This document shows, in pieces, positions 1-64,000 of a stretch of 64,000 nucleotides of DNA. Numbering within the stretch: the first letter of the stretch is position 1; each line of letters begins with the position of its first letter. The notes under the pieces were generated by a model. That model ran no database searches and had not been told where the DNA came from. It worked only from the letters and a program-made list of their open reading frames with translations. The DNA lies in NCBI GenBank assembly GCA_003569365.1, contig BGOS01000023.1, positions 186,001 to 250,000 on the forward strand. Direction: 5' to 3'. Position numbers and translations under genes: made by a program. The stretch is from Anaerolineaceae bacterium. GTDB lineage: Bacteria > Chloroflexota > Anaerolineae > Anaerolineales > UBA11657.

Positions 1-511
1 GGTCAATTGCCTCCGGAACAATATGCAGCTTTTCCGGCGCCACGCCCACGCGCGTAAATGTCTCTTGCGCAAAGCGCGAAGGCACCCACACCTCATCCAT
101 TGCGTTGCAAGCATGCACCCACGCGGGGGGCAGGTTGTTAGTCTCAAATTTTGTGGCGCCCACATAAGCATGCAGGTTGGGGTGCCGTTCGCGAAAGGCA
201 CGAAAGACATCAAAGGTGGTGCCGGGCCGGATGGGCTGCTCGTAGCACACGCCAATCCCGTTCGTGTAATCGGCGTGCGTCAGGCTTTGCAGCAGCTGCT
301 TGTCCGCCGGCTTCAAGCCTTCGCATTCATCCGAGTGCAGGTCGCTGGGCAGCAAGCGGATTGGCGTTGCGCTGCGCGCCAGCCCCAGCACTGCGGTGCG
401 GCACGCGGTGGCGTAGCCGGTGTAATCAAAGATTGGCGACTCCCAGATGACTGGAAGGGGGCTAGCACCCGCGGTTTGCGCGGTGGGCTTGGCAGTGGCT
501 TGCGGCTGCAT
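1..511 (-). CDS. Glycosyltransferase family 1, N-terminal part (cut by window edge)
   Basis: The reverse strand reads from an ATG at 511 to the left edge with no stop, so about 170 residues of the N-terminus are present. It begins MQPQATAKPT, and near residues 125-170 it has VHACNAMDEVWVPSRF followed by GVAPEKLHIVPEAID. That wording is typical of the hinge between the two Rossmann domains of GT4-type glycosyltransferases, where the acceptor half passes to the nucleotide-sugar half. The expected role is sugar transfer in polysaccharide or glycoprotein synthesis; acceptor and donor are not deducible. It lies 3 nt downstream of the FkbM methyltransferase stop, so the two are probably cotranscribed. 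The C-terminal donor-binding half lies outside the window. Confidence 0.85.
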   Translation of the reverse strand, partial: MQPQATAKPTAQTAGASPLPVIWESPIFDYTGYATACRTAVLGLARSATPIRLLPSDLHSDECEGLKPADKQLLQSLTHADYTNGIGVCYEQPIRPGTTFDVFRAFRERHPNLHAYVGATKFETNNLPPAWVHACNAMDEVWVPSRFAQETFTRVGVAPEKLHIVPEAID

Positions 512-514
512 GCG

Positions 515-1567
515 CTAGTTTGGCAGGCACACCAGCTGTGTGAGGGTCTCGCCGGGAGCAGGCTGGTACTCAAACTGCTGGTCGGAGCCGCGCAAGTAGT
601 CGGCCAGATCCAGCACGCGGTAGTTGTAGCTGCGCAGTTGTGCCAGATACTCGGCCGGGTCGGACTCGTTCATGTTGCGCAGGCAGTACGGGTTGAACTC
701 GGCCAGCAGCACCGGGCGGTCGCGCTGCAAGATGCGCTGCATGCCGCGCAGCGCATGCGGTTCGGCGCCCTCAATGTCAATCTTCACGAGCCCGATGCGC
801 TTGTGGGCTGGCACGGCTTCATCCACCGCCACTTGCGGCACGGTAATCCCCACCATGCCGGTGGTGATGGCAGCACCCGCGTGGTTGGGCGTAAACATGT
901 GGCCCATGTTGCCGAACGGATTGGGGTTGGAAAAGATGGTGATGCTGCCGGCGGCTGCGTGGCACGCTGCCGCATGCAGCTGCACCGCAGGCTGCAGCTG
1001 GTTCTCAGCGCAGTTGCGCTCCAGCAGCGCAAACGCGGAAGGGAAGGGCTCGAAGGCGTGCACGCTGCCGCCCGCCGGGCCAACAGCAGCTGCCATCAAG
1101 ACGGTAAACAAGCCAATGTTGGCGCCCACGTCCACGCAGTGCATGCCGGGTTTGAGAAGCCCGGCCAGGGCACCCAGCACCTCCGGCTCGTAGCGTCCCA
1201 GCGCAATTTGCAAACCCACGGTGCGATCCTTCAAATAAAACCACAGCCGCAGGTTGTCGGGCAGTTGCGCCATCACTGCCAGGTCGGAGTCCGGCATGTC
1301 GTAAATGCGCGCTTGAAACTCCGGCGCGCTAAGCAGCGAGCGCACGTAGTCAAAGAGGTTGCAGCCTGCAAGGCGTTCGCGGAAGGCGGGCACGCCATCA
1401 AACTCTGGCAGGCGGCCGAGCAGTTGGCGGTAGGAAAACAAAACATCGAGCAGCAGCGGCGTGTCTGGCGCGCTGTTGCCGTTGGCGAGCAGCGCTTGCA
1501 GTTCGCGCATGAGCGCGACAGAAAGTGCGTTATTCATGGCGGGGGCGCGCGAGCGGGCCGCAGACAT
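515..1567 (-). CDS. FkbM-family SAM-dependent methyltransferase with DUF4214-like N-terminus
   Basis: This 350-residue protein has the class I methyltransferase SAM-binding motif DVGANIG at residues 146-152. An acidic strand end, AFEPFPSA, follows about 25 residues later, and VKIDIEGAE, the FkbM family hallmark, lies further on. FkbM proteins O-methylate sugars or secondary metabolites. Residues 43-90 (FSYRQLLGR, then LLSAPEFQ) resemble the DUF4214 module often found on cell-surface glycan-modifying enzymes. The gene is directly upstream of a glycosyltransferase, which supports a role in modifying a surface glycan. The start may be the ATG at 1567 or the internal one at residue 11 (MNNALS); neither has a clear Shine-Dalgarno sequence. 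Confidence 0.85.
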   Translation of the reverse strand: MSAARSRAPAMNNALSVALMRELQALLANGNSAPDTPLLLDVLFSYRQLLGRLPEFDGVPAFRERLAGCNLFDYVRSLLSAPEFQARIYDMPDSDLAVMAQLPDNLRLWFYLKDRTVGLQIALGRYEPEVLGALAGLLKPGMHCVDVGANIGLFTVLMAAAVGPAGGSVHAFEPFPSAFALLERNCAENQLQPAVQLHAAACHAAAGSITIFSNPNPFGNMGHMFTPNHAGAAITTGMVGITVPQVAVDEAVPAHKRIGLVKIDIEGAEPHALRGMQRILQRDRPVLLAEFNPYCLRNMNESDPAEYLAQLRSYNYRVLDLADYLRGSDQQFEYQPAPGETLTQLVCLPN

Positions 1568-1794
1568 CGGGTTTGCAGCGCAGTTGCATGGCTCAGAGTT
1601 TAGAATTTGTGGCGGCGCGCCTCCGTAAACGATTTAGTAAGCCGCGATTAAACCGGCGTGAACGAACGCGAGGCTCGCGCTTGCAAGCCGGCTAACAAGC
1701 CGCATGTAGTTTGCGGTGCACCGTGGCACGGATGCTCAAAGCGCGGTGGCGTGTGCTGCGAGCACCGCCATCGGTGTGATCGCTGATTGGAATC

Positions 1795-1833
1795 AAAAAG
1801 GGCGCAGTGCCGCTGATGGCACTCCGCCCTTTT
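1795..1833 (-). terminator. Rho-independent terminator of the 1208-aa surface-protein gene
   Basis: On the minus strand an AAAAGGGCG...CGCCCTTTTT stem (with an inner GTGCC/GGCAC part) is followed by a T-rich stretch. It lies 54 nt past the stop of the gene ending at 1887. Most of the 1568-1886 gap is taken up by this and the next hairpin; the remainder shows no gene. Confidence 0.7.
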
Positions 1834-1848
1834 ATCCATCACAAGGGT

Positions 1849-1880
1849 GGGGCGGGCAACCGCTTGGGTTGCCCGCCCCG
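1849..1880. repeat. Strong inverted repeat just downstream of the surface-protein gene
   Basis: A near-perfect stem, GGGCGGGCAACC paired with GGTTGCCCGCCC around a 5-nt loop, lies 7 nt beyond the stop codon at 1887. It has no T-tract of its own. It probably acts as a 3'-end stabiliser or as the first part of a two-hairpin terminator with 1795-1833. Confidence 0.6.
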
Positions 1881-1886
1881 CCCGCA

Positions 1887-4800
1887 CTAGTAGTACGGGT
1901 CGAAGTCTGTGGTGTATTCCGGAGCCGGGATCGGCCAGTCCGTTCCGCCAGCTATGCCCCAGGTGGTGACCGAAGCCACCGCATCGCTGGACTGCCTGAT
2001 GAACCACTGCGCTGTGCTCGGCCGGTACACTGCCAGGTCAGTTATGCCGTCGGCATCGTAGTCACCAACCAGCGGAATGTCCGTGCTGCCGGCAATGCCC
2101 CAGTTGTTCACCTGCACCGATGAAGTGGCACTCTTCAGCACAAACCATTGGGCAGTCGACGGCTTGTAGACGGTTAGGTCAGTCTTGCCATCGGAGTCAA
2201 AGTCTGCGGCCAGCGGGATGTCATGGGCTGTGCCACTGCCAACCGCGGAGCCCCAGGTGGTTACCTGTGCCAGGCCGTCAGTGGACTTGCGGATGAACCA
2301 CTGCGCTGAGCTCGGGCGGAACACCGTCAAGTCAGTGATGCCATCGCCGTCATAGTCGCCCGGCACCGGTACATCACCCGCATTTGCGAGACCCCAGGTC
2401 ACCACATCCGCAACCTTGCTGGTGCCGGACAGGTAGATATACCACTGTGCTGTGCTCGGCCGATAGACTGCGCGATCCGTGCGGCCATCGCCGTCATAGT
2501 CGCCTGGTACTGCCAGGTCTCCCGCTCCAGCGCGGCCCCAAACCATCACGGCTGCCGTCTGGTCCGCAGACTGGCGCACAAACCACTGCGCCGTGTCGGG
2601 CCGGTAGAGGGCGTGGTCCGCCTTGCCGTCTCCGTCATAGTCTCCGGTGACGGGCACCTCATGGGTTGAGCCCGAGCGGGCCTCACCCCAGGTGACGACA
2701 CTCGCCTCGGCAGTGCCGGAGTTGCGCACAAACCATTGGCCGGAGGTGGACCGGTACACTGCATGGTCCGCGCGGCCGTCGCCGTCAAAGTCCGCGCCTG
2801 CACTGGCGCCGTTCTGGTCCAGTACCCGGGCAATGACAGTATTGAGGCTGGTGGTGGTGCCACCGGTACCCGTTAGTTGGTAGTTCGTATCCGTGCTGTA
2901 GGCGCGGTGCGAGATGCTGAAGGTTTCTGCGCCTTCGATGAAGTTGTCGCGGAAGCCGGTCACCGTCACAGTCTGCGGCACGGCGTAGTTCACGGAGGTG
3001 AAGGTGAGCGTGGCGGGCGACAGACCCATATCCTGGCCGCTGACGGTCATGGACACATTCACGTCAGCGCTGGGCTGCGTTGTGAGCACAATCGTGTAAG
3101 TGTCACTGCCACCCTCTTTCATCTTGGTGGAACCGTTGGATTCCGTGATTGTGACGCGCGTGTCATTGTCGCTGATGCGGGCAATCGCGGTCGTCGTGGA
3201 CACACCGGTGGTGATACCGATGATCGAGATCGAGTCGTAGTTGCTGTCTGCAACGGTGTAGTTAGTGTTCCGGCTGGACACCACAAAAGTGACTGTGCCG
3301 GTGTGATTGCCTTCCAGCGCAGCGTCATCCACTGCCTTGATGGTCACTGTCTGCGGCGACGAGTAGTTGCTGGAGGTAAACAGCAGGCTGGCCGGCGAGA
3401 CTGTCAGCTGTGCATTGGTGCCCATAGTGATCGAGACCTGCGCGGTGGGCTGTGTCTTCAGCACCAGCGTAAAGGTGTCGCCAACCGTGTCGCCTTCCCT
3501 CACATCGATGTTGCTATCGGTATTAGTTAGCTGCACGGCAGCCTCATTGTCGACCACATTGACGCGGATCTTGTCCATCAGCAATCCGTTGTAGTTCAGG
3601 TCACTGCTTTGGACAGCAAAGGTAACGATCGCATTATGGTCGCCCTCGGCTGTGGTGTCGTTTATCGCGGCGAAATTGACCTGCTGTGGCACCGTGTAGT
3701 TTGAGGCATCAAAGAACAACGTCACGGTGTTTGTAACCACCAGGGTGTAGCCTGCGCTTATTTGCGCATCGGTGCCGGTGGCAAACTGCACCTGGCGGGT
3801 GGCCGATGTGTCTGTGATCGTGACTGAAACTTGCGAGAGCGGCTGGGTGTTGATGGACACCTGGATGCTGTCCAAGCCTGTGCTGCTGCCTTCAGTCACA
3901 ATTGTGCTGCCGGCGGACTCTTCGCGGCTGACCTTGCGCAGTGTGGCCTCATTTGTCACGGCCACATCCGCGGACATGGTGGCGAGGCACTGGTTGGTGA
4001 TGTTGGTTACGCTTACGCCACTGGCCCGGCCGCCGTACAGGTTGCTGTTTGGCGAAGAAGTGCTGTTGAACGTGCGGTTGGCGGAGCCGCCCGGGTAAAA
4101 ATCATTCGTGTCGCCGTCGTTCCCCGAGGTCCGGCTGTCCAGCTGCGACAGATTGTCGGCCTCGATGAGATCCACCAGCTTGTGCGCCTCATCATTCATC
4201 GCCACGGTGCCGGAACTGGCTACCGTCTCATCTACAGAGTAGATGAGCACACCGCAGCCCGGCAGGCCCGCGTCGTAGCCGACGCGCTGGCGGTTTTCCA
4301 TCAGGAAGTATTCGCCCCAGCCGTACTGTTTGCTGCCGTCACTGCGCGAGATGCTTACATCCCGGTTCCAGTCCAAGCCTTGCTGGTTTTCCCGCATTTG
4401 CACTATGCGCTTGCTTGTTTCCACTTGCGCCAGCTGCACAGTCTGGGTGCCGGAGATGCGTTCCGGCGTGACCCAGTTCATATACCATTTGAGGAACGCA
4501 GACGGATGCGCCGGCGAAGAGCCTCTGTAGTTGTTTACACTGCCGGCTACGCATGTGGCTGCGGATGTTGCAGTGCACATGCCTTCCGGTGTGTTGGGCA
4601 GCTTGCGGTTAAAGAAGCCGGTGCCCATCAGATCGAACGCGCCCAAGCCATAGCCCTGCACCGTGGCAGTGCTGTCTGTGTCAGTCATGGCCGGGTAGCC
4701 AATGTTATAGCCCATGAGTTTGGCAAAGATACCAATGGTGGCTTCATGCTCTGCCACAGAGGCGCTGCAGTGGCGCTCGCCGGCAATCATGTACCCCTTG

Positions 4801-5513
4801 GTGCCAACGCTGGTGCCGTCCACAGTCACTGCTGTGGTCAGGGCGGAGCGGTGGTTCCACACATACTTGCCGCAGGTGGTGCCGTACTCGCCTTCATAAC
4901 CGGCCACAACAACCACCAGCTCCAGTTCGTTGACGGTCAGGATGCCGTCGCCGTTCTGGTCATAGTCGTTGTAATTTACGTAGTCGTTGGAAGCAGTAAT
5001 CGCTTTTGATACGATAGACTCTGCCGCTGCGCCCCCGGCGCTCGCGCTGCTTTTGTTCAACAGAACTTCAGACATTGTCGAGGGATGCGTGCCGGAGATC
5101 GTCAGCCAGCCAACAACACCATCGTTCTCAGCCCCATAGCTCTCGTATCCGCCCATCAGGCGGAATGCGTTGTACGATACCTCTTTGAGGTAGTGGTCCA
5201 CACTGTCCGTGGGCCCAAAGAACTTTTGAACCCAATTGTTCACGGTAGAGCCGAGGCTCGCCTGATTGGAAAACTGCACGAGCAACACCAGCGTCCGGTG
5301 CACACCAGAGTGCCCGGGGTAGGAGATACCACTGATGCCGGGCAGGTTGGTCAGGCCCGGGTCCGGGATGCCTGGCGCGGCGAAAGCCGGCACGGCTGCG
5401 CCGAAGGCGGTGGTTAGCCCGAGTGCAAGTGTCAGTGCCGCCAAGAGGCGCAAGCCCCAGCGCGCAATCCGCCGGCTGGCGGCCGATAATTGATTTTTTG
5501 AATTATTGATCAT
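1887..5513 (-). CDS. Secreted M6-peptidase-like protein with Calx-beta-like and FG-GAP-like repeats; zinc motif degenerate
   Basis: This is a 1208-residue exported protein. The N-terminus has a basic stretch (RRIARWGLR), a hydrophobic core and an AFAAPG-type cleavage site near residue 46. Residues about 50-510 resemble M6 (immune inhibitor A-like) metalloproteases, including FDLMGTG near residue 291. Where HExxH is expected, the protein reads HEATI at 256-260, so the second zinc histidine is absent and activity is doubtful. Residues about 521-905 hold three Calx-beta-like beta-sandwich repeats (each with a xVxEG start, an F(D/T)xxNYxxPQ middle and a final DND/DNE). Residues about 905-1200 hold six FG-GAP-like blades with calcium-type DxDxDG loops and a YRPSTAQWF strand, probably a beta-propeller. 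It is the paralogue of the upstream 5630-8053 gene. The likely role is surface adhesion or a binding protein; the substrate is unknown. Confidence 0.8.
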   Translation of the reverse strand: MINNSKNQLSAASRRIARWGLRLLAALTLALGLTTAFGAAVPAFAAPGIPDPGLTNLPGISGISYPGHSGVHRTLVLLVQFSNQASLGSTVNNWVQKFFGPTDSVDHYLKEVSYNAFRLMGGYESYGAENDGVVGWLTISGTHPSTMSEVLLNKSSASAGGAAAESIVSKAITASNDYVNYNDYDQNGDGILTVNELELVVVVAGYEGEYGTTCGKYVWNHRSALTTAVTVDGTSVGTKGYMIAGERHCSASVAEHEATIGIFAKLMGYNIGYPAMTDTDSTATVQGYGLGAFDLMGTGFFNRKLPNTPEGMCTATSAATCVAGSVNNYRGSSPAHPSAFLKWYMNWVTPERISGTQTVQLAQVETSKRIVQMRENQQGLDWNRDVSISRSDGSKQYGWGEYFLMENRQRVGYDAGLPGCGVLIYSVDETVASSGTVAMNDEAHKLVDLIEADNLSQLDSRTSGNDGDTNDFYPGGSANRTFNSTSSPNSNLYGGRASGVSVTNITNQCLATMSADVAVTNEATLRKVSREESAGSTIVTEGSSTGLDSIQVSINTQPLSQVSVTITDTSATRQVQFATGTDAQISAGYTLVVTNTVTLFFDASNYTVPQQVNFAAINDTTAEGDHNAIVTFAVQSSDLNYNGLLMDKIRVNVVDNEAAVQLTNTDSNIDVREGDTVGDTFTLVLKTQPTAQVSITMGTNAQLTVSPASLLFTSSNYSSPQTVTIKAVDDAALEGNHTGTVTFVVSSRNTNYTVADSNYDSISIIGITTGVSTTTAIARISDNDTRVTITESNGSTKMKEGGSDTYTIVLTTQPSADVNVSMTVSGQDMGLSPATLTFTSVNYAVPQTVTVTGFRDNFIEGAETFSISHRAYSTDTNYQLTGTGGTTTSLNTVIARVLDQNGASAGADFDGDGRADHAVYRSTSGQWFVRNSGTAEASVVTWGEARSGSTHEVPVTGDYDGDGKADHALYRPDTAQWFVRQSADQTAAVMVWGRAGAGDLAVPGDYDGDGRTDRAVYRPSTAQWYIYLSGTSKVADVVTWGLANAGDVPVPGDYDGDGITDLTVFRPSSAQWFIRKSTDGLAQVTTWGSAVGSGTAHDIPLAADFDSDGKTDLTVYKPSTAQWFVLKSATSSVQVNNWGIAGSTDIPLVGDYDADGITDLAVYRPSTAQWFIRQSSDAVASVTTWGIAGGTDWPIPAPEYTTDFDPYY

Positions 5514-5587
5514 GATCCTAGTCTCCTTTCCCTGAAAGGACGCTCCTGTCTTGGTCCGTTTTACAATTCACGCTTGGCTTGGAAGGT

Positions 5588-5615
5588 GCGCCGGAACCCC
5601 GCAAGGTTCCGGCGC
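5588..5615. terminator. Hairpin between the two surface-protein genes
   Basis: A perfect 11-bp stem (GCGCCGGAACC paired with GGTTCCGGCGC) with a 6-nt loop lies 14 nt after the stop of the 807-aa gene. It has no clear U-tract, so it may be a weak terminator or an mRNA-processing/stability hairpin that sets the ratio of the two paralogues. Confidence 0.5.
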
Positions 5616-5629
5616 TCACAACTGTTGTG

Positions 5630-8053
5630 CTAATTGGCCACCACATTGCCGTCCGAGTCCGGTGCCGGCAGCGGGTAGTCGATGCTTCCGGCCGCAGCCC
5701 AGGTGATCACCAGTGCCTGCCGATAGTCGCCATCGGCATAGCCAGACAGCTTCACAAACCACTGCCCGGAAGAGATCCGGAAGACTGCCGGGTCGCTCTT
5801 GCCGTCGCGGTCCCAGTCAGCCGTCACTGGCACATCTGTAGTGCCTGCCGCACCCCACGTCACCACGCTGGACGTGCCGGTGTTCGACAGGTAAGCGAAC
5901 CATTGGGACGTTGACGGCCGGTACACTACGCGGTCCGCCCGCTTGTCGCCGTCCAAGTCCGCCACTATCGGTACGTCTGCGCCGCCGGCTTCGCCCCAGG
6001 TGATCACCGAGGTTGCCCCGTCACTAGAGCGCTTCACAATCCACTGCGCTGTTGAGCGGCGATAGATTGCAACATCTGCCATTGTGTCGCCGTCATAGTC
6101 GCCGGGCACCGGCACTTCGCCGGCTGTCAGCTGCACGCCCCAGGTCTCCACCTGTGCGGTGCCGGTGGATGACTTGCGGATGATCCATTGCGCCGTGGAG
6201 GGGCGGAAGATCGCCCGGTCCGTGGCGCCATCGCCGTCGTAGTCTGCGGGCACCGGCACATCCGCGCCGCCGGCGAGGCCCCAGGTGATGACACTGAAGT
6301 CGTTGTTCACTGAGCCCTTCACAAACCATTGGGCCGTGCTGGGCCGGTAGACGGCCGGGTCCGAGAAGCCATCGCCATCAAAGTCGCCATTGACCGGGAT
6401 ATCCGCGCCGCCGGCGAGGCCCCAGGTAGTCGACTCAACAACTATGTTGCTGGATTGGCGGTAGATCCATTGAGCGGTATTCGGCCGGTAGATTGCGATA
6501 TCTGCCCTGCCATCGCCGTCGAAGTCTGCACCGCCATTGTTGGCCGTGTCATTGTCCAGGATGGTCACCTTGACCGAGCCGATCCCGGTAAGATTGAAGT
6601 TGGCATCCGCAACCACAGTACTGTTGGTGGATGATGTGCTCCGGATGGTGTGGGTTATGGTTACGCTATGCGATCCTTCCAGGGTCACATCGTCAACCGC
6701 CCTCACAGTAACCACCTGTGGCACATTCCAGTTATTCGGCGTGAAGGTGAGGCTCATCGGGCTCACCAGCAGCTGTGCCTGCACAGTCGGAGCTGTGTAC
6801 GGGCTGATGGCCAGCGTGATGCTTACGTTATCTGTGGGCTGGCTGGCCAGCTGCAGGGTATAGCTGTCCCCGGAAGGCGCGCCTTCTTTTACGAAGGTCC
6901 GGCCGCCGCTCTGTTCAATCACCACTTTGCTGTCATTGTCCGTGACGTTGGCAGCTATGGAGCGGGCCGTCGTGCTGTTTGCCGTGCTGTAGGCGTTGTC
7001 CACAATATTTGTGACCACTGTGGACGTGGAAAAGTTAGTGATCGCCACGCCGCCAAACGAGCCATCCGTGTCATAGAACTTGTCGGCACTGTCTGCCGCA
7101 AAAGTAATCGATGCAGTGTGGGTGCCCTCGTTGGTGGAGTCGTCGCTCGCGGACACATACACCGTCTGCGGTGTGCTCCAGTTGGCGGAACTGAAGGAAA
7201 GCGATGTGATGCTCACGGGCGACAAGACTGCACTGGCACTGGTGCGCACATAGGCCTGGCTGTTCGCGAAAGCCGTGACAGTCACCGGGCCGGTGGGCTG
7301 CGTTGAAAGCCGCACGGTAATCGTGTCTCCCACGCCGTCGCTCTCGTTGAGATCCGTGGAGCGGCCACTTTGCTGAATTTCAATCCCGTTGTCGTTGTCA
7401 TCTATGCCGGCCGTAACACTGGCGGCTTCGATGCCCTGGTACTGGCTATCCAGCGTATACACATTGTGCGTGACGGTTGCGTAATGTTTGCCCTCGTAGA
7501 CCGCGTCGTTGACTGCCCGCAGGTTAACGGTTTGCGCCACGAACCAGTTGGACGATGTAAAGATCAAGTCAATCGATGTTGAAAACGTGGTGGTGTCTGT
7601 GCTTACCTGTATCTGCCCGGATACATCGCTCACTTGAATGGAGACGAGGCTGTTGGGCGCCCTTGAAAGCACAATCGCGTAGTTGTCAGACCCGTTGCCT
7701 TCCGCCAGCTGCGTAAAGCCGGCAGACTGCGACACGTATATGGTGCCGGTCACTGGCGCGGCTGCCAGCACTGCCGGGTGCCACGGGTACTCGTCGCCGC
7801 GCTGCGGCGCAGCGCTTGCGTCGCGCAGTGCCTGCGCTGTAGCGGGCGCTGCCTTGGCGGCGCCGGTCAGGCGGGTGGCGTATTCCGTCAGGAATCCAGC
7901 CGGTGCGGCCAGGGCCGCGGTCGTAGGGGCGTGCAACGCAAAGGGGCTGGCCGTAACCGGCGCAAGCAAAACTGCCAGCGCAAGTACGCCCAGGAATGCA
8001 TACTGCATTCCGTCTGCTAGTGCACGTGGGAGTATCGATGTCGATTTACTCAT
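5630..8053 (-). CDS. Secreted protein with Calx-beta-like domains and six FG-GAP-like repeats
   Basis: The product is 807 residues from the ATG at 8053, chosen because GGAGGAGT sits 7 nt upstream; a longer reading to 8080 lacks such a site. The N-terminus MSKSTSILPRALADG is followed by a hydrophobic segment and an export signal. Residues about 103-220, 221-373 and 374-507 are three Calx-beta-like domains ending in DND or similar. Residues about 508-800 are six blades with (A/G)DxDGDGxxDxAxYRPSTAQW, matching the 1208-aa neighbour almost word for word. It lacks the peptidase-like domain of that neighbour. It is probably a calcium-stabilised surface or extracellular beta-propeller protein; the ligand is unknown. 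It is likely cotranscribed with the two small upstream genes. Confidence 0.8.
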   Translation of the reverse strand: MSKSTSILPRALADGMQYAFLGVLALAVLLAPVTASPFALHAPTTAALAAPAGFLTEYATRLTGAAKAAPATAQALRDASAAPQRGDEYPWHPAVLAAAPVTGTIYVSQSAGFTQLAEGNGSDNYAIVLSRAPNSLVSIQVSDVSGQIQVSTDTTTFSTSIDLIFTSSNWFVAQTVNLRAVNDAVYEGKHYATVTHNVYTLDSQYQGIEAASVTAGIDDNDNGIEIQQSGRSTDLNESDGVGDTITVRLSTQPTGPVTVTAFANSQAYVRTSASAVLSPVSITSLSFSSANWSTPQTVYVSASDDSTNEGTHTASITFAADSADKFYDTDGSFGGVAITNFSTSTVVTNIVDNAYSTANSTTARSIAANVTDNDSKVVIEQSGGRTFVKEGAPSGDSYTLQLASQPTDNVSITLAISPYTAPTVQAQLLVSPMSLTFTPNNWNVPQVVTVRAVDDVTLEGSHSVTITHTIRSTSSTNSTVVADANFNLTGIGSVKVTILDNDTANNGGADFDGDGRADIAIYRPNTAQWIYRQSSNIVVESTTWGLAGGADIPVNGDFDGDGFSDPAVYRPSTAQWFVKGSVNNDFSVITWGLAGGADVPVPADYDGDGATDRAIFRPSTAQWIIRKSSTGTAQVETWGVQLTAGEVPVPGDYDGDTMADVAIYRRSTAQWIVKRSSDGATSVITWGEAGGADVPIVADLDGDKRADRVVYRPSTSQWFAYLSNTGTSSVVTWGAAGTTDVPVTADWDRDGKSDPAVFRISSGQWFVKLSGYADGDYRQALVITWAAAGSIDYPLPAPDSDGNVVAN

Positions 8054-8060
8054 AGTAACC

Positions 8061-8068
8061 ACTCCTCC
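8061..8068 (-). promoter_or_regulatory. Shine-Dalgarno that fixes the start of the 807-aa gene
   Basis: Reverse-strand GGAGGAGT lies 7 nt before the ATG at 8053. It is the strongest ribosome-binding site in this part of the window and rules out the longer reading that would begin at 8080. Confidence 0.75.
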
Positions 8069-8076
8069 GTGTGTTC

Positions 8077-8376
8077 TCAACGATTAATCTGGTTCCGGCA
8101 AGCACTCTTTGCAGTGCTGAGCCGGGGCTTAAAAACTTCATACATTCCGGCTGCGTCCCTCACGTTGCTGGAATGTCCGCTTGCTTGTAACGTGTAGCCG
8201 TTGCCCAAAGCTGGCTGCTGCAACGCTCCGTTGCGGCCGCCACCCGGGGCTGGCGTCGGGAGTTCTCCCGGCGGGCCACTACTGCCATACTCAAACCGCA
8301 TGCCGCCGTCGGCGTGCTGTCCCATCAGTGCACTTGCTCCCATCGTGCGCAAGCGCAAGGAATCACGAATTGCCAT
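8077..8376 (-). CDS. Small glycine/proline-rich protein of unknown function (tentative)
   Basis: This 99-residue reading lies between the 80-aa gene and the 807-aa surface protein, in the same direction, with gaps of only 17 and 23 nt. An AAGGA overlapping the previous stop is 13-14 nt upstream of the ATG, a loose spacing. The composition is rich in Gly, Pro and Ala in the middle (GPPGELPTPAPGGGRNG), with no transmembrane segment and no family I recognise. Its tight position in an apparent operon is the main reason to keep it; it could also be non-coding leader DNA. Confidence 0.4.
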   Translation of the reverse strand: MAIRDSLRLRTMGASALMGQHADGGMRFEYGSSGPPGELPTPAPGGGRNGALQQPALGNGYTLQASGHSSNVRDAAGMYEVFKPRLSTAKSACRNQINR

Positions 8377-8393
8377 ACTTGCCGTCGCTGTCC

Positions 8394-8636
8394 TTAGCCC
8401 AGCTTCTCTAGCTGTGCGCTGCCCAGCAGCGCCACCGCCACCGGTCCGCTGCGATCGACAGAGACAACCATCAGATACTGCGCCTGGTCTAAACCGCGCA
8501 AGCGCTTGATCAGCTTTACCTCGTTGCTTGTCAACGCCACCAGGGTGCGGTCCTTGGTTGCGTTTCCAAAGGCCGCGCTCTTGGCGGCGGCAGGTGCCGC
8601 ACCATCTGGCGCTGCGATAGAGGCTGTGTGCTCCAA
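8394..8636 (-). CDS. Small hypothetical protein upstream of surface-protein pair
   Basis: This 80-residue protein starts with TTG at 8636, supported by GGAG 8 nt upstream. The N-terminal 25 residues are Ala-rich. The rest (VALTSNEVKLIKRLRGLDQ, then YLMVVSVDRSGPVAVALLG) alternates helix- and strand-like segments and looks like a compact cytoplasmic domain. No signal peptide is visible and I do not recognise the family. As the first gene of the apparent unit ending at 1887, it might regulate or accompany the secreted proteins, but this is only positional inference. Confidence 0.55.
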   Translation of the reverse strand: MEHTASIAAPDGAAPAAAKSAAFGNATKDRTLVALTSNEVKLIKRLRGLDQAQYLMVVSVDRSGPVAVALLGSAQLEKLG

Positions 8637-8825
8637 AATAAATACTCCGTTCTATTTACTGGCGTGCAATAAAAAATAATCAATGCAACGCAGCCGCACC
8701 CATACGGGGTGCTGAGCTGATATGCGCCAAGGTAGTAATCGGCAGTTTGGAGGCGAACTTGACGATTGGGGCAGCAGTTCGGTCCTGTTTAGGCTTGGTT
8801 TTTTGATCAGATGGCGAAAAACAAC

Positions 8826-8849
8826 AAAAAAGCCGCCCCAGTGGGCGGC
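8826..8849 (-). terminator. Rho-independent terminator after the 191-aa gene
   Basis: Reverse strand: stem GCCGCCC/GGGCGGC with loop ACTG, followed directly by TTTTTTGTTG. It is well formed and lies 44 nt past the stop at 8893. The surrounding 8637-8892 otherwise holds only the probable promoter region of the 80-aa gene. Confidence 0.85.
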
Positions 8850-8892
8850 ATGAAAAGAATTTATGGGTAAAAACTGGTGTTTTTCGACTTGT

Positions 8893-9468
8893 TTAAGCGG
8901 GTGCCGATAATTCGTGAGCGAGTGCCCGCAAAGCAATGGCTCTGCCGGGCGTACCCTCCGTTACGGCGCGGCTGGCTGCCAGCTCCAATAGTGGCGGCAA
9001 GGAGCGCAATACATCCGCGTAGCGCGTGCGCACCTCGCTGGATGGGTCGGTGCCTTGCAGCACACGCTGCATTACATGTTGCGCCTGTTCAGCGCTGAGC
9101 GGCTGCGGCTTGTTGTCGTGGCCAGGCTCAGCTATCGGGCAAATCCGCTCAAACAGGGTCCGGGCATTATGCGGCAAGCCGGATTCTTGCAGCCAGTCTT
9201 CCGGGGCGTTGTGCTCTGCAGACAGCTCGGCCATGCGCAGCCGGGCGCCGACTTGTGCTCCAAGCCGCTGCGCAAGCAGATAGCTGGCATGGGCGCATGC
9301 ACCAGCGCCACCGGCAAGGTAGCAGTCTCCCAAAAGTACAAGCGCATCCGTGTCTTCGGGAATTGTGGCTAAATAGTCAAGCAGGCTGCCGATTGCTGCC
9401 GGCGGATCGCCAGCATCAAGGCTGGCTTGCGCCTGTGTGCGCCAGCGGGTCTGCGGTGTGGGTGGCAT
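8893..9468 (-). CDS. TPR-like hypothetical protein
   Basis: This 191-residue soluble protein has an N-terminal half that reads as paired amphipathic helices (ASLDAGDPPAAIGSLLDYLATIPEDTDALVLLGDCYLAGG), the wording of tetratricopeptide-like repeats. The C-terminal half is also helical but not repetitive. No catalytic motif, signal peptide or membrane segment is visible. It is a single-gene unit with a good terminator. TPR-like proteins usually act as protein-binding scaffolds; no partner can be named from the neighbours (tRNA genes upstream, surface proteins downstream). Confidence 0.65.
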   Translation of the reverse strand: MPPTPQTRWRTQAQASLDAGDPPAAIGSLLDYLATIPEDTDALVLLGDCYLAGGAGACAHASYLLAQRLGAQVGARLRMAELSAEHNAPEDWLQESGLPHNARTLFERICPIAEPGHDNKPQPLSAEQAQHVMQRVLQGTDPSSEVRTRYADVLRSLPPLLELAASRAVTEGTPGRAIALRALAHELSAPA

Positions 9469-9785
9469 TCGGCGTTTGTCCTAACCACCAATCTACGTTG
9501 TGCGGGCCGGTGTGCCCATAAAGTGCGGCTAAATAATGAGGCTGCGCGCTCGTACAGTTCGCGCAAATTTTGCCGCATGTTTCGCGGCGGGTTGCTAACG
9601 CGGCTTTTGGTGTGCGGGTTGCTTGTGCCATGCGGGACTCGCAACCGGCTGCGGGCCGGCAGGCGGGCTGCTGCTGGCGGTTTGGGTGCGGCGGGTGCGG
9701 GCCCTAAGTTGCCCGGCGCACTCCGGTGCGCTGCGCGCATCCAATTTATCAGAAGTTTATCGGGAGCATTCCTAATGAAGCAAAG
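9469..9785. other. Non-coding gap before the tRNA pair
   Basis: I see no convincing gene here. Open frames crossing it run antisense or through the tRNA genes. It should carry the promoter of the minus-strand 191-aa gene, but no clear -35/-10 pair stands out. Confidence 0.5.
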
Positions 9786-9857
9786 TGGCGGGGGAGAGAG
9801 TCGAACTCTCGACCAAGGGCTTATGAGTCCCCTGCTCTGCCACTGAGCTACCCCGCC
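9786..9857 (-). tRNA. tRNA with CAT anticodon (elongator Met or lysidine-type Ile2)
   Basis: Reverse strand folds as a cloverleaf: acceptor GGCGGGG/CCCCGCC, D-stem GCTC/GAGC, anticodon loop CTCATAA, T-stem GAGAG/CTCTC with a TTCGACT loop, and discriminator A. CCA is not encoded. The anticodon stem does not have the initiator's three G-C pairs next to the loop, so this is not the initiator. The GGACTCATAA and CTTGGTCG wording resembles both elongator tRNA-Met and tRNA-Ile2 (CAU read as AUA after lysidine modification); I cannot decide between them by eye. Confidence 0.9.
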
Positions 9858-9924
9858 GAGCGACTGCGCAGGCCATAAACGACCAGTCAGTAGGGCGGGT
9901 TGCACACTACTGACTGATGCAAGG

Positions 9925-9997
9925 TAGCGGGGGCAGGATTCGAACCTGCGACCTTCGGGTTATGAGCCCGACGAGCTGACCACTGCTCCACCCCGCA
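9925..9997 (-). tRNA. Initiator tRNA-fMet (CAT)
   Basis: Reverse strand: acceptor (T)GCGGGG/CCCCGC(T) with an unpaired 1:72 position, anticodon arm TCGGG-CTCATAA-CCCGA with three consecutive G-C pairs above the loop, and T-arm GCAGG-TTCGAAT-CCTGC. The mismatched first acceptor pair and the GGG/CCC anticodon stem are the classical identity elements of initiator tRNA. It lies 67 nt upstream of the other CAT tRNA on the same strand, so both are probably cotranscribed. Confidence 0.93.
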
Positions 9998-10106
9998 ACG
10001 GGTAACGCGCACTTGTTCTGCGCGTCACAAGAATAGCACAGCGCACGGGCAGCGTCAAGTTTTCCGCGTTTTTTGGCGGGCTGCGTGTTATGATTCATAC
10101 GCCAAT

Positions 10107-10904
10107 ATGTTTCCCAACCACTATGCGGTCTCCCTGCCGGTGTTCTCCGGCCCAATGGACCTGCTGCTTCATCTCATTGAGCGCGAGGAACTGGACATAA
10201 CGCGCGTGGCGCTGGCGCAAGTGACCGACCAGTACCTGGCTTATGTGCGCCAGCTGGAGCAGCGCCAGATTGCGGACCTGGCGGAGTTTTTGATTATTGC
10301 GGCGCGGCTGCTGCTCATCAAGAGTGAAGCACTGCTGCCGCGCCCGCCTGTCCGGCAGCCGGAGGAGCTGGACCCCGCCGAGGAACTTGCGCGGCAGCTG
10401 CGCGAGTACAAGCGCTTCAAGGATGCGAGCGGATTTTTGCTGCAATGCCAGCAGGCCGGGCGCCAGACTTTTGTGCGCATGGCCAAACCGCCAAAGGTGG
10501 AGCCGCGCCTGGACTTGTCCAAGCTTAGCCCCGCCGACTTGCTGCGCGCAATGTTACGCGTGCTCACCCAGCCGCGCACGGATCAGCAGCCGGTAACCAG
10601 CGTGCTGCCGCGTCCGCGCTTCTTGGTAAGGGACAAAATTGCCCACATTGCCCGCATTTTAGGCAATTCGCTCAGCACCAAGTTTTTCAATTTGCTGCGT
10701 GTCGGCCAGCCGCGGGCGGAAGTTGTGGCTACCTTTCTGGCAGTGCTGGAGCTGGTGCGCCGCCACATGGTGCATGCCACGCAGCCTGAACCATTCGGCG
10801 ATATTGATATTGAGCGCGCGCCTGCGTGGCAAATGGATAAAGTGTCCGGGCTTGAGTCTGAATTGGATGAAGGCGGCCCGCCGACGCTGCAGCCCGCGGG
10901 TTAA
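10107..10904 (+). CDS. scpA: Segregation and condensation protein A
   Basis: This 265-residue kleisin subunit of the bacterial SMC complex bridges SMC heads, together with ScpB, to condense and segregate chromosomes. The N-terminus (VSLPVFSGPMDLLLHLIEREELDITRVALAQVTDQYL) is the conserved ScpA SMC-neck-binding helix bundle. A C-terminal winged-helix segment lies around residues 190-245. A TATGAT hexamer lies 13 nt before the ATG, with almost no room for a ribosome-binding site. It precedes selD by 16 nt. Its partner scpB is in this window but far away (56625-57254) rather than adjacent as in many genomes. Confidence 0.93.
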   Translation: MFPNHYAVSLPVFSGPMDLLLHLIEREELDITRVALAQVTDQYLAYVRQLEQRQIADLAEFLIIAARLLLIKSEALLPRPPVRQPEELDPAEELARQLREYKRFKDASGFLLQCQQAGRQTFVRMAKPPKVEPRLDLSKLSPADLLRAMLRVLTQPRTDQQPVTSVLPRPRFLVRDKIAHIARILGNSLSTKFFNLLRVGQPRAEVVATFLAVLELVRRHMVHATQPEPFGDIDIERAPAWQMDKVSGLESELDEGGPPTLQPAG

Positions 10905-10920
10905 TTTGGAGACCAACTGA

Positions 10921-12009
10921 ATGCCCGGCGCCAGCCCTGACGCGCAGCTCAACGGCGGCAAGCGCATCCGCCTTACTACGCTGGCCACATGCGCGGGCTG
11001 AGCATCTAAATTGGATCCCCGCGTGCTCGGGGATGTAGTTGGTTCGCTCGCAAATATTTTTGGCGCTGCGGACTTTCCGCAGTTGCTGGCTGGCATCGCG
11101 CAGCCAGACGATGCCGCGGTTTACCAGTTAGATGAAGAACGCGCGGTGATAGCCACTGCGGATTTCTTTCCGCCCGTAGTGGACGACGCGTTCGACTTTG
11201 GCGCGGTGGCTGCTGCCAATGCGCTCTCGGATATTTATGCGATGGGCGGGGATCCGCTATTTGCGCTGAACCTGCTGTGCTGGCCGGGCGATCAACCCGG
11301 CGAGTTGCTGGCGGAGATCCTGCGCGGCGGCGCTGAGAAGGTACGCGAAGCCGGCGCGGTGCTTGCAGGCGGCCACTCGGTTGCGGACCAGGAGCCCAAG
11401 TTTGGCCTGGTGGTGATCGGCCTCGCGCACCCCAAAAAAATATGGACCAAGGGCGGGGCGCAGCCCGGCGATGAACTGGTGCTCACAAAGCCGCTGGGCA
11501 GCGGCACCATCACCACTGCACTCAAGGAAGGTGCAGCGAGCGCAGCGCATGTAGCCGCATGTGTGGCTGTGATGGCACAACTGAACCGCAAGGCAATGCT
11601 GGCGGGGCGAAGCCTGGCAGGCGCGCTGCATGCGGCAACGGACATTACCGGCTTTGGTTTGATTGGGCACGCACACGAGATGGCTGCCCAATCTAGTACC
11701 AGCTTCAACCTGCGGTGGGCGGCGCTGCCGTGGTTGGATGGCGCACAGGAGTATGCGCGCGCCCATATTTTCCCCGGCGGCACGACGCGCAATATTGATT
11801 TTTACAGCCAGTGGCTGGATGGCGGCGATGGCATTGCGCCGTGGCAGCAGCAATTGCTGTTTGACCCACAGACATCGGGCGGCCTCTTAATGGCAGTGGC
11901 GCCCGCAGCGCTGGCCGGCCTGCTGCACGAACTGGAGGCCAGCGGGCAGTTCCATGCGCATATTGGAAGCGTGTCTGCTGCTGGCGCTGGACGCATCCGT
12001 CTCATCTAA
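10921..12009 (+). CDS. selD: Selenophosphate synthetase SelD containing selenocysteine (in-frame TGA)
   Basis: SelD makes selenophosphate from selenide and ATP for selenocysteine and selenouridine synthesis. Reading from the ATG at 10921 (GGAG 8 nt upstream) gives 362 residues with one in-frame TGA at codon 27 (10999-11001). The context is RIRLTTLATCAG-U-ASKLDPRVL, exactly where the family has its catalytic Cys or Sec, followed by the conserved Lys three residues on. An ORF that stops at TGA would start only at the TTG at 11011 and lose the active site. Downstream, TTDFF-like ATADFFPPVVDDAFDFG and AGGHS motifs are intact. A SECIS-type hairpin follows the TGA. SelA, SelB and tRNA-Sec are not in the window but are predicted in this genome. 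Confidence 0.93.
11015..11034 (+). promoter_or_regulatory. Bacterial SECIS hairpin inside selD
   Basis: Thirteen nt after the UGA, ATCCCCG and CGGGGAT form a perfect 7-bp stem with a 6-nt loop CGTGCT. The loop has a G at 11023, 22 nt after the UGA. This fits the general bacterial SECIS plan (short apical stem with a G at the start of the loop, about 16-37 nt past UGA) that recruits SelB. The hairpin lies within coding sequence (LDPRVLG), as is usual in bacteria. Confidence 0.8.
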
Positions 12010-12034
12010 GTAAGCGGCGTCTCTCTAACCAAAA

Positions 12035-12064
12035 ACGCCCCCCGTGCCTGAGGCACAGGGGGCG
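12035..12064 (-). terminator. Terminator of the pentapeptide-repeat gene (convergent with selD)
   Basis: The stem (ACGCCCCC plus GTGCC paired with GGCAC plus GGGGGCGT) is followed on the minus strand by TTTTTGG. The T-tract lies on the minus side, so it serves the gene ending at 12095; selD may end here too. Confidence 0.85.
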
Positions 12065-12094
12065 TCAATATCAATCGCAGGGCAGGTGTGCCGT

Positions 12095-13468
12095 TTACTC
12101 GGTACTGATTGAGCCGTCTGGCATCGTCGCGTCAATCAGCGACTCGACGCCGACGAATGTTTTCGCGTCCACTTTTGCACCTTCCAGATTTGCGCCGGTC
12201 AGGTTTGCGCGCGTCAGGACAGCACCGCGCAGGTCCGCTTCGCGCAAGTCTGCACCGCGCAGGTTGGCGCCGGTGAGCTGCGCTTTGGCAAGGATCGTGC
12301 GGCGCAAATCCACACCGAAAAGCTGGGCACTGCGCAGCTCAGCTTTGCTGAAGTTTGCGCCAGCCAAATTGGCTTGATTCAAATTGGCACTGTTTAGGAG
12401 TGCGCCCACCGCGCTGGCGCCTTGCATGCGGGCGCTGCGCAGGTCGGCATATTGCATGTTCGCGCCGTCCAGTACAGTATTGCCGCTTGCATCTACTTTC
12501 TTGGTGCCCACCATATCGGACCAGGAAAGATTGGCACGCAGCAAAATCGCACCAGTTAGGTTTGCGCCACTCAGGATCGCCCAGCTGAGGTCTGCTTCCG
12601 TGAGATTAGCCTTGGTGAGGTTCGCACCGGTCAAGTTCGCCCACGGCAGGTGGGCTTCCACCAGGCGCGCACCAGCGAAGTTTGCACCTGCTATGTCTGC
12701 GTCCCCAAGGTCTGCCATCTGAAAGTCAGCTTTGGTAAAGTTGGCTTCATTTGCCTTGATTTCGACCAGCGAAGCCCGGTTAAAATCGGCGCCTGCGAAG
12801 TTGGCCCGCGGCGCATCAGAAAAGTCTAAAACTGCTGAGGACAGATCCGCGCCCGAAAAATCTGTATCGCTTAGCTGGGCGTGGCTGAGGTTGGCGCGGC
12901 TCAAATCAGTTTTGCGCAGTTTGGCACCCGTAAAATTCACATGGCTGCAATCCGAGCTGCTCATGCGCGCGGCATCCAAATTGGATTTGGTCAGGTCGGA
13001 ATGGCTCAAATCAGTGCCGGTCAAATCGCTTTTGGTGAGCAGTGCCTTGGATAGATGCATGCCGGTGAGGCTGGACTTGCTCATGCTTGCCTCGGTCAAG
13101 TCCGCGCCCTTAAGTTGCGCGCCCGCCAGATCTGACTCGGAGAAGACGGCGCGTTTCAGGCGTGCCTCCACCATATTTGCCATGCGCAAATTGCAGCGGT
13201 AAGCGTTGACGTATTCCATGTTGACTTTTCCAAGGTTTGCCTGGAAAAGATTTACGCCACCCAGCTTGGCCTGTGTCAGGTTTGCGCCAGCCAGATTTAC
13301 GTTCGACAAATTACAGCTGCGCAGGTTAACACCGCGCAATGCCTGCCCGGGCTCAAAGCGAAAGCGGTTTGTGCGCTGGCCGGCGGGGTCCCGGACTGGG
13401 CCGCCCGGCAGCACAATAACAAGGCCGCTTTCCGGCTGCAGTGTTGAGGGCAGAGATGTAGTTGACAT
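12095..13468 (-). CDS. Long pentapeptide-repeat protein
   Basis: The product is 457 residues, of which about 50-440 are nearly unbroken A(N/D)LXX pentapeptides (GANLTQAKLGGVNLFQANLGKVN and so on). These fold as a right-handed quadrilateral beta-helix. The first 50 residues are a non-repeat cap, and the last 20 (VGVESLIDATMPDGSISTE) form a C-terminal cap. No signal peptide or membrane segment is seen, so it is probably cytoplasmic. Short pentapeptide proteins of the Qnr/MfpA type mimic DNA and protect gyrase, but this one is more than twice as long and lacks a known partner gene, so its function is open. It is monocistronic with a good terminator. Confidence 0.85.
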   Translation of the reverse strand: MSTTSLPSTLQPESGLVIVLPGGPVRDPAGQRTNRFRFEPGQALRGVNLRSCNLSNVNLAGANLTQAKLGGVNLFQANLGKVNMEYVNAYRCNLRMANMVEARLKRAVFSESDLAGAQLKGADLTEASMSKSSLTGMHLSKALLTKSDLTGTDLSHSDLTKSNLDAARMSSSDCSHVNFTGAKLRKTDLSRANLSHAQLSDTDFSGADLSSAVLDFSDAPRANFAGADFNRASLVEIKANEANFTKADFQMADLGDADIAGANFAGARLVEAHLPWANLTGANLTKANLTEADLSWAILSGANLTGAILLRANLSWSDMVGTKKVDASGNTVLDGANMQYADLRSARMQGASAVGALLNSANLNQANLAGANFSKAELRSAQLFGVDLRRTILAKAQLTGANLRGADLREADLRGAVLTRANLTGANLEGAKVDAKTFVGVESLIDATMPDGSISTE

Positions 13469-14108
13469 TTTGTGTGATGCTCCGGTTGAAACTGGTGTTT
13501 GCCCTGCTTGTGGTATCGGCAGCGCCGTGGCGCTCCCGCAACCCCGCCCGGGTACTTTATCCGATGTTTATCCGGCTGAATATTGGAGTGCTGCGGGCAA
13601 TTAATTTTGGCGAGCGGCGTTCGCCAGTGGCGGGCAGCCAATATAGTCCGCGAGCCACCAGCTGGTAGTCGGGGCAGTGTGCTTCGGTGTTAACCGCCGC
13701 TGGCGACTGCCAAACTCGATTTCAGCCAAGCTTGGTCAATCTACTTTTGGGCGTGGCGGCGCCGGGCAGAACTATGCGGATCACTGTCCTTGATCCAAGC
13801 GTGTAGCGCAGCTGCTCGCGAAGCACTGGCCTCAGTTCCAATCTGCGGTGCATCCAAGTCGTGGCCATAGTTCCATTTTTATCCCCGGCCAAAGCGAATG
13901 ATCGTGCGCCTCAGGCCGAGTTCAGCCAGCCTAAGGCGAGATTTGAACGCGCCAAACCGCCTGAAATTATGGAGTTTTACGCCGGGAACGGCGCAGTTGG
14001 TGAGTTGCTGAAAAATGCCGGACGGTGCCCGTAGTTAGGCAGTCAGGCCGGCGTGGCGTGTAATGCCAGCGTGTTGAATGGGCTGGCTGAAAAACCTGTG
14101 AAGCTTTT
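13469..14108. other. 640-nt gap with no convincing gene
   Basis: The only readable piece is an open + frame of about 75 codons (roughly 13800-14035) that ends FERAKPPEIMEFYAGNGAVGELLKNAG and stops. It lacks a plausible ATG, ribosome-binding site or family resemblance, so it may be a gene remnant or chance. The left end should hold the promoter of the pentapeptide-repeat gene. Confidence 0.4.
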
Positions 14109-14435
14109 TTAGAACAAGCCCCATTCTCCGCCAGCGCCCTCTTCCATCATTTCCGGGCTCCACATCTCAATTCCCATTTCCACGGTGGCGGTGAGGCCGG
14201 TCACTTCGTGGGACTTTTGGCGCGTGCTTTCCAAAATGGCCGGACTGTACGGACAGAAGGGCGTGGTCATAATCATCATAATGTGTACGCCTTCGGGTTG
14301 GATCTCGGCAGTGCGCACGAGCCCGAGCTCGACGATGCTCATGCCGATTTCGGGATCCATTACTTCGCGCAAGCCTTCGCGCAGCGCAACTAATTGTGGA
14401 TCAGTGGTCAAATAAAATTCGGGACGCTCGGTCAT
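14109..14435 (-). CDS. MIP18/DUF59-family iron-sulfur assembly protein (SufT-like)
   Basis: This 108-residue protein, starting at the ATG at 14435, shows the MIP18 fold wording: LREGLREVMDPEIGMSIVELGLV near the N-terminus, then MTTPFCPYSPAI with the conserved cysteine. Family members (SufT, PaaD, MIP18, and ApbC/Mrp fusions) help mature Fe-S proteins. It ends EWGLF. The gene stands alone and is transcribed away from the J-domain gene; the SUF operon lies 2 kb to the right on the other strand. Upstream in-frame codons to 14540 are ignored because they would overlap the divergent promoter region. Confidence 0.8.
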   Translation of the reverse strand: MTERPEFYLTTDPQLVALREGLREVMDPEIGMSIVELGLVRTAEIQPEGVHIMMIMTTPFCPYSPAILESTRQKSHEVTGLTATVEMGIEMWSPEMMEEGAGGEWGLF

Positions 14436-14532
14436 AATTTTTTCTCGCTTGCAGAAAGTATAGCAGTGCACTGCAAGCGCGTCAATTTTCCGGTGCCTGA
14501 TGTACACTTGCCGCACCTGCAGTTTGCGCAGC

Positions 14533-15327
14533 ATGGCCATGCCTGAAGATTTGGACGGCGACCCCTACGAAATTCTAAATATTGCGTCCAACACCGAGCC
14601 GCAAGTGATTGAAGCGGTGTATCGGATGTTTGTGGCGCGCTACCACCCCAGCGTGCGGCCGGATGCACACGCTGCGGGGCAGCTGCGCCTGGCGCAGTGG
14701 GCTTACCAGTTATTGCGCGATCCCGCGCGCCGCCAAGCCTATGATGCCGCCCGCAGCGGCGACAGTGCCGGCTTGCCGGAGCCGGTGGAGCATCCCAGCA
14801 CCCGCCGCCAATGGATCAAGCATGTGTTGACGGCTGGCGCAGCTGTGTTGTTTTCGGGCATGCTGGCATTGGTGGTATTCGCGCTCTATTTTGTTGGCGC
14901 ACTGGAGTTTTCCCCCGGCGCCGGAGCGGCACCGGCGCAGCCGCCCGCTGTTGCCACGGCGCGCCCGCTAGTGCTTGCCGCAGCCGCCCTGACGCTCCAA
15001 GCCTCCGCCGGGCTGCCCACGCCAACCGCCACTACTCCGGCAATTCCCACCGAAACACCCACGCCAATTCCGTCACCGTTGGCGGCTTGTGTTAGCTCAC
15101 CATCTATCAATGTGCGCTCCGGTCCGGGTGCCGATTTTGCCGCGCTGGCTTATTTGATGCGCAGCGATTGTATGAAGCTGATCGGACGCAATGCGGCGGC
15201 CAGCTGGGTGCAAATCACGGACGCCAGCAAGGTGGAAGCTGAGGGCGGGTGGGTGGCGCTTGCCGGCTTGAAACCTGATGGAGACCCTGGCCTGCTGCCT
15301 GTGGTGCTGGTGGAAACTGTTCCATAG
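14533..15327 (+). CDS. Membrane protein with atypical J-domain and extracytoplasmic SH3b-like domain
   Basis: The product is about 264 residues. Residues about 4-70 (DGDPYEILNIASNTEPQVIEAVYRMFVARYHPSVRP, then LAQWAYQLLRDPARRQAYD) align with a DnaJ J-domain, but the DnaK-activating HPD triad reads HPS. A single membrane helix follows (LTAGAAVLFSGMLALVVFALYFV). After that come a Pro/Thr-rich linker and an SH3b-like domain (SINVRSGPGADFAALAYL, then WVQI and GWVAL), which would be outside the cell and may bind cell wall. Start codons at 14500, 14533 and 14539 are all possible. The mix of a degenerate J-domain and SH3b suggests a non-chaperone, structural or signalling role. Confidence 0.75.
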   Translation: MAMPEDLDGDPYEILNIASNTEPQVIEAVYRMFVARYHPSVRPDAHAAGQLRLAQWAYQLLRDPARRQAYDAARSGDSAGLPEPVEHPSTRRQWIKHVLTAGAAVLFSGMLALVVFALYFVGALEFSPGAGAAPAQPPAVATARPLVLAAAALTLQASAGLPTPTATTPAIPTETPTPIPSPLAACVSSPSINVRSGPGADFAALAYLMRSDCMKLIGRNAAASWVQITDASKVEAEGGWVALAGLKPDGDPGLLPVVLVETVP

Positions 15328-15384
15328 CGGTGGCGTATCAGTGCCGGCCGGCGTTTGACGGGCTGGTGCGGCGTGTGCCTGCAC

Positions 15385-15390
15385 TATAAT
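15385..15390 (+). promoter_or_regulatory. Perfect -10 box giving a leaderless start
   Basis: TATAAT ends 6 nt before the ATG at 15397, so transcription would begin at or next to the start codon. No Shine-Dalgarno sequence fits between them. A TTGACG at 15355 is too far (24 nt) to be a standard -35. Confidence 0.5.
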
Positions 15391-15396
15391 TCGGCC

Positions 15397-15606
15397 ATGG
15401 TCAACGCAGCTGGAGGCGCACTTTTAGCAATCGGCGGACTCAGCTTTTTCTATTTCGCCTTGTGGCACCACTCCATCGCCACAACCTATTCAACTTGGAG
15501 CGGAGCGTTGCAGACCGCGTGGGTGGCTGAACTGATATCACTCGCTGTGGCCACAGTTGGCGGCGCGTTGCTGGGCTATCGCAAGGACGGGCGCGGAGGA
15601 AAGTAA
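15397..15606 (+). CDS. Small two-helix membrane protein
   Basis: This 69-residue protein has two hydrophobic segments (AAGGALLAIGGLSFFYFALW and AELISLAVATVGGALLGY) joined by a short polar loop (HHSIATTYSTWSG), and a basic tail RKDGRGGK. The ATG at 15397 is preferred over 15355 because a -10 box abuts it and the first helix then starts at residue 4. The family is not recognised. It follows the J-domain/SH3b gene by 69 nt and could be a separate transcript. Confidence 0.6.
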   Translation: MVNAAGGALLAIGGLSFFYFALWHHSIATTYSTWSGALQTAWVAELISLAVATVGGALLGYRKDGRGGK

Positions 15607-15623
15607 GTTCGGTAGAAAATAAA

Positions 15624-15900
15624 AGCGCTCCTGCATTGCAGGAGCGCTAATCTCAAAAGTGGGCCAGAAGCACTTAGCTGGGGCTGTGCCAACGCAGGGC
15701 TAATTTCAGCAGGTTCTAGAATGTGTCCGCTCCAATAACCCTGGCCCAAACCAGTTATAGAAGTGCGGGCACTCCCGCCGACGAAAGGGACGCCGGGCGC
15801 AGGTTGACCCTTCACAGGATGCCTGCGCCCGACCGCAGCCCCTACGCTGTAATCAAATTATCGGCAGGACGCCGTGGATCTTAAGGGTGCCCGGGGCAGA
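15624..15900 (-). ncRNA. Candidate structured RNA with 3' terminator (or structured 3' UTR)
   Basis: The gap between two convergent genes is unusually rich in pairing. On the minus strand these are: GGGCGCAGG/CCTGCGCCC (15795-15830, 9 bp); CGGG-AGTG-CCCG (about 15765-15780); ATAACTGG/CCAGGGTTAT (about 15733-15757); a long-range GGGGCTG/CAGCCCC pair (15836-15842 with 15680-15686); and GGGCCAG/CTGGCCC (15661-15667 with 15741-15747), which is an alternative to some of these. The segment ends in an 11-12-bp hairpin (15624-15648) followed by TTTTATTTT on the minus strand, a clear terminator. I could not match it to 6S, SRP, tmRNA or RNase P signatures. It may equally be the long 3' UTR of the 141-aa gene. 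Confidence 0.35.
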
Positions 15901-15910
15901 AAATCAAAGG

Positions 15911-16336
15911 TTAATCGCCAAAAAGCCGGCGCCACCAGGGTCGCCGGACCCAAGTCTCCACATTTTCGAGGCGCTTGTCGATGTTGTCGAGCTGCGCCAG
16001 CTTGCTAGTGAGAATACTTGTGGTTTGGCTTAGGCTGTTGGTGGCCTCATACGCGCGCTGCGCAGTCCGGACCAAGCCGTCAATTTTTACATCCGAATCT
16101 TGCTGCTTTTGCTGCAACGTTTGCAACTGCTCGTTCAGCTGGCGCAGTTCTTGATGCGACCCTTGGGCGAACTCGCGGTTGCTCGAAAGCTGCGCTTCGT
16201 CTACTGGCAGCGCAGGCGTGCCTTCCAGCGTCTGCCAAAGGTTGGATATGTTGGCAGTTGGCGGCGCTTCACGCACCGTGGTGGAAGCTTCCGGGCGGGA
16301 TAGTGGCTTGTCGTTAATAGGTGAAACAAACATCAC
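15911..16336 (-). CDS. Small coiled-coil protein of unknown function
   Basis: This 141-residue protein has a Pro/Ser-rich, probably disordered first third. Residues about 50-125 have heptad-like helix (SHQELRQLNEQLQTLQQKQQDSDVKIDGLV, then TSILTSKLAQLDNIDKRLENVETW), indicating a coiled coil. The tail RRPWWRRLFGD is basic and aromatic and could touch membrane. No signal peptide or enzyme motif is visible. It is transcribed divergently from the suf operon, sharing a roughly 200-nt intergenic region. Such proteins often organise cell-envelope or cytoskeletal complexes; this is inference only. Confidence 0.6.
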   Translation of the reverse strand: MMFVSPINDKPLSRPEASTTVREAPPTANISNLWQTLEGTPALPVDEAQLSSNREFAQGSHQELRQLNEQLQTLQQKQQDSDVKIDGLVRTAQRAYEATNSLSQTTSILTSKLAQLDNIDKRLENVETWVRRPWWRRLFGD

Positions 16337-16533
16337 TGCGTCTCAATTTATTTTTTATGTTCCGCCATATCAAGTGCAGCGAAAACTGATTCCTTAGTGC
16401 GTAGGGGGGCGAACGAGGTTTATTACCCATAGTCTAGCGCAGGAGGTTGAAAAAAGCAAGGGACTAGTTTGCGCTATTTTCCAGCACGGTGCTCTACCAG
16501 TTGGGGCAGTAACTAAGATACAAGGCTTATTAA

Positions 16534-16576
16534 TTGACATTTGGCCGCTGAAATCGTATACTCCACTAATGTGGAG
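16534..16576 (+). promoter_or_regulatory. suf operon promoter with overlapping palindrome
   Basis: TTGACA (16534-16539), a 17-nt spacer and TATACT (16557-16562) make a near-consensus sigma-70-type promoter. CTCCAC-TAAT-GTGGAG (16561-16576) is a perfect 6-bp inverted repeat that overlaps the -10 box and covers the expected +1. It is placed like a repressor operator, or it forms a hairpin at the mRNA 5' end that holds the only GGAG. An Fe-S-sensing Rrf2/SufR-type regulator would be the natural candidate, but no such gene is in the window. Confidence 0.75.
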
Positions 16577-16588
16577 AAACTTGAAAAT

Positions 16589-17365
16589 ATGAGCGCAGTT
16601 CTGGAAATAAGAAATTTGCATGTGTCTGTGGAAGGCAAGGAGATCCTGAAGGGCGTCAACCTTGTTGTGAAGCAGGGCGAGATTCATGCGTTGATGGGGC
16701 CGAATGGAACGGGCAAGAGTACGCTGTCCAACACCTTGATGGGTCACCCGCACTACGTGGTCACGTCCGGGCAGGTGATCATGGACGGAGTTGACTTGTT
16801 GGAGCTGGGCGTGGATGAACGCTCGCGGATGGGTTTGTTTCTTGCGTTTCAGTATCCAGTCGCCATTCCGGGAGTTACGGTTGCGAACTTTTTGCGCACG
16901 GCAATCAATGCCCGCTTGCGCGCGGTGGATCCCAAGAGCAAGGGCATGCCAATTCCAGCGTTCCGCAAACTGCTGAAGGAAAGAATGGACACGCTGCAAA
17001 TGTCGCATGATTTTGCCGGGCGCTATTTGAACGAGGGTTTTTCCGGCGGCGAAAAGAAGCGCGCGGAAATTTTGCAGCTCGCCACGCTTGAGCCGACGAT
17101 TGCGATCATGGACGAAACCGACTCCGGCCTTGATATTGATGCACTGCGCATTGTCGCGGATGGCATCAACAAGCTGGTGGGCCCGAAGCTGGGCGTGCTC
17201 ATCATCACCCATTACCAGCGCATGTTGAACTACATCAAGCCGGACAAGGTGCACATTATGATGGGTGGGCGCATAGTAGAATCTGGCGGGCCTGACCTTG
17301 CGTTGCAGCTTGAGGCCCAGGGTTACGAGTGGGTGCGCGAGCGTTATGCTGAAGCAGCCGCCTAA
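16589..17365 (+). CDS. sufC: SUF Fe-S assembly ATPase SufC
   Basis: This 258-residue ABC-type ATPase of the SufBCD scaffold powers Fe-S cluster assembly. The Walker A reads GPNGTGKST, the signature is FSGGEKKRAEIL, and the Walker B with following residues is IMDETDSGLDID, the D-loop wording special to SufC. The H-loop is ITHYQRML. The ATG at 16589 is chosen (MSAVLEIRNLHV); a longer TTG reading begins inside the promoter. It is the first gene of the suf operon, 18 nt before sufB. Confidence 0.97.
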   Translation: MSAVLEIRNLHVSVEGKEILKGVNLVVKQGEIHALMGPNGTGKSTLSNTLMGHPHYVVTSGQVIMDGVDLLELGVDERSRMGLFLAFQYPVAIPGVTVANFLRTAINARLRAVDPKSKGMPIPAFRKLLKERMDTLQMSHDFAGRYLNEGFSGGEKKRAEILQLATLEPTIAIMDETDSGLDIDALRIVADGINKLVGPKLGVLIITHYQRMLNYIKPDKVHIMMGGRIVESGGPDLALQLEAQGYEWVRERYAEAAA

Positions 17366-17383
17366 ACGGCACAGGAGCTAATC

Positions 17384-18802
17384 ATGTCTGAGCAAGAAAA
17401 AGAAGTCGTCAGCCAAATCAACGGGTCCTACGAAACAAAGTATGGTTTCCACGAAACCGATACTTATACATTCCGGACCGAAAAAGGCATCAATCATGCC
17501 GTGTTGGACCAGATCTGCGATCGCAAAAATGAGCCGGAGTGGATGCGCGCATTTCGGCATCGTTCGCTGGATATATTCTTCAGCAAGCCCATGCCGGACT
17601 GGGGCGGCGATGTGGCGCAGATTGACTTCGACAATATCTACTACTACATCAAGCCGCCCGATGCCGGCAAGCGCAGTTGGGAAGATGTTTCGCCGGAAGT
17701 CAAGAATACGTTTGAGCGCTTGGGAATTCCCGAGGCCGAACAAAAGTTTTTGTCGGGCGTAGGCGCCCAGTACGACTCAGAGGTGGTTTACCACAACATC
17801 CAAAAGCATTTGGAGGATCAGGGCGTGATCTTCCTTGGCATGGATGAGGGCTTGCGCCAGCACGAGGCGCTGGTACGGGAATACTTCAGCACCATTATTC
17901 CGCCAACGGACAACAAGTTTGCTGCACTTAACTCGGCGGTTTGGTCGGGTGGCTCATTCATTTACGTGCCCAAGGGGGTGCATATTGAAATGCCGCTACA
18001 GGCATACTTCCGCATCAACTCTGCAAACGCCGGCCAGTTTGAGCGCACGCTAATTATTGTGGATGAAGGCGCGAGTGTGCATTACGTGGAAGGCTGTACC
18101 GCCCCCACCTATGCTGCCGACTCTTTGCACTCCGCAGTGGTGGAGATAGTGATTAAGGCTGGCGGGCGCTGCCGTTACACCACCATTCAAAACTGGTCCA
18201 ACAATGTTTACAACCTCGTGACCAAGCGCGCTGCGGCTTACAAGGACGCAGTTATGGAGTGGGTGGACGGCAACCTGGGTTCGAAGCTCACGATGAAGTA
18301 CCCATCCGTTTATTTGCTCGAGCCGGGAGCGCATGGCGAAGTGCTGTCAATTGCATTTGCCGGGCCGGGCCAGCATCAGGATGCCGGCGGCAAGGTGGTG
18401 CATGGCGCCCCCAATACCACCTCGAAAATTGTTTCCAAGTCCATCTCGCGCGGCGGCGGGCGATCTTCCTACCGCGGTATGATCAAGGTGTACAAGGGAG
18501 CGCATGGCTCCAAGTCTTCGGTGGTGTGCGACGCGCTGCTGATTGATGATAAATCGCGCTCGGACACGTATCCCACAATTGAGATCGACGAAGACGACGT
18601 TACGATTGGCCATGAGGCTTCGGTGTCCAAAGTGGGCGAGGACCAGCTCTTTTATCTGATGAGTCGCGGCTTGACGGAGGAGGCGGCTTCGTCCATGGTG
18701 GTTTCTGGTTTTATTGAGCCACTGGTGAAGGAGCTGCCGATGGAATATGCAATCGAGATGAACCGCTTGATCCAGCTCCAAATGGAAGGCTCGATCGGCT
18801 AA
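17384..18802 (+). CDS. sufB: SUF scaffold protein SufB
   Basis: This 472-residue beta-helix scaffold, on which the nascent cluster is built with SufC and SufD, starts after a good AGGAG 8 nt upstream. Family landmarks include [43 protein letters not shown], and the cysteine in [12 protein letters not shown] that corresponds to the persulfide/cluster-linked Cys. The C-terminus has [26 protein letters not shown]. The length is normal. It is followed by a 92-nt spacer with two hairpins before sufD. Confidence 0.97.
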
Positions 18803-18816
18803 GCCTCTGTGTCTGC

Positions 18817-18880
18817 GCTGCACACCGGGTGTGCAGCTGTTTTGAATTGAAATTGGCGCCGCCCTCCTACCGGGCGGCGC
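18817..18880 (+). promoter_or_regulatory. Two hairpins between sufB and sufD (possible attenuator)
   Basis: GCTGCACACC and GGTGTGCAGC (18817-18837) form a 10-bp perfect inverted repeat followed by TGTTTTG, like a weak intrinsic terminator. It is followed by GCGCCGCCC/GGGCGGCGC (18856-18864 with 18872-18880), a 9-bp stem with a 7-nt loop. Together they fill the spacer. They could lower sufD-onward expression or protect mRNA ends after processing. Confidence 0.5.
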
Positions 18881-18894
18881 TGCGGTGTAAGGCA

Positions 18895-20252
18895 ATGTCT
18901 AAAACTAATACAACGGCAATCACATCTGAGCACGCCCGCCAGCAGGTGGCGGCGGCGGTCACGCTCACCAAGGCGGATATTCAAAAACTGAGCGTGCGCT
19001 TGCGCGACTCTGACTGGCATGCAGCCGAACGACTGCGCGCCTGGCGGGTGTTTCCGATACCCCAATGCCCTCGATCACGGATGATGCGTGGCGGCGAACC
19101 GATATTCGCGGTTTGCGCTGGCCCGAGCTGAAAGCATCGCGGTCTCATAGTGCTTCAGCTAATGGGCTGTCCGCGGTGCCGGCGCGTTTGCTGCGGCCGT
19201 TGGTGGGCGGTGAGCATGGCGGGCAGCTGGTAATCAACCGCGGCAAAGTTGTGGAGCGCAATCTGGCAGCCAGCTTGCGCCGCAAGGGTGTCATCTTTAC
19301 CGATTTTCTGACTGCCACGCGCCAGCATTCGGCCTTGCTTCGCAAATATCTCGGCAAGTCAGTTCCGGCCAGCCAGGGAAAGTTTGCTGCAATGGCCGCA
19401 TGCCTGGCCGATCAGGGCGTGTTTGTGTATGTGCCGCGCGGCGTTAAGGTTGAGCTGCCGCTGCACTCAGTAATTTGGGCGGATGCGCCGGCGCAATTCT
19501 CGCGGCTGGTTGTGGTGGCGGAGGCTGACTCGGCTTTGACCTTTGTGCATGAGCTTGCATCGCAGACACAGCGCCAGCACGCGGTGCACGTGGGCACGGT
19601 TGAGGTGTACGCCGGTCGAAATGCAAACTTGCAGTTCATTGAATTGCAGTCGCTGGGCCAGAACGTTTGGCATTTTGCGCACGAGCGCTCGCGGGTGCAG
19701 CGCGACGGCAAGCTTGATTGGATTTTTAGTGCGATTGGCAGCCGGCTTACAAAGAACTTTTGTGAAATTGATTTGGTGGAGAAGGGCGCGTGGGGCAGAA
19801 TGTCCGGGTTCTACTTTGCAGAAGGTGATCAGCATTTGGACCACGACACGCAGCAGAATCACCATGCCGAACACACCACCAGCGACTTGCTATTCAAGGG
19901 TGCCTTGCGCGACCGCAGCCGCTCGGTTTGGCAGGGCATGATTTATGTTGCGCCGGGAGCGCAGAAAACCGACGGCTACCAGGCCAACCGCAACCTGGTG
20001 CTCAGCAAGCAGGCGCGCGCAGACTCGATCCCCGGGCTGGAGATTCTTGCGGATGACGTGCGCTGCACACATGGTGCCACCATCGGGCAGCTAGAGATGG
20101 AGCACATGTTTTATTTGATGTCGCGCGGCATGCCGGAAGCGGAAGCGCGGCGCGTGCTCGTCGACGGGTTCTTTGACCCGGTGATGGAGCGCATTCCTTT
20201 TGAAGGCGTGCGCGAGCGGCTCAAGCGCGTAATTGCGCAGAAGATGGGTTAG
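18895..20252 (+). CDS. sufD: SUF scaffold protein SufD, interrupted by a -1 frameshift
   Basis: SufD pairs with SufB in the SufBC2D complex. Frame 1 from the ATG at 18895 gives MSKTNTTAITSEHARQQ... WHAAERLRAWRVF. The family-typical continuation MPSITDDAWRRTDIRGLRW is in the -1 frame, read from 19065 on. The two join cleanly if the TTT at 19051-19053 is TTTT (RAWRVF-SDT-MPSITDD). The rest is a normal SufD (GVFVYVPRGVKVELPLHS, LFKGALRDRSRSVWQGMI, FYLMSRGMPEAEARRVLVDGFFDPV). Explanations are a missing base in the assembly, a real mutation, or programmed slippage; a missing base is most likely because the downstream 390 codons are intact. Starting at 19065 alone would give a protein lacking the N-terminal helical domain. 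Confidence 0.88.
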
Positions 20253-20285
20253 CGGCAGTTGCGGGCGGAGCGGGGATTAGTCACA

Positions 20286-21515
20286 ATGCCTGCACTTGAC
20301 CCGCAGAAAATCCGGGCCGACTTTCCGGTACTGCAGCGCGAGGTGCGTCCCGGCGTTCCGCTGGTGTACCTTGACTCTGCGGCCACATCCCAAAAGCCTG
20401 ATGCTGTTTTATCTGCGCTGGACAGCTACTACCGGCTGCACAACGCCAATGTGCACCGTGGCATTCACACGCTGGCGGAGGAGGCCACTGCCCTTTATGA
20501 GGGAGCGCGCCGTAAAGTAGCAGCCTTCATCAACGCGGCTTCTGCGCGCGAAGTGATTTTTACGCGCAATGCCAGCGAAGCAATCAATTTGGTTGCGCAC
20601 AGTTGGGGTCGCGCGCGTTTAAAGGTGGGCGATCGGCTGCTGCTAACGGAGATGGAGCATCACTCCAATCTTGTGCCGTGGCAGATGCTGTCTGCCGAGC
20701 GCGGCCTGGAGATTGACATCATTCCGATAACTGCAGATGGGTTGCTTGACCTTGCGGAAGCGGACAAGCTGCTTGCGCTCGCGCCGCGGTTGCTTGCATT
20801 CACCCATATGTCGAACGTGCTGGGCACCATCAATCCGGTGGCAGAGCTTTGCCGGCGTGCGCACGCAGCGGGTGCAGTCGTACTGGTTGATGGCGCGCAA
20901 TCTGTGCCCCACTTTGCGGTGGATGTGCAAGCGCTGGGCGCTGACTTTTATGTTTTCTCGTCGCACAAAATGTGCGGTCCCACTGGCATTGGGGTGCTGT
21001 GGGGCCGGGAGGCGCTGCTGGATGCCATGCCGCCATTTTTGGGCGGCGGTGACATGATCAGCAGCGTGCAGCTGCGCGAGTTTACGCCGGCCGCACTACC
21101 GCATAAGTTTGAGGCCGGCACGCCGGCCATTGCCGAGGCTGCCGGCTTGGGTGCCGCGGTTGACTACCTGCAAGCGGTTGGGATAGACAGTATCCACGCT
21201 TATGAAGCTGAACTTACAGAATACGTCTTGGAGCGGCTCAGTGAAGTGCCGGGCCTTACGCTTTACGGGCCGCCAGCAGCCGGCCGCGGCGGTGTGGCTG
21301 CCTTCACCTTGAAGGGCGTGCATGCGCATGATGTAGCCCAGGTTCTGGATGGATCGGGTGTGGCTGTGCGCGCTGGCATGCACTGCACCATGCCGCTACA
21401 CGCCCGTTTGGGTGTGAGCGCAACTGCGCGCGCCTCGTTTTACTTGTACAATACAGCTGCCGAAATTGATGTACTGGTAGCGGGCCTGGAACGCGTAAAC
21501 AACATGTTTGCGTGA
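20286..21515 (+). CDS. sufS: Cysteine desulfurase SufS
   Basis: This PLP enzyme takes sulfur from L-cysteine and passes it to SufU or SufE. It has about 409 residues from the ATG at 20286 (MPALDPQKIRADFPVL); an upstream TTG at 20259 is less likely. Visible features are YLDSAATSQKP, the H in EMEHHSNLVPWQ, DGAQSVPH, the PLP lysine in SSHKMCGPTGIG, and the mobile-loop catalytic cysteine in RAGMHCTMPLH. The family usually has RAGHHCAQP, so the loop is slightly variant but the Cys is kept. It lies between sufD and sufU, as in Gram-positive-type suf operons. Confidence 0.95.
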   Translation: MPALDPQKIRADFPVLQREVRPGVPLVYLDSAATSQKPDAVLSALDSYYRLHNANVHRGIHTLAEEATALYEGARRKVAAFINAASAREVIFTRNASEAINLVAHSWGRARLKVGDRLLLTEMEHHSNLVPWQMLSAERGLEIDIIPITADGLLDLAEADKLLALAPRLLAFTHMSNVLGTINPVAELCRRAHAAGAVVLVDGAQSVPHFAVDVQALGADFYVFSSHKMCGPTGIGVLWGREALLDAMPPFLGGGDMISSVQLREFTPAALPHKFEAGTPAIAEAAGLGAAVDYLQAVGIDSIHAYEAELTEYVLERLSEVPGLTLYGPPAAGRGGVAAFTLKGVHAHDVAQVLDGSGVAVRAGMHCTMPLHARLGVSATARASFYLYNTAAEIDVLVAGLERVNNMFA

Positions 21516-21583
21516 ACTTGAACCGAAGGCGCGATAAGTTCAGTGGCCGCGCTCAGGGCGCCGGCTCCGAGTGATCCGCAGTT

Positions 21584-21967
21584 ATGGAAAGCATTTACCG
21601 CGAACAAATTCTAGACCACTACAAATACCCGCGGCACAAGGGCCAGCTCGATCCGGCTGACCGGTCATTTGCGGCAGACAATCCTTTATGCGGCGACCGC
21701 ATTCGAATTGACATGCGGCTCGAGGACGAGCGGGTTATTGAGGCGAATTTTTCCGGTGATGGGTGCGCAATATCGCAGGCTGCAGCTTCAATGTTGATGG
21801 AGCTGGTGCAAGGCAAGACGCTGGCAGAGGTGCGCCAGATCAGCCGCGAGGACGTGCTTGAAATGCTTGGCATCGAGCTGAGTGCGGCAAGATTGAAGTG
21901 CGCTTTGTTGTCGCTGAAGGTGTTAAAGGTGGGTGCGTATGGCCTGCAAGAGTGGGTTGAAGATTAA
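21584..21967 (+). CDS. sufU: Sulfur-acceptor/zinc-binding protein SufU
   Basis: This 127-residue IscU-like protein accepts persulfide sulfur from SufS. All zinc-site cysteines are present: NPLCGDRI (residue 37), GDGCAISQAA (residue 62) and RLKCALLSL (about residue 105), together with the conserved Asp. The insertion between the second and third Cys is short but of SufU type rather than IscU type (no LPPVK chaperone motif). It sits 68 nt after sufS and 33 nt before the Rieske gene. Confidence 0.94.
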   Translation: MESIYREQILDHYKYPRHKGQLDPADRSFAADNPLCGDRIRIDMRLEDERVIEANFSGDGCAISQAAASMLMELVQGKTLAEVRQISREDVLEMLGIELSAARLKCALLSLKVLKVGAYGLQEWVED

Positions 21968-22000
21968 GTTGGCAATTGTGCTACGCGGGGAGTTTAAATA

Positions 22001-22312
22001 ATGAGTCGAATTGTTGCTGTGGCGGCAGTTTCAGAACTGCCGGTTGGTGAACGCAAGCTGCTGGAGGTGGATGGCTTGCGCATCGCGGTGTTTAATTTGG
22101 GCGGCCAGTTTTACTGTATTGCGGATGTGTGTTCGCATGATGACGGGCCGGTGGCTGAGGGGCCGGTCACTGGATGCGAGATCGAGTGCCCGCGCCATGG
22201 TGCCCGCTTTGACTTGCGGACTGGGAAAGTGTTGTCATTCCCGGCGATTACTGGAATTCCATCCTATCCGGTGCGGGTTACTGGCGACCAGCTTGAGGTT
22301 GAGCTGCCCTGA
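22001..22312 (+). CDS. Rieske-type [2Fe-2S] ferredoxin of the suf operon
   Basis: This 103-residue soluble Rieske domain has cluster ligands in CSH (VCSHDDGPVAEGPV) and CPRH (IECPRHGARFDLRTGKVLSFPA). It lacks the membrane anchor of cytochrome bc Rieske proteins, so it resembles the small ferredoxin component of dioxygenases (NirD/BphF type). A GGGGAG lies 9 nt upstream. Members of this type often end suf operons in Actinobacteria and Chloroflexota and may deliver electrons for cluster assembly. Confidence 0.92.
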   Translation: MSRIVAVAAVSELPVGERKLLEVDGLRIAVFNLGGQFYCIADVCSHDDGPVAEGPVTGCEIECPRHGARFDLRTGKVLSFPAITGIPSYPVRVTGDQLEVELP

Positions 22313-22413
22313 CATTGTTCTTGGGCTTGCAGGTGCGACAGTTCGATGGCGGTTCGCGACACTATTAGTGCGCGGTGCTAGCCAGGGGCGACTGTCTCTC
22401 GCTAGAAACTCCG

Positions 22414-23339
22414 ATGATCACCCTGCCGAAAACCGATCTTGGGTATTTCCGCTCTGCCTCGGCGGAAACGGGTTTGGCTGGACTGCAGATGCTGCCGAGT
22501 CGCAGCAAGTCCTTGATGCCTATGCAGCTTATGGTGGAAATTTTATCGACACGGCCGACATGTATTCGGAGTGGGCGCCCGGGCACGTCGGTGGCGAAAG
22601 TGAAACCATTATTGGAAATTGGATGAAGAGCCGGGGTAACCGGGGGCAGGTGGTGATCGCCAGCAAAGTTTGCAAGCTGTCCACCCGGGCGGGCCTGTCA
22701 CCCAAGAATATTGCGGCAGCTTGCGACGACTCGCTTCGCCGGCTGCAGACGGATTTTATTGACCTCTACTATGCCCATGCAGAAGACCCTGGCACCCCAA
22801 TTGAGGAAACTTTGCAGGCATTCAATGCTCTGGTTACGGCTGGCAAGGTGCGTTTCATTGCGTCCTCAAATTTTTCTGCTGGTTCTATGCAGGCAGCGCT
22901 TGAAGCCAGTCTCAGTCATAAACTGGCTGCTTTTGCAGGCGTACAGAATAACTACAACCTGTTGTTTCGCAGTGAGTATGAAAACGGAATGCGTGACACT
23001 GTGGCCCGCAATGGGCTGTCGATAATGCCATACTTTGGGCTTGCCCGTGGTTTTCTGTCTGGCAAATATCGGCGTGGGGTTGTGGTGGAGTCTCAGCGCG
23101 CAAATGGCGCAGCCGAGTACCAAAATGAACGTGGGTGGAGAACGCTGGAAGCGATCGATGAAATAGCAGAGCGGCACAAGGTGTCGGTGGCCGCAGTGGC
23201 GTTGGCATGGTTGCGCGCCCAACCGACGGTAAGCACCCCAATTGCCAGTGCGCGGACTGTCCAGCAGCTAGCGGAAATTATGCAGCAGGTGACGCTTGCG
23301 CCTTCTGAAATCGGAGCGCTTTCGGCGGTCACGGCTTAA
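22414..23339 (+). CDS. Aldo/keto reductase, interrupted by a -1 frameshift near its N-terminus
   Basis: The body (FPLCLGGNGFGWTADAAESQQVLDAYAAYGGNFIDTADMYSEW and so on) is a classic NADPH-dependent aldo/keto reductase, with catalytic Asp/Tyr in FIDTADMYS, the conserved Lys in VIASKV, and His in YYAHAEDPGTPIEETL. The natural start MITLPKTDLG (ATG at 22414) is in another frame. It joins the body if GGG at 22441-22443 were GGGG (TDLG-VFPLCLGG). The long open frame that appears to begin inside the Rieske gene is an artefact of this shift. It encodes about 308 residues when repaired, a normal length. It lies just past the suf operon; a functional tie to Fe-S metabolism is not evident. Confidence 0.85.
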
Positions 23340-23494
23340 TTTCCGAAGCCCTGCAGATTTGGGTGTGGTACCTGCGGTTGTGCTGATGCGATGTTTCCCA
23401 GAATCTTGTAAGGGCCACAGCCATTTTTGCTGTGGCGCGCGGGCACATGCACCATTTGGGCCTAGCTCCACGTTTGTGAGAATTAACTAAGCGT

Positions 23495-24721
23495 ATGTTC
23501 GATGTGATCGCGCGCAACAAAGTTGCCCGGACCATAGTGGTGATATTTGCTGCTGCTTGTTCGCGCTTTGCGGTGATGGCGTGGCTGGGCGATCGCGAGC
23601 TCGGCAACGACATTCGAAGCTTTCGGGTGGTTGCGGAGACACTCCTAGCTGGCAAGAGTGTGTTCGATCTGCCCCATTTCGTTTATACCTATCCGCCGGT
23701 GTGGATGTACGCGGCCAAGCTGCTTCGCAGTATTGGCGACACATACGGCGTGAGTTTCACGTTGCTGATTAAGCTGCCGCAAGTGTTCGCGGATTGTTTG
23801 GTCTCCGCGCTGGTTGTGTTTGCAGTTGCCCGGCGCACCGAAAAGCTGAACGCGCCAATGCTTGCCGGATTGTTATATGCGCTCAATCCGCTCTCAATCT
23901 ATGTCGCTGCCGGCATCGGGCAGATTGACCCGCTGGTGATGGGACTTGTGCTGGTTGCAATGTTGCTGGCTGAAGGCGGGCGGCTGCGCGGCTATTTAGT
24001 GGGCGGCCTGGTATTGGGTATCGCGATCAGCCTCAAGACCTTCCCGATTTTGCTGGCGCCGTGGCTGGTGTGGCGGGCTTGGACGGCGTTTCCGCGCCGT
24101 TGGGTGGCCGGCGGGGTGGCTGGCTTCTGTATTTTGCCGTGGGCGCTTGCGCTCCTGCCATTCTTGTTGAATGGCGAAACTACGGCGCTTACCCGCACCG
24201 TGGAGTTTATGTTTTTGCAGTCCGGGTCTGGTGGCTTGGCGCAACAGCGCGGCCTGCTGTCTGCGCTTGCATTTGTTGGCATTCCCATTCGCGGCTTGAA
24301 TGCGGGCACAGAAAGTTTTGCGCTGGCGCTGGGTGTCGTTGGGCCAGCGCTTGCCTGGGTTATGGACCAATACCGGCTGTTGCTAATTTCAAAAATTTTA
24401 TTCGTGACTATTTATCTGGTGATGTTTTGGTTTCTGCGCAACGGCCCGTTGCTCAAAGTTTGCCTGCTGACATTTGTTATTCTGTTTTCTGTCATCGGTG
24501 GTTTTTTTGGGTACTATCTTCTATGGCCGTTGCCATTCGCCGTAGTTTTGCGGGACAAGGGTGTGGTGCCGTATTCTTTGCTTGCGTTTGTTCTGAATGT
24601 TTGGGCGGATCCGTGGGTGAATTTGCTGTTCTGGGTCTTTTGCGTAGGTTGGAGCGTGCTGCTGGTGCGGGGGCTTTTGGCTGAGCAGCGCAGTGCCGTT
24701 GAACCACACCGTGCTATTTAA
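23495..24721 (+). CDS. Polytopic membrane glycosyltransferase (GT87/mannosyltransferase-like)
   Basis: The product is 408 residues with about nine to ten hydrophobic helices. It has an extracytoplasmic acidic loop after helix 1 (GDRELGNDIRSFRVVAETLLAGKSVFDLPHFVYTYPPVW) and the conserved YTYPP motif. ALNPLSIYVAAGIGQIDPL and ISLKTFPILLAP follow. These are features of polyprenyl-phosphate-sugar-dependent C-superfamily transferases such as GT87/DUF2029 mannosyltransferases. It would elongate lipid-linked or wall glycans on the outer face of the membrane. The first ATG has no ribosome-binding site. Donor and acceptor are not predictable. Confidence 0.75.
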   Translation: MFDVIARNKVARTIVVIFAAACSRFAVMAWLGDRELGNDIRSFRVVAETLLAGKSVFDLPHFVYTYPPVWMYAAKLLRSIGDTYGVSFTLLIKLPQVFADCLVSALVVFAVARRTEKLNAPMLAGLLYALNPLSIYVAAGIGQIDPLVMGLVLVAMLLAEGGRLRGYLVGGLVLGIAISLKTFPILLAPWLVWRAWTAFPRRWVAGGVAGFCILPWALALLPFLLNGETTALTRTVEFMFLQSGSGGLAQQRGLLSALAFVGIPIRGLNAGTESFALALGVVGPALAWVMDQYRLLLISKILFVTIYLVMFWFLRNGPLLKVCLLTFVILFSVIGGFFGYYLLWPLPFAVVLRDKGVVPYSLLAFVLNVWADPWVNLLFWVFCVGWSVLLVRGLLAEQRSAVEPHRAI

Positions 24722-25024
24722 GTGCAATTTGCACCTGAGATTAATGTTACTGGCTGATTACTAAGAATTGAGGGTGGGCGGCGCTGGAAAAAGGGGTTGC
24801 GGAGTGTGCGCCGTGAATTTGTGTAGGTTCTAATCACTGCTGTGATAGTTCTCTTGGCAGCGGAAGTAAGATTGCAAATGATGCAACGCACCAAGTGCGT
24901 TCGAAAACCGAAGTAAGGTGGGTGAACCTGTGTGGTTCATGCAGGCACACGGTACTTTGTTTCATCTGCGGATTATGCCTTTTTGTTCGGATCAGGTATG
25001 TTTATGAGTTTATGAGGTAACTTG
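24722..25024. other. Intergenic region with two small hairpins before the YceI lipoprotein gene
   Basis: No gene is seen. AACGCAC-CAA-GTGCGTT (24885-24901) and TGAACC-TGTGT-GGTTCA (24923-24939) are short inverted repeats that could form in a leader RNA. GAGGT lies 6 nt before the GTG start at 25025. Confidence 0.45.
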
Positions 25025-25807
25025 GTGCGTACTAAATATTTTATGGTCGGCGTGTTGCTGGGGCTTATGCCACTTGCATGTGCGCCACGGATCGAGGCCG
25101 GGCAGCCGACGGCAGTTGTTGCGCAAGCCACGGCAGTGTTTGAACCAGTGGTGACGATACTTCCTCCCACCGCGCCGCCTGTCACAGCAACAGTTTTCGT
25201 TGCGCCGACAGCAATGGCGACTGAAGTTGTTGTGGAGCCAACTTTGATGCCGGCTACATCGCCGGCCAGCGCGGGTAAAAGATTCAAGCTGCAGCCTGCT
25301 GAGACGGTGGCATCGTTCTCGCTGACTGAGGTGTTATACGGCACCCTCAAGACTGTGGTTGGAACGACAAGCGAGGTGCAGGGCGGCTTGGCGGTGGATT
25401 TTTTGAATCCCGGCAAAACTAGTTTGGATCCAATTGAAATTGGGGCGGGGAGTTTTGCAACCGATAGCGGGCGGCGGGATGGCGCAATTCGGCGCTTCAT
25501 CTTGGATGCTGGCAACTATCCGCTGATACGCTTTGTGCCACAAACAATTGCGGGTTTGCCGGACACTGTGAAGCTTGGCGACAAACTGGCGCTGAGTGTG
25601 ATGGGTGATTTGACCATTAGAGATACAACCCGCCCGGAAACTTTTGCGCTGGCGGTGCTGGTTGCGACTGAGCAGCGATTGGAAGGCGTGGCCACGACAA
25701 CTGTATTGCGCAGCAATTATGGATTGAGTATTCCGTCGCTTCCGTTTCTGGCAGATGTGGCGGACGAGATAGTGCTTGAAATTCGTTTTGTGGCTGCACC
25801 CGAGTAG
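25025..25807 (+). CDS. YceI-domain lipoprotein
   Basis: The product is about 260 residues, starting with GTG at 25025 (GAGGT 6 nt upstream). The signal ends in a lipobox LMPLAC at about residues 15-20, so it is an anchored lipoprotein. A Thr/Pro/Ala-rich linker follows to residue about 80. Residues about 88-260 are a YceI lipocalin-like domain (AETVASFSLTEVLYG, SLDPIEIGAGSFATDSGRRDGAIRRFI, YPLIRFVPQTI, VMGDLTIRDTTRPETFALAV). YceI proteins bind polyisoprenoids or amphiphiles in a hydrophobic pocket. No gene partner is clear. Confidence 0.85.
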   Translation: MRTKYFMVGVLLGLMPLACAPRIEAGQPTAVVAQATAVFEPVVTILPPTAPPVTATVFVAPTAMATEVVVEPTLMPATSPASAGKRFKLQPAETVASFSLTEVLYGTLKTVVGTTSEVQGGLAVDFLNPGKTSLDPIEIGAGSFATDSGRRDGAIRRFILDAGNYPLIRFVPQTIAGLPDTVKLGDKLALSVMGDLTIRDTTRPETFALAVLVATEQRLEGVATTTVLRSNYGLSIPSLPFLADVADEIVLEIRFVAAPE

Positions 25808-25896
25808 CACCGCAGCTGTGGCAGTTCAATTGGAGCTGATGCAGGGACTACAATCAATGCAGTATTTGCACTTGAAGGCAGTGTTGGCGGGATGCA

Positions 25897-26343
25897 ATGA
25901 ACGCGACTGAGGACTTTCTTCCGGCAAAACTGGCGGAGATTGTGGCCAACTTTGGGGAGTGTGAGGGCGCTGAGAAGATTGAGCTGCTCTTGCAATACAC
26001 CGAAAGTATGCCGCCGCTGCCCGCTGCTTTGCGCGAGCGCCTGGGGCCCTTGGAACAGGTGCATGAGTGCGTGACGCCCATCTTTGTGGGTGTTGAAGCG
26101 AGTGCGGCACGCCAACTTACTTTTTATTTTGACATACCCTTGGAGTCGCCGACGGTGCGCGGGTTTGCGGCATTGATGGCTGAGGGCCTCGACGGCTGCC
26201 TGCCCGAAGAAGTGCTGCAGGTGCCGGGCGACTTTTTTGGGCCGATGGGCTTGCAGGCGGTGCTGACACCGCAGCGCATGAACGGCATCTCTGCAATCCT
26301 GCGCCATATGCAGCATCAGGCGCGCAAGTTTCTGCCAGCGTAG
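25897..26343 (+). CDS. sufE: Cysteine desulfuration protein SufE
   Basis: This 148-residue protein accepts sulfur from SufS and stimulates it. The family wording is present: LAEIVANFGECEGAEKIELLLQYTESMPPLP at the N-terminus and the persulfide cysteine in LEQVHECVTPIFV, with FDIPLESPTVRGFAALMAEGLDG afterwards. Both SufE and SufU are therefore present, with sufE outside the operon. It starts with the ATG at 25897, 89 nt after the lipoprotein gene. Confidence 0.92.
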   Translation: MNATEDFLPAKLAEIVANFGECEGAEKIELLLQYTESMPPLPAALRERLGPLEQVHECVTPIFVGVEASAARQLTFYFDIPLESPTVRGFAALMAEGLDGCLPEEVLQVPGDFFGPMGLQAVLTPQRMNGISAILRHMQHQARKFLPA

Positions 26344-26439
26344 CTGGCACGGGCGACGGCAGCCCGCGTTGCTGCTTGCTTTTGGCAGCTGCTAGCAGCG
26401 GGCAGCCAGCCGTGCAAGCGATTTTGTTTCTGTGTTGGG

Positions 26440-27045
26440 CTAGCTGCGAATCGCTGCCGCAATCTCATCCAGATCGCCGGTGGTTAAATCATCCACAGCG
26501 TCTGCTTCAAATGCTTCTTCAATCAGGGCGAGTGCTTCGGCAGCTTTGAGATTGGCGAGGGCCACAATGATGATGCCGTTGAGGGTGGGCGGATTGTGCG
26601 CAAAGTTTGCGAGCAGTCCGATGAGTGCTTGGACACACGCGCCGCGGTGCTGCGCGCCCATCAGCTCCAGGCTGAGCACTGCGCCGCCGCGCGCAAAGAG
26701 TGGATGGCCTGCGTTGCCGGCGTAGGCGGTGATGGCGGGGGTGGCCGCGCGTCCCAGCAGCGCAAGCACGCGTGGCAATTCCTCGACCACCCATGTGTCC
26801 GTTTCCATTTGGTGAAAGAGGTTGAGCAGGTGGCCGACGGCGCTGCCGGCACCAAGCTGGCCAAGCGCCCGGCGGGCATGCACGGCTGCTGATTGCAGCG
26901 CACCACTTTCAGCAGGGTTGGTTGCAATTTCAATCAGCGCGCTAACATGCGCCGGTTCAATGCCGAGCGCGGAATACTTTGGCCAGTCTGCGAGGCGGCT
27001 CGGTTCGGGCAGCTGCTGCAGCAATTGCATGATGGCGGTGGTCAT
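26440..27045 (-). CDS. HEAT-repeat-like protein
   Basis: This 201-residue, all-helical, Ala/Leu-rich protein has paired helices with conserved Asp/Arg turns (VVEELPRVLALLGRAATPAITAYAGN, then LFARGGAVLSLELMG), resembling HEAT or PBS-lyase-type repeats. An acidic C-terminus (EEAFEADAVDDLTTGDLDEIAAAIRS) follows. There are no enzyme motifs. Its start overlaps the glycosyltransferase stop by ATGA, so the two are translationally coupled. It is probably a protein-binding scaffold; the target is unknown. Confidence 0.65.
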   Translation of the reverse strand: MTTAIMQLLQQLPEPSRLADWPKYSALGIEPAHVSALIEIATNPAESGALQSAAVHARRALGQLGAGSAVGHLLNLFHQMETDTWVVEELPRVLALLGRAATPAITAYAGNAGHPLFARGGAVLSLELMGAQHRGACVQALIGLLANFAHNPPTLNGIIIVALANLKAAEALALIEEAFEADAVDDLTTGDLDEIAAAIRS

Positions 27046-28205
27046 TGAGTGGCGCCTGCGTTGTGATTGGGTTCAGAGCTTAGCAGTTGCTGGTACACCG
27101 CGCGCGTGGCGATGGCAGTCTTGCGCCATGTAAACCCGGCAGCCTGCTTGCGGGCGCTTTCAACCAGTGTGCTGCGCGCATCCGGTTCGCTCAGCAAACG
27201 CTGCATTGCGCGCGTCCATTCGGCGGGGGTAAGCGGATTGAGCAGCCAGCCGCCCGCGCCAACAACCTCTGGCAGGCTGGCAGCCGTTGAGCACAGCACG
27301 GGTGTGCCACATGCCATTGCCTCGAGTGGCGGAAGGCCAAAACCCTCGTACAGGGATGGAAATGCAAAGACGCTGGCAGCGGACAGCAAGGCGGGAAGAT
27401 CCGCGTCCGGCACGCGGTTCAGCAGGCGCACATGCGGTTCAAGTCCGCTGTGCTCCAGTGCATTCAGAAAGTCACGGTAAAGCCAGCCGCGTTTGCCGGC
27501 GATGGCGAGCACCACATCCGGCTCCGCGGCCAGCAGGGCGCCGAAAGCGTGCAGCAGCATGGTGTGGTTTTTGCGCGGTTCAAGCGTGCCCACTGTAAGC
27601 ACGAAGCGTTGTGGCAGGTTGTAACGCTGGCGCACAGCCGCGAGCTGCTGCGGGTCGGTAACCGGTGCAAACCGGGCATCAATCCCCTCGGGAATCACAT
27701 GGATTTTTTCGGGCGGCAGATTGAGCACGCGCAGCGCATCGCGCTTGGTGTTGCGGGAGACCGCAATGATGGCGTCCGCCTGCTGCAGAAAGCGTGGCAG
27801 CATAAATTCAAAGAAGACTTTGTTTTGCCACAGGTGATGTTCCGGGAACAAAAACGGAATTACATCGTGCAGTGTAAAGACCGTGCGCATGCTTCGCAAA
27901 CGCGGCAGCAGGTGCCCGGTGCTGTGGTAGAGATGTGCACCGGAAAAATCGCGGTCCATGGCCAGCGGTCCAAAATAGCTGGCTGCGTTGCGCAAGCGCC
28001 ACAGTTTGTTGCCGTGCGGGAAAGGGTACCGGGGCAGATGCGCAAGATCGTGCGGCACCGCAGCCTGGCGGGAAAGGTTGTAAGCCAGTGCGTATTCAGC
28101 TTGCGGGTCAAGCTCCAGCAGGCCACGCAGCAGGCCGGCAGTGTAGCGCCCCAGGCCGGCTTGTTGCTGCAGCGCGGGCGAGGCTTCGACGCAGATGCGC
28201 GGCAT
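27042..28205 (-). CDS. GT4-family glycosyltransferase
   Basis: The 387 residues form a GT-B fold. The N-terminal acceptor domain carries GLGRYTAGLLRGLLEL. The hinge reads ADAIIAVSRNTKRDALRVLNLPPEKIHVIPEGID. The nucleotide-sugar domain has LTVGTLEPRKNH and the donor-binding E-x7-E motif in FPSLYEGFGLPPLEAMACGTPVL. It is typical of mannosyl- or glucosyltransferases of cell-surface polysaccharide synthesis. It is the middle gene of a ribokinase-glycosyltransferase-HEAT unit, 3 nt after the ribokinase stop. Confidence 0.92.
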   Translation of the reverse strand: MPRICVEASPALQQQAGLGRYTAGLLRGLLELDPQAEYALAYNLSRQAAVPHDLAHLPRYPFPHGNKLWRLRNAASYFGPLAMDRDFSGAHLYHSTGHLLPRLRSMRTVFTLHDVIPFLFPEHHLWQNKVFFEFMLPRFLQQADAIIAVSRNTKRDALRVLNLPPEKIHVIPEGIDARFAPVTDPQQLAAVRQRYNLPQRFVLTVGTLEPRKNHTMLLHAFGALLAAEPDVVLAIAGKRGWLYRDFLNALEHSGLEPHVRLLNRVPDADLPALLSAASVFAFPSLYEGFGLPPLEAMACGTPVLCSTAASLPEVVGAGGWLLNPLTPAEWTRAMQRLLSEPDARSTLVESARKQAAGFTWRKTAIATRAVYQQLLSSEPNHNAGATQ

Positions 28206-28208
28206 GCG

Positions 28209-29138
28209 CTAGGCTGCAGCTGCTGGCTGCAGCCGCAGCAACTGTTCCACGGCGGCGCGGTCCGGCATGGCATCCTGTGCGCCGCGTTTGGTGGTGCACA
28301 GTGCTCCCGCGGCGCTTGCCCAGCGCAGTGCAGTGGCAAACGGCTGGCTGGCTGCAAGCGCAGCTGCGAGCGCGCCATTGAATGCATCTCCCGCAGCCAC
28401 AGTATCGATGGCGTTCACTTTGAAGGCCGGCGAGTAACCGCTGCTCGTGCCATCCACAAAGTACGCGCCGCGTTCGCCAAGCTTGATTACCACGCGGCCA
28501 ACGCCGCGTTCACAGAGCTGGCGCGCGGCGCGTTCGATGGCGGGCGGTGCATCCAAGTCAAAGCCAACCAGCATGCGCGCCTCGACTTCGTTGGGGGTGA
28601 GAACATCAATCAACGGGTACAGCTCCGCGGGGAGCAGGGCTGCGGGCGCGGGATCGAGGATGACTGTGAGGCCGGCGGCGCGTGCGGCACGCGCGGCAGC
28701 GAGTACGGATGGCATGGGCACCTCGAGCTGCAGCAGCAGCACGCGTGCACCGGCGGCGGCATGTTGCAGGCGCTGTACATCCGCAGCATCCATGGCGGCA
28801 TTAGCGCCCGGCACAACAATGATGTTGTTCTGGCCGGCGTCATCAACCGCAATAATGGCCACGCCCGAAGACGTTCCCTCCGTGGTCGTTACTGCGCTTA
28901 CGTCCACCTTGTCCGCGCGTAAAGCCTGCAACAGCGCCGCGCCAAAAACGTCTGCACCCACGCGCCCGAACATTTGCGTTGCGCTGCCCAGGCGGGCACA
29001 GGCCACCGCTTGGTTTGCGCCTTTGCCGCCGGGCACGGTTGAGAATTGTGTTCCCAAAATGGTCTCGCCCGCCGCCGGCAGGTGCGGCGTGCGCGCCACA
29101 AGATCCATGTTGATGCTTCCGAAAACCAGAATAGTCAT
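28209..29138 (-). CDS. rbsK: Ribokinase (PfkB family)
   Basis: The 309 residues phosphorylate D-ribose (or a related sugar) at O5 using ATP. N-terminal VFGSINMDLVARTPHLPAAGET and PGGKGANQAVACARLG match ribokinase, including the GGKGANQA sugar-binding stretch. The catalytic Asp lies in VAAGDAFNGALA. The start is the ATG at 29138. No ribose transporter is adjacent. It is coupled to a glycosyltransferase gene, so the true substrate could be another sugar. Confidence 0.9.
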   Translation of the reverse strand: MTILVFGSINMDLVARTPHLPAAGETILGTQFSTVPGGKGANQAVACARLGSATQMFGRVGADVFGAALLQALRADKVDVSAVTTTEGTSSGVAIIAVDDAGQNNIIVVPGANAAMDAADVQRLQHAAAGARVLLLQLEVPMPSVLAAARAARAAGLTVILDPAPAALLPAELYPLIDVLTPNEVEARMLVGFDLDAPPAIERAARQLCERGVGRVVIKLGERGAYFVDGTSSGYSPAFKVNAIDTVAAGDAFNGALAAALAASQPFATALRWASAAGALCTTKRGAQDAMPDRAAVEQLLRLQPAAAA

Positions 29139-29453
29139 TGCGAACGCCGATCCCGAATTCAGATTTTCGCACAGCTTTGCCGCGCGAGTGTGGTGTGGAA
29201 GGTAAACTGCGTCGGGCCGTGTAACTGATTGCCGGGCAAGATGGATCGGCGGGGATTAAGGAGGCGTAAAGTTGGGTTGTGGCTGGCGATGGTTTGGCGG
29301 ATACTGTGGAAACATGCGTGCAAAATGGCAGCAGCTGGCGGGCTGGCGCCGGTTTGCAGGCGGCTGCCAGCCTGTCGCGTTGCTGCGCTTACGCAGCGCA
29401 AATTTTTTCCGTGTATCTTTAAGCCGTGTTGAAAACAATATGCGGGGTGCCGT
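29139..29453. other. Divergent intergenic region upstream of clpB with terminator-like hairpin
   Basis: GCTGCG-CTTA-CGCAGC (29382-29397) followed by GCAAATTTTTT resembles an intrinsic terminator on the + strand, ending 47 nt before the clpB ATG. I see no CIRCE element (TTAGCACTC repeat) and no clear heat-shock promoter. The rest holds no gene. Confidence 0.5.
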
Positions 29454-32039
29454 ATGGATTTGAATAAACTGACCGACAAGGCGCAAGAGGCTGTGCTGGC
29501 GGCGCAGGCGATGGCGAATGCGCACGGGCCGGCGTTGATTCAGCCGGCGCACTTGCTGCTGGCGCTGTTGCGCCAAGCTGATGGCGTGGTGCCGGCGGTG
29601 GTGGCGGGTGCCGGTGTGAATGCGCATGATTTGGCGGAGGAGGTGAGCCGCGAGCTTGAGCGCCTGCCCAAGAGCAGCCGCACGGATGGCAAGACCGGGC
29701 TGGCGCCCGCGGCGGGAGATGTGCTTAAGAATGCGCTGGATGAAGCGGACCGCATGAAGGACGATTTTTGCTCGACCGAGCATGTGCTGCTGGCGCTGGC
29801 GGATTGCAAAGCAGAGCAGGCGCGGCTGCGCAAGCACGGGCTTGCGCGCGAGCAAATTCTTAAAGCGTTGACCCGCGTGCGGGGCAGCCAGCGGGTGACT
29901 TCCAAAAATCCAGAGGGCACCTTTCGGGCGCTGGAGCGTTACGGGCGCGATCTGACGGAGCTGGCGCGCCAGGGCAAGCTGGACCCGGTGATTGGGCGCG
30001 ACGAAGAAATCCGGCGTGTGATGCAGGTGCTCTCGCGCCGCACCAAGAACAATCCGGCATTGATTGGGGAGCCGGGGGTTGGCAAGACTGCGATTGTGGA
30101 GGGCTTGGCGCAGCGCATTGTGAAGGGCGATGTGCCAGAGGGATTGAAGGACAAGCGTCTGATCGCGCTGGACATGGGGGCGCTGATTGCGGGCGCCAAG
30201 TTTCGCGGTGAGTTTGAGGAGCGCTTGAAAGCGCTGCTGAAGGAAGTTACTGACGCTGCGGGCGAAGTTCTGCTGTTTGTGGATGAGATGCACACGGTGG
30301 TGGGCGCAGGCGCAGCCGAAGGCGCCATGGATGCGGGCAACATGCTAAAGCCGTTGCTGGCGCGCGGCGAGCTGCACTTGATGGGCGCCACAACGCTGGA
30401 TGAGTACCGCACTTACATCGAGAAGGATGCTGCGCTGGAGCGGCGTTTTCAGCCGGTGATGGTGGAGGAGCCCTCTGTGGATGATACGATCTCGATCTTG
30501 CGCGGGCTGAAGCAGCGCTACGAACTGCACCACGGCGTGCGCATTCAAGATAGTGCCGTAGTGAGTGCGGCCACCCTGAGCCAGCGGTACATTGCGGACC
30601 GGCAGCTGCCGGACAAGGCCATTGACCTGATTGACGAGGCGGCTTCGCGGCTGCGCATGGAAATTGATTCGAAGCCGCAAGCGCTCGATGACATTGACCG
30701 CAGCTGCCTGCAGTTGGAGATTGAGCGCGCGGCGCTGCTGCAAGAACGCGATGCCGCTTCCAAGGAGCGCCTGCAGCAGCTGGAAACGCAGCTGGCCGGG
30801 CAGCAACGCGCAGCTGGTGTCTTGCGCAGCCGCTGGGAACTGGAGAAGGCTGCCATTCAGGAGATGCGCCAGACGCGCAAGCGCGTGGAGGCGACAGGCG
30901 TGGAAATTGAGCAGGCCGAGCGGCAATCCAATCTGGAAGCGGCGGCGCGCTTGCGCTATGGCACACTGCGCGAGCTGGAGCTGCAGCTGAGCGCACAGGA
31001 GCGCGACCTAAAAAACCGGCAGGGCGATGTGCCGTTGTTGAAAGAAGAAGTGGATGCAGAAGACATTGCGCAGGTGGTTGCCAAGTGGACGGGCATTCCA
31101 GTGGCGCGGTTGCTGCAGACGGAGATCGACAAGCTGCTGCACATGGAAGAGAATCTGGAGCGACGCGTGGTGGGGCAGGCGCAGGCGGTGCGCATGGTGT
31201 CGAACGCGGTGCGGCGGGCGCGTTCCGGATTGCAGGATCCCAACCGGCCGATCGGGTCGTTTATCTTTTTGGGCATGACGGGCGTGGGCAAGACGGAGCT
31301 GGCGCGGGCGCTGGCGGAATTTTTGTTTGATGACGAAGCGGCGCTGGTGCGGCTGGATATGAGCGAGTATCAGGAACGCCATTCGGTGGCGCGCATGCTG
31401 GGCGCGCCGCCCGGGTATGTGGGCTACGATGCCGGCGGCCAGCTGACCGAGGCTGTGCGCCGGCGGCCCTACAGCGTGGTGCTATTTGATGAGATTGAAA
31501 AAGCGCATGCCGATGTGTTCAATGCACTGCTGCAAATGCTGGATGACGGACGGCTGACTGACGGACAGGGACGCACCGCATACTTTAAGAATACGGTTGT
31601 GATCATGACCAGCAATCTGGGCAGTGAGGTTTGGAGCAGCAGCGGTGGCGGCACGCGCGAGGAGGCACTGGAAGTGCTGCGCGGGCACTTCCGCCCGGAG
31701 TTCCTAAATCGGGTTGATGACATTGTCGTGTTTCGCCCGCTGCAACGCGCACAGATGACGGCAATCGTGGAGATCCAGCTTGGCCGGTTGCGCAAGCTGC
31801 TGGCTGAGCGCAAGCTGACGCTGGAGCTGACGGACTTGGCCGTCGCGCACCTGATTGAGAAAGGCTGGGACCCGGCCTTTGGCGCGCGTCCGCTGAAACG
31901 CGCAATCCAGCATGAGCTGCAGGATCCGCTGGCAGTGCGTTTGCTGGAGGGCGGGTATGAAGCTGGCGATACAGTGCGCGTGACGCTGGAAGGCGATGCG
32001 TTGGTATTCCTGCCGCGCGCTGTGAGCGCGAATGCTTAA
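29454..32039 (+). CDS. clpB: Protein disaggregase ClpB
   Basis: This 861-residue AAA+ chaperone cooperates with DnaK to rescue aggregated proteins. The N-domain is residues 1-145 ([20 protein letters not shown]). AAA-1 has Walker A GEPGVGKT near residue 205 and the GARYRGxFE-like loop [14 protein letters not shown]. The coiled-coil middle domain is about residues 400-520. AAA-2 has [17 protein letters not shown] near residue 606 and the pore loop GYVGYD. The C-terminal D2 small domain is present. The length matches the family. It is 30 nt before the phosphatase gene and probably cotranscribed with it. Confidence 0.96.
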
Positions 32040-32069
32040 CTGCAGCTGACCAGAGCCGCTACAACTCAA

Positions 32070-32957
32070 ATGTTAAGTAGTTTTAGAAAGTGGTGGCAGC
32101 GCGCACCAGCTGCGCAATCGCAACCGCAACCGCTGCAGCGCAAGCGGGCCGCTCCCCGCGGCAGCGGGCAGCTGCCGGCGCCGATAACTTTTGGCCAGCT
32201 TGTGGTGGGTGCGGCGCAAAGTTCCGGCTTGCAGCGCACAAGCAATGAGGATGCGTTGTTTGCCAATGTGGAAATTCTTGGCACGGCCGGAAATCCAACG
32301 CAAACGGGATTGTTTGTAGTTGCAGATGGAGTGGGCGGACACCGCCACGGCGCGCAGGCGAGTGCACTGGCAGTGCAGACTGTGGCACAGGCAGTAGTTC
32401 CAGCGCTGCTGGCGGCGCAAGCTGATGGTGGTTTTGTGCAGGGCTTTGACGCGCAAGCGAGCTTGAGCGCAGCGCTTGGCGCTGCCAACATGGCGGTGTT
32501 TGCGGCATACCCGGGCAGCGGCACTACAGTAATTGCTGCGCTGGTGTCGGGCGGGCGCTTGCATCTGGCGCACGTGGGGGACAGCCGCGCCATGCTTGTG
32601 GAAGCACATGGCTTGCGCGCACTAACTGAGGATCACACGCTGGTGCGCCGCCTGCAGACCGCGGGGCACATTACCGCAGAGCAGGCGGCAGTGCACCCGC
32701 AGCGCAGCACTTTGCTGCGCGCCGTGGGGCAGGGCGAAGGCTTGCAAGTTGACAGCAGCGCGCATGCATTTGAGCCGGGGGGCCGGCTACTGTTATGCAC
32801 GGACGGATTGTGGGGCTGCGTCAACGATGCTGAACTTCATCAAATTATTTTTGCCGCAGCGGACCCGCAGTCTGCGTGCGTTGAGATGGTGAACGCGGCC
32901 AATCTGGCCGGTGGTCCGGATAACATCAGCGCACTGCTGGTGCATTATGCGAGGTAA
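32070..32957 (+). CDS. PP2C-family serine/threonine phosphatase
   Basis: The product is 295 residues. Metal and catalytic motifs are intact: [54 protein letters not shown] and [13 protein letters not shown]. The first 45 residues are basic and Pro/Gln-rich and look disordered. It would remove phosphate from Ser/Thr or regulate a partner-switching path. No matching Hanks-type kinase is in the window. The response-regulator gene starts 5 nt after its stop, so the two are coupled. Confidence 0.92.
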
Positions 32958-32962
32958 GTACA

Positions 32963-33688
32963 ATGCCCAAAACTGACAAACCGCGCGACACCCGGCGGAT
33001 TTTGGTGGTTGATGACGAGCCGCGCATGACGCGCTTCATCCGCATGAATTTGGATCTGGAGGGCTTCAGTGTGCATGAGGCTTATGACGGAAAAGAGGCG
33101 CTGGACCGCGTGCGAGAAGTGCTGCCCGATCTTGTGATTCTGGATGTGATGATGCCCAAGCTGGACGGTTTTCAAACGCTGCAGATGATGCGCGAGGTTT
33201 CGAGCGTGCCCGTGATCATGCTCACGGCGCGTGCCAGCGAAGACGACCGGGTGCGCGGGTTGGAGCTGGGGGCGGACGATTACATCACCAAGCCCTTCAG
33301 CCCGCGCGAACTAGTGAGCCGCGTGCGCGCAGTTCTGCGGCGCACCGAGCCCTCGTCTGCCAGCGGCAAAGAGCCGATTGCGGTTGATGCGCGCCTGCAA
33401 ATTGACCTCGACCGGCGTGAAATATTTGTGGACGGCAAGCCGGTGAAATTGCGGCCGACGGAGTTTCGGCTGCTGTACCATTTGGTGAGCAACGCTGGCT
33501 GGGTGGTTCCGCATGATCAGCTGCTGGCAAAGGTTTGGGGCTACGAGTACCAGACCGAAACGCACTACCTGCGGCTGTATATAAATTATCTGCGTGACAA
33601 GCTGGAGCAGGATCCGCACAACCCCAGATATATTCTTACCGAGCGCGGTGTGGGCTATCGCTTTATAGACTATAAGAAGAAGGTGTAG
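32963..33688 (+). CDS. OmpR/PhoB-family response regulator (orphan)
   Basis: The 241 residues comprise a receiver domain about 12-125 with DDEP acidic pair, phospho-acceptor Asp in [10 protein letters not shown], Thr in MLTARAS and Lys in [10 protein letters not shown]. The winged-helix DNA-binding domain is about 140-235 ([21 protein letters not shown], then [10 protein letters not shown]). No histidine kinase is adjacent. The clpB-PP2C-regulator order suggests a stress-response unit. The last 26 nt overlap the end of the converging lysK. Confidence 0.95.
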
Positions 33689-34730
33689 CCAAGCCTTGAA
33701 TTAGCCCGCGCAGCACGGCCACGCTGTGCGCATATTCGCGCAGCGACAAATGTTCGTGTGGCGTGTGGTCAAGCGCAGAATCGCCGGGCCCGTAAGCAGC
33801 AGCCGGGCAGTTCCACAGCGGCCCCAAAATATTCAAGTCTGAAGTTCCGGTCTTGAGCACAAACTGTGGCTGGCCGCCGGCAGTGCGGATGGCGGCAAGA
33901 GCTGCGCGCACCAGCGGTGTGTTCTTCCCGGCGCGGTAGGCCGGCAGTGCGGCGCCGCTGGCCGCCACGGTGATCTCGGCGCCGCTCAGCATGCGCACTA
34001 CATCATCGGCCACTGCAGTGTGCAGGCCTTCCGGCAGGCGCAGGCAAATTTGCAATTGCGCCGATTCTTCGAGCCCGTCATTTTCAGAGTGCATGCTGCG
34101 CAGCAATGGTGTTACCTGGTCGAAAGTGCGTTCGCGCCCTTGATTGAATTCGCCTGCCCATTGCAGCAGGCGCTGCCAAGCGGCTGCAGCTTGTTCAGGC
34201 GCCGAAGCTGCTTCGCCGGCACTGTGCGTAATTGCCCGGCGCACCGTGAGATCAAACCAAGCGCTGCCTTTGTAGCCGAGCGTGATGCGCTCCCAGCCAC
34301 TGGGCTCACCCACCAGCAAAAAATCCGGGCGCGCAAAATTTGTGCGCAGGTGCAAGGCGCCAGGCGAAGCCGCTTCTTCGCCCACTGCGCCAATGACCGT
34401 GATGGTTAGCTCCGGCGCTGCTGCGGCAGCAGCAGCATCCACAAACGCGGCCAGCGCCCCCTTTGCATCCACCGCGCCACGCCCGTACAACAGGTCGCCT
34501 TCCACGCGCACCGCAATCTCACCCGGCACCGTGTCTATGTGCCCGAGCAGCAGCAGGTGGCGCGCCCCAGCGCCGATTGTGCCAATAGCATTGCCCGCAG
34601 CATCCACATGCGCAGACATACCAAGCGTTTGCATATGCTGCACCAGCCACTGCACCGCTGCGCTTTCGTGGCCAGACGGGCTGTGGCAGCGCAGCAAGCC
34701 AAGCAGCGTTTGTGGGATATCTTCACGCAT
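33663..34730 (-). CDS. lysK: [LysW]-lysine/ornithine hydrolase LysK (M20 family)
   Basis: The last step of the LysW route releases lysine (or ornithine) from the LysW carrier. The product is 355 residues from the ATG at 34730 ([22 protein letters not shown]); a TTG at 34751 is possible. M20 metallopeptidase landmarks are [13 protein letters not shown] (metal His/Asp), [14 protein letters not shown], and [10 protein letters not shown] with the catalytic Glu; DLNILGP-like wording follows later. It is the last gene of the lysWXYZJK operon but is separated from lysJ by 165 nt, so it may have extra regulation. Its end overlaps the response-regulator gene tail-to-tail. Confidence 0.92.
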
Positions 34731-34895
34731 GTCAGGTTGCTTGTTTAGCAAAAAGGATTTGCAATTGCGCGGCTGTGCGCGGTGATGACTTTCGCCCGGT
34801 GCAAGGTGGCTGCTGTAGATGCGGGCGCGCTGCTGGTATGAGCGGCATTGTTTTTATGGCCTGGACGCTGTGGGATGCAGTTTGCAAATGCTGCC

Positions 34896-36131
34896 TCACA
34901 GGTTGCTGCGCAACACTTCCACCACCGCATGCTGCACACACCCTAAATCTTCCTCGCTGATAACCAGCGGCGGCAAAAGGCGCAGCACAGTGTTGCCTGC
35001 GGGCAGCGCCAGCACGCCGCGCGCTTGCAATGCTTGCAGCACCGGTGTTACTTTGGATTTCAGCTCCAGGCCGATCAGCAGGCCGAGGCCGCGCACTTCG
35101 CGCACGCCGGGCAGGTCAGCCGCGCGCAACGTTTGCATGAGAGCACTGCCCAGGCGCTCCGCGCGCTGCGGCAGCTGCTCGAATTGCAGCGCATGCAGGG
35201 CAGCCAGCGCTGCAGCGCACGCCAGCGGGTTTCCGCCAAAAGTTGAGCCATGCAGGCCGGTTGGCAACGCTCCAACGCGGCTGCCAATTAGTACCGCGCC
35301 GATGGGGATGCCGCCTGCAAGAGACTTGGCGCTGCACAGCAGATCCGGCTGCACCCCCGAATGCTCGCAGGCAAAGATGCGCCCGGTGCGGCCGATGCCG
35401 GTTTGCACTTCATCAATTATCAAAAGCGCGCCGTGCTCGTGGCACAAGCGCTGCGCCGCCAGAAGATATTGCGGATCCGCGGGGCGTACGCCGCCTTCGC
35501 CCTGAACCACTTCAAGAATTACCGCAGCAGTTTGGTTGGTCAAGGCAGCGGCAAGCGCGTCAACATCGTTATAGGTTACGTGCGTCACGCCGGCCAGCAG
35601 CGGCTCAAAGGGCTCGCGGTATTTATCCTGGCCGGTGAGGCTGAGAGCGCCCATTGTGCGGCCGTGAAAACTGCGCTTCGCACTGATTACGGCCGGCCGG
35701 CCGGTGCTCGCGCGCGCAAATTTGTAAGCTGCTTCCACCGCTTCGGTCCCAGAGTTGCACAGAAACGCGCGCTCAATCCCGGGTGGCGCCAACTCTACAA
35801 GGCGCTGCAAAAGCTGCGCGCGCTGATCGTTGTGAAAGATTTCCGGGCAGCTTAGGAGTTGGGCAGCCTGCTTTTGCACGGCAGCCACAACTGCGGGGTG
35901 GCAGTGCCCAAGGTTTGCGGCTCCCTGTCCGCCAACGCAATCGATGTACATATTGCCGGCGTCATCCCACACATGCGCGCCGGCTCCGCGCACAATCGTG
36001 AGCGGACGCTTTGAATAAACACCGCTGGTATGCGCGGCCTCCAAGTTCTGCCAGTGGCCGTTGCTGAGTTTGGGCTGCGGGAAAGTTGCCGCGGGTGTGG
36101 CAGTGATTGTGGCGGTTTCGTCTGCGGGCAT
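34896..36131 (-). CDS. lysJ: [LysW]-aminoadipate semialdehyde/glutamate semialdehyde transaminase LysJ
   Basis: This 411-residue class-III PLP aminotransferase (acetylornithine aminotransferase family) converts the LysW-bound semialdehyde to LysW-lysine or LysW-ornithine, with glutamate as donor. Motifs are CNSGTEAVEAAYKFAR, ILEVVQGEGGV, LIIDEVQTGIGRTG and the PLP Lys in LLCSAKSLAGGIPIGA. The first 30 residues (TATITATPAATFPQ) are an unusual low-complexity extension, so the start could be later. It lies 12 nt after lysZ. Confidence 0.94.
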   Translation of the reverse strand: MPADETATITATPAATFPQPKLSNGHWQNLEAAHTSGVYSKRPLTIVRGAGAHVWDDAGNMYIDCVGGQGAANLGHCHPAVVAAVQKQAAQLLSCPEIFHNDQRAQLLQRLVELAPPGIERAFLCNSGTEAVEAAYKFARASTGRPAVISAKRSFHGRTMGALSLTGQDKYREPFEPLLAGVTHVTYNDVDALAAALTNQTAAVILEVVQGEGGVRPADPQYLLAAQRLCHEHGALLIIDEVQTGIGRTGRIFACEHSGVQPDLLCSAKSLAGGIPIGAVLIGSRVGALPTGLHGSTFGGNPLACAAALAALHALQFEQLPQRAERLGSALMQTLRAADLPGVREVRGLGLLIGLELKSKVTPVLQALQARGVLALPAGNTVLRLLPPLVISEEDLGCVQHAVVEVLRSNL

Positions 36132-36143
36132 GGTGTGGGACTC

Positions 36144-36974
36144 CTAACTGATGGTGGTGCCAGCGCCGTTTAGGGCTGCGCTAAGCGGCGCAGTGCTGCG
36201 CCCGTCGGCAATCGTTACACGCAAAACGCCGCCGGCAAGGGCTTCGCGTGCCGCAAGCAATTTGCGCTTCATGCGGCCGTGGGCGAGCGTGTCCTGGGCT
36301 TGCTGCAATTCTGCGGCGGGCAGCTGGTGTATGAGGGATTGCTCGTTGTGCACATCGCGCAGCAAGCCGGGAACATTGCTGAGCACAATCAGCGTGGGCG
36401 CACCGAGCGCGATGGCGAGTTGGGCAGCGGCGCGGTCGCCGTCAACATTGAGCGGCGTGCCATCATCTGAAATTGCAACCGGCGCGATCACCGGCAGGTG
36501 GCCGGCCTGCAGCAGGCATGTCACCAAGTCTGCGCGCACCTGCTTGATGCTGCCGGTGTGGTCGTCACGCAGGACCTTGCGCTTGCCGTTTGCGACCACC
36601 TGCAGCACCGCCTTGCGGTCGGCTAGCAGCAAGCCGCCATCTATTCCGCTGAGGCCGACGGCACTGATGCCAAGTGCGTTGAGGCGGGCACAGAGCTGGC
36701 GGTTAAGCAGCGCCGTGGCCATCAAGAAGATCTCAAGTGTGCGCGCATCTGTGTAGCGGCTGCTGTGCCCGCTGGCCGTGGTGACAAACTCGGCGGGGTG
36801 GCCAAGCTGTGCGCCGAGCTGCGTTGCCATGTCTGAGCCGCCGTGCACAAGCACCAGCGCTTGGCCCGTGCGCTGCAGCGCAGCCACATCGGCACAGATC
36901 TCAGAGCGTGCAACACCGGCAGCGCCGCCAATTTTTACGACCAGCAGTTGCTTGGTTGTGGCTGCGGGCTGCAT
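36144..36974 (-). CDS. lysZ: [LysW]-aminoadipate/glutamate kinase LysZ
   Basis: The 276 residues belong to the amino-acid kinase family related to ArgB, phosphorylating the side-chain carboxyl of LysW-bound aminoadipate or glutamate. Visible features are VVKIGGAAGVARSEICADVAAL, ALVLVHGGSDMATQLG, LLADRKAVLQV and VISDDGTPLNVDGDRAAAQLAIALGA. It begins 1 nt after the lysY stop, so the genes are tightly coupled. Confidence 0.94.
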   Translation of the reverse strand: MQPAATTKQLLVVKIGGAAGVARSEICADVAALQRTGQALVLVHGGSDMATQLGAQLGHPAEFVTTASGHSSRYTDARTLEIFLMATALLNRQLCARLNALGISAVGLSGIDGGLLLADRKAVLQVVANGKRKVLRDDHTGSIKQVRADLVTCLLQAGHLPVIAPVAISDDGTPLNVDGDRAAAQLAIALGAPTLIVLSNVPGLLRDVHNEQSLIHQLPAAELQQAQDTLAHGRMKRKLLAAREALAGGVLRVTIADGRSTAPLSAALNGAGTTIS

Positions 36975-36975
36975 G

Positions 36976-38010
36976 TTACACGGGATGCAGGCCGCGAAAA
37001 TCCAGCGCGGTTGTTTCGTCGAAGCCGCACATGATGTTCATGCATTGCACCGCGCTGCCGGCTGCACCCTTCATTAGGTTGTCCAGCGCGCACACGCTAA
37101 CCACGCGCCCGGTGCGCGCATCAAGGTCAAAGCTCACATCTGCAAAGTTTGTGCCCGCCAGCAGCTTTGGCTCCGGCCGCCGGTACAACCCGTGTGCCTC
37201 GCGCACAATGCGGATAAACGGTTCGGCTTGGTATGCGTTGCGATAAGCGCGCCACAGATCTTGCTCCGTGGTGCCGGGCGGGGTAAACGCGTGAACGGTT
37301 GCGAGTGCGCCGCGCACCAGCTCCACTGCAGTTAGCGACAGGTGCACATCCGTAAGGCTAAGCGCCTGCTGAATTTCCGCAGTGTGGCGGTGGCCGACGG
37401 GCGCGTAGCTGCGCACCACACCGCTGCGCACCGGATGATGGGTGGCTGCGGATTCTTGCGCGCCGCCTTCAGAGGAACCCGTCTTAACCTCGGCAACTAT
37501 TGGCCGGCCCGCAAGCAGCAGCCCGGCGCGCTGCAATGGAAGCAGCGCCAGGATGACGGCTGCCGCGTTGCAGCCGACGCCGCTGGCATGGCTGGCGCCG
37601 GTGAGCGCGGCGCGGTTTACTTCCGGCAGGCCGTACGCAAACTTGGATAGCCACTGCGGCGCAAGATGGGCTGCGCCGTACCATTGTGCGTATTCGTCAA
37701 CGGAGTTCAGTCGAAAGTCGGCTGAAAGGTCGATCACTGTTGGCGCAAGTTTGGTGTAGCGATCAATCTCGCGCATGGCTTCGCCGTGCGGCAACGCAAG
37801 GAATAGAACATCCGCGGGCGCAAGGCTGGCGGGTTCGCAGAAGTTGGGCAGGCTAAGGCCGCGCAGTTGCGGGTGTACGCGCTGCAGCGGGCGGCCGGCT
37901 TGCGATCGCGAGGTCACCTGAGCCAGCTCTACATGTGGGTGCTGCGTTAGCAGGCGCAGCAGTTCACCGGCTGTGTATCCCGATCCGCCTACGATTGATA
38001 CGCGTTTCAT
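36976..38010 (-). CDS. lysY: [LysW]-aminoadipyl/glutamyl phosphate reductase LysY
   Basis: The 344 residues are an ArgC-family NADPH-dependent reductase. The Rossmann motif is VGGSGYTAGELLRLL and the catalytic cysteine lies in HASGVGCNAAAVI. TGSSEGGAQESAATHHP and the C-terminal CALDNLMKGAAGSAVQCMNIM are family hallmarks. The start overlaps the lysX stop by 4 nt. It reduces the acyl phosphate made by LysZ to the semialdehyde used by LysJ. Confidence 0.95.
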   Translation of the reverse strand: MKRVSIVGGSGYTAGELLRLLTQHPHVELAQVTSRSQAGRPLQRVHPQLRGLSLPNFCEPASLAPADVLFLALPHGEAMREIDRYTKLAPTVIDLSADFRLNSVDEYAQWYGAAHLAPQWLSKFAYGLPEVNRAALTGASHASGVGCNAAAVILALLPLQRAGLLLAGRPIVAEVKTGSSEGGAQESAATHHPVRSGVVRSYAPVGHRHTAEIQQALSLTDVHLSLTAVELVRGALATVHAFTPPGTTEQDLWRAYRNAYQAEPFIRIVREAHGLYRRPEPKLLAGTNFADVSFDLDARTGRVVSVCALDNLMKGAAGSAVQCMNIMCGFDETTALDFRGLHPV

Positions 38011-38921
38011 TTGTGAGGGTTGCCGGCACGGGCGCCAGCGGCAAGTGGCACTGCGTTTCCAGTTCGGCAGGCACGCAGCGTAAAGTCCACAATCATCCCC
38101 GGCAGGTCCACACCGGTGAGCGGAACGGTGGAATGAAATTCCATTGTGTGGTTGATTTCATTAACAAGCAGGCCGCGCTCGGGATCCTCAAGCAAATCAA
38201 TCGCCAGTACTCCGCCGCCCACGGCTGCGGCTGCGCGCTGGCACAGGTCATGGATCTGCGGTGTCACCGGGCACACGCTGGCGCTGCCGCCACGGGCAGT
38301 GTTGGTGATCCAGTGGGTGGAGGTGCGGTAGATTGCCACCGGGGTCTCGGTGCCAATTACAAATGCGCGTATGTCGCGCCCCGGCTTGCGCACCAGCTCT
38401 TGCAGGTAGTAGATTTGATGCTGGTGCGTGCCCAGAGTTTCGCGGTGCTCGAACACGGCTTCGGCTGCATCGCGGTCGTTGATGCGGTTTACCAGGCGGC
38501 CCCAGGAGCCCAGCACCGGCTTGAGCACATATGGATAACCGAGCTCTTCGCCCGCTTGGAGCGCGGCTTCTGCACTAAAGCAGAGGCGCGTGCGTGGAGC
38601 GGGAACGCCCGCAGTTGCAAGCGCAGCACTTGTCGCGGCTTTGTCCGCGCAGGCTGCGCTGACGGCGTACGAGTTGACGGTGGGGATGCCCCAGGCATTC
38701 AGCTGCTGGGCGGCATACAAGCCGCGGCTGGTGCTGAGGCTGCGCACCAGAACCGCGTTGTAATTGTTCCATGCCCCCGGCTGGTCAACATCGAATTGAA
38801 CTTCGCCGTCAAGCAAGCGGTCATACTGGGTGCCGCACTTGTCCAGTGCTGCAAAGATCCACTTCTCTTCCACGCGCAGCCGGGAGTAAAGCACTGCCAG
38901 GCGCATATTTAGTGGCGGCAT
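38007..38921 (-). CDS. lysX: [LysW]-aminoadipate/glutamate ligase LysX (ATP-grasp)
   Basis: The 304 residues form an ATP-grasp ligase of the RimK/LysX family that joins the substrate amino group to the C-terminal Glu of LysW. ATP-site features are YPYVLKPVLGSWGRLV and YYLQELVRKPGRDIRAFVIG. The substrate-side motif reads NTARGG, and NEINHTMEFHST is the metal-binding end. Whether it prefers aminoadipate (lysine) or glutamate (arginine) cannot be told safely; no other arginine or aminoadipate genes are in the window. ATGs at 38921 and 38906 are both possible. Confidence 0.94.
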   Translation of the reverse strand: MPPLNMRLAVLYSRLRVEEKWIFAALDKCGTQYDRLLDGEVQFDVDQPGAWNNYNAVLVRSLSTSRGLYAAQQLNAWGIPTVNSYAVSAACADKAATSAALATAGVPAPRTRLCFSAEAALQAGEELGYPYVLKPVLGSWGRLVNRINDRDAAEAVFEHRETLGTHQHQIYYLQELVRKPGRDIRAFVIGTETPVAIYRTSTHWITNTARGGSASVCPVTPQIHDLCQRAAAAVGGGVLAIDLLEDPERGLLVNEINHTMEFHSTVPLTGVDLPGMIVDFTLRACRTGNAVPLAAGARAGNPHK

Positions 38922-38997
38922 AAATTATTTGGATTGAACTGCGGCGTTGGCAATGTTGAGCTGCGCGCCAACCCAAGGCAGCGGGTGCAGTGCCGGG

Positions 38998-39183
38998 TCA
39001 TTCGCCCCAATCCTCTGCTTCCACAGGTGCCAGCTCAAGCTGCAAGGGTTGCAAGCTGCGCAGTTCAAGCTCAGCGCCACAATCCCCGCAAACAATAATC
39101 TCGCCCAACTCTGCCTGTTGCAGCGGAATGGCTCCGATGCACTCGGGGCATTCGGTGGTGGTGGTAACGGTGTTGTTAGTCAT
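38998..39183 (-). CDS. lysW: Amino-group carrier protein LysW
   Basis: This 61-residue acidic carrier shields the amino group of aminoadipate or glutamate during synthesis. It has an N-terminal zinc ribbon (CPEC at 12-15 and CGDC about 20 residues later) and ends in the diagnostic EDWGE tail, whose last Glu forms the isopeptide link. AAGGAG lies 11 nt before the ATG. It is the first gene of the lysWXYZJK operon and follows an attenuator-like leader. Confidence 0.97.
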   Translation of the reverse strand: MTNNTVTTTTECPECIGAIPLQQAELGEIIVCGDCGAELELRSLQPLQLELAPVEAEDWGE

Positions 39184-39211
39184 GCGGTCTCTGTCTCCTT
39201 GACTTGGAAAT

Positions 39212-39237
39212 AAAAAAGCCCCGGATTTACCGGGGCC
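39212..39237 (-). terminator. Intrinsic terminator in the lysW leader (putative attenuator)
   Basis: Reverse strand GCCCCGG-TAAAT-CCGGGGC followed by TTTTTTA lies only about 29 nt upstream of the lysW ATG, between the promoter at 39394-39422 and the gene. A terminator placed there must be conditional or lysW would not be expressed. The upstream GGGGCT (39309-39314) can pair with the GGCCCC of its 5' arm as an anti-terminator. Confidence 0.75.
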
Positions 39238-39274
39238 AGTGTTTGGCTTTGCTTTTTGTTTAGTGGTTACCTGT

Positions 39275-39385
39275 TCAAACCGTGTGCTTTGCTAAACGAA
39301 AACAAACCAGCCCCATCATTATGGAGTTGGTCTTCTTGCTCTGCTTTGCGGCGCCGCAGCAGGGTGGGGTGCAGATGTATTTCAT
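39275..39385 (-). CDS. Putative lysine-containing leader peptide of the lys operon
   Basis: This 36-codon ORF in the lysW leader begins at the predicted transcription start (MKYICTPPCCGAAKQSKK...). It has five Lys codons, including the KQSKK cluster at residues 14-18. Codons for the anti-terminator GGGGCT lie about 18 nt past the KK pair, and the stop lies before the terminator. In a classical attenuation model, stalling at Lys would leave GGGGCT free to open the terminator. It may instead be a chance ORF. Confidence 0.4.
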   Translation of the reverse strand: MKYICTPPCCGAAKQSKKTNSIMMGLVCFRLAKHTV

Positions 39386-39393
39386 ACAACCGA

Positions 39394-39422
39394 AGAATAG
39401 CAGCAGGCGCCAGAAAATGCAA
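39394..39422 (-). promoter_or_regulatory. Predicted promoter of the lysWXYZJK operon
   Basis: Reverse strand TTGCAT (39422-39417), a 17-nt spacer and TATTCT (39399-39394). The -10 is 5/6 and the -35 only 3/6. The start would fall at 39385-39387, coinciding with the ATG of the leader ORF. Confidence 0.5.
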
Positions 39423-39489
39423 GCAGCAAAATCGCGGATAAATTCCAGGTTGACGGTAGGCGGCAGTGAACCGTGGAAACGGTCGGAGC

Positions 39490-39495
39490 TATACT
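39490..39495 (+). promoter_or_regulatory. -10 box of the 75-aa membrane protein gene
   Basis: TATACT lies 14 nt before the ATG at 39510, with GGAAG in between as a possible ribosome-binding site. It is divergent from the lys operon promoter about 70 nt away. No good -35 is visible. Confidence 0.45.
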
Positions 39496-39509
39496 AGGCG
39501 CGGAAGCAG

Positions 39510-39737
39510 ATGACATTGACTGATCAACCAGCTGTGCGCAAGACGGGGCCGGGCCGGAGTGGACGCCCATTATTCCGCAGCCGCCGCGAATTCTTGACCT
39601 TGATTGCGATAATTGCTGCTCTTGGGTTCCTTTACGTGTGGCAGGTGCTGCAGCCGCCGCCGAAGCCAATCTACGAATGCGACGTGCAAGGTGCTAACGA
39701 TCCCAAGAATGTTGAGCTGTGCAAGTATGCCCAGTGA
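39510..39737 (+). CDS. Small single-pass membrane protein
   Basis: The product is 75 residues. A basic N-terminus (RKTGPGRSGRPLFRSRREF) is followed by one helix (LTLIAIIAALGFLYVWQVL) and a short outer tail with two cysteines (YECDVQGANDPKNVELCKYAQ). The positive-inside rule puts the Cys tail outside, where they could form a disulfide. The family is not recognised. It is divergent from lysW. Confidence 0.6.
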   Translation: MTLTDQPAVRKTGPGRSGRPLFRSRREFLTLIAIIAALGFLYVWQVLQPPPKPIYECDVQGANDPKNVELCKYAQ

Positions 39738-40585
39738 CTTGGGCTTCTAGCGCCACGGTCTGAGTTCCCGAACCGTAGGGCTTGATTGGGTGGTGGGAGT
39801 CCAGGTGATCAGCGGGGCAGGCTGGTAAACCTATGTACGGTCAATAGCCACGTTTCTGCCGGACGAATCCTGCCCAGTAATCTCGAAACTTGCAGCCTAG
39901 AGCGAGCATTAGAGCTCTACGGATTTTAAGTGGGGCTTTCAATCGATACGGGCAACTCCCATCAATTGCGTGCAAAATATGTGGTAGAGAATTTGTGCGG
40001 AGCAGTATTCTGGACCTTTGCGTTGCCACAGAGTTTTGCTGGCTTGCAGTTTCGCTAATGCGGCGCCAGTCGCCACATCGAGGCGCAAACTTGTGGGCGG
40101 GCACCGCTGCGCGCCCGGGTGCGGCGGCCACTTTACTTTGTATTTTCTGACGGCCAAGAGGAATTTGGCGCGCTGGTTTCGGTGATTTCTGGCCAGTGGC
40201 GTCACTGTAGGCAATCGGCTAAAGGCGGGTTTGCGACTGGTCCCGCGGGCGACAGAATGCTGAAAGAGTGGCGCACTGCTGATGCAGTCTCGCGTGAATA
40301 GCGCGCAATTGGAGTTGGGATGTTTCGGGTTGAGGCGGTCGTTGGACTAGGGTGCCATTTAGCTTCTGGGTGGCAGCAAGCTTCCCAAGCAGATTCAACC
40401 GAAAATTTATAAACAGCACCGTCTTTGCATGATATCTTCACCGGTTCTACACACTTTACATCTATCCTACGCTTATAAATCAGCCTGCTAGCGCAGGTAC
40501 TTTTTAGGGCCTTGTACAAACTGTTGGCAGAGGTTGCACAGGGCGATAAACTTGCGCATTAACCGAAAAATTGAGGAACTATCAG
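39738..40585. other. 850-nt gap with no convincing gene
   Basis: Open frames here (for example 39841-40131 minus and 40202-40519 minus) have no ribosome-binding site and no family resemblance. The part from about 40380 to 40580 is visibly less GC-rich than the neighbours and should hold the promoter of the efflux operon. No tRNA or recognisable riboswitch is seen. Confidence 0.5.
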
Positions 40586-42367
40586 ATGACTATTGCAGAA
40601 GCTTCGCGGGTTAGGACCAAACAAATTGTGCCAAAGTGGCTGATTGTATTTGGTGTGGTCTCAATTGTGTCGATGGCGGTATACGGCGTGGCCCGCGTAT
40701 TTGTTCCCATCTTGCAATCGCGTGGCGTGCTGCCGGGTGCACCGCCGGTGGTGGTGACGGCTCCAGTTGAAGCGATTGATGCGGTGCGCACCGTTGAAGC
40801 TTCGGGAGCGCTAGAGGCGGCCCAGCAAGTTGATTTGTTTTGGAAGACAACCGGCACGGTGCAAGCAGTGCTGGTGAAGGTCGGTGACTCGGTGGTCGCC
40901 GGGCAGGAATTAATGCTGTTGGATCCGCTGACCGCACCGCAGTCGCTGCTAGCGGCGAAGGCGGAGCTGATCAGCGCGCAGACGACTCAGGATGCGCTGC
41001 TGAACCCAACCGCGATGCAGATTGCCAAGGCGAAGCAGGCGTTGGCCGCGGCACTCGAGAACTTGCGCACCATGGAGCGCCGCAGTAAATCTGTTGCAAA
41101 ACCAAATGTGTCCTATTACGAGAAAGCGCTGCGCGATGCGGACTTCGCATTACTCAAAGCGCAGCAGAACACGGAAGCGGTGGACCTCTCCACTAGTGGC
41201 AGCGCTAAGAATTCAGTGGACGCTGCCGTTGATAACGAGAAGAAGGCGCAGGAGCGCCTGATTGCGGTGCAGAAAGGATTGGGCGGCTGCGGCTACACCC
41301 CCAACCCCGCCTTCAAGCGTTTGAACACCGTGACGGTTGGCGGCCGAACCTATAGCGTGAACGGCGATCTATCGCTTAGCTTGGTGACGGATGCTGAATC
41401 CCTGCGGGATCCGGATGCGAAGTGCGACCCGGCCCGCAGAGTGACAGTGGACGGAGTGGCGCAGACCGAGCAAGAAGCTCTCGACTCTTACAATGGTGCG
41501 CGCGACCGCACGCGTCAGGCGCAGATTGCATACAGCCAGTCCGGCATGACCAACACAATGGCATTGGACAAAGCGCAGGAGGCTCGGGATGATGCTGCAC
41601 GCTATCTGAAAATTGCGCAGGAAGATCCCAACCAACTGGATATGCAAGTGGCTGAGGCCAACTTGCTCGAGGCACAGGCGCGGGTAGGCGATGCCGAGGA
41701 AAAACTTGGTGAGCTGGTGAACGGTGCGCCCCAATCCGATTTGGATGCAGCAGACGCGCGCGTACTGGCAGCACAGGCAACGCTGAATGGTTTGGCGGTG
41801 CGGGCGCCATTTGCGGGTACGGTGCTGGCGTTGAACTATATGGCCGGCGACACGGCTGGCCCTGCCACGGCTGCGGTGCGGCTGGCGGATTTGAGCTCGC
41901 TGCACATTGAGGTCTTTGTTGACGAGACTGAGGTGACGCGGGTGAAAGCCGGGCAGCCGGTTGTGATAAGTTTTGATGCGTTGCCGGATTCGAAAGCGGT
42001 GGGCAAAGTGATGGAAATTGCGCGCTTTGGGACCACGGTGCAGGGGCTGGTGCGTTACAGCACGCTTGTGAAGCTCCAAGACGCAATGCAGGCTTTGGCG
42101 CTGGGCATGACCGGCAACGTCAAGATTGAAACCGAAGTACTCAAGGGCGCGCTGGCTGTCCCGGTTGACTCAGTAAAATTTGATGCGGAAGGTGAGTACG
42201 TGATGCTCAAGACAGCGGGTGGTGGCGAGGACAAGCGGGTTGCGATCAAGACCGGGCTGCTGCAGGGCGACCAGATTTTGGTGACTGGTGACCTTAAGGC
42301 CGGTGACACCGTGATAGTGTACGATGCCAAACCGACCGAGAGCGGGAGCCCGTTCGGCGGCCGGTAG
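40586..42367 (+). CDS. MacA-type membrane-fusion/adaptor protein with insertion
   Basis: This is a 593-residue HlyD/RND-type adaptor partner of an ABC exporter. GAGGA lies 9 nt before the ATG at 40586. One N-terminal membrane helix (WLIVFGVVSIVSMAVYGVARVF) is followed by a lipoyl-like half (VEASGALEAAQQVDLFWKTTGTVQAVLVKVGDSVVAGQEL), a long alpha-hairpin, the second half (VRAPFAGTVLALNYMAGDT) and beta-barrel/MP domains. Residues about 229-300 (GCGYTPNPAF ... DAKCDPARR) form an inserted non-helical module with two Cys in the coiled-coil hairpin. It is the first gene of a macAB-like operon. Confidence 0.88.
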   Translation: MTIAEASRVRTKQIVPKWLIVFGVVSIVSMAVYGVARVFVPILQSRGVLPGAPPVVVTAPVEAIDAVRTVEASGALEAAQQVDLFWKTTGTVQAVLVKVGDSVVAGQELMLLDPLTAPQSLLAAKAELISAQTTQDALLNPTAMQIAKAKQALAAALENLRTMERRSKSVAKPNVSYYEKALRDADFALLKAQQNTEAVDLSTSGSAKNSVDAAVDNEKKAQERLIAVQKGLGGCGYTPNPAFKRLNTVTVGGRTYSVNGDLSLSLVTDAESLRDPDAKCDPARRVTVDGVAQTEQEALDSYNGARDRTRQAQIAYSQSGMTNTMALDKAQEARDDAARYLKIAQEDPNQLDMQVAEANLLEAQARVGDAEEKLGELVNGAPQSDLDAADARVLAAQATLNGLAVRAPFAGTVLALNYMAGDTAGPATAAVRLADLSSLHIEVFVDETEVTRVKAGQPVVISFDALPDSKAVGKVMEIARFGTTVQGLVRYSTLVKLQDAMQALALGMTGNVKIETEVLKGALAVPVDSVKFDAEGEYVMLKTAGGGEDKRVAIKTGLLQGDQILVTGDLKAGDTVIVYDAKPTESGSPFGGR

Positions 42368-42380
42368 GGAGATTAAGCAA

Positions 42381-43154
42381 GTGATAACCACAACCGAATA
42401 TGCGCCGGCTGCGGCGGTGCCGGTAACCACCGCGCACACAAATGGCAGTCACGGCGCAAGCTCAGTGCCCGCGCGCGTGGTGATGCGCATTGAAGACGTG
42501 CGCAAGAACTACCAGATGGGAGAAACCGTTGTGCGCGCATTGGACGGTGTGAGCATGAGCGTGCGCAGCGGCGAGCTGCTGTCGATTATGGGGCCGTCTG
42601 GCTCGGGCAAGAGCACACTGATGGCGATCATCGGCTGCCTCGACTCGCCGACCACAGGCCGGTACTGGCTGGATGGCGATTATGTAGAGAACATGAACGA
42701 GAACCAGCTGGCAGCGATGCGCGGGCGAAAGCTGGGCTTCGTTTTTCAGCAGTTCAATCTATTGTCGCGAACCCCGGCGCTGGAGAACGTAATGCTGCCG
42801 CTCACTTACGCCGGTGTGCGGGGCAAGGAAAAGAAAGACCGGGCGATGCACGCGCTGGAGCTGGTAGGCCTTGCAGACCGTTCGCACCACCGCCCGAATG
42901 AGCTTTCCGGCGGGCAGCAGCAGCGGGTGGCAATTGCGCGCGCGCTGGTGAATGACCCCGCGATCCTGCTGGCCGACGAGCCCACTGGCGCGCTTGACAG
43001 CCGCACGGGCAAGGAAATTATGGAGCTGTTTCTGAACCTGCACCAAACGCGCGGGTTGACGCTGTGCCTGGTTACGCATGATCCCAAAGTGGGTGCGCTT
43101 ACACCGCGTGTGGTGCGCCTGGTGGACGGCTTGATTGTGGAGGACGGCGCATGA
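42381..43154 (+). CDS. MacB-type ABC exporter ATP-binding protein
   Basis: The product is 257 residues from the GTG at 42381 (GGGAG 9 nt upstream). The Walker A reads MGPSGSGKSTLMAIIGCLD, the Q-loop FVFQQFNLLSRTPALENV, the signature LSGGQQQRVAIARAL, the Walker B ILLADEPTGALD and the H-loop VTHDPKV. It is of the LolD/MacB group that pairs with FtsX-like permeases. The first 30 residues are a low-complexity Thr/Ala stretch. Its stop overlaps the permease start (ATGA). Confidence 0.93.
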   Translation: MITTTEYAPAAAVPVTTAHTNGSHGASSVPARVVMRIEDVRKNYQMGETVVRALDGVSMSVRSGELLSIMGPSGSGKSTLMAIIGCLDSPTTGRYWLDGDYVENMNENQLAAMRGRKLGFVFQQFNLLSRTPALENVMLPLTYAGVRGKEKKDRAMHALELVGLADRSHHRPNELSGGQQQRVAIARALVNDPAILLADEPTGALDSRTGKEIMELFLNLHQTRGLTLCLVTHDPKVGALTPRVVRLVDGLIVEDGA

Positions 43155-44380
43155 ACCTGCAAGATAACATTCAAGTGGCGCTGCGCGCGCTGGCAGCAAA
43201 CAAGCTGCGCTCGGCACTTACCATGTTGGGCATAATCATTGGTGTGGCGTCTGTGGTTGCGCTGATTGCGCTTGGCAACGGTGCCACCGCTGCGATCACC
43301 GCGCAAATTGAGGGCATCGGCACCAATCTGGTGACGGTGTTTCCCGGCCGCTTTGATAAGGGCGGCCCGCAGGGCCGTTTGCAGACGGTGTTGTTTTACG
43401 ACGACTACCTGGCCATCGCAAATGTTAGTGGCGTGCGCTCAATGACGCCCATTTTCCAAAGCCTGACAACATTTAACTATGAAGCTGAGACAAGCGCAGT
43501 GCAGCTTGAGGCGGCGCTGCCATCGTATGAAATTGTGCGCAACGCGGAGCTGGACCGCGGGCGCTTCTTCAACGCCAGTGACAATGCCGGCCGATCGCGG
43601 GTGGTTGTGATTGGATACAAACTCTCGACTGATTTGTTTGGAGCCATCGATCCGATGGGGCGCAGCCTCAAAATTGACGGCGTGATGTTTGAAGTTATTG
43701 GTGTGCTCAAAAAGAAGGGCGGCGGCGGATTTGGCGGCGGCGGCGATGACGGCGCAATTATTCCGCTCGAGACTGCCTACACGCGGCTTTTCGGTGGCAA
43801 GGCCGTTTCGCAAGGGCGGCGCGTAGTGTCATCGGTATCATTCGCGGCTGCAACGGCTGATGAAGTGGAGCCGCTGATCGTGCGCCTCGAGCGGATCATG
43901 CGCCGGCAGCACGGCTTGTCGCTGACTGACAAAATGGATTTCACCGTCTTCAGCCAGAACGCATTCTTGGACGCGTTCACCATCATCACCGCCACGCTGA
44001 GCGCCTTCCTTGGCGCCATTGCCGGCATCTCGCTGCTGGTGGGCGGCATCGGCATCATGAACATCATGCTTGTGTCCGTCACCGAGCGCACCAAAGAGAT
44101 TGGTTTGCGCAAGGCGGTGGGGGCGCGGCCGCGCACAATTCTGATTCAATTTTTAATTGAAACGGTGGTGTTGTGCATGGTTGGTGGCCTCGTGGGGGTT
44201 GGCTTGGGTTGGGGAGTGGCTGCCGGAGTGCGGGCTTTAGACCTGGTGAAGGCTGAAGTGACGCCTGGGTCAGTGGCGCTCGCGTTCAGCTTCGCTGCGT
44301 TCGTAGGTTTGTTCTTTGGAATTTACCCGGCGAGCCGGGCGGCGCGCTTGAGCCCGATCGAGGCGTTGCGCTTCGAGTAA
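43151..44380 (+). CDS. MacB-type ABC exporter permease (FtsX fold)
   Basis: The product is 409 residues. The N-terminal cytoplasmic/first helix (IQVALRALAANKLRSALTMLGIIIGVASVVALIALGNG) is followed by a large extracytoplasmic MacB-PCD domain about 45-285 and three C-terminal helices (FLGAIAGISLLVGGIGIMNIMLVSVTERTKEIGLRKAVGA, and so on) that are hallmarks of MacB permeases. A Gly-rich loop (KKKGGGGFGGGGDDG) near residue 190 is unusual. It works with the adaptor and ATPase above, probably exporting peptides, antibiotics or lipids. Confidence 0.94.
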   Translation: MNLQDNIQVALRALAANKLRSALTMLGIIIGVASVVALIALGNGATAAITAQIEGIGTNLVTVFPGRFDKGGPQGRLQTVLFYDDYLAIANVSGVRSMTPIFQSLTTFNYEAETSAVQLEAALPSYEIVRNAELDRGRFFNASDNAGRSRVVVIGYKLSTDLFGAIDPMGRSLKIDGVMFEVIGVLKKKGGGGFGGGGDDGAIIPLETAYTRLFGGKAVSQGRRVVSSVSFAAATADEVEPLIVRLERIMRRQHGLSLTDKMDFTVFSQNAFLDAFTIITATLSAFLGAIAGISLLVGGIGIMNIMLVSVTERTKEIGLRKAVGARPRTILIQFLIETVVLCMVGGLVGVGLGWGVAAGVRALDLVKAEVTPGSVALAFSFAAFVGLFFGIYPASRAARLSPIEALRFE

Positions 44381-44406
44381 TCTGCTGCGGTTGTATCGAT
44401 TGCTTT

Positions 44407-44438
44407 ACAGCCCGCCATCACGGCGGGCTGTTTTATTT
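44407..44438 (+). terminator. Rho-independent terminator of the efflux operon
   Basis: ACAGCCCGCC-ATCAC-GGCGGGCTGT followed by TTTATTT, 27 nt after the permease stop; the stem is perfect. Confidence 0.9.
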
Positions 44439-44539
44439 ACTTCGCAGTGTAATTGACGGTTGTTGAGGTTGTAAGCTAATCGCGATGCGAGCGCCTGTGG
44501 TTCTAGTTGTTCAATGACCGCATGCTAAAATGGCGGAAC

Positions 44540-44587
44540 ATGGGCAACATATTCTTGCTTTACAACAGTGCGGTACCGGCACGGTGA
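44540..44587 (+). CDS. Possible 15-codon upstream ORF coupled to folD
   Basis: ATG at 44540 opens [15 protein letters not shown] and stops at TGA 44585-44587, overlapping the folD GTG (GTGA). A TAAAAT box ends 8 nt before the ATG, so the RNA may start almost at this ATG. It could bring ribosomes to folD, which lacks a Shine-Dalgarno sequence, by termination-reinitiation. This is speculative. Confidence 0.3.
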
Positions 44588-45468
44588 CGGCCACCATAAT
44601 TGACGGCACTGCCATCGCGGCCAAGGTGCGCGCAGAGGTTGCGGCGGGTACGGTGGTGTATTCCGCGCAGCGCGGCAGCCGCCCGGGGCTGGCAACTGTT
44701 TTAGTTGGCGAGAATCCCGCGTCGCAAACATATGTGGCTGCAAAACAGAAAGCCTGCGCAGAGGTTGGCATCCAATCTTTTGGCCATCACCTGAAAGCTG
44801 AAGCTACCGAGGCGGAAGTGCTGGCACTGGTGCAGCGCCTTAATGCAGACGCGGCGGTGCACGGTATTCTGGTGCAGCTGCCGCTGCCGGACCACATCAA
44901 TGAGGAGCGCATACTCAACGCGGTGAGCATTGAGAAAGATGTTGACGGTTTTCATCCGGTGAACATTGGCCGGTTGGGCATGAAGGGGCGTGAACCGCTG
45001 TTTGTGCCGTGCACGCCGGATGGTTCGATGCGCCTGCTGCAGGAGTACGGTGCCACATTTGCGGGGGCGCATGCGGTGGTGTTGGGGCGCTCCAATATTG
45101 TGGGCTTGCCGGCCGCGATGCTGCTGCTAAAGCGCGATGCCACGCTTACCGTGTGCCATTCGCGCACCAAAGACCTGCCCGCAGTCTGCCGGCAGGCGGA
45201 TATCCTGATTGCTGCCGTTGGCCGCACGGAAATGGTGAAGGGTGACTGGGTAAAGCCGGGCGCCTACGTGATTGATGTGGGCATTAATCGCAAGCCCGAC
45301 CCCACGCGCAAGAGCGGCTACCGGCTGGTGGGCGATGTGGACTATGACGAGGTGCGTGAAGTTGCGGGTTTTATTACGCCGGTGCCTGGTGGGGTTGGAC
45401 CGATGACGATTGCGCAACTGTTGAGTAACACGCTGCGCGGCGCCAATGCCAGCGCGCCCGCCGGGTAA
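44584..45468 (+). CDS. folD: Methylenetetrahydrofolate dehydrogenase/cyclohydrolase FolD
   Basis: The bifunctional enzyme interconverts 5,10-methylene- and 10-formyl-THF with NADP+. It has 294 residues from the GTG at 44584 ([18 protein letters not shown]), which fits the usual family start; a longer ATG reading from 44530 adds 18 non-conserved residues. Features are the catalytic Lys in [23 protein letters not shown], the [13 protein letters not shown] end and [18 protein letters not shown] in the NADP domain. It stands between the efflux terminator and the betaine transporter. Confidence 0.94.
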
Positions 45469-45548
45469 AGCGCTGCCGGCATGCGAGCCCTTTGCGGTTG
45501 TGGCGCGCGATGGGAAGCGGCAGATGCGCGTTGCAGCCCGGGCAATGA

Positions 45549-46616
45549 ATGGTTGATGCGATGAGCATCAAGAGCGGGCTGAGCCCCGGCGCGGACAGCG
45601 AACCCAAAGTCGTCGTCCGCAATTTGTGGAAGGTGTTTGGCCCGCACGCGCAGCGCGTGCTTGCGGCACTTCAGTCTGGCGACTCCAAACAGCAGGCAGC
45701 GCTTGAGGGTGGCCACGTGGTCGCGGTGCGGGATGCAACATTTAGCGTGCAGCCGGGCGAGATCTTTGTGATCATGGGCCTCTCGGGAAGCGGCAAGTCG
45801 ACGCTGGTGCGCTGTATCTCGCGCCTGATTGAGCCGACCGGCGGTTACATTGCGGTTGGCGGCGCGGAAGTAACCGCGATGGACGCCGCGCAGCTGATGC
45901 AGCTGCGGCGCCACAGCTTGAGCATGGTCTTTCAGCATTTCGGGTTGTTCCCGCATCGCACGGTGCTGCAAAACGCAGCCTATGGTTTGGAGGTTCAGGG
46001 CGTGCCGCTGGCACAGCGCGAAGCGCGCGCGCGGGAAATGCTGGAGCTGGTGGGCCTGGCGGGCTGGGCAGACTCGCGGCCGCAGCGCTTGAGTGGCGGC
46101 ATGCAGCAGCGCGTGGGCCTTGCGCGCGCTCTGGCGGTTGATCCGGCGGTGCTGCTGTGCGATGAGCCTTTCAGTGCGCTCGATCCGCTCATCCGGCGCG
46201 ACATGCAGGATGAGCTGCTGCGCCTGCAGCAGATGATGCATAAAACTATTCTGTTCATTACGCATGATTTCCTTGAGGCACTAAAGCTGGGCGATCGCAT
46301 TGCGATTATGAAAGACGGCCGGCTGGTGCAGGTGGGCACACCAGAGGAGATTGTTTCCAATCCAGCGGGCGATTACGTGCGCGAATTTACGCGCGATGCG
46401 CCGCGCGCAAAGGTGATCACCGCGCGCAGCTTGGCGCAGGCGCGGGCCGGCGTGGAAGCGCCTGCGGTGGCGGCGAGCACACGGCTGGAGGAACTGCTGC
46501 AGCGCATGGCCGCGGGTGAAACGCAACTGTGCGTGCGGGAGGAAGACGGCACGCTGCTGGGTGTGGTGGATCAGGCTGCAGTGCTGCGCGCATTGGCGGG
46601 CGCTGCGCCGCGCTGA
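45549..46616 (+). CDS. proV: Glycine betaine/proline ABC transporter ATPase ProV
   Basis: This 355-residue energy subunit of an osmoprotectant importer has Walker A MGLSGSGKSTLVRCI, signature RLSGGMQQRVGLARAL, Walker B LLCDEPFSALDPLIRRDM and H-loop FITHDFLEALKLGDR. The insertion VLAALQSGDSKQQAALEGG before Walker A is typical of ProV/OpuAA. The C-terminal 80 residues contain one CBS-like half (TRLEELLQRMAAGETQLCVREEDGTLLGVV), shorter than the usual pair. Its stop overlaps the proW start (TGATG). Confidence 0.94.
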   Translation: MVDAMSIKSGLSPGADSEPKVVVRNLWKVFGPHAQRVLAALQSGDSKQQAALEGGHVVAVRDATFSVQPGEIFVIMGLSGSGKSTLVRCISRLIEPTGGYIAVGGAEVTAMDAAQLMQLRRHSLSMVFQHFGLFPHRTVLQNAAYGLEVQGVPLAQREARAREMLELVGLAGWADSRPQRLSGGMQQRVGLARALAVDPAVLLCDEPFSALDPLIRRDMQDELLRLQQMMHKTILFITHDFLEALKLGDRIAIMKDGRLVQVGTPEEIVSNPAGDYVREFTRDAPRAKVITARSLAQARAGVEAPAVAASTRLEELLQRMAAGETQLCVREEDGTLLGVVDQAAVLRALAGAAPR

Positions 46617-48559
46617 TGGCAGCAGTAAACGCCGGGCGCTGGTTGGCGCTTTGTGCAGGCGCCGCAGCCGCTGTGCTGCTCGGTATCCACTTTATCGGAT
46701 CCGGTTTCGGTCCGTTCCCCGTGGAATGGAATATTGGGTTGCGCCAGCCAATCGATGGCTTTCAGAGCTGGGTGATTGGCAATCGCAGTACCCATCCAAT
46801 ATTTCTTTTTGTTTTTGGCCCATTTTCTGCTTTTGTGGATTGGGGCCTGCGAGCCGCTGAAAATATTTTGTTGTGGCTGCCGTGGCCGGTTACTGTTTGG
46901 CTGTTTGCTGCGCTGGCATGGCAGGTTGCCAACTGGCGCATTACGGTGGTAACCGTGTGCGGGTTGCTTTTCATGGGCCTGATGGGGCTGTGGGAGCAAA
47001 GCATGCAGACGCTGGCCTTGATGGTGATCGCAGTGTCGCTGTCGCTGCTGGTGAGTGTGCCGCTTGGAATTTTGGCAGCGCGCCACGCGCACCTGCAGCA
47101 AATATTGCGCCCCATCTTGGATTTGATGCAAACCATGCCGGCGTTTGTGTACTTAATACCGGTGCTGTTGTTCTTTGGCGTGGCGCGCGTCCCGAGTGTG
47201 GTGGCCACAATGATCTACGCCATCCCGCCGGGCATTCGGCTGACGGAGCTGGGACTGCGGCAGGTTTCCCCGCCGGTTGTGGAGGCGGCGCGCGCGTTTG
47301 GGGCGACGCGCCGGCAATTGCTGTGGCATGTGCAGCTGCCGCTGGCGCTGCCGGCCATCATGGCGGGCGTGAACCAGACGATCATGATGGCGCTCAGCAT
47401 TGTGATTATTGCAGCGCTGATTGGCGCGGGCGGGCTGGGGCGCGAGGTACTCGTGGCGCTTCAGCGCCTGCAAGTGGGGCGCGCATTGGAGGCCGGGCTG
47501 GCGGTGGTGCTGCTGGCCATCATCATGGATCGCATTAGTGATGCGCTTGCCAACCGGCAATCCGAAATCTACGTGGCAGGTGCTAACACCGGGTATGCCG
47601 CAAAGCGGCCCGCGTGGCAGCGCGCTCGCATAGTGGTTCCGCTGGTGGCAGCCGTGCTGTTGCTTGCGGCGCTTGTGCTTGGCGTGCAAAGTTTTCCGGA
47701 GGCAGCGCGGTTGCCGCTATATCAACCGGTGGATGTTGCTGTGGGCTGGATGCGAGACAACCTCTACCGCATTGGTAACAGCGGTTGGGGCACCGGTCCG
47801 CTTAGCGACTTGATAACCATTCGCATGCTGGATCCGTTGCGAGCGCTGTTTGCCCATGGGCTGGCGTGGCCGGTGCAAGTTGCGCTTGCGGTTTGTGCGG
47901 GTGCTGCGCTCTCTGGTTTTCCGCTGGCGCTGCAAGCCGGCTTGGGGCTGTTTGCAATTGGCATGCTGGGGATGTGGGAGCTGGCGATGGACACTGTCAG
48001 CCAAGTGGTGGTTGCCGTTGCAATTTCAATTGTGCTGGCTGTGCCACTTGGCATTTGGGCGGCGCGCAGTGCCTGGGTGGATGCGCTGTTGCGGCCCATT
48101 CTGGATACGCTGCAGACCATTCCATCATTTGTGTTTCTGGTGCCGGTCATCATGCTCTTCAATGTGGGGCGCGTTCCGGGTGTGATTGCATCCGTCCTGT
48201 ACGCTTTGCCGCCTGGCATTCGCCTCACCACTTTGGGCTTGCGGCAGGTGAACGATGAGGTGCGCGAGGCAGCGCGTGCCTTTGGCTCCAGCAGCTGGCA
48301 GTTGCTAACCAAGGTGGAGCTGCCGCTGGCGCTGCCTTCCATTTTGCTTGGCATTAATCAAGTCATCATGATGGCGCTCGCGATGGTTGTGATCTCCGGG
48401 TTGGTGGGCGGCGCCGGGCTGGGGCTGGAGGCGGTGATTGGGCTGGCCAAAGGGCAAACCGGGCGTGGCATAGAAGCGGGCCTGGCGATTGCAATTCTGG
48501 CAATCATTCCGGACCGCATGCTGCACGCGGCAGCGCACCGGCTGCAACCGCCGGTGTGA
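46616..48559 (+). CDS. proW: Double-length glycine betaine permease ProW (two fused permease modules)
   Basis: The 647 residues comprise two homologous ProW-type transmembrane modules in one chain. Each has the EAA loop: VVEAARAFGATRRQLLWHVQLPLALPAIMAGVNQTIMMAL in the first and VREAARAFGSSSWQLLTKVELPLALPSILLGINQVIMMAL in the second. ProW normally has one module and works as a homodimer; here both halves are covalently joined. The start is the ATG at 46616, which overlaps proV. It imports glycine betaine or related osmolytes with ProV and ProX. Confidence 0.93.
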   Translation: MAAVNAGRWLALCAGAAAAVLLGIHFIGSGFGPFPVEWNIGLRQPIDGFQSWVIGNRSTHPIFLFVFGPFSAFVDWGLRAAENILLWLPWPVTVWLFAALAWQVANWRITVVTVCGLLFMGLMGLWEQSMQTLALMVIAVSLSLLVSVPLGILAARHAHLQQILRPILDLMQTMPAFVYLIPVLLFFGVARVPSVVATMIYAIPPGIRLTELGLRQVSPPVVEAARAFGATRRQLLWHVQLPLALPAIMAGVNQTIMMALSIVIIAALIGAGGLGREVLVALQRLQVGRALEAGLAVVLLAIIMDRISDALANRQSEIYVAGANTGYAAKRPAWQRARIVVPLVAAVLLLAALVLGVQSFPEAARLPLYQPVDVAVGWMRDNLYRIGNSGWGTGPLSDLITIRMLDPLRALFAHGLAWPVQVALAVCAGAALSGFPLALQAGLGLFAIGMLGMWELAMDTVSQVVVAVAISIVLAVPLGIWAARSAWVDALLRPILDTLQTIPSFVFLVPVIMLFNVGRVPGVIASVLYALPPGIRLTTLGLRQVNDEVREAARAFGSSSWQLLTKVELPLALPSILLGINQVIMMALAMVVISGLVGGAGLGLEAVIGLAKGQTGRGIEAGLAIAILAIIPDRMLHAAAHRLQPPV

Positions 48560-48582
48560 GGCAGCGGTCCGAAGCGCAAAAC

Positions 48583-48610
48583 AAAACGCCCCCGTAAGTG
48601 GGGGCGTTTT
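48583..48610. terminator. Bidirectional terminator between proW and proX
   Basis: AAAACGCCCCC-GTAAGT-GGGGGCGTTTT is a symmetric hairpin with A-tract/T-tract on both sides, serving the convergent proW and proX genes. Confidence 0.92.
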
Positions 48611-48644
48611 GTTTGAGTGCGCCAGGCATCCTCAAATTGTAGTG

Positions 48645-49592
48645 TTATGGCATCCAGGCTTTCCAGATGGATTCGTTTGCATCTACCCAGGCGCGCGCGG
48701 CCTCTGCCGGCTTCTTGCCATCGGTGTCGATTGCAGCCACCATCTTGATTTGCTCGTCCGTGCTGTAGTTCATATTGCTGAGCAGCTTGTAAGCATCCGG
48801 GGCGCTGGTCTTCAGGGTTGTGCTTGCAATCTTAAACAGCAGGTCAGTCGGATAATCGCAGTCCACCTTGCCTGCCGCCTTGTTTTCATCTGAATAACAT
48901 GCGGCATTGTTTTCCGGCAGGGTTACATTTGTCAGGTCGTATTTGGCAAACGCTGAGTGCGGCTTGTAAAAATAAATCAGCACTGGCTCCTTGCGGCTGA
49001 AGGCGCTGTCTACTGCCGCCATGATGGCTGCTTCCGATCCCGCATACACCACCTTCAGGTTGAGCCCGAGATTTGTGATGATCTGCTCGTCATACTGCAC
49101 CCAGCTTGGGTCACCGCCCAGAAACTGGCCCATCTCGCCGGTTTCAGCGGTCTTGAATAGCGCAGCCGTTGCCGGATCCTTGAAGCCTTCCCAAGTGGCC
49201 AGTTCGGGATGATCGGCCAGCAAGTAAGTGGGAATGTACCAGCCAATCTTGCCAATCACACCCAGCTCACCCAATTTCTCAACCTTCTTTTGGTCATCAA
49301 TGAACTGCTTCACGTTGTCGGCGTGGCCAGAAGGCCACACTTCCAAGCTGGCGGAAAGATCTCCGGTTGCCAGCGCTGCCCACTGCGCGTTCTCGTCAAT
49401 CGTCACAATCTCCACCTTGTAGCCAAGTTTGTCTTCAAGCAGAATCTTGGCGACGTTGACATTGGCGGCTGAAGCCGACCATGGATTCTCCGCCAATTTT
49501 ATGATTGGCTTCGGCGCCGGCGCACACGCTGCCAGTGTGCTGGCGAACAGCGAAACTAAGACTATTGATGCAAGCTTGCGATTTGTTTTCAT
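48645..49592 (-). CDS. proX: Glycine betaine substrate-binding lipoprotein ProX
   Basis: The product is 315 residues. Signal peptide and lipobox LAAC (about residues 19-22) give a membrane-anchored lipoprotein. The binding domain shows LAENPWSASAANVNVAKILLEDKLGY, LEVWPSGHADNVKQF and GKIGWYIPTYLL, wording of OpuAC-type betaine-binding proteins in which Trp residues form the aromatic box. It is convergent to proVW instead of following them, so it is a separate transcript. Confidence 0.93.
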   Translation of the reverse strand: MKTNRKLASIVLVSLFASTLAACAPAPKPIIKLAENPWSASAANVNVAKILLEDKLGYKVEIVTIDENAQWAALATGDLSASLEVWPSGHADNVKQFIDDQKKVEKLGELGVIGKIGWYIPTYLLADHPELATWEGFKDPATAALFKTAETGEMGQFLGGDPSWVQYDEQIITNLGLNLKVVYAGSEAAIMAAVDSAFSRKEPVLIYFYKPHSAFAKYDLTNVTLPENNAACYSDENKAAGKVDCDYPTDLLFKIASTTLKTSAPDAYKLLSNMNYSTDEQIKMVAAIDTDGKKPAEAARAWVDANESIWKAWMP

Positions 49593-49695
49593 GATTTTTC
49601 TCCGTGCGCAAACTATAGCATACGCGCCAATTGTGCTTCAGCGCGGGCTCGGGCTATCACGCTTGAATTTGTGAGTGGGGCAGTGATCTGAAAGC

Positions 49696-51537
49696 TCATT
49701 CCACCGTGACGCTTTTTGCCAGATTCCGCGGCTGGTCCACATCGCAGCCGCGCAGCAGCGCCACGTGGTACGCCAGCAGCTGCAGTGGAATTGCGGTGAG
49801 CACCGGGCTTAGCAGCCACGGAACCGGGGGGATCCAGAGCACATGGTCCGCCAGCTGCGCCATGCGTTCGTCGCCATCAGTGGCAACCGCAACCACCATC
49901 CCGCCGCGCGCCCGCACCTGCTCCACTTGGCTGAGCATCTTCTCGTGCCATTGGTCGCGCACGGCAATGCAGATCACGGGCAGGCCAGGCTCCACCAGCG
50001 CGATTGGCCCGTGCTTCATCTCGCCGGCTGGGTAGCCCTCGGCGTGGATGTAGGAAATTTCCTTGAGCTTCAACGCGCCTTCATAGGCGATGGGCATGTT
50101 GATGCCGCGCCCCAGGTACATGCAGTGGCTGGTGTGTTGCAGTGCCTGCGCAACCGCCTGCACTTGCGGTTCGCGGTCCAGCACGCTGCCGGCCAGATCC
50201 GGCAGGCGCGCCAGATCCTGCGCGAGTGCCAGGCGCTGCGCTGCGGGCAGCGTGCCGCGCAAGTCGCCGAGCAGCATTGCCAGCATATATAAATCCACCA
50301 GCGGTGTGGTGAACGCCTTGGTGGAGGCGACTCCAATCTCCGGGCCGGACTGCATGGTGATGTGGCCGTGCGCCACGCGCATGGCTTGGCTGCCGATGGC
50401 GTTGACGATGCTCCAGACTACTGCGCCGCGCGTTGCAGCTTCCGCAATGGCTGCCAGCGTGTCGGCAGTTTCCCCGCTCTGGCTTATGGCGAGCACAATT
50501 GTGTCGCGGTCAACAATCGGGTCGGTGTAGCGAAACTCGGACGCAATGCTGACTTCCACGGGCAGGCGCGCCAGCGATTCGATCATCAACTTGCCCACCA
50601 TGCCCGCATGCGCAGCTGTGCCGCAGCCCGTAATGACCATGCGCTTGGCGCGCCGCGCCAGTTCCGGCGTGAGGTTCAGGTCTGGCAGCTGCACGCGCCC
50701 GCTGGTGAAGTCCACGCGGCCAATGATGGTGTTGGTGAGCGCGTGCACTTGCTCATGAATTTCCTTTTGCATGAAGTGCGCGTAGTTGCCCTTCTCGGCA
50801 GCGGCAGCGTCATAAGTAATCGCGTGCACTGGCGCCTGAATAATTGCACCGGCAGAATCGGAGACAGTGCAACTGCTGCGCTCGAGCACCGCCATGCAGC
50901 CGGGCTCGAGGAAGATCATTTGGCGCGTGTGCTCCAAAATTGCCGGAATGTCGGACGCCAAGAACATTTCGTCCTGCCCGAGGCCGAGCACAATGCCGCC
51001 GGAGTTGCCCATGCGCACCGCCACAATTTTGTCCGGCTCATCCGCGCACATTGCCACCAATGCGTTGGCTCCGCGCAGCTGCGCCATGGTACTGCGCATG
51101 GCAGCTGCCAGCGCCACGCCGGCTTCCAGCTGCGCTTCTATCAGGTGTACCACCACCTCGGAGTCTGTCTCGGATTGGAAGTGAGCGCCCTGCGCCTGCA
51201 GCGCAGTGCGCAGCTCCAGAAAGTTCTCCACAATGCCGTTGTGCACCAGCACCACGCGCTGGCGCGGGCCAAGGTGCGGATGCGCATTGCGCTGCGTGGG
51301 TTCGCCATGCGTTGCCCAGCGCGTATGCCCGATGCCGGTGTTGCCCTGCAGCGGCTGCGCGCGCACAAGCGTTTGCAATCGCTCCAGTTTGCCGGCTTCG
51401 CGGCGCACAGTGATTGTGCCGTTTTGCAGCACGGCCAAGCCCGCGGAGTCATAACCGCGGTACTCCAGCCGGTGCAGACCGTTCAAGATGATGGGAGTGG
51501 CAGCTTGGCCGCCGATGTATCCGACTATTCCACACAT
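49696..51537 (-). CDS. glmS: Glucosamine-6-phosphate synthase GlmS
   Basis: This 613-residue glutamine-fructose-6-phosphate transaminase makes glucosamine-6-P for wall and amino-sugar synthesis. It starts with the ATG at 51537, with GGAGGG 8 nt before, giving MCGIVGYIGGQ. Cys2 is the glutaminase nucleophile. The N-domain reads IGHTRWATHGEPTQRNAHPH. Two SIS domains follow (ITGCGTAAHAGMVGKLMIE and SEFRY; ISQSGETADTLAAI; LGRGINMPIAYEGALKLKEISYIHAEGYPAGEMKHGPIAL), ending LAKSVTVE. It is controlled by the ribozyme upstream. Confidence 0.96.
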   Translation of the reverse strand: MCGIVGYIGGQAATPIILNGLHRLEYRGYDSAGLAVLQNGTITVRREAGKLERLQTLVRAQPLQGNTGIGHTRWATHGEPTQRNAHPHLGPRQRVVLVHNGIVENFLELRTALQAQGAHFQSETDSEVVVHLIEAQLEAGVALAAAMRSTMAQLRGANALVAMCADEPDKIVAVRMGNSGGIVLGLGQDEMFLASDIPAILEHTRQMIFLEPGCMAVLERSSCTVSDSAGAIIQAPVHAITYDAAAAEKGNYAHFMQKEIHEQVHALTNTIIGRVDFTSGRVQLPDLNLTPELARRAKRMVITGCGTAAHAGMVGKLMIESLARLPVEVSIASEFRYTDPIVDRDTIVLAISQSGETADTLAAIAEAATRGAVVWSIVNAIGSQAMRVAHGHITMQSGPEIGVASTKAFTTPLVDLYMLAMLLGDLRGTLPAAQRLALAQDLARLPDLAGSVLDREPQVQAVAQALQHTSHCMYLGRGINMPIAYEGALKLKEISYIHAEGYPAGEMKHGPIALVEPGLPVICIAVRDQWHEKMLSQVEQVRARGGMVVAVATDGDERMAQLADHVLWIPPVPWLLSPVLTAIPLQLLAYHVALLRGCDVDQPRNLAKSVTVE

Positions 51538-51624
51538 GCGATGTCCCTCCGGGCAATTCTTGCGCGCAGGCAATGCCAACTGCTCAAAGCTGCTGTTGTT
51601 TGCGCGGCAAAGCTTGGTGCCAGA

Positions 51625-51824
51625 GCTGCGGTGGTTGTGCCGGCGCTTGCGCGCTGGTTTTGGGCCGCAGCCATAATTTTGAGGGAAGGGGGCGGGTGCT
51701 GGCGCACCCGGAAGGCATCCGCTGATCTTTCGATTTTCCGCAGCTTGCGCTGCGTTAGCCCCGCTGCGCAGCGGGGAACCTTCAACCTCGTCACCCCGCA
51801 ACAATTTGGCAGGGCCGTGCGCTT
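51625..51824 (-). ncRNA. glmS ribozyme: glmS ribozyme/riboswitch with a two-hairpin insertion
   Basis: On the minus strand, 88 nt before glmS, the segment shows the glmS ribozyme core. The cleavage site lies before AGCGC (A at 51823). A CCCTGC/GCGGGG stem leads into TGACGAGG (51786-51793). GAAGG pairs with CCTTC around AATCGAAAGATC and GCGGATGCC. A P3 hairpin CGGGTG/CACCCG follows (51693-51710). A P4 GCTGCGG/CCGCAGC (51665-51671 with 51625-51631) has the AAAACC and GGCACAACC internal elements. GlcN6P would trigger self-cleavage and lower glmS expression. Between the GAAGG arm and ATCGA sits an extra approximately 40 nt with two hairpins (51739-51776), where known members have only about three bases. 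Confidence 0.88.
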
Positions 51825-51924
51825 ACCTTTCCCGGGTAAATTTAGTGGGTTATGGATGGTTGGGTGCGGCAGTGTTCTCCGGTTGCTGCTGAGAACGCAG
51901 CGCTTGGCCGTTGTTATCGGTGAA

Positions 51925-51930
51925 ATTATA
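51925..51930 (-). promoter_or_regulatory. -10 box of the glmS transcript
   Basis: Perfect reverse-strand TATAAT, about 100 nt upstream of the ribozyme cleavage site, in the gap after the EamA gene. No clear -35 at 17 nt. Confidence 0.55.
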
Positions 51931-51971
51931 TCAGGGCTTTAGCCGGGCAAAGCGGTGAGGCTGCGGCCGGC

Positions 51972-52916
51972 TTAGAGCATGGGCGCCCGCTTGCGGAGCA
52001 CGCGCAGGCGGGTGCGGTTCAGGCGCAATAGCGCCAGCATGGCGCTCAGCAGTATCAAGCTCCCCCCAAGCCACTGCAGCGCCTGCACCCGCTCCCCCAA
52101 AAACAACAGCGACCAAACGATGGTGAGCAGGATGTCGACAGGCGCGAGCAGCGCGGTCTCTGCGCTGCCGATGCGCGCGATGCCGGCAAACAGCAGCAGG
52201 CGGTGCACCACCACGCCTAACACCGCCAGCCAAACCACGGCCAGCCAGCCTTCTGTGGCGGGCGGCTGCCAGTGCGCGCCTTGCAGCAGCCAAAACAAAG
52301 TGAAATAAACCGTCATGCTGGCCACAACATAGAACGCGCTGGTGTTCGTGTCGATTGCCGGCTGCAAGGTGGGCAGCACAACAATGAAGAGCGAGTAGGT
52401 CATGGTCGAGAATCCGATCAGCAACACACCCAGCCAGTCTGCTGTCTGGCCGAGGCCGGTAAGAAAATAGACGCCGCCGATACCCATCGCCAGCCGGATC
52501 ACGTCCAGCACAGTGAAGGGCTCGCCGCGCAAGCGCAGCCACACCAGTACCAGCAGTGGATAGAACGAACTGAGCATGACGGCCAGCGATGCATCCAGCC
52601 GTTGCAGCGCGTAAAAGAAGGCGAGCGTGTCGAGGCCGGCCAGCAGGCCGGCGAAGGCGCACTTCTGCAGGCCGCGCCGGTTGATGCGCAGCAGTGCCGG
52701 TGCGCGCAGCGCCAGCACTGCACCCAGCAGCGCGGTAGCCAGCCAAAAGCGCAGCATTAGCAGCAGCGTTGGGTCCATGCCGCTGCGCAATACGCCGCGC
52801 GCCACAACCGGGCTCGCGCTCAGCACCACCGATGCCAGCAGCACAAGCGCCCAGCCAGCCCACGGGCGGGCAGCCGGCGCAGCAAGCGGGGCTGCAGTTG
52901 CGTCTTGGGTTGTCAT
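51972..52916 (-). CDS. EamA/DMT-family membrane transporter
   Basis: The product is 314 residues from the ATG at 52916 (MTTQDATAAPLAAPAARP). Ten hydrophobic helices fall in two EamA halves (WALVLLASVVLSASPVVARGVL through VMLSSFYPLLVLVWLRLRGEPFT; then LIGFSTMTYSLFIVVLPTL through LLAPVDILLTIVWSLLFLGERVQALQWLGGSLIL). Substrates of this family include amino acids, nucleotide sugars and metabolites; none can be inferred here. It lies 25 nt after the DUF512 gene in a minus-strand run and precedes the glmS promoter. Confidence 0.88.
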   Translation of the reverse strand: MTTQDATAAPLAAPAARPWAGWALVLLASVVLSASPVVARGVLRSGMDPTLLLMLRFWLATALLGAVLALRAPALLRINRRGLQKCAFAGLLAGLDTLAFFYALQRLDASLAVMLSSFYPLLVLVWLRLRGEPFTVLDVIRLAMGIGGVYFLTGLGQTADWLGVLLIGFSTMTYSLFIVVLPTLQPAIDTNTSAFYVVASMTVYFTLFWLLQGAHWQPPATEGWLAVVWLAVLGVVVHRLLLFAGIARIGSAETALLAPVDILLTIVWSLLFLGERVQALQWLGGSLILLSAMLALLRLNRTRLRVLRKRAPML

Positions 52917-52941
52917 GCTGTGCGCCGCGCGGCCGGCCGGG

Positions 52942-54354
52942 TTAGAGGTACTTCTCAACTCCCCAACCGCCGGGATGAGCAATGTCCAGCAGCGGTGCCG
53001 GGTCGCCGGGCCGAAAGGTGAGCGGGTTGCAGCCGGCCAGTGTGTCGATCACATCGCCCATCAGGTCCGCAAGGTGAACCGGCACGCCCAGCTGATTGGC
53101 AATGTCCTGCGGCGACAGGTCATCAAGCGTGATGCCGCGCGGATGGTCGAACATGACGCGCGGCAGCACAACACCGCCGCGCAAATCCTGCGGGCGCAAC
53201 TGGTCGATTGCGTCCGCGCCAAGCAGCAAGCCGCTAACGGTAATGGTGGCGCCCATGCGGGTGTTGATGATGGGAGCTACGCACACTTGCGTTCCGGCGG
53301 CGGCGTTGAGTTTGTCTGTGATGGTTTGAAGCGTTGGCGCAAACAGTGTGCCAGTGGCAAGCGTGAGGCGCTGGCCGGCGAGCTGGCTGCGCAACGCCGG
53401 CAGCTCACGCTGCTCGCGCCGCCACGCGTTCAAAAAGCGGCGCACCTGCCCGAGTCCATTTTCGTAAAGGTCCAGATCGGCAATCGCACTTTGCGCAGGC
53501 ACGCGCCGACTGGCCACCAGATACCACTCGTCGGTGGCATGCACAAACGGCGCACCCAGCGTTTTGCGAAAGGCGCGCTGCCAGCCGTGCACGGCGCGCA
53601 GCACGTTCTGCGACTCCGCCAGTGTGTTCGGGCGCAGCTTGTATTTGTGCTGGCGCGTCAGGCCCACCGGCACCACCGACACGGATTGCACGGCCGGGTG
53701 CAGCGTTGCGAGGTCGCGCACGGAGCGCTCCAGCTGCGCGCCGTCATTGAGGCCCGGCGTTATCACCAGCTGCGTGTGCATGCGAATGCCCCAGCGCGCA
53801 AGTTGGCGCAGCTGCGCCATTACATCCGGTGCGGTCTCGTTGCGCAGGCACGCGCGGCGCACGCGCGTATCAGTGGCGTGCACAGACACGTACAAAGGCG
53901 AGAGGCGCTGGCGGCGGATGCGCACCCAGTCTTGCGGGCTGAGGTTGGTGAGCGTTACAAAGTGCCCGTGCAAAAAGGAGTAGCGGTAATCGTCATCCTT
54001 GATGTAGAGCGCGCGGCGCAGGCGGTTGGGCGCCTGCAGCACAAAACAAAACGGGCACAGGTTATTGCAGCGCCGGATGTCAATGTCGAAGGTGGTTTGC
54101 GTGAACTGCAGGCCGAGAGGCTGGCCCTCGGCGCGCCGGCCGCCCAGCTTAAGCTCGTGGCCGGCCCGCAGCACGGTCAGGTTCAGGCGCGGGCTGGCGC
54201 CATAGAACAACACATCGACCACATCTTGCACCGCATGGCCATTCACTGCTAGCAGCGCATCCCCGCTGCGCACGCCGGCTTGCAGCGCAAACGAGCCGGG
54301 CTCCACCGCAGCAACGTATCCCGGAGTGCGTTGGCTGGCGGCGGCAGCGCTCAC
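52942..54354 (-). CDS. DUF512 protein: PDZ-like domain plus radical-SAM-type Fe-S domain
   Basis: The product is 470 residues from a GTG at 54354 that overlaps the upstream stop (GTGA). Residues about 10-65 are PDZ-like (GYVAAVEPGSFALQAGVRSGDALLAVNGH). Near residues 92-99, CNNLCPFC gives a CxxxCxxC cluster motif, with FSFLHGHFVTLTNL-type wording after it. The C-terminal DUF512 half contains LVSGLLLGADAID-like residues. The family is conserved in Chloroflexota, Firmicutes and cyanobacteria, often next to der (EngA GTPase) or plsY; its reaction is not established. Here it is coupled to the Cmk-PlsC fusion. Confidence 0.88.
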   Translation of the reverse strand: MSAAAASQRTPGYVAAVEPGSFALQAGVRSGDALLAVNGHAVQDVVDVLFYGASPRLNLTVLRAGHELKLGGRRAEGQPLGLQFTQTTFDIDIRRCNNLCPFCFVLQAPNRLRRALYIKDDDYRYSFLHGHFVTLTNLSPQDWVRIRRQRLSPLYVSVHATDTRVRRACLRNETAPDVMAQLRQLARWGIRMHTQLVITPGLNDGAQLERSVRDLATLHPAVQSVSVVPVGLTRQHKYKLRPNTLAESQNVLRAVHGWQRAFRKTLGAPFVHATDEWYLVASRRVPAQSAIADLDLYENGLGQVRRFLNAWRREQRELPALRSQLAGQRLTLATGTLFAPTLQTITDKLNAAAGTQVCVAPIINTRMGATITVSGLLLGADAIDQLRPQDLRGGVVLPRVMFDHPRGITLDDLSPQDIANQLGVPVHLADLMGDVIDTLAGCNPLTFRPGDPAPLLDIAHPGGWGVEKYL

Positions 54355-55712
54355 GCGTACACGCCGCGCAAGCCGGGTGGCAGCAGCGCTGCAATGCGCT
54401 GCATGATCAGCTGCGTGCATTCCGCCAGCGCGTGCCGGCGCTGCGCAGGCGGCAGGTTCGGCAAGCGATATGGCGCGCCAATCACCATCTCAACTTTTTG
54501 GCGGCGGCCCTTGCGCAGTTCCGGAAAGATGCGGTCAGTGCCGGTGATGGCCACTGGCACAATCGGCACGTTGGCCTTCAGCGCAATGTAGGCGGCGCCG
54601 GGTTTGGCCACGCCAAGGCCGGCCGGGTTGCGCGCGCCTTCCGGTGCAATGTAAAGCGCCCGCCCGCACTTGAGCACGTTCAACGCGGTGCGCAGCAGTT
54701 GCGCATCCACTGTCTCGCGGTGGGCGGGCAGCGTGCTGTACCCATTGATCATGCGGCTCATGAAGCGGCCGTCAGTCATCATGTCGGATGCGCCGATGGC
54801 CTCCACCAGATACGGCCACATCACCAGCAAGCAGGGCGGGTCGTAATAGGAGAGATGGTTTGCCGTAATCAAGTACGGTCCCTGCGCCGGCACGTTTTCG
54901 AGGCCGTGCACTTGCGGGCGGGAGAGGATGTGATACATGATGCGAACTGCCGGAACGGCAATCGCCCGAAAGATTTGCGCTTTTTTGGGGATGCTGTACT
55001 GTGCCGGGCTCAGGGCTGGCGGGCTGGCAGCTGCCTGCAGCAAGCGCTCCATTGCGGCCACCACTTCGGCGCGCGTCAGGTTTGTGGAGTCCACAACGTG
55101 CGCATCGCGCGCTGCCTGCAGCGGCGCAATTTTGCGCTCGCGGTCACGGCGGTCACGCTCGCGGATGCCCGCCAGTATTTGCGCCAGGTCGCTTGGCGCA
55201 GCGCGCGCCAAATTTTCTGCGTGGCGCCGGCGCGCGCGTTCTTCCGCACTTGCATCAAGATAGATCTTCAGCGGTGCGTCTGGAAGAACCACGGTGCCAA
55301 TGTCGCGGCCGACCATCACCACTGGTCCCCCCCGTGCCACGGTGCGCATCTGCTCCGTGAGGATCCGGCGCACTTGCGCGTAAGCCGCCACCACGGACAC
55401 GCTGGCATCCACCTGCGCTGTGCGCAGCTGCAGGGTGACATCGGCGCCATCCACAAGCACGGTGTTCGTGCGGCCGTCATTCACAGTTGGCGGCTGCACG
55501 CTGATGACCAGCTTGCCCGTCAGAGTCGTGATGGCCGGCTCGTCTGCCAGCGCAAGGCCGCGTTGCAGCGCAACTGCCGCCACCGCGCGGTACAAAATTC
55601 CGGTGTCAAAAAAAAGATAGCCGATGCGGGCGCAAAGCTCCAGCGCCACGGTGCTCTTGCCCGATGAAGCCGGGCCATCAATGGCGACCGGGGTTGGCAG
55701 GCGCGGTGTCAT
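54351..55712 (-). CDS. cmk: Fused cytidylate kinase and 1-acylglycerol-3-phosphate acyltransferase
   Basis: The product is 453 residues from the ATG at 55712 (MTPRLPTPVAIDGPASSGKST). Residues 1-225 are CMP/dCMP kinase: P-loop GPASSGKST, TGILYRAVA, MVGRDIGTVVLPDAPLKIYLDA and RDRRDRERKIAPL. Residues about 240-453 are a PlsC-type acyltransferase with the catalytic NHLSYYDP (H-x4-D) and EGARN motifs, and IVPVAITGTDRIFPELRKGRR. It joins nucleotide and phosphatidic-acid synthesis in one chain. CMP kinase feeds CTP for CDP-DAG, so a linked role in phospholipid synthesis is plausible. The start overlaps the rluB stop (TAATG). Confidence 0.93.
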   Translation of the reverse strand: MTPRLPTPVAIDGPASSGKSTVALELCARIGYLFFDTGILYRAVAAVALQRGLALADEPAITTLTGKLVISVQPPTVNDGRTNTVLVDGADVTLQLRTAQVDASVSVVAAYAQVRRILTEQMRTVARGGPVVMVGRDIGTVVLPDAPLKIYLDASAEERARRRHAENLARAAPSDLAQILAGIRERDRRDRERKIAPLQAARDAHVVDSTNLTRAEVVAAMERLLQAAASPPALSPAQYSIPKKAQIFRAIAVPAVRIMYHILSRPQVHGLENVPAQGPYLITANHLSYYDPPCLLVMWPYLVEAIGASDMMTDGRFMSRMINGYSTLPAHRETVDAQLLRTALNVLKCGRALYIAPEGARNPAGLGVAKPGAAYIALKANVPIVPVAITGTDRIFPELRKGRRQKVEMVIGAPYRLPNLPPAQRRHALAECTQLIMQRIAALLPPGLRGVYA

Positions 55713-56623
55713 TAACGCGCGCGCGGTTTGCGGACGGGGCCAGCTGGCCGGGAGCCGCGCTGCGCTGCGGGCCTTGATGCGGGTGCAGGTGCGGGATGGC
55801 TCCGCGATTTTGCGGGGCCGGCTGGCCGGGAGCCGCGCTGGGGCGCTGGCGCTGCTGGCTTTTCTGCATGTGCCGGTACGGGTCGGCTGCGGGCTTTCGG
55901 TTTGCTTGGCGCGCTGCGCTGCAGCACTTCTATCTCGCTCTTGTTTAGCAGGCGCCACTCGCCCGGTGCCAGGCGGCCCAGCTGCAGTGTGCCCAAGCGC
56001 ACGCGCTGCAGGCGCCGCACGGTCATGCCCAGTGCCAGTGCCACGCGCCGGATTTGATGCTTGCGGCCTTCGCGCAGCACAACCTTCACCCATGATCCGG
56101 AAGAGCTCTCGTACATTGTCTCCACTTCTGCGGGCAAGGTATGGTCGCCGCCTTCAAGTACCAGCCCGCGCCGCCACGTTGCCAGTTGCTGCGCGTCCGG
56201 GATGCGGTCGAGCAGTACGTGGTACTCCTTCTCGTGCCCGTAGCGCGGGTGCGTGAGCGCGTTGGTCAGCTCACCATCGTTCGTCATCAGCACAAGCCCT
56301 TCGCTGTCCGCATCCAGCCGGCCCACGGGATACAGCCGGCCGGGCAGGTTCACCAGCGCCCGCACGCCGGTGCGGTCATTTTGCGGCGCCAGTGTGCACT
56401 CAATGCCGCGCGGTTTGTTCAGCGCCACATAGCACAATGCTTCGAAGCGCACCATTGGCACAAAGTCCACTTCAATTTTGTCCAGCGCTGCGTCGGCTTT
56501 CTCGCCCAGCTGCGGCTTGCGGCCGTTGAGCAGCACGCGGCCGGCGGTAATTAATTCTTCGCAATGGCGCCGCGAGCCGAAGCCGCCGTGCGCCAGAATC
56601 TTTTGCAGGCGTTCTTCCGCCAT
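55712..56623 (-). CDS. rluB: 23S rRNA pseudouridine synthase RluB/RsuA-family
   Basis: The product is 303 residues from the ATG at 56623. The S4-like RNA-binding domain is MAEERLQKILAHGGFGSRRHCEELITAGRVLLNG. The catalytic domain has the family aspartate in GRLDADSEGLVLMTNDGEL and ends with REGRKHQIRRVALALGMTVRRLQRVRLGTLQLG. The last 70 residues are a Pro/Ala/Arg-rich repeat tail (SRPAGP copies), extra to the family; at the DNA level two near-identical segments (about 55740-55765 and 55815-55842) cause it. It follows scpB by 1 nt. Confidence 0.93.
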   Translation of the reverse strand: MAEERLQKILAHGGFGSRRHCEELITAGRVLLNGRKPQLGEKADAALDKIEVDFVPMVRFEALCYVALNKPRGIECTLAPQNDRTGVRALVNLPGRLYPVGRLDADSEGLVLMTNDGELTNALTHPRYGHEKEYHVLLDRIPDAQQLATWRRGLVLEGGDHTLPAEVETMYESSSGSWVKVVLREGRKHQIRRVALALGMTVRRLQRVRLGTLQLGRLAPGEWRLLNKSEIEVLQRSAPSKPKARSRPVPAHAEKPAAPAPQRGSRPAGPAKSRSHPAPAPASRPAAQRGSRPAGPVRKPRAR

Positions 56624-56624
56624 G

Positions 56625-57254
56625 TCAGCTGGCCGGCTGCGAGTCGGGTGCGGGTTGCAGCGTGTCTTCAGCTGGTTCCACAAGCTCCATTTGCCCGCCG
56701 TCTGCGCCCGGGATCAATGGTTCCACTAACAAGTCCGGCATCTCGCCCAGCTCATTGAGTCCAAAGTGCTGCAAAAATGTGGGCGTGGTGCCGTACAACA
56801 CCGGGCGTCCGGGTCCGTCGGCGCGGCCCACTTCATCCACCAAGCCCTTGCCCAGCAAGTTTTGGAACACGCTGTCCGAGTTGACGCCGCGAATTTCATC
56901 CACTTGCGGGCGCGTCACCGGCTGGCGGTATGCAACGATTGCGAGCGTTTCAAGTGCGGCTTGCGAGAGGCGCTGGCGGCCGCCAACACCCAGCATCAGT
57001 TCAAGGTAGGGCGTGGCAGCGGGTGCAGTTGTAAGCTGCACTTGGTCGCGCGTGCGTTGCAGGCGCAGGCCGCGCGTGGCGTAGTGCTCTTGCAGCTCGA
57101 GCAGGGCAGCCTGCACTGCGGCGTTGCTTGCGCCAGTTACGCTCGCCAAGCGGGGAATTGATTGCGGACCATCTGCCACAAACAGCAGCGCTTCCAGCAA
57201 AGCCGGAAGCGCCAAGTCAGCGGTCAACGCCTGCGGCGCGCCGTCAGTATTCAT
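56625..57254 (-). CDS. scpB: Segregation and condensation protein B
   Basis: The product is 209 residues: two winged-helix domains that bind ScpA. Motifs are LPALLEALLFVADGPQSIPRLASVTG, QRLSQAALETLAIVAYRQPVTRPQVDEIRGVNSDSVFQNLLGKGLVDEVGRADGPGRPVLYGTTPTFLQHFGL. An acidic C-terminal tail follows. It is in the common scpB-rluB-cmk order, while scpA sits at 10107. Confidence 0.95.
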   Translation of the reverse strand: MNTDGAPQALTADLALPALLEALLFVADGPQSIPRLASVTGASNAAVQAALLELQEHYATRGLRLQRTRDQVQLTTAPAATPYLELMLGVGGRQRLSQAALETLAIVAYRQPVTRPQVDEIRGVNSDSVFQNLLGKGLVDEVGRADGPGRPVLYGTTPTFLQHFGLNELGEMPDLLVEPLIPGADGGQMELVEPAEDTLQPAPDSQPAS

Positions 57255-57315
57255 TGGTGGAGAACTAATTCAGCTGCGCCGGTCCTCTGCAGCTGCGGGT
57301 TTCCAAATGCGCAGG

Positions 57316-57495
57316 TCAGGCCTTCTTGTCCGAATTTTCTGCATTGGCATCGGTGCCTTCGCCAGCCTTCAGGCCCTTGCGAAACTCCGAGATGCCGCGC
57401 CCCAGCTCGCCGCCAATTTTTCCGATGCGGCCCACGCCAAAAAGCACAAGCACAATCACCAAAATAATAATCAGTTCAGTCGGTCCAAGTTTCAT
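57316..57495 (-). CDS. tatA: Sec-independent translocase protein TatA
   Basis: The product is 59 residues from the ATG at 57495 (AGGAG 7 nt upstream). It is a short periplasmic N-terminus, one helix (LGPTELIIILVIVLVLFGV), an amphipathic helix (GKIGGELGRGISEFRKGLK) and an acidic tail. It forms the pore-like part of the twin-arginine export pathway. tatC is not in the window. Confidence 0.95.
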   Translation of the reverse strand: MKLGPTELIIILVIVLVLFGVGRIGKIGGELGRGISEFRKGLKAGEGTDANAENSDKKA

Positions 57496-57704
57496 TTCAT
57501 TGCTCCTATCTACAGCCCGCGGTTTCCGCGAGCGCATGTATTTTCGCACAAAAGCAGCAACTCCGCCTTGCCCGCAAAATGGTCAATTTCCGCTAATGCG
57601 CGCGGTATACTGCGCCCAAGCGCCTGCCCGCGAAATAATCGGCGCTGCTGTAATTTTGCGCCGCGCCCTGAATTCCCCCCGCTCGCCTTGGCTGTGCTTC
57701 TAAT

Positions 57705-58763
57705 ATGAAGGTTTTACTCGTCAATGACTGCCCTGATCGGATGCGAATTTCCGATTTTTATCTGCAGGCGTTTCAGGAAATTGGATCTGAAGTTGAAGTA
57801 CTGGATCTTTACTATGCCGCAATGGACCGCGATGGCTTCGCGCGTGCTGGTGCCCCGCAAGCAGAGCTGGCTGCCGGCCGGCTGGCGAAACGCTTTTTGC
57901 GCCGCGCATGGAAGGTGCGCGCTGAAACGCGCGCGCGCCTGATGCAGCGTACGGCTGCGCTGCAGCCCGAGCTGGTGATTTTCATGGGCAATATTGAAGT
58001 GCCACTGGAACTTCTGCGGGAACTAAAGCAGCGCTGGCCGCATTGTTCGTTGTGCAACTTGCTGATGGAGCCCTTTCCTGTGGGCGATGCATCGCTGCGC
58101 ACTGCTATTCCTCTCTATGATTGCATATTCACGTTTTCCAAGTTTCAATTGGCGCAGCTTTACTGGTTCGGCGCGCAGAAGGCGGTGTGGCTGCCGTTTG
58201 GCATGGCGCCCGCGGTGCATCACCGGGTAACGCCGACTGCTGCGGAGCAAGCGCGCTTTGGCAGCGCCGTGGCGTACATGGGCACGTGGCAGCCGCACGT
58301 GGAGCTGTGGCTTGAGCCGCTCGCCGGCCAAGACCTGAAGATCTGGGGCAATCAGTGGTATCGATCCGCCGGGCCGGCGCAGCTAGTGTCCAAGTGGCAG
58401 GGCGAGGGCGCGGGCCTCTATCAAGACATGGCCAAAATTGTTGGCGCCAGCCGCGTCATCTTCAACATGGTGCGCTTTCATAACGGCAACGGGCATTCGA
58501 TGAAAACTTTTGAAATTCCGGCGTGCGGCGGGTTCATGCTTACCAATCGCACGGATGAGCAGCTTGAGTTTTTTGCCGAGGACGATGGCGCCGCTTATTA
58601 CTCCACTGCTGCGGAGCTGCTGGACAAGCTGAAGTTTTATCTGGGCCACGATGCCGCACGCAGCCAAATTGCTGAACGCGGCTATCAGCTGGCGCAGCAG
58701 CATTCTTATGGGGCGCGAGCGCGCCAAATTCTGGAAGCGCGCCGCGAGATTAGCAGCAACTGA
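57705..58763 (+). CDS. CgeB-like glycosyltransferase
   Basis: The 352 residues resemble CgeB/family-1 glycosyltransferases of the kind seen in spore-coat and flagellin-glycosylation loci. The N-terminal domain reads MKVLLVNDCPDRMRISDFYLQAFQEIG. The donor half has VAYMGTWQPHVELWLEPLAGQDLKIWGNQWYR, VGASRVIFNMVRFHNGNGHSMKTFEIPACGGFMLTNRTDEQLEFF and the FYLGHDAARSQIAERGYQLAQQHSYGARARQIL end. It starts at the ATG at 57705 without a Shine-Dalgarno sequence and stands alone. The sugar is unknown. Confidence 0.85.
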   Translation: MKVLLVNDCPDRMRISDFYLQAFQEIGSEVEVLDLYYAAMDRDGFARAGAPQAELAAGRLAKRFLRRAWKVRAETRARLMQRTAALQPELVIFMGNIEVPLELLRELKQRWPHCSLCNLLMEPFPVGDASLRTAIPLYDCIFTFSKFQLAQLYWFGAQKAVWLPFGMAPAVHHRVTPTAAEQARFGSAVAYMGTWQPHVELWLEPLAGQDLKIWGNQWYRSAGPAQLVSKWQGEGAGLYQDMAKIVGASRVIFNMVRFHNGNGHSMKTFEIPACGGFMLTNRTDEQLEFFAEDDGAAYYSTAAELLDKLKFYLGHDAARSQIAERGYQLAQQHSYGARARQILEARREISSN

Positions 58764-58829
58764 AATGATGCGGGGCGGGCCGCGCACAGCGCCCGCAATC
58801 TGTGGCGCAGGCTGCGGTGCAGCCAGCGC

Positions 58830-59906
58830 CTACAGTATGAGCGCAGCGGGTGCTGCCGGGCGCGACTGAATTGGAACGTGCTGCTGGCTGCCCGATGCAA
58901 TTTCAAACGCAGCCATCAGCTCCACAACATGCGCAGCCAGCTCGCCGCTGGCGCGGTGCGGCTCGCCGCTGGCAATGCTGCGCGCCATATCCACCACGCC
59001 CACTCCGCGCTGGATGTCAGCGCGTCCCTCCAGCTTCAGGTCGCGCCACTCGCCCGTGGCCGCCTGCCACACGCGCACTGGTCCGCCAAATGTATTTGGA
59101 TCTGCCACGGCGAGTGTGCCGAGCGTGCCGTAGATTTCAAGCACGGGCAGGTTGTGGCGCCACACATCAAAGCTCATCACAACTGTGGCAATTGCACCGC
59201 CGTGAAAATCAACAGTGCCGGTGATGTGCGTGGCAACGCTGACCGGCAGCACCTGGCCCTTGATGGCTTCATGTGCGGCGATGCGCTGCTCAAACGTGCG
59301 CTTGCTTGCGCCGGTAACGCGCCGGGCCGGGCCCAGCAGGTTTACTAATGTTGTTAAGTAGTAAGGTCCCATGTCAAACATCGGTCCGCCGCCCAGCTGG
59401 TAATAAAAGCCGGGGTTGGGGTGCCAGCTCTCGTGTCCGTGGCACACCATAAAGGCACTTGCTGCCACGGGGTCGCCAATCAGGCCGGTGTCGATTGCGT
59501 GGCGCGCAGTTTGCCCGCCCGCGCCCAGAAACGTGTCTGGCGCGCAGCCCACGCGCCGGTCATTGGCTGCTGCCACATTCAAAATCAGGCGCGCATCGGA
59601 GGGTGTGAGAGCCAGCGGCTTCTCGCTGTAGACGTGCTTGCCCGCCTGCACCACTTGCAGGCTCACTGCTACATGTGCTGCGGGCACCGTTAGGTTTATT
59701 ACAAGGTCGATCTCCGGGTTCAGCAGCAGGTCCGCCACAGTCTGGGCGCGCAGCTGGTGCGCAGCTGCAAACTGTAGCGCGCGTTCTGCATCCACATCTG
59801 CGCAAGCCACAATGCGCACGTCTGCTGGAAAGTGGGCACAGCCCGTAATGTAAGCCGGTGCAATGTTGCCGCAGCCAATCAGTCCGATGTTCATGGGTAG
59901 GTTCAT
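58830..59906 (-). CDS. Gfo/Idh/MocA-family NAD(P)-dependent oxidoreductase
   Basis: The product is 358 residues. The Rossmann domain is GLIGCGNIAPAYITG with ACADVD at strand 2. The catalytic EKPLALTPSDA motif carries the conserved Lys. The C-terminal alpha/beta domain reads HGHESWHPNPGFYYQLGGGPMFDMGPYYLTTLVNLLG. These enzymes oxidise or reduce sugars and inositols. It is 10 nt after the ThuA-like gene, so the two act together, perhaps in breakdown of an unusual sugar. Confidence 0.93.
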   Translation of the reverse strand: MNLPMNIGLIGCGNIAPAYITGCAHFPADVRIVACADVDAERALQFAAAHQLRAQTVADLLLNPEIDLVINLTVPAAHVAVSLQVVQAGKHVYSEKPLALTPSDARLILNVAAANDRRVGCAPDTFLGAGGQTARHAIDTGLIGDPVAASAFMVCHGHESWHPNPGFYYQLGGGPMFDMGPYYLTTLVNLLGPARRVTGASKRTFEQRIAAHEAIKGQVLPVSVATHITGTVDFHGGAIATVVMSFDVWRHNLPVLEIYGTLGTLAVADPNTFGGPVRVWQAATGEWRDLKLEGRADIQRGVGVVDMARSIASGEPHRASGELAAHVVELMAAFEIASGSQQHVPIQSRPAAPAALIL

Positions 59907-59916
59907 CTCCGTTGGG

Positions 59917-60564
59917 TTAGCGGCTGGCCCACAGCAGGCCGCGCTTCACAATCTCGCGCGCCTCGGGTACATCAAAGTCCGCGAGGACATGCCCGAGCGC
60001 GCAGTAGGCAACGCGGCCGGCGCCCCACTGGCGCGTCCATGCCACCGGCATCACGGTGCCGGCAATCCACGGCGCATGTGCGCCGTCAAATGTTGTGGTG
60101 GCAAGCACCTGGTTGTGGGGGTCAACGTGCATGTAGTACTGCTCGGAGTGCATCGCGAAGCCGGCCAGGCCGGCGGTAATCGGGTGCGTATGGTTGCTGA
60201 TGTCTACGCGATAGTCAATGATGTTGCCCGGATGCGCCACCCATTGGCCGCCAACCATGAACTGGTAGTCAGTGTTATCACGGAACGCATCAGCCATGCC
60301 GCCGTGCCAGCCGGCAAGGCCAACGCCGCCATGTACAGCTGCCTGCAAGTTGCGGCAATGCTCGGCTGGCAGTGCGCTCATCGTCCACACTGGCACAATC
60401 AAATCCAGCCGGCTCAAGCGCGCAGAATCAAGCAGCACATCCAGCGTCAGCGCAGTTTCGCACTCGAAATCTTGCGCAGCCAACAGCGCACTAAAGAGCG
60501 CCGCGGTTTCATGGGGCTGATGCCCGTCCCAGCCACCGGCCAAAAACAGTGCAGACTTTTTCAT
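59917..60564 (-). CDS. ThuA-like (trehalose utilization) protein
   Basis: The product is 215 residues with the class-I glutamine-amidotransferase-like fold of Thu[61 protein letters not shown] and [23 protein letters not shown]. ThuA proteins act in trehalose or related disaccharide catabolism, with oxidoreductases of the Gfo type alongside, exactly the arrangement here. Its own reaction is not settled. Confidence 0.87.
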
Positions 60565-60620
60565 CGGTTACTCCCGGAAGATTCTAATTGCAAAAGCTTG
60601 GCTGGCATTCGCATGGCATC

Positions 60621-61360
60621 TTACAACAGCCAGTAGCCGGTGAGCAAAGCAGTTGCGGTCACGGTCAGGTTGTCCACATCCGGCAGCGGCAGCGCCTCTA
60701 CAAGTGTGGCAGCCAGCGTGACTGCGGCTATAGCCAGCAAGCTGTGCGGCAGAGTATTTGCAAGCGTGTAGTTGCCGAGCGCAGCAAATAGCAGCACGAA
60801 GACCGCTGCAAAAATGAAACTGCCGCCAAACATGGCTGCTGAACCAGCCCAGCTTTTGCCGGTGTTGAAGGGCAGGCGGATGGTGCCATAGCGCCGGCCG
60901 GCAATATCGGCGAGGCCGTCACCACCGCAGAGCAGCATCAGCGCCAGAATGCCGAGCGGCGAGTGGCGCCAGAAGATCACGGTGCAAACCACAAACGCAA
61001 GTCCGTAGAGCAGCGGCCGCGCAGCATTTCGCGGTGGTTGCCAGTGCGCGTGATAGCGCGGACTGCGGCATCATCTTGCATCCAACCGAGGCCCACCAGC
61101 GCAAACTGACCGGTGATTGCCAGCGGCACCAGCGCGGCAAGCCACGCAGCGTAGGGCGCGTTGCTGAAAAGATTCCAGCATAAGAGGTAGGGTGGCCCGG
61201 TGCCAATGTGAATGATTTTGCGGCTGAGCTTTTGCGCAAGCCAACCGCGGGCAACCAGCCAATCCACAAAGCGCAGCCACAGCAGTGAAACTGAAAAAGT
61301 GATGGCGGTGGCCACGGCATCCTGCATTATCGGGTTGGGCAGTAAATTGGATAGCCACAT
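60621..61360 (-). CDS. Phytol/dolichol-kinase-like membrane protein, interrupted by a -1 frameshift
   Basis: The N-terminal half from the ATG at 61360 reads MWLSNLLPNPIMQD ... LSRKIIHIGTGPPYLLCWNLF ... ITRTGNHREMLRG. The rest, PLLYGLAFVVCTVIFWRHSPLGILALMLLCGGDGLADIAGRRYG ... SWAGSAAMFGGSF, is in the -1 frame. A single missing C at 61015-61016 (CC instead of CCC on the minus strand) joins the two as HREMLRG-PLLYG, giving about 246 residues with six to seven membrane helices. The CGGDGLAD motif is typical of phytol-kinase/VTE5 and CDP-alcohol-type enzymes that phosphorylate prenols. It might recycle phytol from chlorophyll for quinone or tocopherol synthesis, if this is a phototroph. Confidence 0.8.
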
Positions 61361-61368
61361 CAGCGCTG

Positions 61369-62721
61369 CTACTCCACGAGCGCGATTTGGTGCGCTGTGT
61401 CGTTTGATTGGGTGGTGGTCGAAAATTGCCACAGCAATGCGCCCGCTGCGAACATCAGCAAGCCGCTGGCAGCCAGCCCCATGCGCACACTCGCCACCTG
61501 CGCGAGCAGTGGCCCGAGCAGCACGCCCACCAGAATGCCGAGGTTCAACACAAGATTGTGCAATGCCATGTATGCCGGACGGTCTGCTTCCGCAGCGCGA
61601 TCCATCAAATGCGTATGCAAGGCGCTTCCGCCAAGCCCCCAGCCGATGCCGCCGATGAGCGCACCCAGCCAGATGGTTTTGGCGCCGATTGCGAGTGCGC
61701 CGAGCAGCGGATGCGCGCCGTAGATGAGGGCGGCCGCCAGCATGATTGCGCGAAAGCCAAAGCGCGAGGCAAGGCGCCCAATCTGCAGCGATGACAAAAC
61801 CATCGCGCCATGAAACAGGGTGGTTGCAATGCTGATGGTGCCATCCGTGAAGCGCAGGTCGTTTACAAATAAAATTGGAAAGAGCGCAACTGGCATGAGC
61901 TGGGCGATGTAGAAGATGAGGTACGCAAACATGAGGCGGCCGTACGAGCTGCGCAGCAGATCCCAGCGCAGCAGCGGGCGCCCATTTCCGCGCAGGAGAA
62001 AGCGCAGGCCCGTACTGGAGCGCATGGGATTCAGTGCGCGCAGCATTCCGACTGCGGTGCCGCCTTCAAGCAATCCGCCGCCGGCATTGGGCGCGGGCTG
62101 CAACTCGTCGGGCTGTGGCACGCGCAAGCTGGCAACATGGTAAGTGGTGACGAGGCTGCCAAGGCCGCCCAGTAAAAACACAATTTGGTAGTTCAACGGA
62201 AATGGGATGTGATCCAGCAGCTGGCCCGCCAAAAGGGCTGAGACGGTGATGCTGGCTGCCACCAATGCTACGCGCCTGCCACTAATAATGAGGCGCCATT
62301 GCGGCGGTACCACCTGCGCATATTGCGCGTTGAAACCAATCACAAAGGCGGTGCCGGGGATGGCCATTACTAGCGTGATGACTGCAAGCGCAAGCGGCTG
62401 TGAGCTGTTGGCCAGCCACAGCGGAAGGGTGGCCATCAGAAAGTAGGGCAGGCGGTGGTACAACGCCGACCGTGACACCGGGCCATGCAGCGGGCGCTGC
62501 TCAAGCCAGCGCGCAATGGGCAGCGAGAGCAGCAGGTTCACTGCCGCGGGCGCGCTGGTGATGAATGCAATCTGGAAGGTGGTGGCGCCGAGGCGCGCGG
62601 CGTAAACGTTTAGAAACGCAATTGCGGTGCCGTGCAGCACGCCATACCAGATCACATCGCCATAAATGTGCCTGAAGTTGGACCGCTGCAAAGCGGTCAG
62701 GGCCGGCAAATTATTTGTCAT
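61369..62721 (-). CDS. Major facilitator superfamily transporter
   Basis: The product is 450 residues from the ATG at 62721 (MTNNLPALTALQRSNFRHIY) with about twelve helices and a central loop holding VASLRVPQPDELQPAPNAGGG. VASRFGFRAIMLAAALIYG-like wording (LASRFGFRAIML) and GWGLGGSALHTHLMDRAAEADRPAYMALHN are seen in one family of Chloroflexota MFS permeases that accompany surface or lipid genes. The substrate is unknown. It lies 8 nt before the phytol-kinase-like gene, suggesting joint action. Confidence 0.85.
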   Translation of the reverse strand: MTNNLPALTALQRSNFRHIYGDVIWYGVLHGTAIAFLNVYAARLGATTFQIAFITSAPAAVNLLLSLPIARWLEQRPLHGPVSRSALYHRLPYFLMATLPLWLANSSQPLALAVITLVMAIPGTAFVIGFNAQYAQVVPPQWRLIISGRRVALVAASITVSALLAGQLLDHIPFPLNYQIVFLLGGLGSLVTTYHVASLRVPQPDELQPAPNAGGGLLEGGTAVGMLRALNPMRSSTGLRFLLRGNGRPLLRWDLLRSSYGRLMFAYLIFYIAQLMPVALFPILFVNDLRFTDGTISIATTLFHGAMVLSSLQIGRLASRFGFRAIMLAAALIYGAHPLLGALAIGAKTIWLGALIGGIGWGLGGSALHTHLMDRAAEADRPAYMALHNLVLNLGILVGVLLGPLLAQVASVRMGLAASGLLMFAAGALLWQFSTTTQSNDTAHQIALVE

Positions 62722-62856
62722 CAGTCGCGTAGGGAGCGGGCGGCGGGGGCGGGGGCAAGGGCGCTGGCGGACTTGAATGCTAAGCAGTGGCGGCGGTTGG
62801 CAGCAGTGGCCGAGGCCACTCGCCGAAATTATATGCAATGCGGCGAGCTCTCAAAT

Positions 62857-63780
62857 TTAGTTGACAACGCTTGTTGAGTGCAACGCGCGCTGCAGGCGGC
62901 GCTGCGCTTCTGCGCCAAGGGTGGCCGGTGCCGGGGGCAGGCCGGGCTGCTCCAGCATGAAGCTCGCTGCGACCGTGCCGTAAGCCGCTGCGCTGGCTGC
63001 ATCGGCAGTTGCTGCCCAGCCGGCCAGAAAGCCGCCACAGAATGCGTTGCCCGCGCCAAGCGGCTGCGTTGCGATGCGCACCTCAAGTGCGGGCAAGTGG
63101 AGCGCGGGTTGGTTTGGCGCGCAAACCAGCACGCCGGCAGCGCCCATGCGCAGTGCAATCACCCGGCCGCCGAGTTCAATCAGGCGTTGGGCCAGTAACA
63201 GTGGCTCACCCGCACCCACAAGCGATTCTGCTTCGCGCAGGTTGGGTGAAAAAATGTCTGCGAGCTGCAGCCATGTGCGCACTGCTGCTGGTGATGGCGG
63301 GCTGGGGGCGGCGCGCCATGTCTCGATGCTAAGCACGCGCGTGATTGCGCGCAGCGCCTGCAGGCGCTGCAGGTTTGGTTCTTCCGGGTGGATGCCAGTG
63401 TGCAAGCCTTGCAGGCTGCGGTGCGTGGCTGGCAGCGTGGCGGTATCAAGCGCCAGGTTGACCGGCAGGGCGCTGCTTGGGGAACGCCAAACTTGGGTAT
63501 GGCGCCCGTCGGCTTCCAGCAATTGCCACGCGCGCAGAGTGGGCTGTGCAGTTTGGCGCACAGCGCTGGTATCAATGCCGGCAGCCTGCAGCCAATCACG
63601 CGCCGTTTGCGGGAAATCCGCACCCACGCCGGCAGCCAAGCCCACGCGTTCTGACCAGAGGCGCATGCCAAAAGCAGTTTGCGGTCCACCGCCGCCAAGC
63701 AGCCCCATCTGGGTGGTCCCATCTGCCAGCACTAAATCATCAATGATTATTCCAAGTGCGAGCAGATCAACGGGAGGCAT
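62857..63780 (-). CDS. PfkB-family kinase homologue with Asn in place of the catalytic Asp
   Basis: The product is 307 residues. The ribokinase fold shows LGIIIDDLVLADGTTQMGLLGGGGPQTAFGMRLW and IFSPNLREAESLVG. The C-terminal signature, normally DTxGAGDAF, reads QPLGAGNAFCGGFLAG near residue 246; the catalytic base Asp is Asn. Yeast Mak32-type PfkB relatives also carry GxGNAF, so it may belong to that group and lack ordinary kinase activity. Another PfkB gene follows it at the right edge, so a duplication is likely. Confidence 0.85.
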   Translation of the reverse strand: MPPVDLLALGIIIDDLVLADGTTQMGLLGGGGPQTAFGMRLWSERVGLAAGVGADFPQTARDWLQAAGIDTSAVRQTAQPTLRAWQLLEADGRHTQVWRSPSSALPVNLALDTATLPATHRSLQGLHTGIHPEEPNLQRLQALRAITRVLSIETWRAAPSPPSPAAVRTWLQLADIFSPNLREAESLVGAGEPLLLAQRLIELGGRVIALRMGAAGVLVCAPNQPALHLPALEVRIATQPLGAGNAFCGGFLAGWAATADAASAAAYGTVAASFMLEQPGLPPAPATLGAEAQRRLQRALHSTSVVN

Positions 63781-63863
63781 GGTTGGTTATTGCGCAGACA
63801 GCGAAACGCGGTTGCAGGTTTTTTGGAAAGGGAAGTTTTATGGGGCGGCGCAGTTGTGCGGCG

Positions 63864-64000
63864 CTACGCCGGCCATGGCAGCGCTGCGCCATTGGCTTGC
63901 AGCAGCTGCCGGATCTCCGCAAGCGTTGGCACCTGCCGGCCGGTGCCCAGCTTGGCGGCTTTGGCAGCGCCGGCAGCATTTGCAAGCATGGCTTGCTGCG
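63864..64000 (-). CDS. PfkB-family carbohydrate kinase, C-terminal end (cut by window edge)
   Basis: About 45 codons up to the TAG at 63864 read QQAMLANAAGAAKAAKLGTGRQVPTLAEIRQLL, the characteristic end of ribokinase/PfkB sugar kinases (NAAGALKVTKxGAQxxxPTxxEI). The catalytic part is outside the window. It lies 83 nt upstream of the Asn-variant kinase on the same strand. Confidence 0.75.
   Translation of the reverse strand, partial: QQAMLANAAGAAKAAKLGTGRQVPTLAEIRQLLQANGAALPWPA

Follow-up and report, generated by a model that had tools for sequence, protein, structure and literature searches.

The window, that is, the whole stretch of 64,000 nucleotides analysed here (G000:C23:186001-250000), belongs to the metagenome-assembled genome (MAG) of a freshwater Chloroflexota bacterium, assembled as 2.63 Mb in 30 contigs and rated 95.5% complete (G000). 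By SelD, the nearest named relatives of this genome are Chloroflexi and Anaerolineales MAGs, including ZSMay80m-chloro-G1 (88% identity), an isolate name also used in a freshwater-plankton paper (PMC6169038). The window harbours a selD gene, predicted to encode selenide water dikinase, which starts 16 nt after the end of scpA (Table 1). The two genes, possibly co-transcribed, are also adjacent in both congeners (G001 and G002); scpA was not found beside selD in the available stretches of 27 more distant relatives.

The original prediction placed an in-frame TGA within selD, and the frame was confirmed from ATG 10921 through the TGA at 10999-11001 to the end of the SelD body at 12009, this TGA being the sole in-frame stop. 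The good ribosome-binding site that it described is probably the GGAG ahead of the ATG. As it also anticipated, standard gene calling truncates selD with loss of the active site: the longest open reading frame under translation table 11 starts at TTG 11011, directly after K30, and contains neither U27 nor K30. The corrected gene model recovers the first 30 residues that a standard caller would lose, including the predicted catalytic Sec and Lys.

Table 1. Features of the selD region, with coordinates counted from the first nucleotide of the window.
Feature	Position	Strand	Details
scpA (segregation and condensation protein A)	10107..10904	+	Pfam PF02616
Putative selD ribosome-binding site GGAG	10908..10911	+	9 nt 5′ of ATG 10921; read in the sequence
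selD, selenide water dikinase (predicted)	10921..12009	+	362 residues with UGA as Sec; TAA stop 12007-12009
Cys24 codon TGC, CxxU motif (C24-A-G-U27)	10990..10992	+	From translation; Cys in 29/29 SelDs examined in the order
Predicted Sec27, in-frame TGA	10999..11001	+	Aligned to E. coli SelD Cys17; single TGA in selD of relatives
Predicted bacterial SECIS hairpin	11015..11034	+	7-bp stem 11015-11021 (ATCCCCG)/11028-11034 (CGGGGAT); loop CGTGCT 11022-11027

Reading through the TGA gives a full SelD N-terminus, as originally proposed, and the resulting protein scores 370.2 bits against TIGR00476 across the UGA, above the family cut-off of 125. The product carries the Pfam domains AIRS and AIRS_C, and it matches residues 15-331 of E. 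coli SelD (PDB 3u0o) with E = 1.5e-69. In the alignment to the E. coli protein (SIRLTQYSHGAGCGCK), U27 lies on Cys17 and K30 on Lys20. Both of these residues are essential in the E. coli enzyme. Similar to the Cys-containing SelDs of E. coli and Pseudomonas in fold, length and flanking motif, the protein differs from them at the active site, where they possess Cys in place of Sec. In the E. coli and Pseudomonas proteins, the second Cys follows the active-site residue by two positions (CGCK), whereas in the protein of the window it precedes the active site by three residues.

Among 60 genomes of relatives, 45 possess selD, and in 44 of these 45 at least one copy contains exactly one internal TGA. 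The only selD copy of G047 has no stop, while G035 and G059 harbour a TGA copy together with a second, stop-free copy in a longer frame. These second copies (G035:C1:144601-145623 and G059:C14:165032-166051) lie in open frames of about 745 residues, and are perhaps of the NADH dehydrogenase-SelD fusion type. Of 80 selD loci from named GTDB genomes, 74 had a readable codon at this place, which was Cys in 51 and UGA in 23 and nothing else; the six loci that were not read are motif failures and show no other residue. The alignment check suggested with the original prediction, for Sec or Cys at codon 27, therefore came out as expected, both at E. coli Cys17 and in the named loci.

The single internal TGA is also seen in the independent assemblies of the two congeners, at 88% and 93% identity. 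Within the 26 codons 5′ of the TGA, the congeners show five synonymous and four non-synonymous codon differences, and the N-terminal RLTTLATCAG is unchanged. A sequencing or assembly error in a Cys codon (TGC or TGT) could be imagined, since the assembly is not free of errors, as seen in a one-base frameshift in selA described below; nevertheless, this TGA recurs in both congeners, which were assembled independently, and in 44 of the 45 selD-bearing genomes of relatives, which makes such an error extremely improbable and in practice refutes it. A genome-wide reassignment of UGA to a standard amino acid, e.g. Trp as in table 4, has nothing in its favour besides the one in-frame TGA. The tRNA-Trp has the anticodon CCA, for which code 4 was rejected; moreover, homologues align Cys and not Trp at the residue, and the SelB, SelA and Fdh frames have no internal TGA, so that reassignment is practically inconceivable. 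Reading of the UGA as Sec is settled by the conservation of the TGA in relatives. From its sequence, selD almost certainly encodes a selenophosphate synthetase with selenocysteine as the predicted catalytic residue, and the original description of the gene as encoding a selenoprotein is borne out by the position of the UGA on E. coli Cys17, its recurrence in relatives, and a downstream hairpin that agrees with the SECIS model.

Sec has been reported in 19% of prokaryotic SelDs, always in the same position (PMC4561486). This position, together with the conservation of UGA in relatives and the presence of only Cys or UGA in the named loci, identifies the protein as a standard Sec-SelD. Similar to the Sec-SelDs (TIGR00476) of Clostridia and other Chloroflexota, it possesses the catalytic UGA in the same position, the U-x-x-K motif, and a SECIS just downstream. 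Sec-SelD is already well known, and the form found here is ordinary, being common to nearly all relatives with selD; the present knowledge of selenium use is unchanged by it. What the comparison adds is a Chloroflexota order, including lake plankton, in which SelD is a Sec-SelD almost without exception wherever selD is present. A difference is that this clade has an invariant Cys three residues before Sec (CxxU), found in every one of the 29 SelDs examined from the order. The CxxU motif is an uncommon but described form of SelD; according to PMC2398784, about 5.6% of the single-domain Sec-SelDs in ocean metagenomes have it.

The perfect 7-bp hairpin described in the original prediction was found in the sequence, beginning 13 nt past the TGA, without mismatch, and with a 6-nt loop located at +20 that has G as its second base. 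The bacterial SECIS model (bSECISearch, PMC13188914) allows a loop of 3-9 nt and a stem of 4-16 bp, requires G among the first two bases of the loop, places the loop 16-37 nt past the UGA, and limits the energy to at most -7.5 kcal/mol. With a 6-nt loop, a 7-bp stem, G as the second loop base, 20 nt between UGA and loop, and -16.1 kcal/mol over 45 nt, the selD hairpin agrees with all of these constraints. The energy of the 45-nt fold was equalled or beaten in 13% of recodings, and the energy alone is therefore unexceptional. Among codon-usage-weighted synonymous recodings of this stretch, 0.5% had a perfect 7-bp stem similarly spaced from the TGA, and across the window such a stem starts 8-20 nt downstream of 1.5-1.8% of TGAs. 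A scan of the window for in-frame TGAs with a hairpin gave 141 loose candidates, among which selD ranked only 14th by hairpin, which indicates that hairpins alone do not pick out selenoproteins in the window. The selD hairpin by itself is thus modest evidence for the Sec reading.

Both congeners possess a 6-bp version of the selD hairpin with an identical loop. The loop is 6 nt long in the genus of the window, in contrast to 3-5 nt in the SECIS elements of relatives. Across the order, it is located mainly at one of two positions, +20/21 (the family of the window and most of families f4 and f10) or +32/33 (most other families). At both positions, G occurs within the first two bases of the loop, and the UGA and the protein frame stay fixed. 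In G012 and G025, a simple search detected no clear hairpin in the 60 nt past the SelD TGA. We take the two positions as the replacement of one hairpin by another located four codons (about 12 nt) downstream. A SECIS moving in this way beside a fixed UGA would be a small, usable example of an evolutionary hairpin shift.

The original prediction that the genome encodes SelA, SelB and tRNA-Sec was verified only in part. An intact selB (310.6 bits, cut-off 242.25) is located at G000:C23:79356-81248, on the same contig as the window and 110 kb away from it. The selA gene is also present, with its larger piece above the cut-off, and is split by a one-base frameshift near G000:C11:46650, where G000 is one base short compared to the congener G002. 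Uninterrupted selA genes were found in G002 and in seven other members of the family. Past the frameshift, selA still aligns with high identity and mostly third-position differences. The frameshift may be genuine or may stem from an error in the assembly. In the congener G001, selA is cut by a contig end at roughly this point.

The third component, tRNA-Sec, was not found in G000 with Infernal and the Rfam model, which had tRNA-Ser, tRNA-Met and tRNA-Leu as best matches, or with a model built from the tRNA-Sec of 20 relatives. The 15-base anticodon-arm pattern invariant among these 20, searched in G000 with one mismatch allowed, matched only tRNA-Trp. Nothing was detected at any of the 60 contig ends of G000 (4 kb each) or in tRNA-bearing stretches, and the Rfam scan of the window revealed only two tRNA-Met genes. 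A tRNA-Sec was also not found in the congeners G001 and G002, or in G003, G006 and G008, all of which are incomplete. On the other hand, tRNA-Sec with a TCA anticodon was found in most of the order. Within the family, G004, G007 and G009 possess it, and G005 has a copy cut by a contig end. The tRNA-Sec of G009 adjoins a tRNA-Phe-Gly-Cys cluster.

In G005 and G009, the tRNA-Sec is located about 100 nt upstream of a gene for a membrane metalloprotease. This protease gene is absent from G000, G001, G002, G003 and G008, and partial in G006. Because the neighbouring protease is missing along with the tRNA-Sec, a shared assembly gap is likely and the simplest account of both, and the tRNA-Sec gene would then be located in the unassembled part of the genome. 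Loss or relocation of tRNA-Sec in genus g1 is possible. Absence of SelA, SelB and tRNA-Sec from the complete genome had been named at the outset as grounds against the selenoprotein; these grounds do not apply here, since the assembly of 30 contigs is incomplete and two of the three components are present.

A recent loss of Sec decoding in this strain, with selA broken, tRNA-Sec gone, the UGA acting as a plain stop and selD decaying, would agree with the selA frameshift and with a tRNA-Sec not found in an assembly rated as largely complete. However, selB and selD are otherwise intact, and codon differences in selD 3′ of the UGA between G000 and G001 are mostly synonymous (73, compared to 21 non-synonymous). 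The preserved part of selA past the frameshift also argues against decay, and the additional lack of the protease gene found next to tRNA-Sec in G005 and G009 suggests a gap and not a lone loss. Such a loss is therefore very unlikely, and we infer that the UGA of selD is decoded as Sec.

In the proposed mechanism, SelB carrying Sec-tRNA would bind the hairpin at 11015-11034, and the UGA at 10999-11001 would then be read as Sec by the ribosome. The predicted activity of SelD is the synthesis of selenophosphate from selenide and ATP, and SelA would use this product to convert Ser-tRNA-Sec to Sec-tRNA-Sec. In this way, SelD would feed the pathway required for its own synthesis. Regarding other uses of selenium, the selenouridine synthase YbbB was not found in ten genomes of the family, in a search where only the control, E. 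coli, was above the cut-off. In the best formate dehydrogenase alpha subunit, the frame is free of internal stops, UGA included. For organisms whose FdhA is not a selenoprotein, SelD has been proposed to sustain Sec decoding, mostly alongside selenouridine, and the published cases of SelD as the single selenoprotein are species that also possess YbbB (PMC1794560). The lack of detected YbbB in the ten family genomes, together with the formate dehydrogenase without UGA, leads us to entertain, as a rather doubtful idea, that SelD is the only selenoprotein of a lineage without selenouridine synthase and that its Sec apparatus is a self-serving loop. If true, the entire apparatus would be kept only for the enzyme that supplies it.

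Other genes in the window include one at 12095-13468 on the reverse strand, facing selD, which encodes a protein of 457 aa composed almost entirely of pentapeptide repeats (ANLxx). Two neighbouring genes on the reverse strand (1887-5513 and 5630-8080) encode long, secreted-looking proteins of 1208 and 816 aa. Both proteins end in similar repeats (DGDGRADxAVYRPSTAQWF), and by eye they are probably paralogues of the FG-GAP/VCBS type.

Follow-up and report, generated by a model that had tools for sequence, protein, structure and literature searches.

Does the leader of glmS in this member of the Chloroflexota (class Anaerolineae) hold a working glmS ribozyme, and if so, did the lineage inherit the RNA or receive it by transfer? 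The glmS ribozyme family is best known from Gram-positives, and an earlier note, made from the letters of the 64,000-nucleotide stretch analysed here (the window), had placed a copy at 51625-51824 and proposed that it either extends the range of the family or points to transfer.

The ribozyme in the glmS leader

The gene (49696-51537, minus strand) encodes a 613-aa glucosamine-6-phosphate synthase, identified by its Pfam SIS and GATase domains and by a match to PDB 4amv (E 8.7e-160), and a genome search found one full-length copy in the host. Its Shine-Dalgarno sequence, GGAGG, lies at 51546-51550 on the same strand. Elsewhere in the window, 45549-49592 holds an apparent glycine-betaine/proline ABC transporter set with an ATPase, a 676-aa permease resembling two fused permease units and, on the opposite strand, an OpuAC substrate-binding protein, and a tandem pair of tRNA genes (RF00005), both with a CAU anticodon by eye, was seen at 9786-9997 (minus strand).

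On the minus strand of the window, 51838-51615 is a full-length glmS ribozyme, running from helix P0 through the end of P4, in the 5' leader of glmS and 77 nt from the ATG at 51537. These limits combine the matches of two covariance models. The Rfam model RF00234 matched 51834-51615 over its full length (model positions 1-167) with 33.2 bits (E 3.4e-6, window scan), and in a search of the whole 2.63-Mb genome the window element was its sole match (E 4.7e-6). This score falls 3.8 bits under the RF00234 gathering score of 37 bits, so that the element goes unlisted at the Rfam default, and a scan of the window at gathering threshold reported no glmS ribozyme. The second model, R1, is a subtype model built from 14 relatives in glnA leaders (none before glmS) from other genomes of the class, and it is independent of the window sequence, which was absent from its training set. 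R1 matched 51838-51669 with 95.1 bits (E 1.1e-27), and found nothing beyond the window element in the host genome. The full-length match and the R1 match therefore put the element far beyond chance. From the sequence, we are all but certain that the RNA ahead of glmS is an authentic, self-cleaving glmS ribozyme.

These matches and the identity of GlmS bear out the central call of the earlier note, a glmS ribozyme preceding glmS, and when the minus strand was read, AGCGC, TGACGAGG, AATCGA, GCGGATGCC, P3 and P4 were found in order on the glmS strand, as it had said. It had the location right and the extent too short, the real element taking in P0 and the end of P4, and the Rfam search that it proposed gave a full-length match at a score below the cut-off.

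In the RF00234 register, with the residue numbering of PMC7125110, the predicted cleavage site lies between A-1 (51823) and G1 (51822), and is followed by the 5' strand of P2.2 (C2 G3 C4 A5 C6 G7, 51816-51821) and by the P1 hairpin (51794-51814, pairing 51814-51809 with 51799-51794). The core motif GACGAGG (51786-51792) includes CGA (51790-51788), the first strand of P2.1, whose A helps, with the G after it, to position the cleavage site (PMC7125110, PMC11602151); the second strand, UCG (51733-51731), lies within AAAATCGA (51730-51737) on the side of the ligand pocket. The 3' strand of P2.2, UCAGCGG (residues 51-57), occupies 51719-51725, and the double pseudoknot is present, with CGA and UCG forming P2.1, and C2-G56, G3-C55 and C4-G54 forming P2.2. 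Also present, in the PMC7125110/PMC11602151 register, are the A/GCG cleavage site (the slash marks the predicted cut) and the positioning residues (AG of GACGAG, C of UCGA, and GCGGA), and AGCGC occurs in 52 of 52 glmS-associated copies with a readable 5' strand in the alignment A2, described below. Helices P1, P2, P3 and P4 are all found in the element: P2 joins GAAGG (51779-51783) to CCTTC (51711-51715), P3 is the hairpin CGGGTGC-GCCA-GCACCCG (51693-51710), and P4 (51625-51671), read from the RF00234 alignment and the sequence, pairs 51671-51665 with 51631-51625 around an inner helix, P4a (51657-51640), that carries a GCAA cap.

The helices were further examined in A2, an alignment of 101 relatives of the window element. 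Across its nested structure, 95.5% of cells were paired and the covariation score was 0.813, whereas shuffling gave 0.257 (sd 0.007) and sliding the partners gave no more than 0.175; the pair counts are biased towards the structure to which A2 was itself fitted. Six of six pairs covaried in P1, P2 was paired in 100% of cells over the 101 sequences, and P3 (helix 6 of A2) was paired in 95.8% of cells.

Peripheral architecture and inheritance

The departures of the element from the Rfam consensus are three: an additional covarying helix, P0; two hairpins inserted in P2; and residues 5 and 53, both of them A where the consensus has a C5-G53 pair. The 5' strand of P0, GGGAAAGG (51826-51833), ends two bases 5' of A-1 and pairs, with one bulged A, with CCTTCCC (51683-51689), which sits after P3. 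Besides covarying among the 101 relatives, P0 was evaluated by an alignment-free test, which is free of the structure-fitting bias of A2; the longest helix between these two stretches averaged 7.35 bp in 94 relatives, whereas 200 rounds in which partners were exchanged between sequences never gave more than 6.67. A comparable GC-rich helix was absent from the 7 Bacillota and 8 other-class Chloroflexota ribozymes compared. The insert consists of two lineage-specific hairpins, P2a (51759-51776; helix 4 of A2, 98.8% of cells paired) and P2b (51739-51754; helix 5, 98.4%), with changes on both sides in five of five and four of four pairs, respectively, or 9 of the 9 counted. Residues 5 and 53 change together, being A/A in 51, C/G in 25 and otherwise in 3 of 79 glmS copies, with the window copy among the A/A type. 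A single change at either residue costs about 1000-fold in vitro (PMC7125110).

The A5/A53 state, and an RF00234 score below the Rfam cut-off, would suit an inactive, decayed relic that still folds and cuts poorly. However, the core motifs are intact, compensatory changes maintain the helices, the copy L029 from the same genus retains the whole core and P0, and A/A is the majority state among the glmS copies of the lineage; we consider decay very unlikely. The element is a true member of a known ribozyme family, common in hosts of this group, and we count it a variant because its peripheral architecture differs.

That a Firmicutes glmS ribozyme and its gene entered the lineage by horizontal transfer could be argued from the Gram-positive background of the family and from the 91-120 bits scored by the Bacillota loci examined, but the RNA was found throughout the class and the phylum. 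RF00234 gave matches in 40 of the 61 relatives at order level and in 182 of the 396 class genomes, of which 116 exceed the cut-off; in a phylum-wide sample it matched 100 of 300 genomes and scored as high as 102.7 bits beyond the class. R1 matched 239 of the 396 class genomes at E <= 1e-4. The nearest GlmS proteins are all from Chloroflexota, chiefly Anaerolineae, and in a maximum-likelihood tree the window GlmS groups within a Chloroflexota clade supported at 100/100, the Bacillota forming a separate clade. Relatives also share the lineage-specific P0 and P2 insert, and the Bacillota ribozymes examined are without P0. Transfer, whose probability we put at practically nil, was rejected on the distribution and the GlmS tree, and because of both we conclude that the ribozyme is a normal inherited trait of the lineage, with no sign of transfer, so that neither the extended range nor the transfer suggested in the earlier note was upheld. 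Many probable glmS ribozymes of Chloroflexota fall below the curated Rfam cut-off.

Relatives ahead of nitrogen-assimilation genes

The glmS ribozyme has been regarded as serving glmS almost exclusively. Among 128 RF00234 matches retrieved, 107 precede glmS, and further ones lie ahead of a gene for a type-I glutamine synthetase (15 matches) or of a glutamate-synthase-like gene (E 6e-102 to Pfam Glu_synthase). The 101 classified R1 matches are followed by glmS (53), glnA directly (18), an ada or eamA gene (24), a glutamate-synthase-like gene (4), a MOSC gene (1) or, at L182, an FAD-oxidase-like gene (1). The ada/eamA loci with enough downstream sequence are ada-eamA-glnA or eamA-glnA operons, and an orphan class for these genes was dropped because longer stretches show glnA at the end of the operon (10 of 10 extra loci). 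At L136:1501-1755 a glmS ribozyme is followed by transposase-like open frames and no glmS, perhaps through an insertion between ribozyme and gene.

At L249:3003-3279 (minus strand), L247:798-1067, L267:1104-1302, L009:1497-1667 and about 40 further Anaerolineae loci, a glmS-ribozyme-like RNA leads glnA or ada-eamA-glnA operons, mostly with an A/GCGGCUG core. Many of these variants have a 6S RNA gene (RF00013) a short way upstream, an arrangement seen in several genomes (L230:1248-1424; L235:946-1121; L224:1840-2016, minus strand; L220:1311-1486). Ribozymes with the canonical core stand before the FMN-dependent glutamate-synthase-like gene (L180:928-1089; L013:1551-1720 and L246:2952-3125, both minus strand), and L129, considered as a further copy of this kind, is doubtful and is without the GACGAGG part. 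In the host, the R1 genome search found no glnA-type copy, and the distant glutamine synthetase of the host has no such leader by eye and no Rfam match at gathering threshold.

Most leaders of glnA operons have the 5' strand A/GCGGCUG, as against A/GCGC in glmS copies, and residue 26 is often C, U or A. The altered strand fits a P2.2 whose bulge is shifted from residue 6 to residue 4 (C5-G54, U6-A53), an arrangement deduced elsewhere from double-mutant rescue (PMC7125110). RF00234 detects some glnA-type copies, with up to 47.7 bits, whereas copies leading ada/eamA score only about 21-22 bits with it or go unmatched at E <= 1. The glnA-operon variants are probably still ribozymes, since they retain the residues responsible for positioning the cleavage site. 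The idea that they are catalytically dead, which equated the catalytic guanine with the variable G that opens GACGAGG, was dropped because this G is residue 26, in a triple with 7-52 (PMC7125110, PMC11602151), and the active-site residues downstream are kept. Residue 26 is A for G (AACGAGG) in two glmS-associated ribozymes as well (L133:1501-1674, minus strand, and L257:978-1144).

In the relatives, the same RNA precedes glutamate synthase and, in bulge-shifted form, the (ada-eamA-)glnA operon, forming an apparent GS/GOGAT regulon. We lean slightly towards a small Anaerolineae regulon that links the synthesis of amino sugars with nitrogen assimilation: the P0 subtype would control glmS and, in relatives, glutamate synthase, and the bulge-shifted, residue-26-relaxed variant would control the glnA operon, either as a ribozyme for glucosamine-6-phosphate (GlcN6P) or in response to a different ligand. 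Should the copies ahead of glnA and glutamate synthase prove active, GS/GOGAT would be under the control of a metabolite ribozyme, and the naturally shifted bulge of P2.2 would serve as a test of the alternative structure from the double mutants of PMC7125110. Our search of open-access papers found none that connects the glmS ribozyme with glnA, with glutamate synthase or with a P0 helix; these features may already have been described elsewhere, for example in the survey of McCown, Roth and Breaker (2011).

Since this RNA has relatives ahead of other genes, its specificity could have changed within the lineage, and the window element might then be a glmS-fold riboswitch that responds to a different ligand from GlcN6P or works without self-cleavage. 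The window copy itself, however, precedes glmS, and its pocket and cleavage motifs (AGCGC, GACGAGG, AATCGA and GCGGATGCC) are canonical, and we regard such a change as extremely unlikely, keeping to a GlcN6P-responsive ribozyme that cuts.

Predicted control of glmS and comparison with known systems

GlcN6P is the cofactor of glmS ribozyme self-cleavage, after which the product is degraded; in B. subtilis, RNase J degrades the 5'-OH cleavage product. The host has one ortholog of the RNase J gene (TIGR00649, 581 bits vs a 400-bit cut-off), a result that speaks to gene presence only. A consensus promoter scan upstream of glmS found no full two-hexamer sigma-70 site, and TGATATAAT (51925-51933, minus strand), read by eye, is a probable extended -10 element of the glmS transcript, which would place the transcript start about 95 nt ahead of the cut. 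An EamA-family transporter gene (51975-52982, minus strand) lies directly upstream of the ribozyme on the same strand, and eamA genes, as beside the window ribozyme, are also present in the glnA operons of relatives.

On the sequence evidence, we are confident that the element is a working glmS ribozyme giving feedback control of the only GlmS of the cell. Transcription would start near 51920, and the leader would fold into a double pseudoknot of P2, P2.1 and P2.2, propped by P1, P3 and P4. Plentiful GlcN6P would bind the preformed pocket and join the chemistry as cofactor, the RNA would cut itself between A51823 and G51822, and the cut glmS message with its 5'-OH end would be degraded, probably by the genome-encoded RNase J, so that GlmS synthesis would fall. 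P0 would keep the leader of about 95 nt on the ribozyme, and may allow faster folding or later release of the leader. A subtype with its leader clamped beside the cut offers a natural test of the effect of the cleaved leader on the fate of the mRNA. As a ribozyme the window element is ordinary, and its interest lies in its architecture and in the apparent GS/GOGAT regulon.

The RF00234 examples from B. subtilis, B. anthracis and T. tengcongensis have the same core motifs, P1, P2, P2.1, P2.2 and P3 as the window element, and likewise share P4 with a GNRA-type cap, the position in the glmS leader and the predicted cut A/GCGC, whereas P0 on the 5' side of the cut, the two-hairpin insert of P2, A5/A53 and the score of 33.2 bits set the window element apart. 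Ribozymes from other classes of Chloroflexota (L162-L171) also precede glmS and match RF00234 in full with 83-103 bits but, unlike the window element, are without the P0 pairing and the long P2 insert. The leader RNA of Anaerolineae glnA operons, in contrast, shares P0, P1, P2 with its two-hairpin insert, P2.1, P3 and the GCGGA core, and R1, which was built from such leaders, recognises the window element. It differs in its 5' strand, mostly A/GCG(G or A)CUG, with the bulge at residue 4 rather than residue 6, in frequently having C, U or A at residue 26, and in preceding glnA or ada-eamA-glnA, with the ada-eamA type poorly detected by RF00234.
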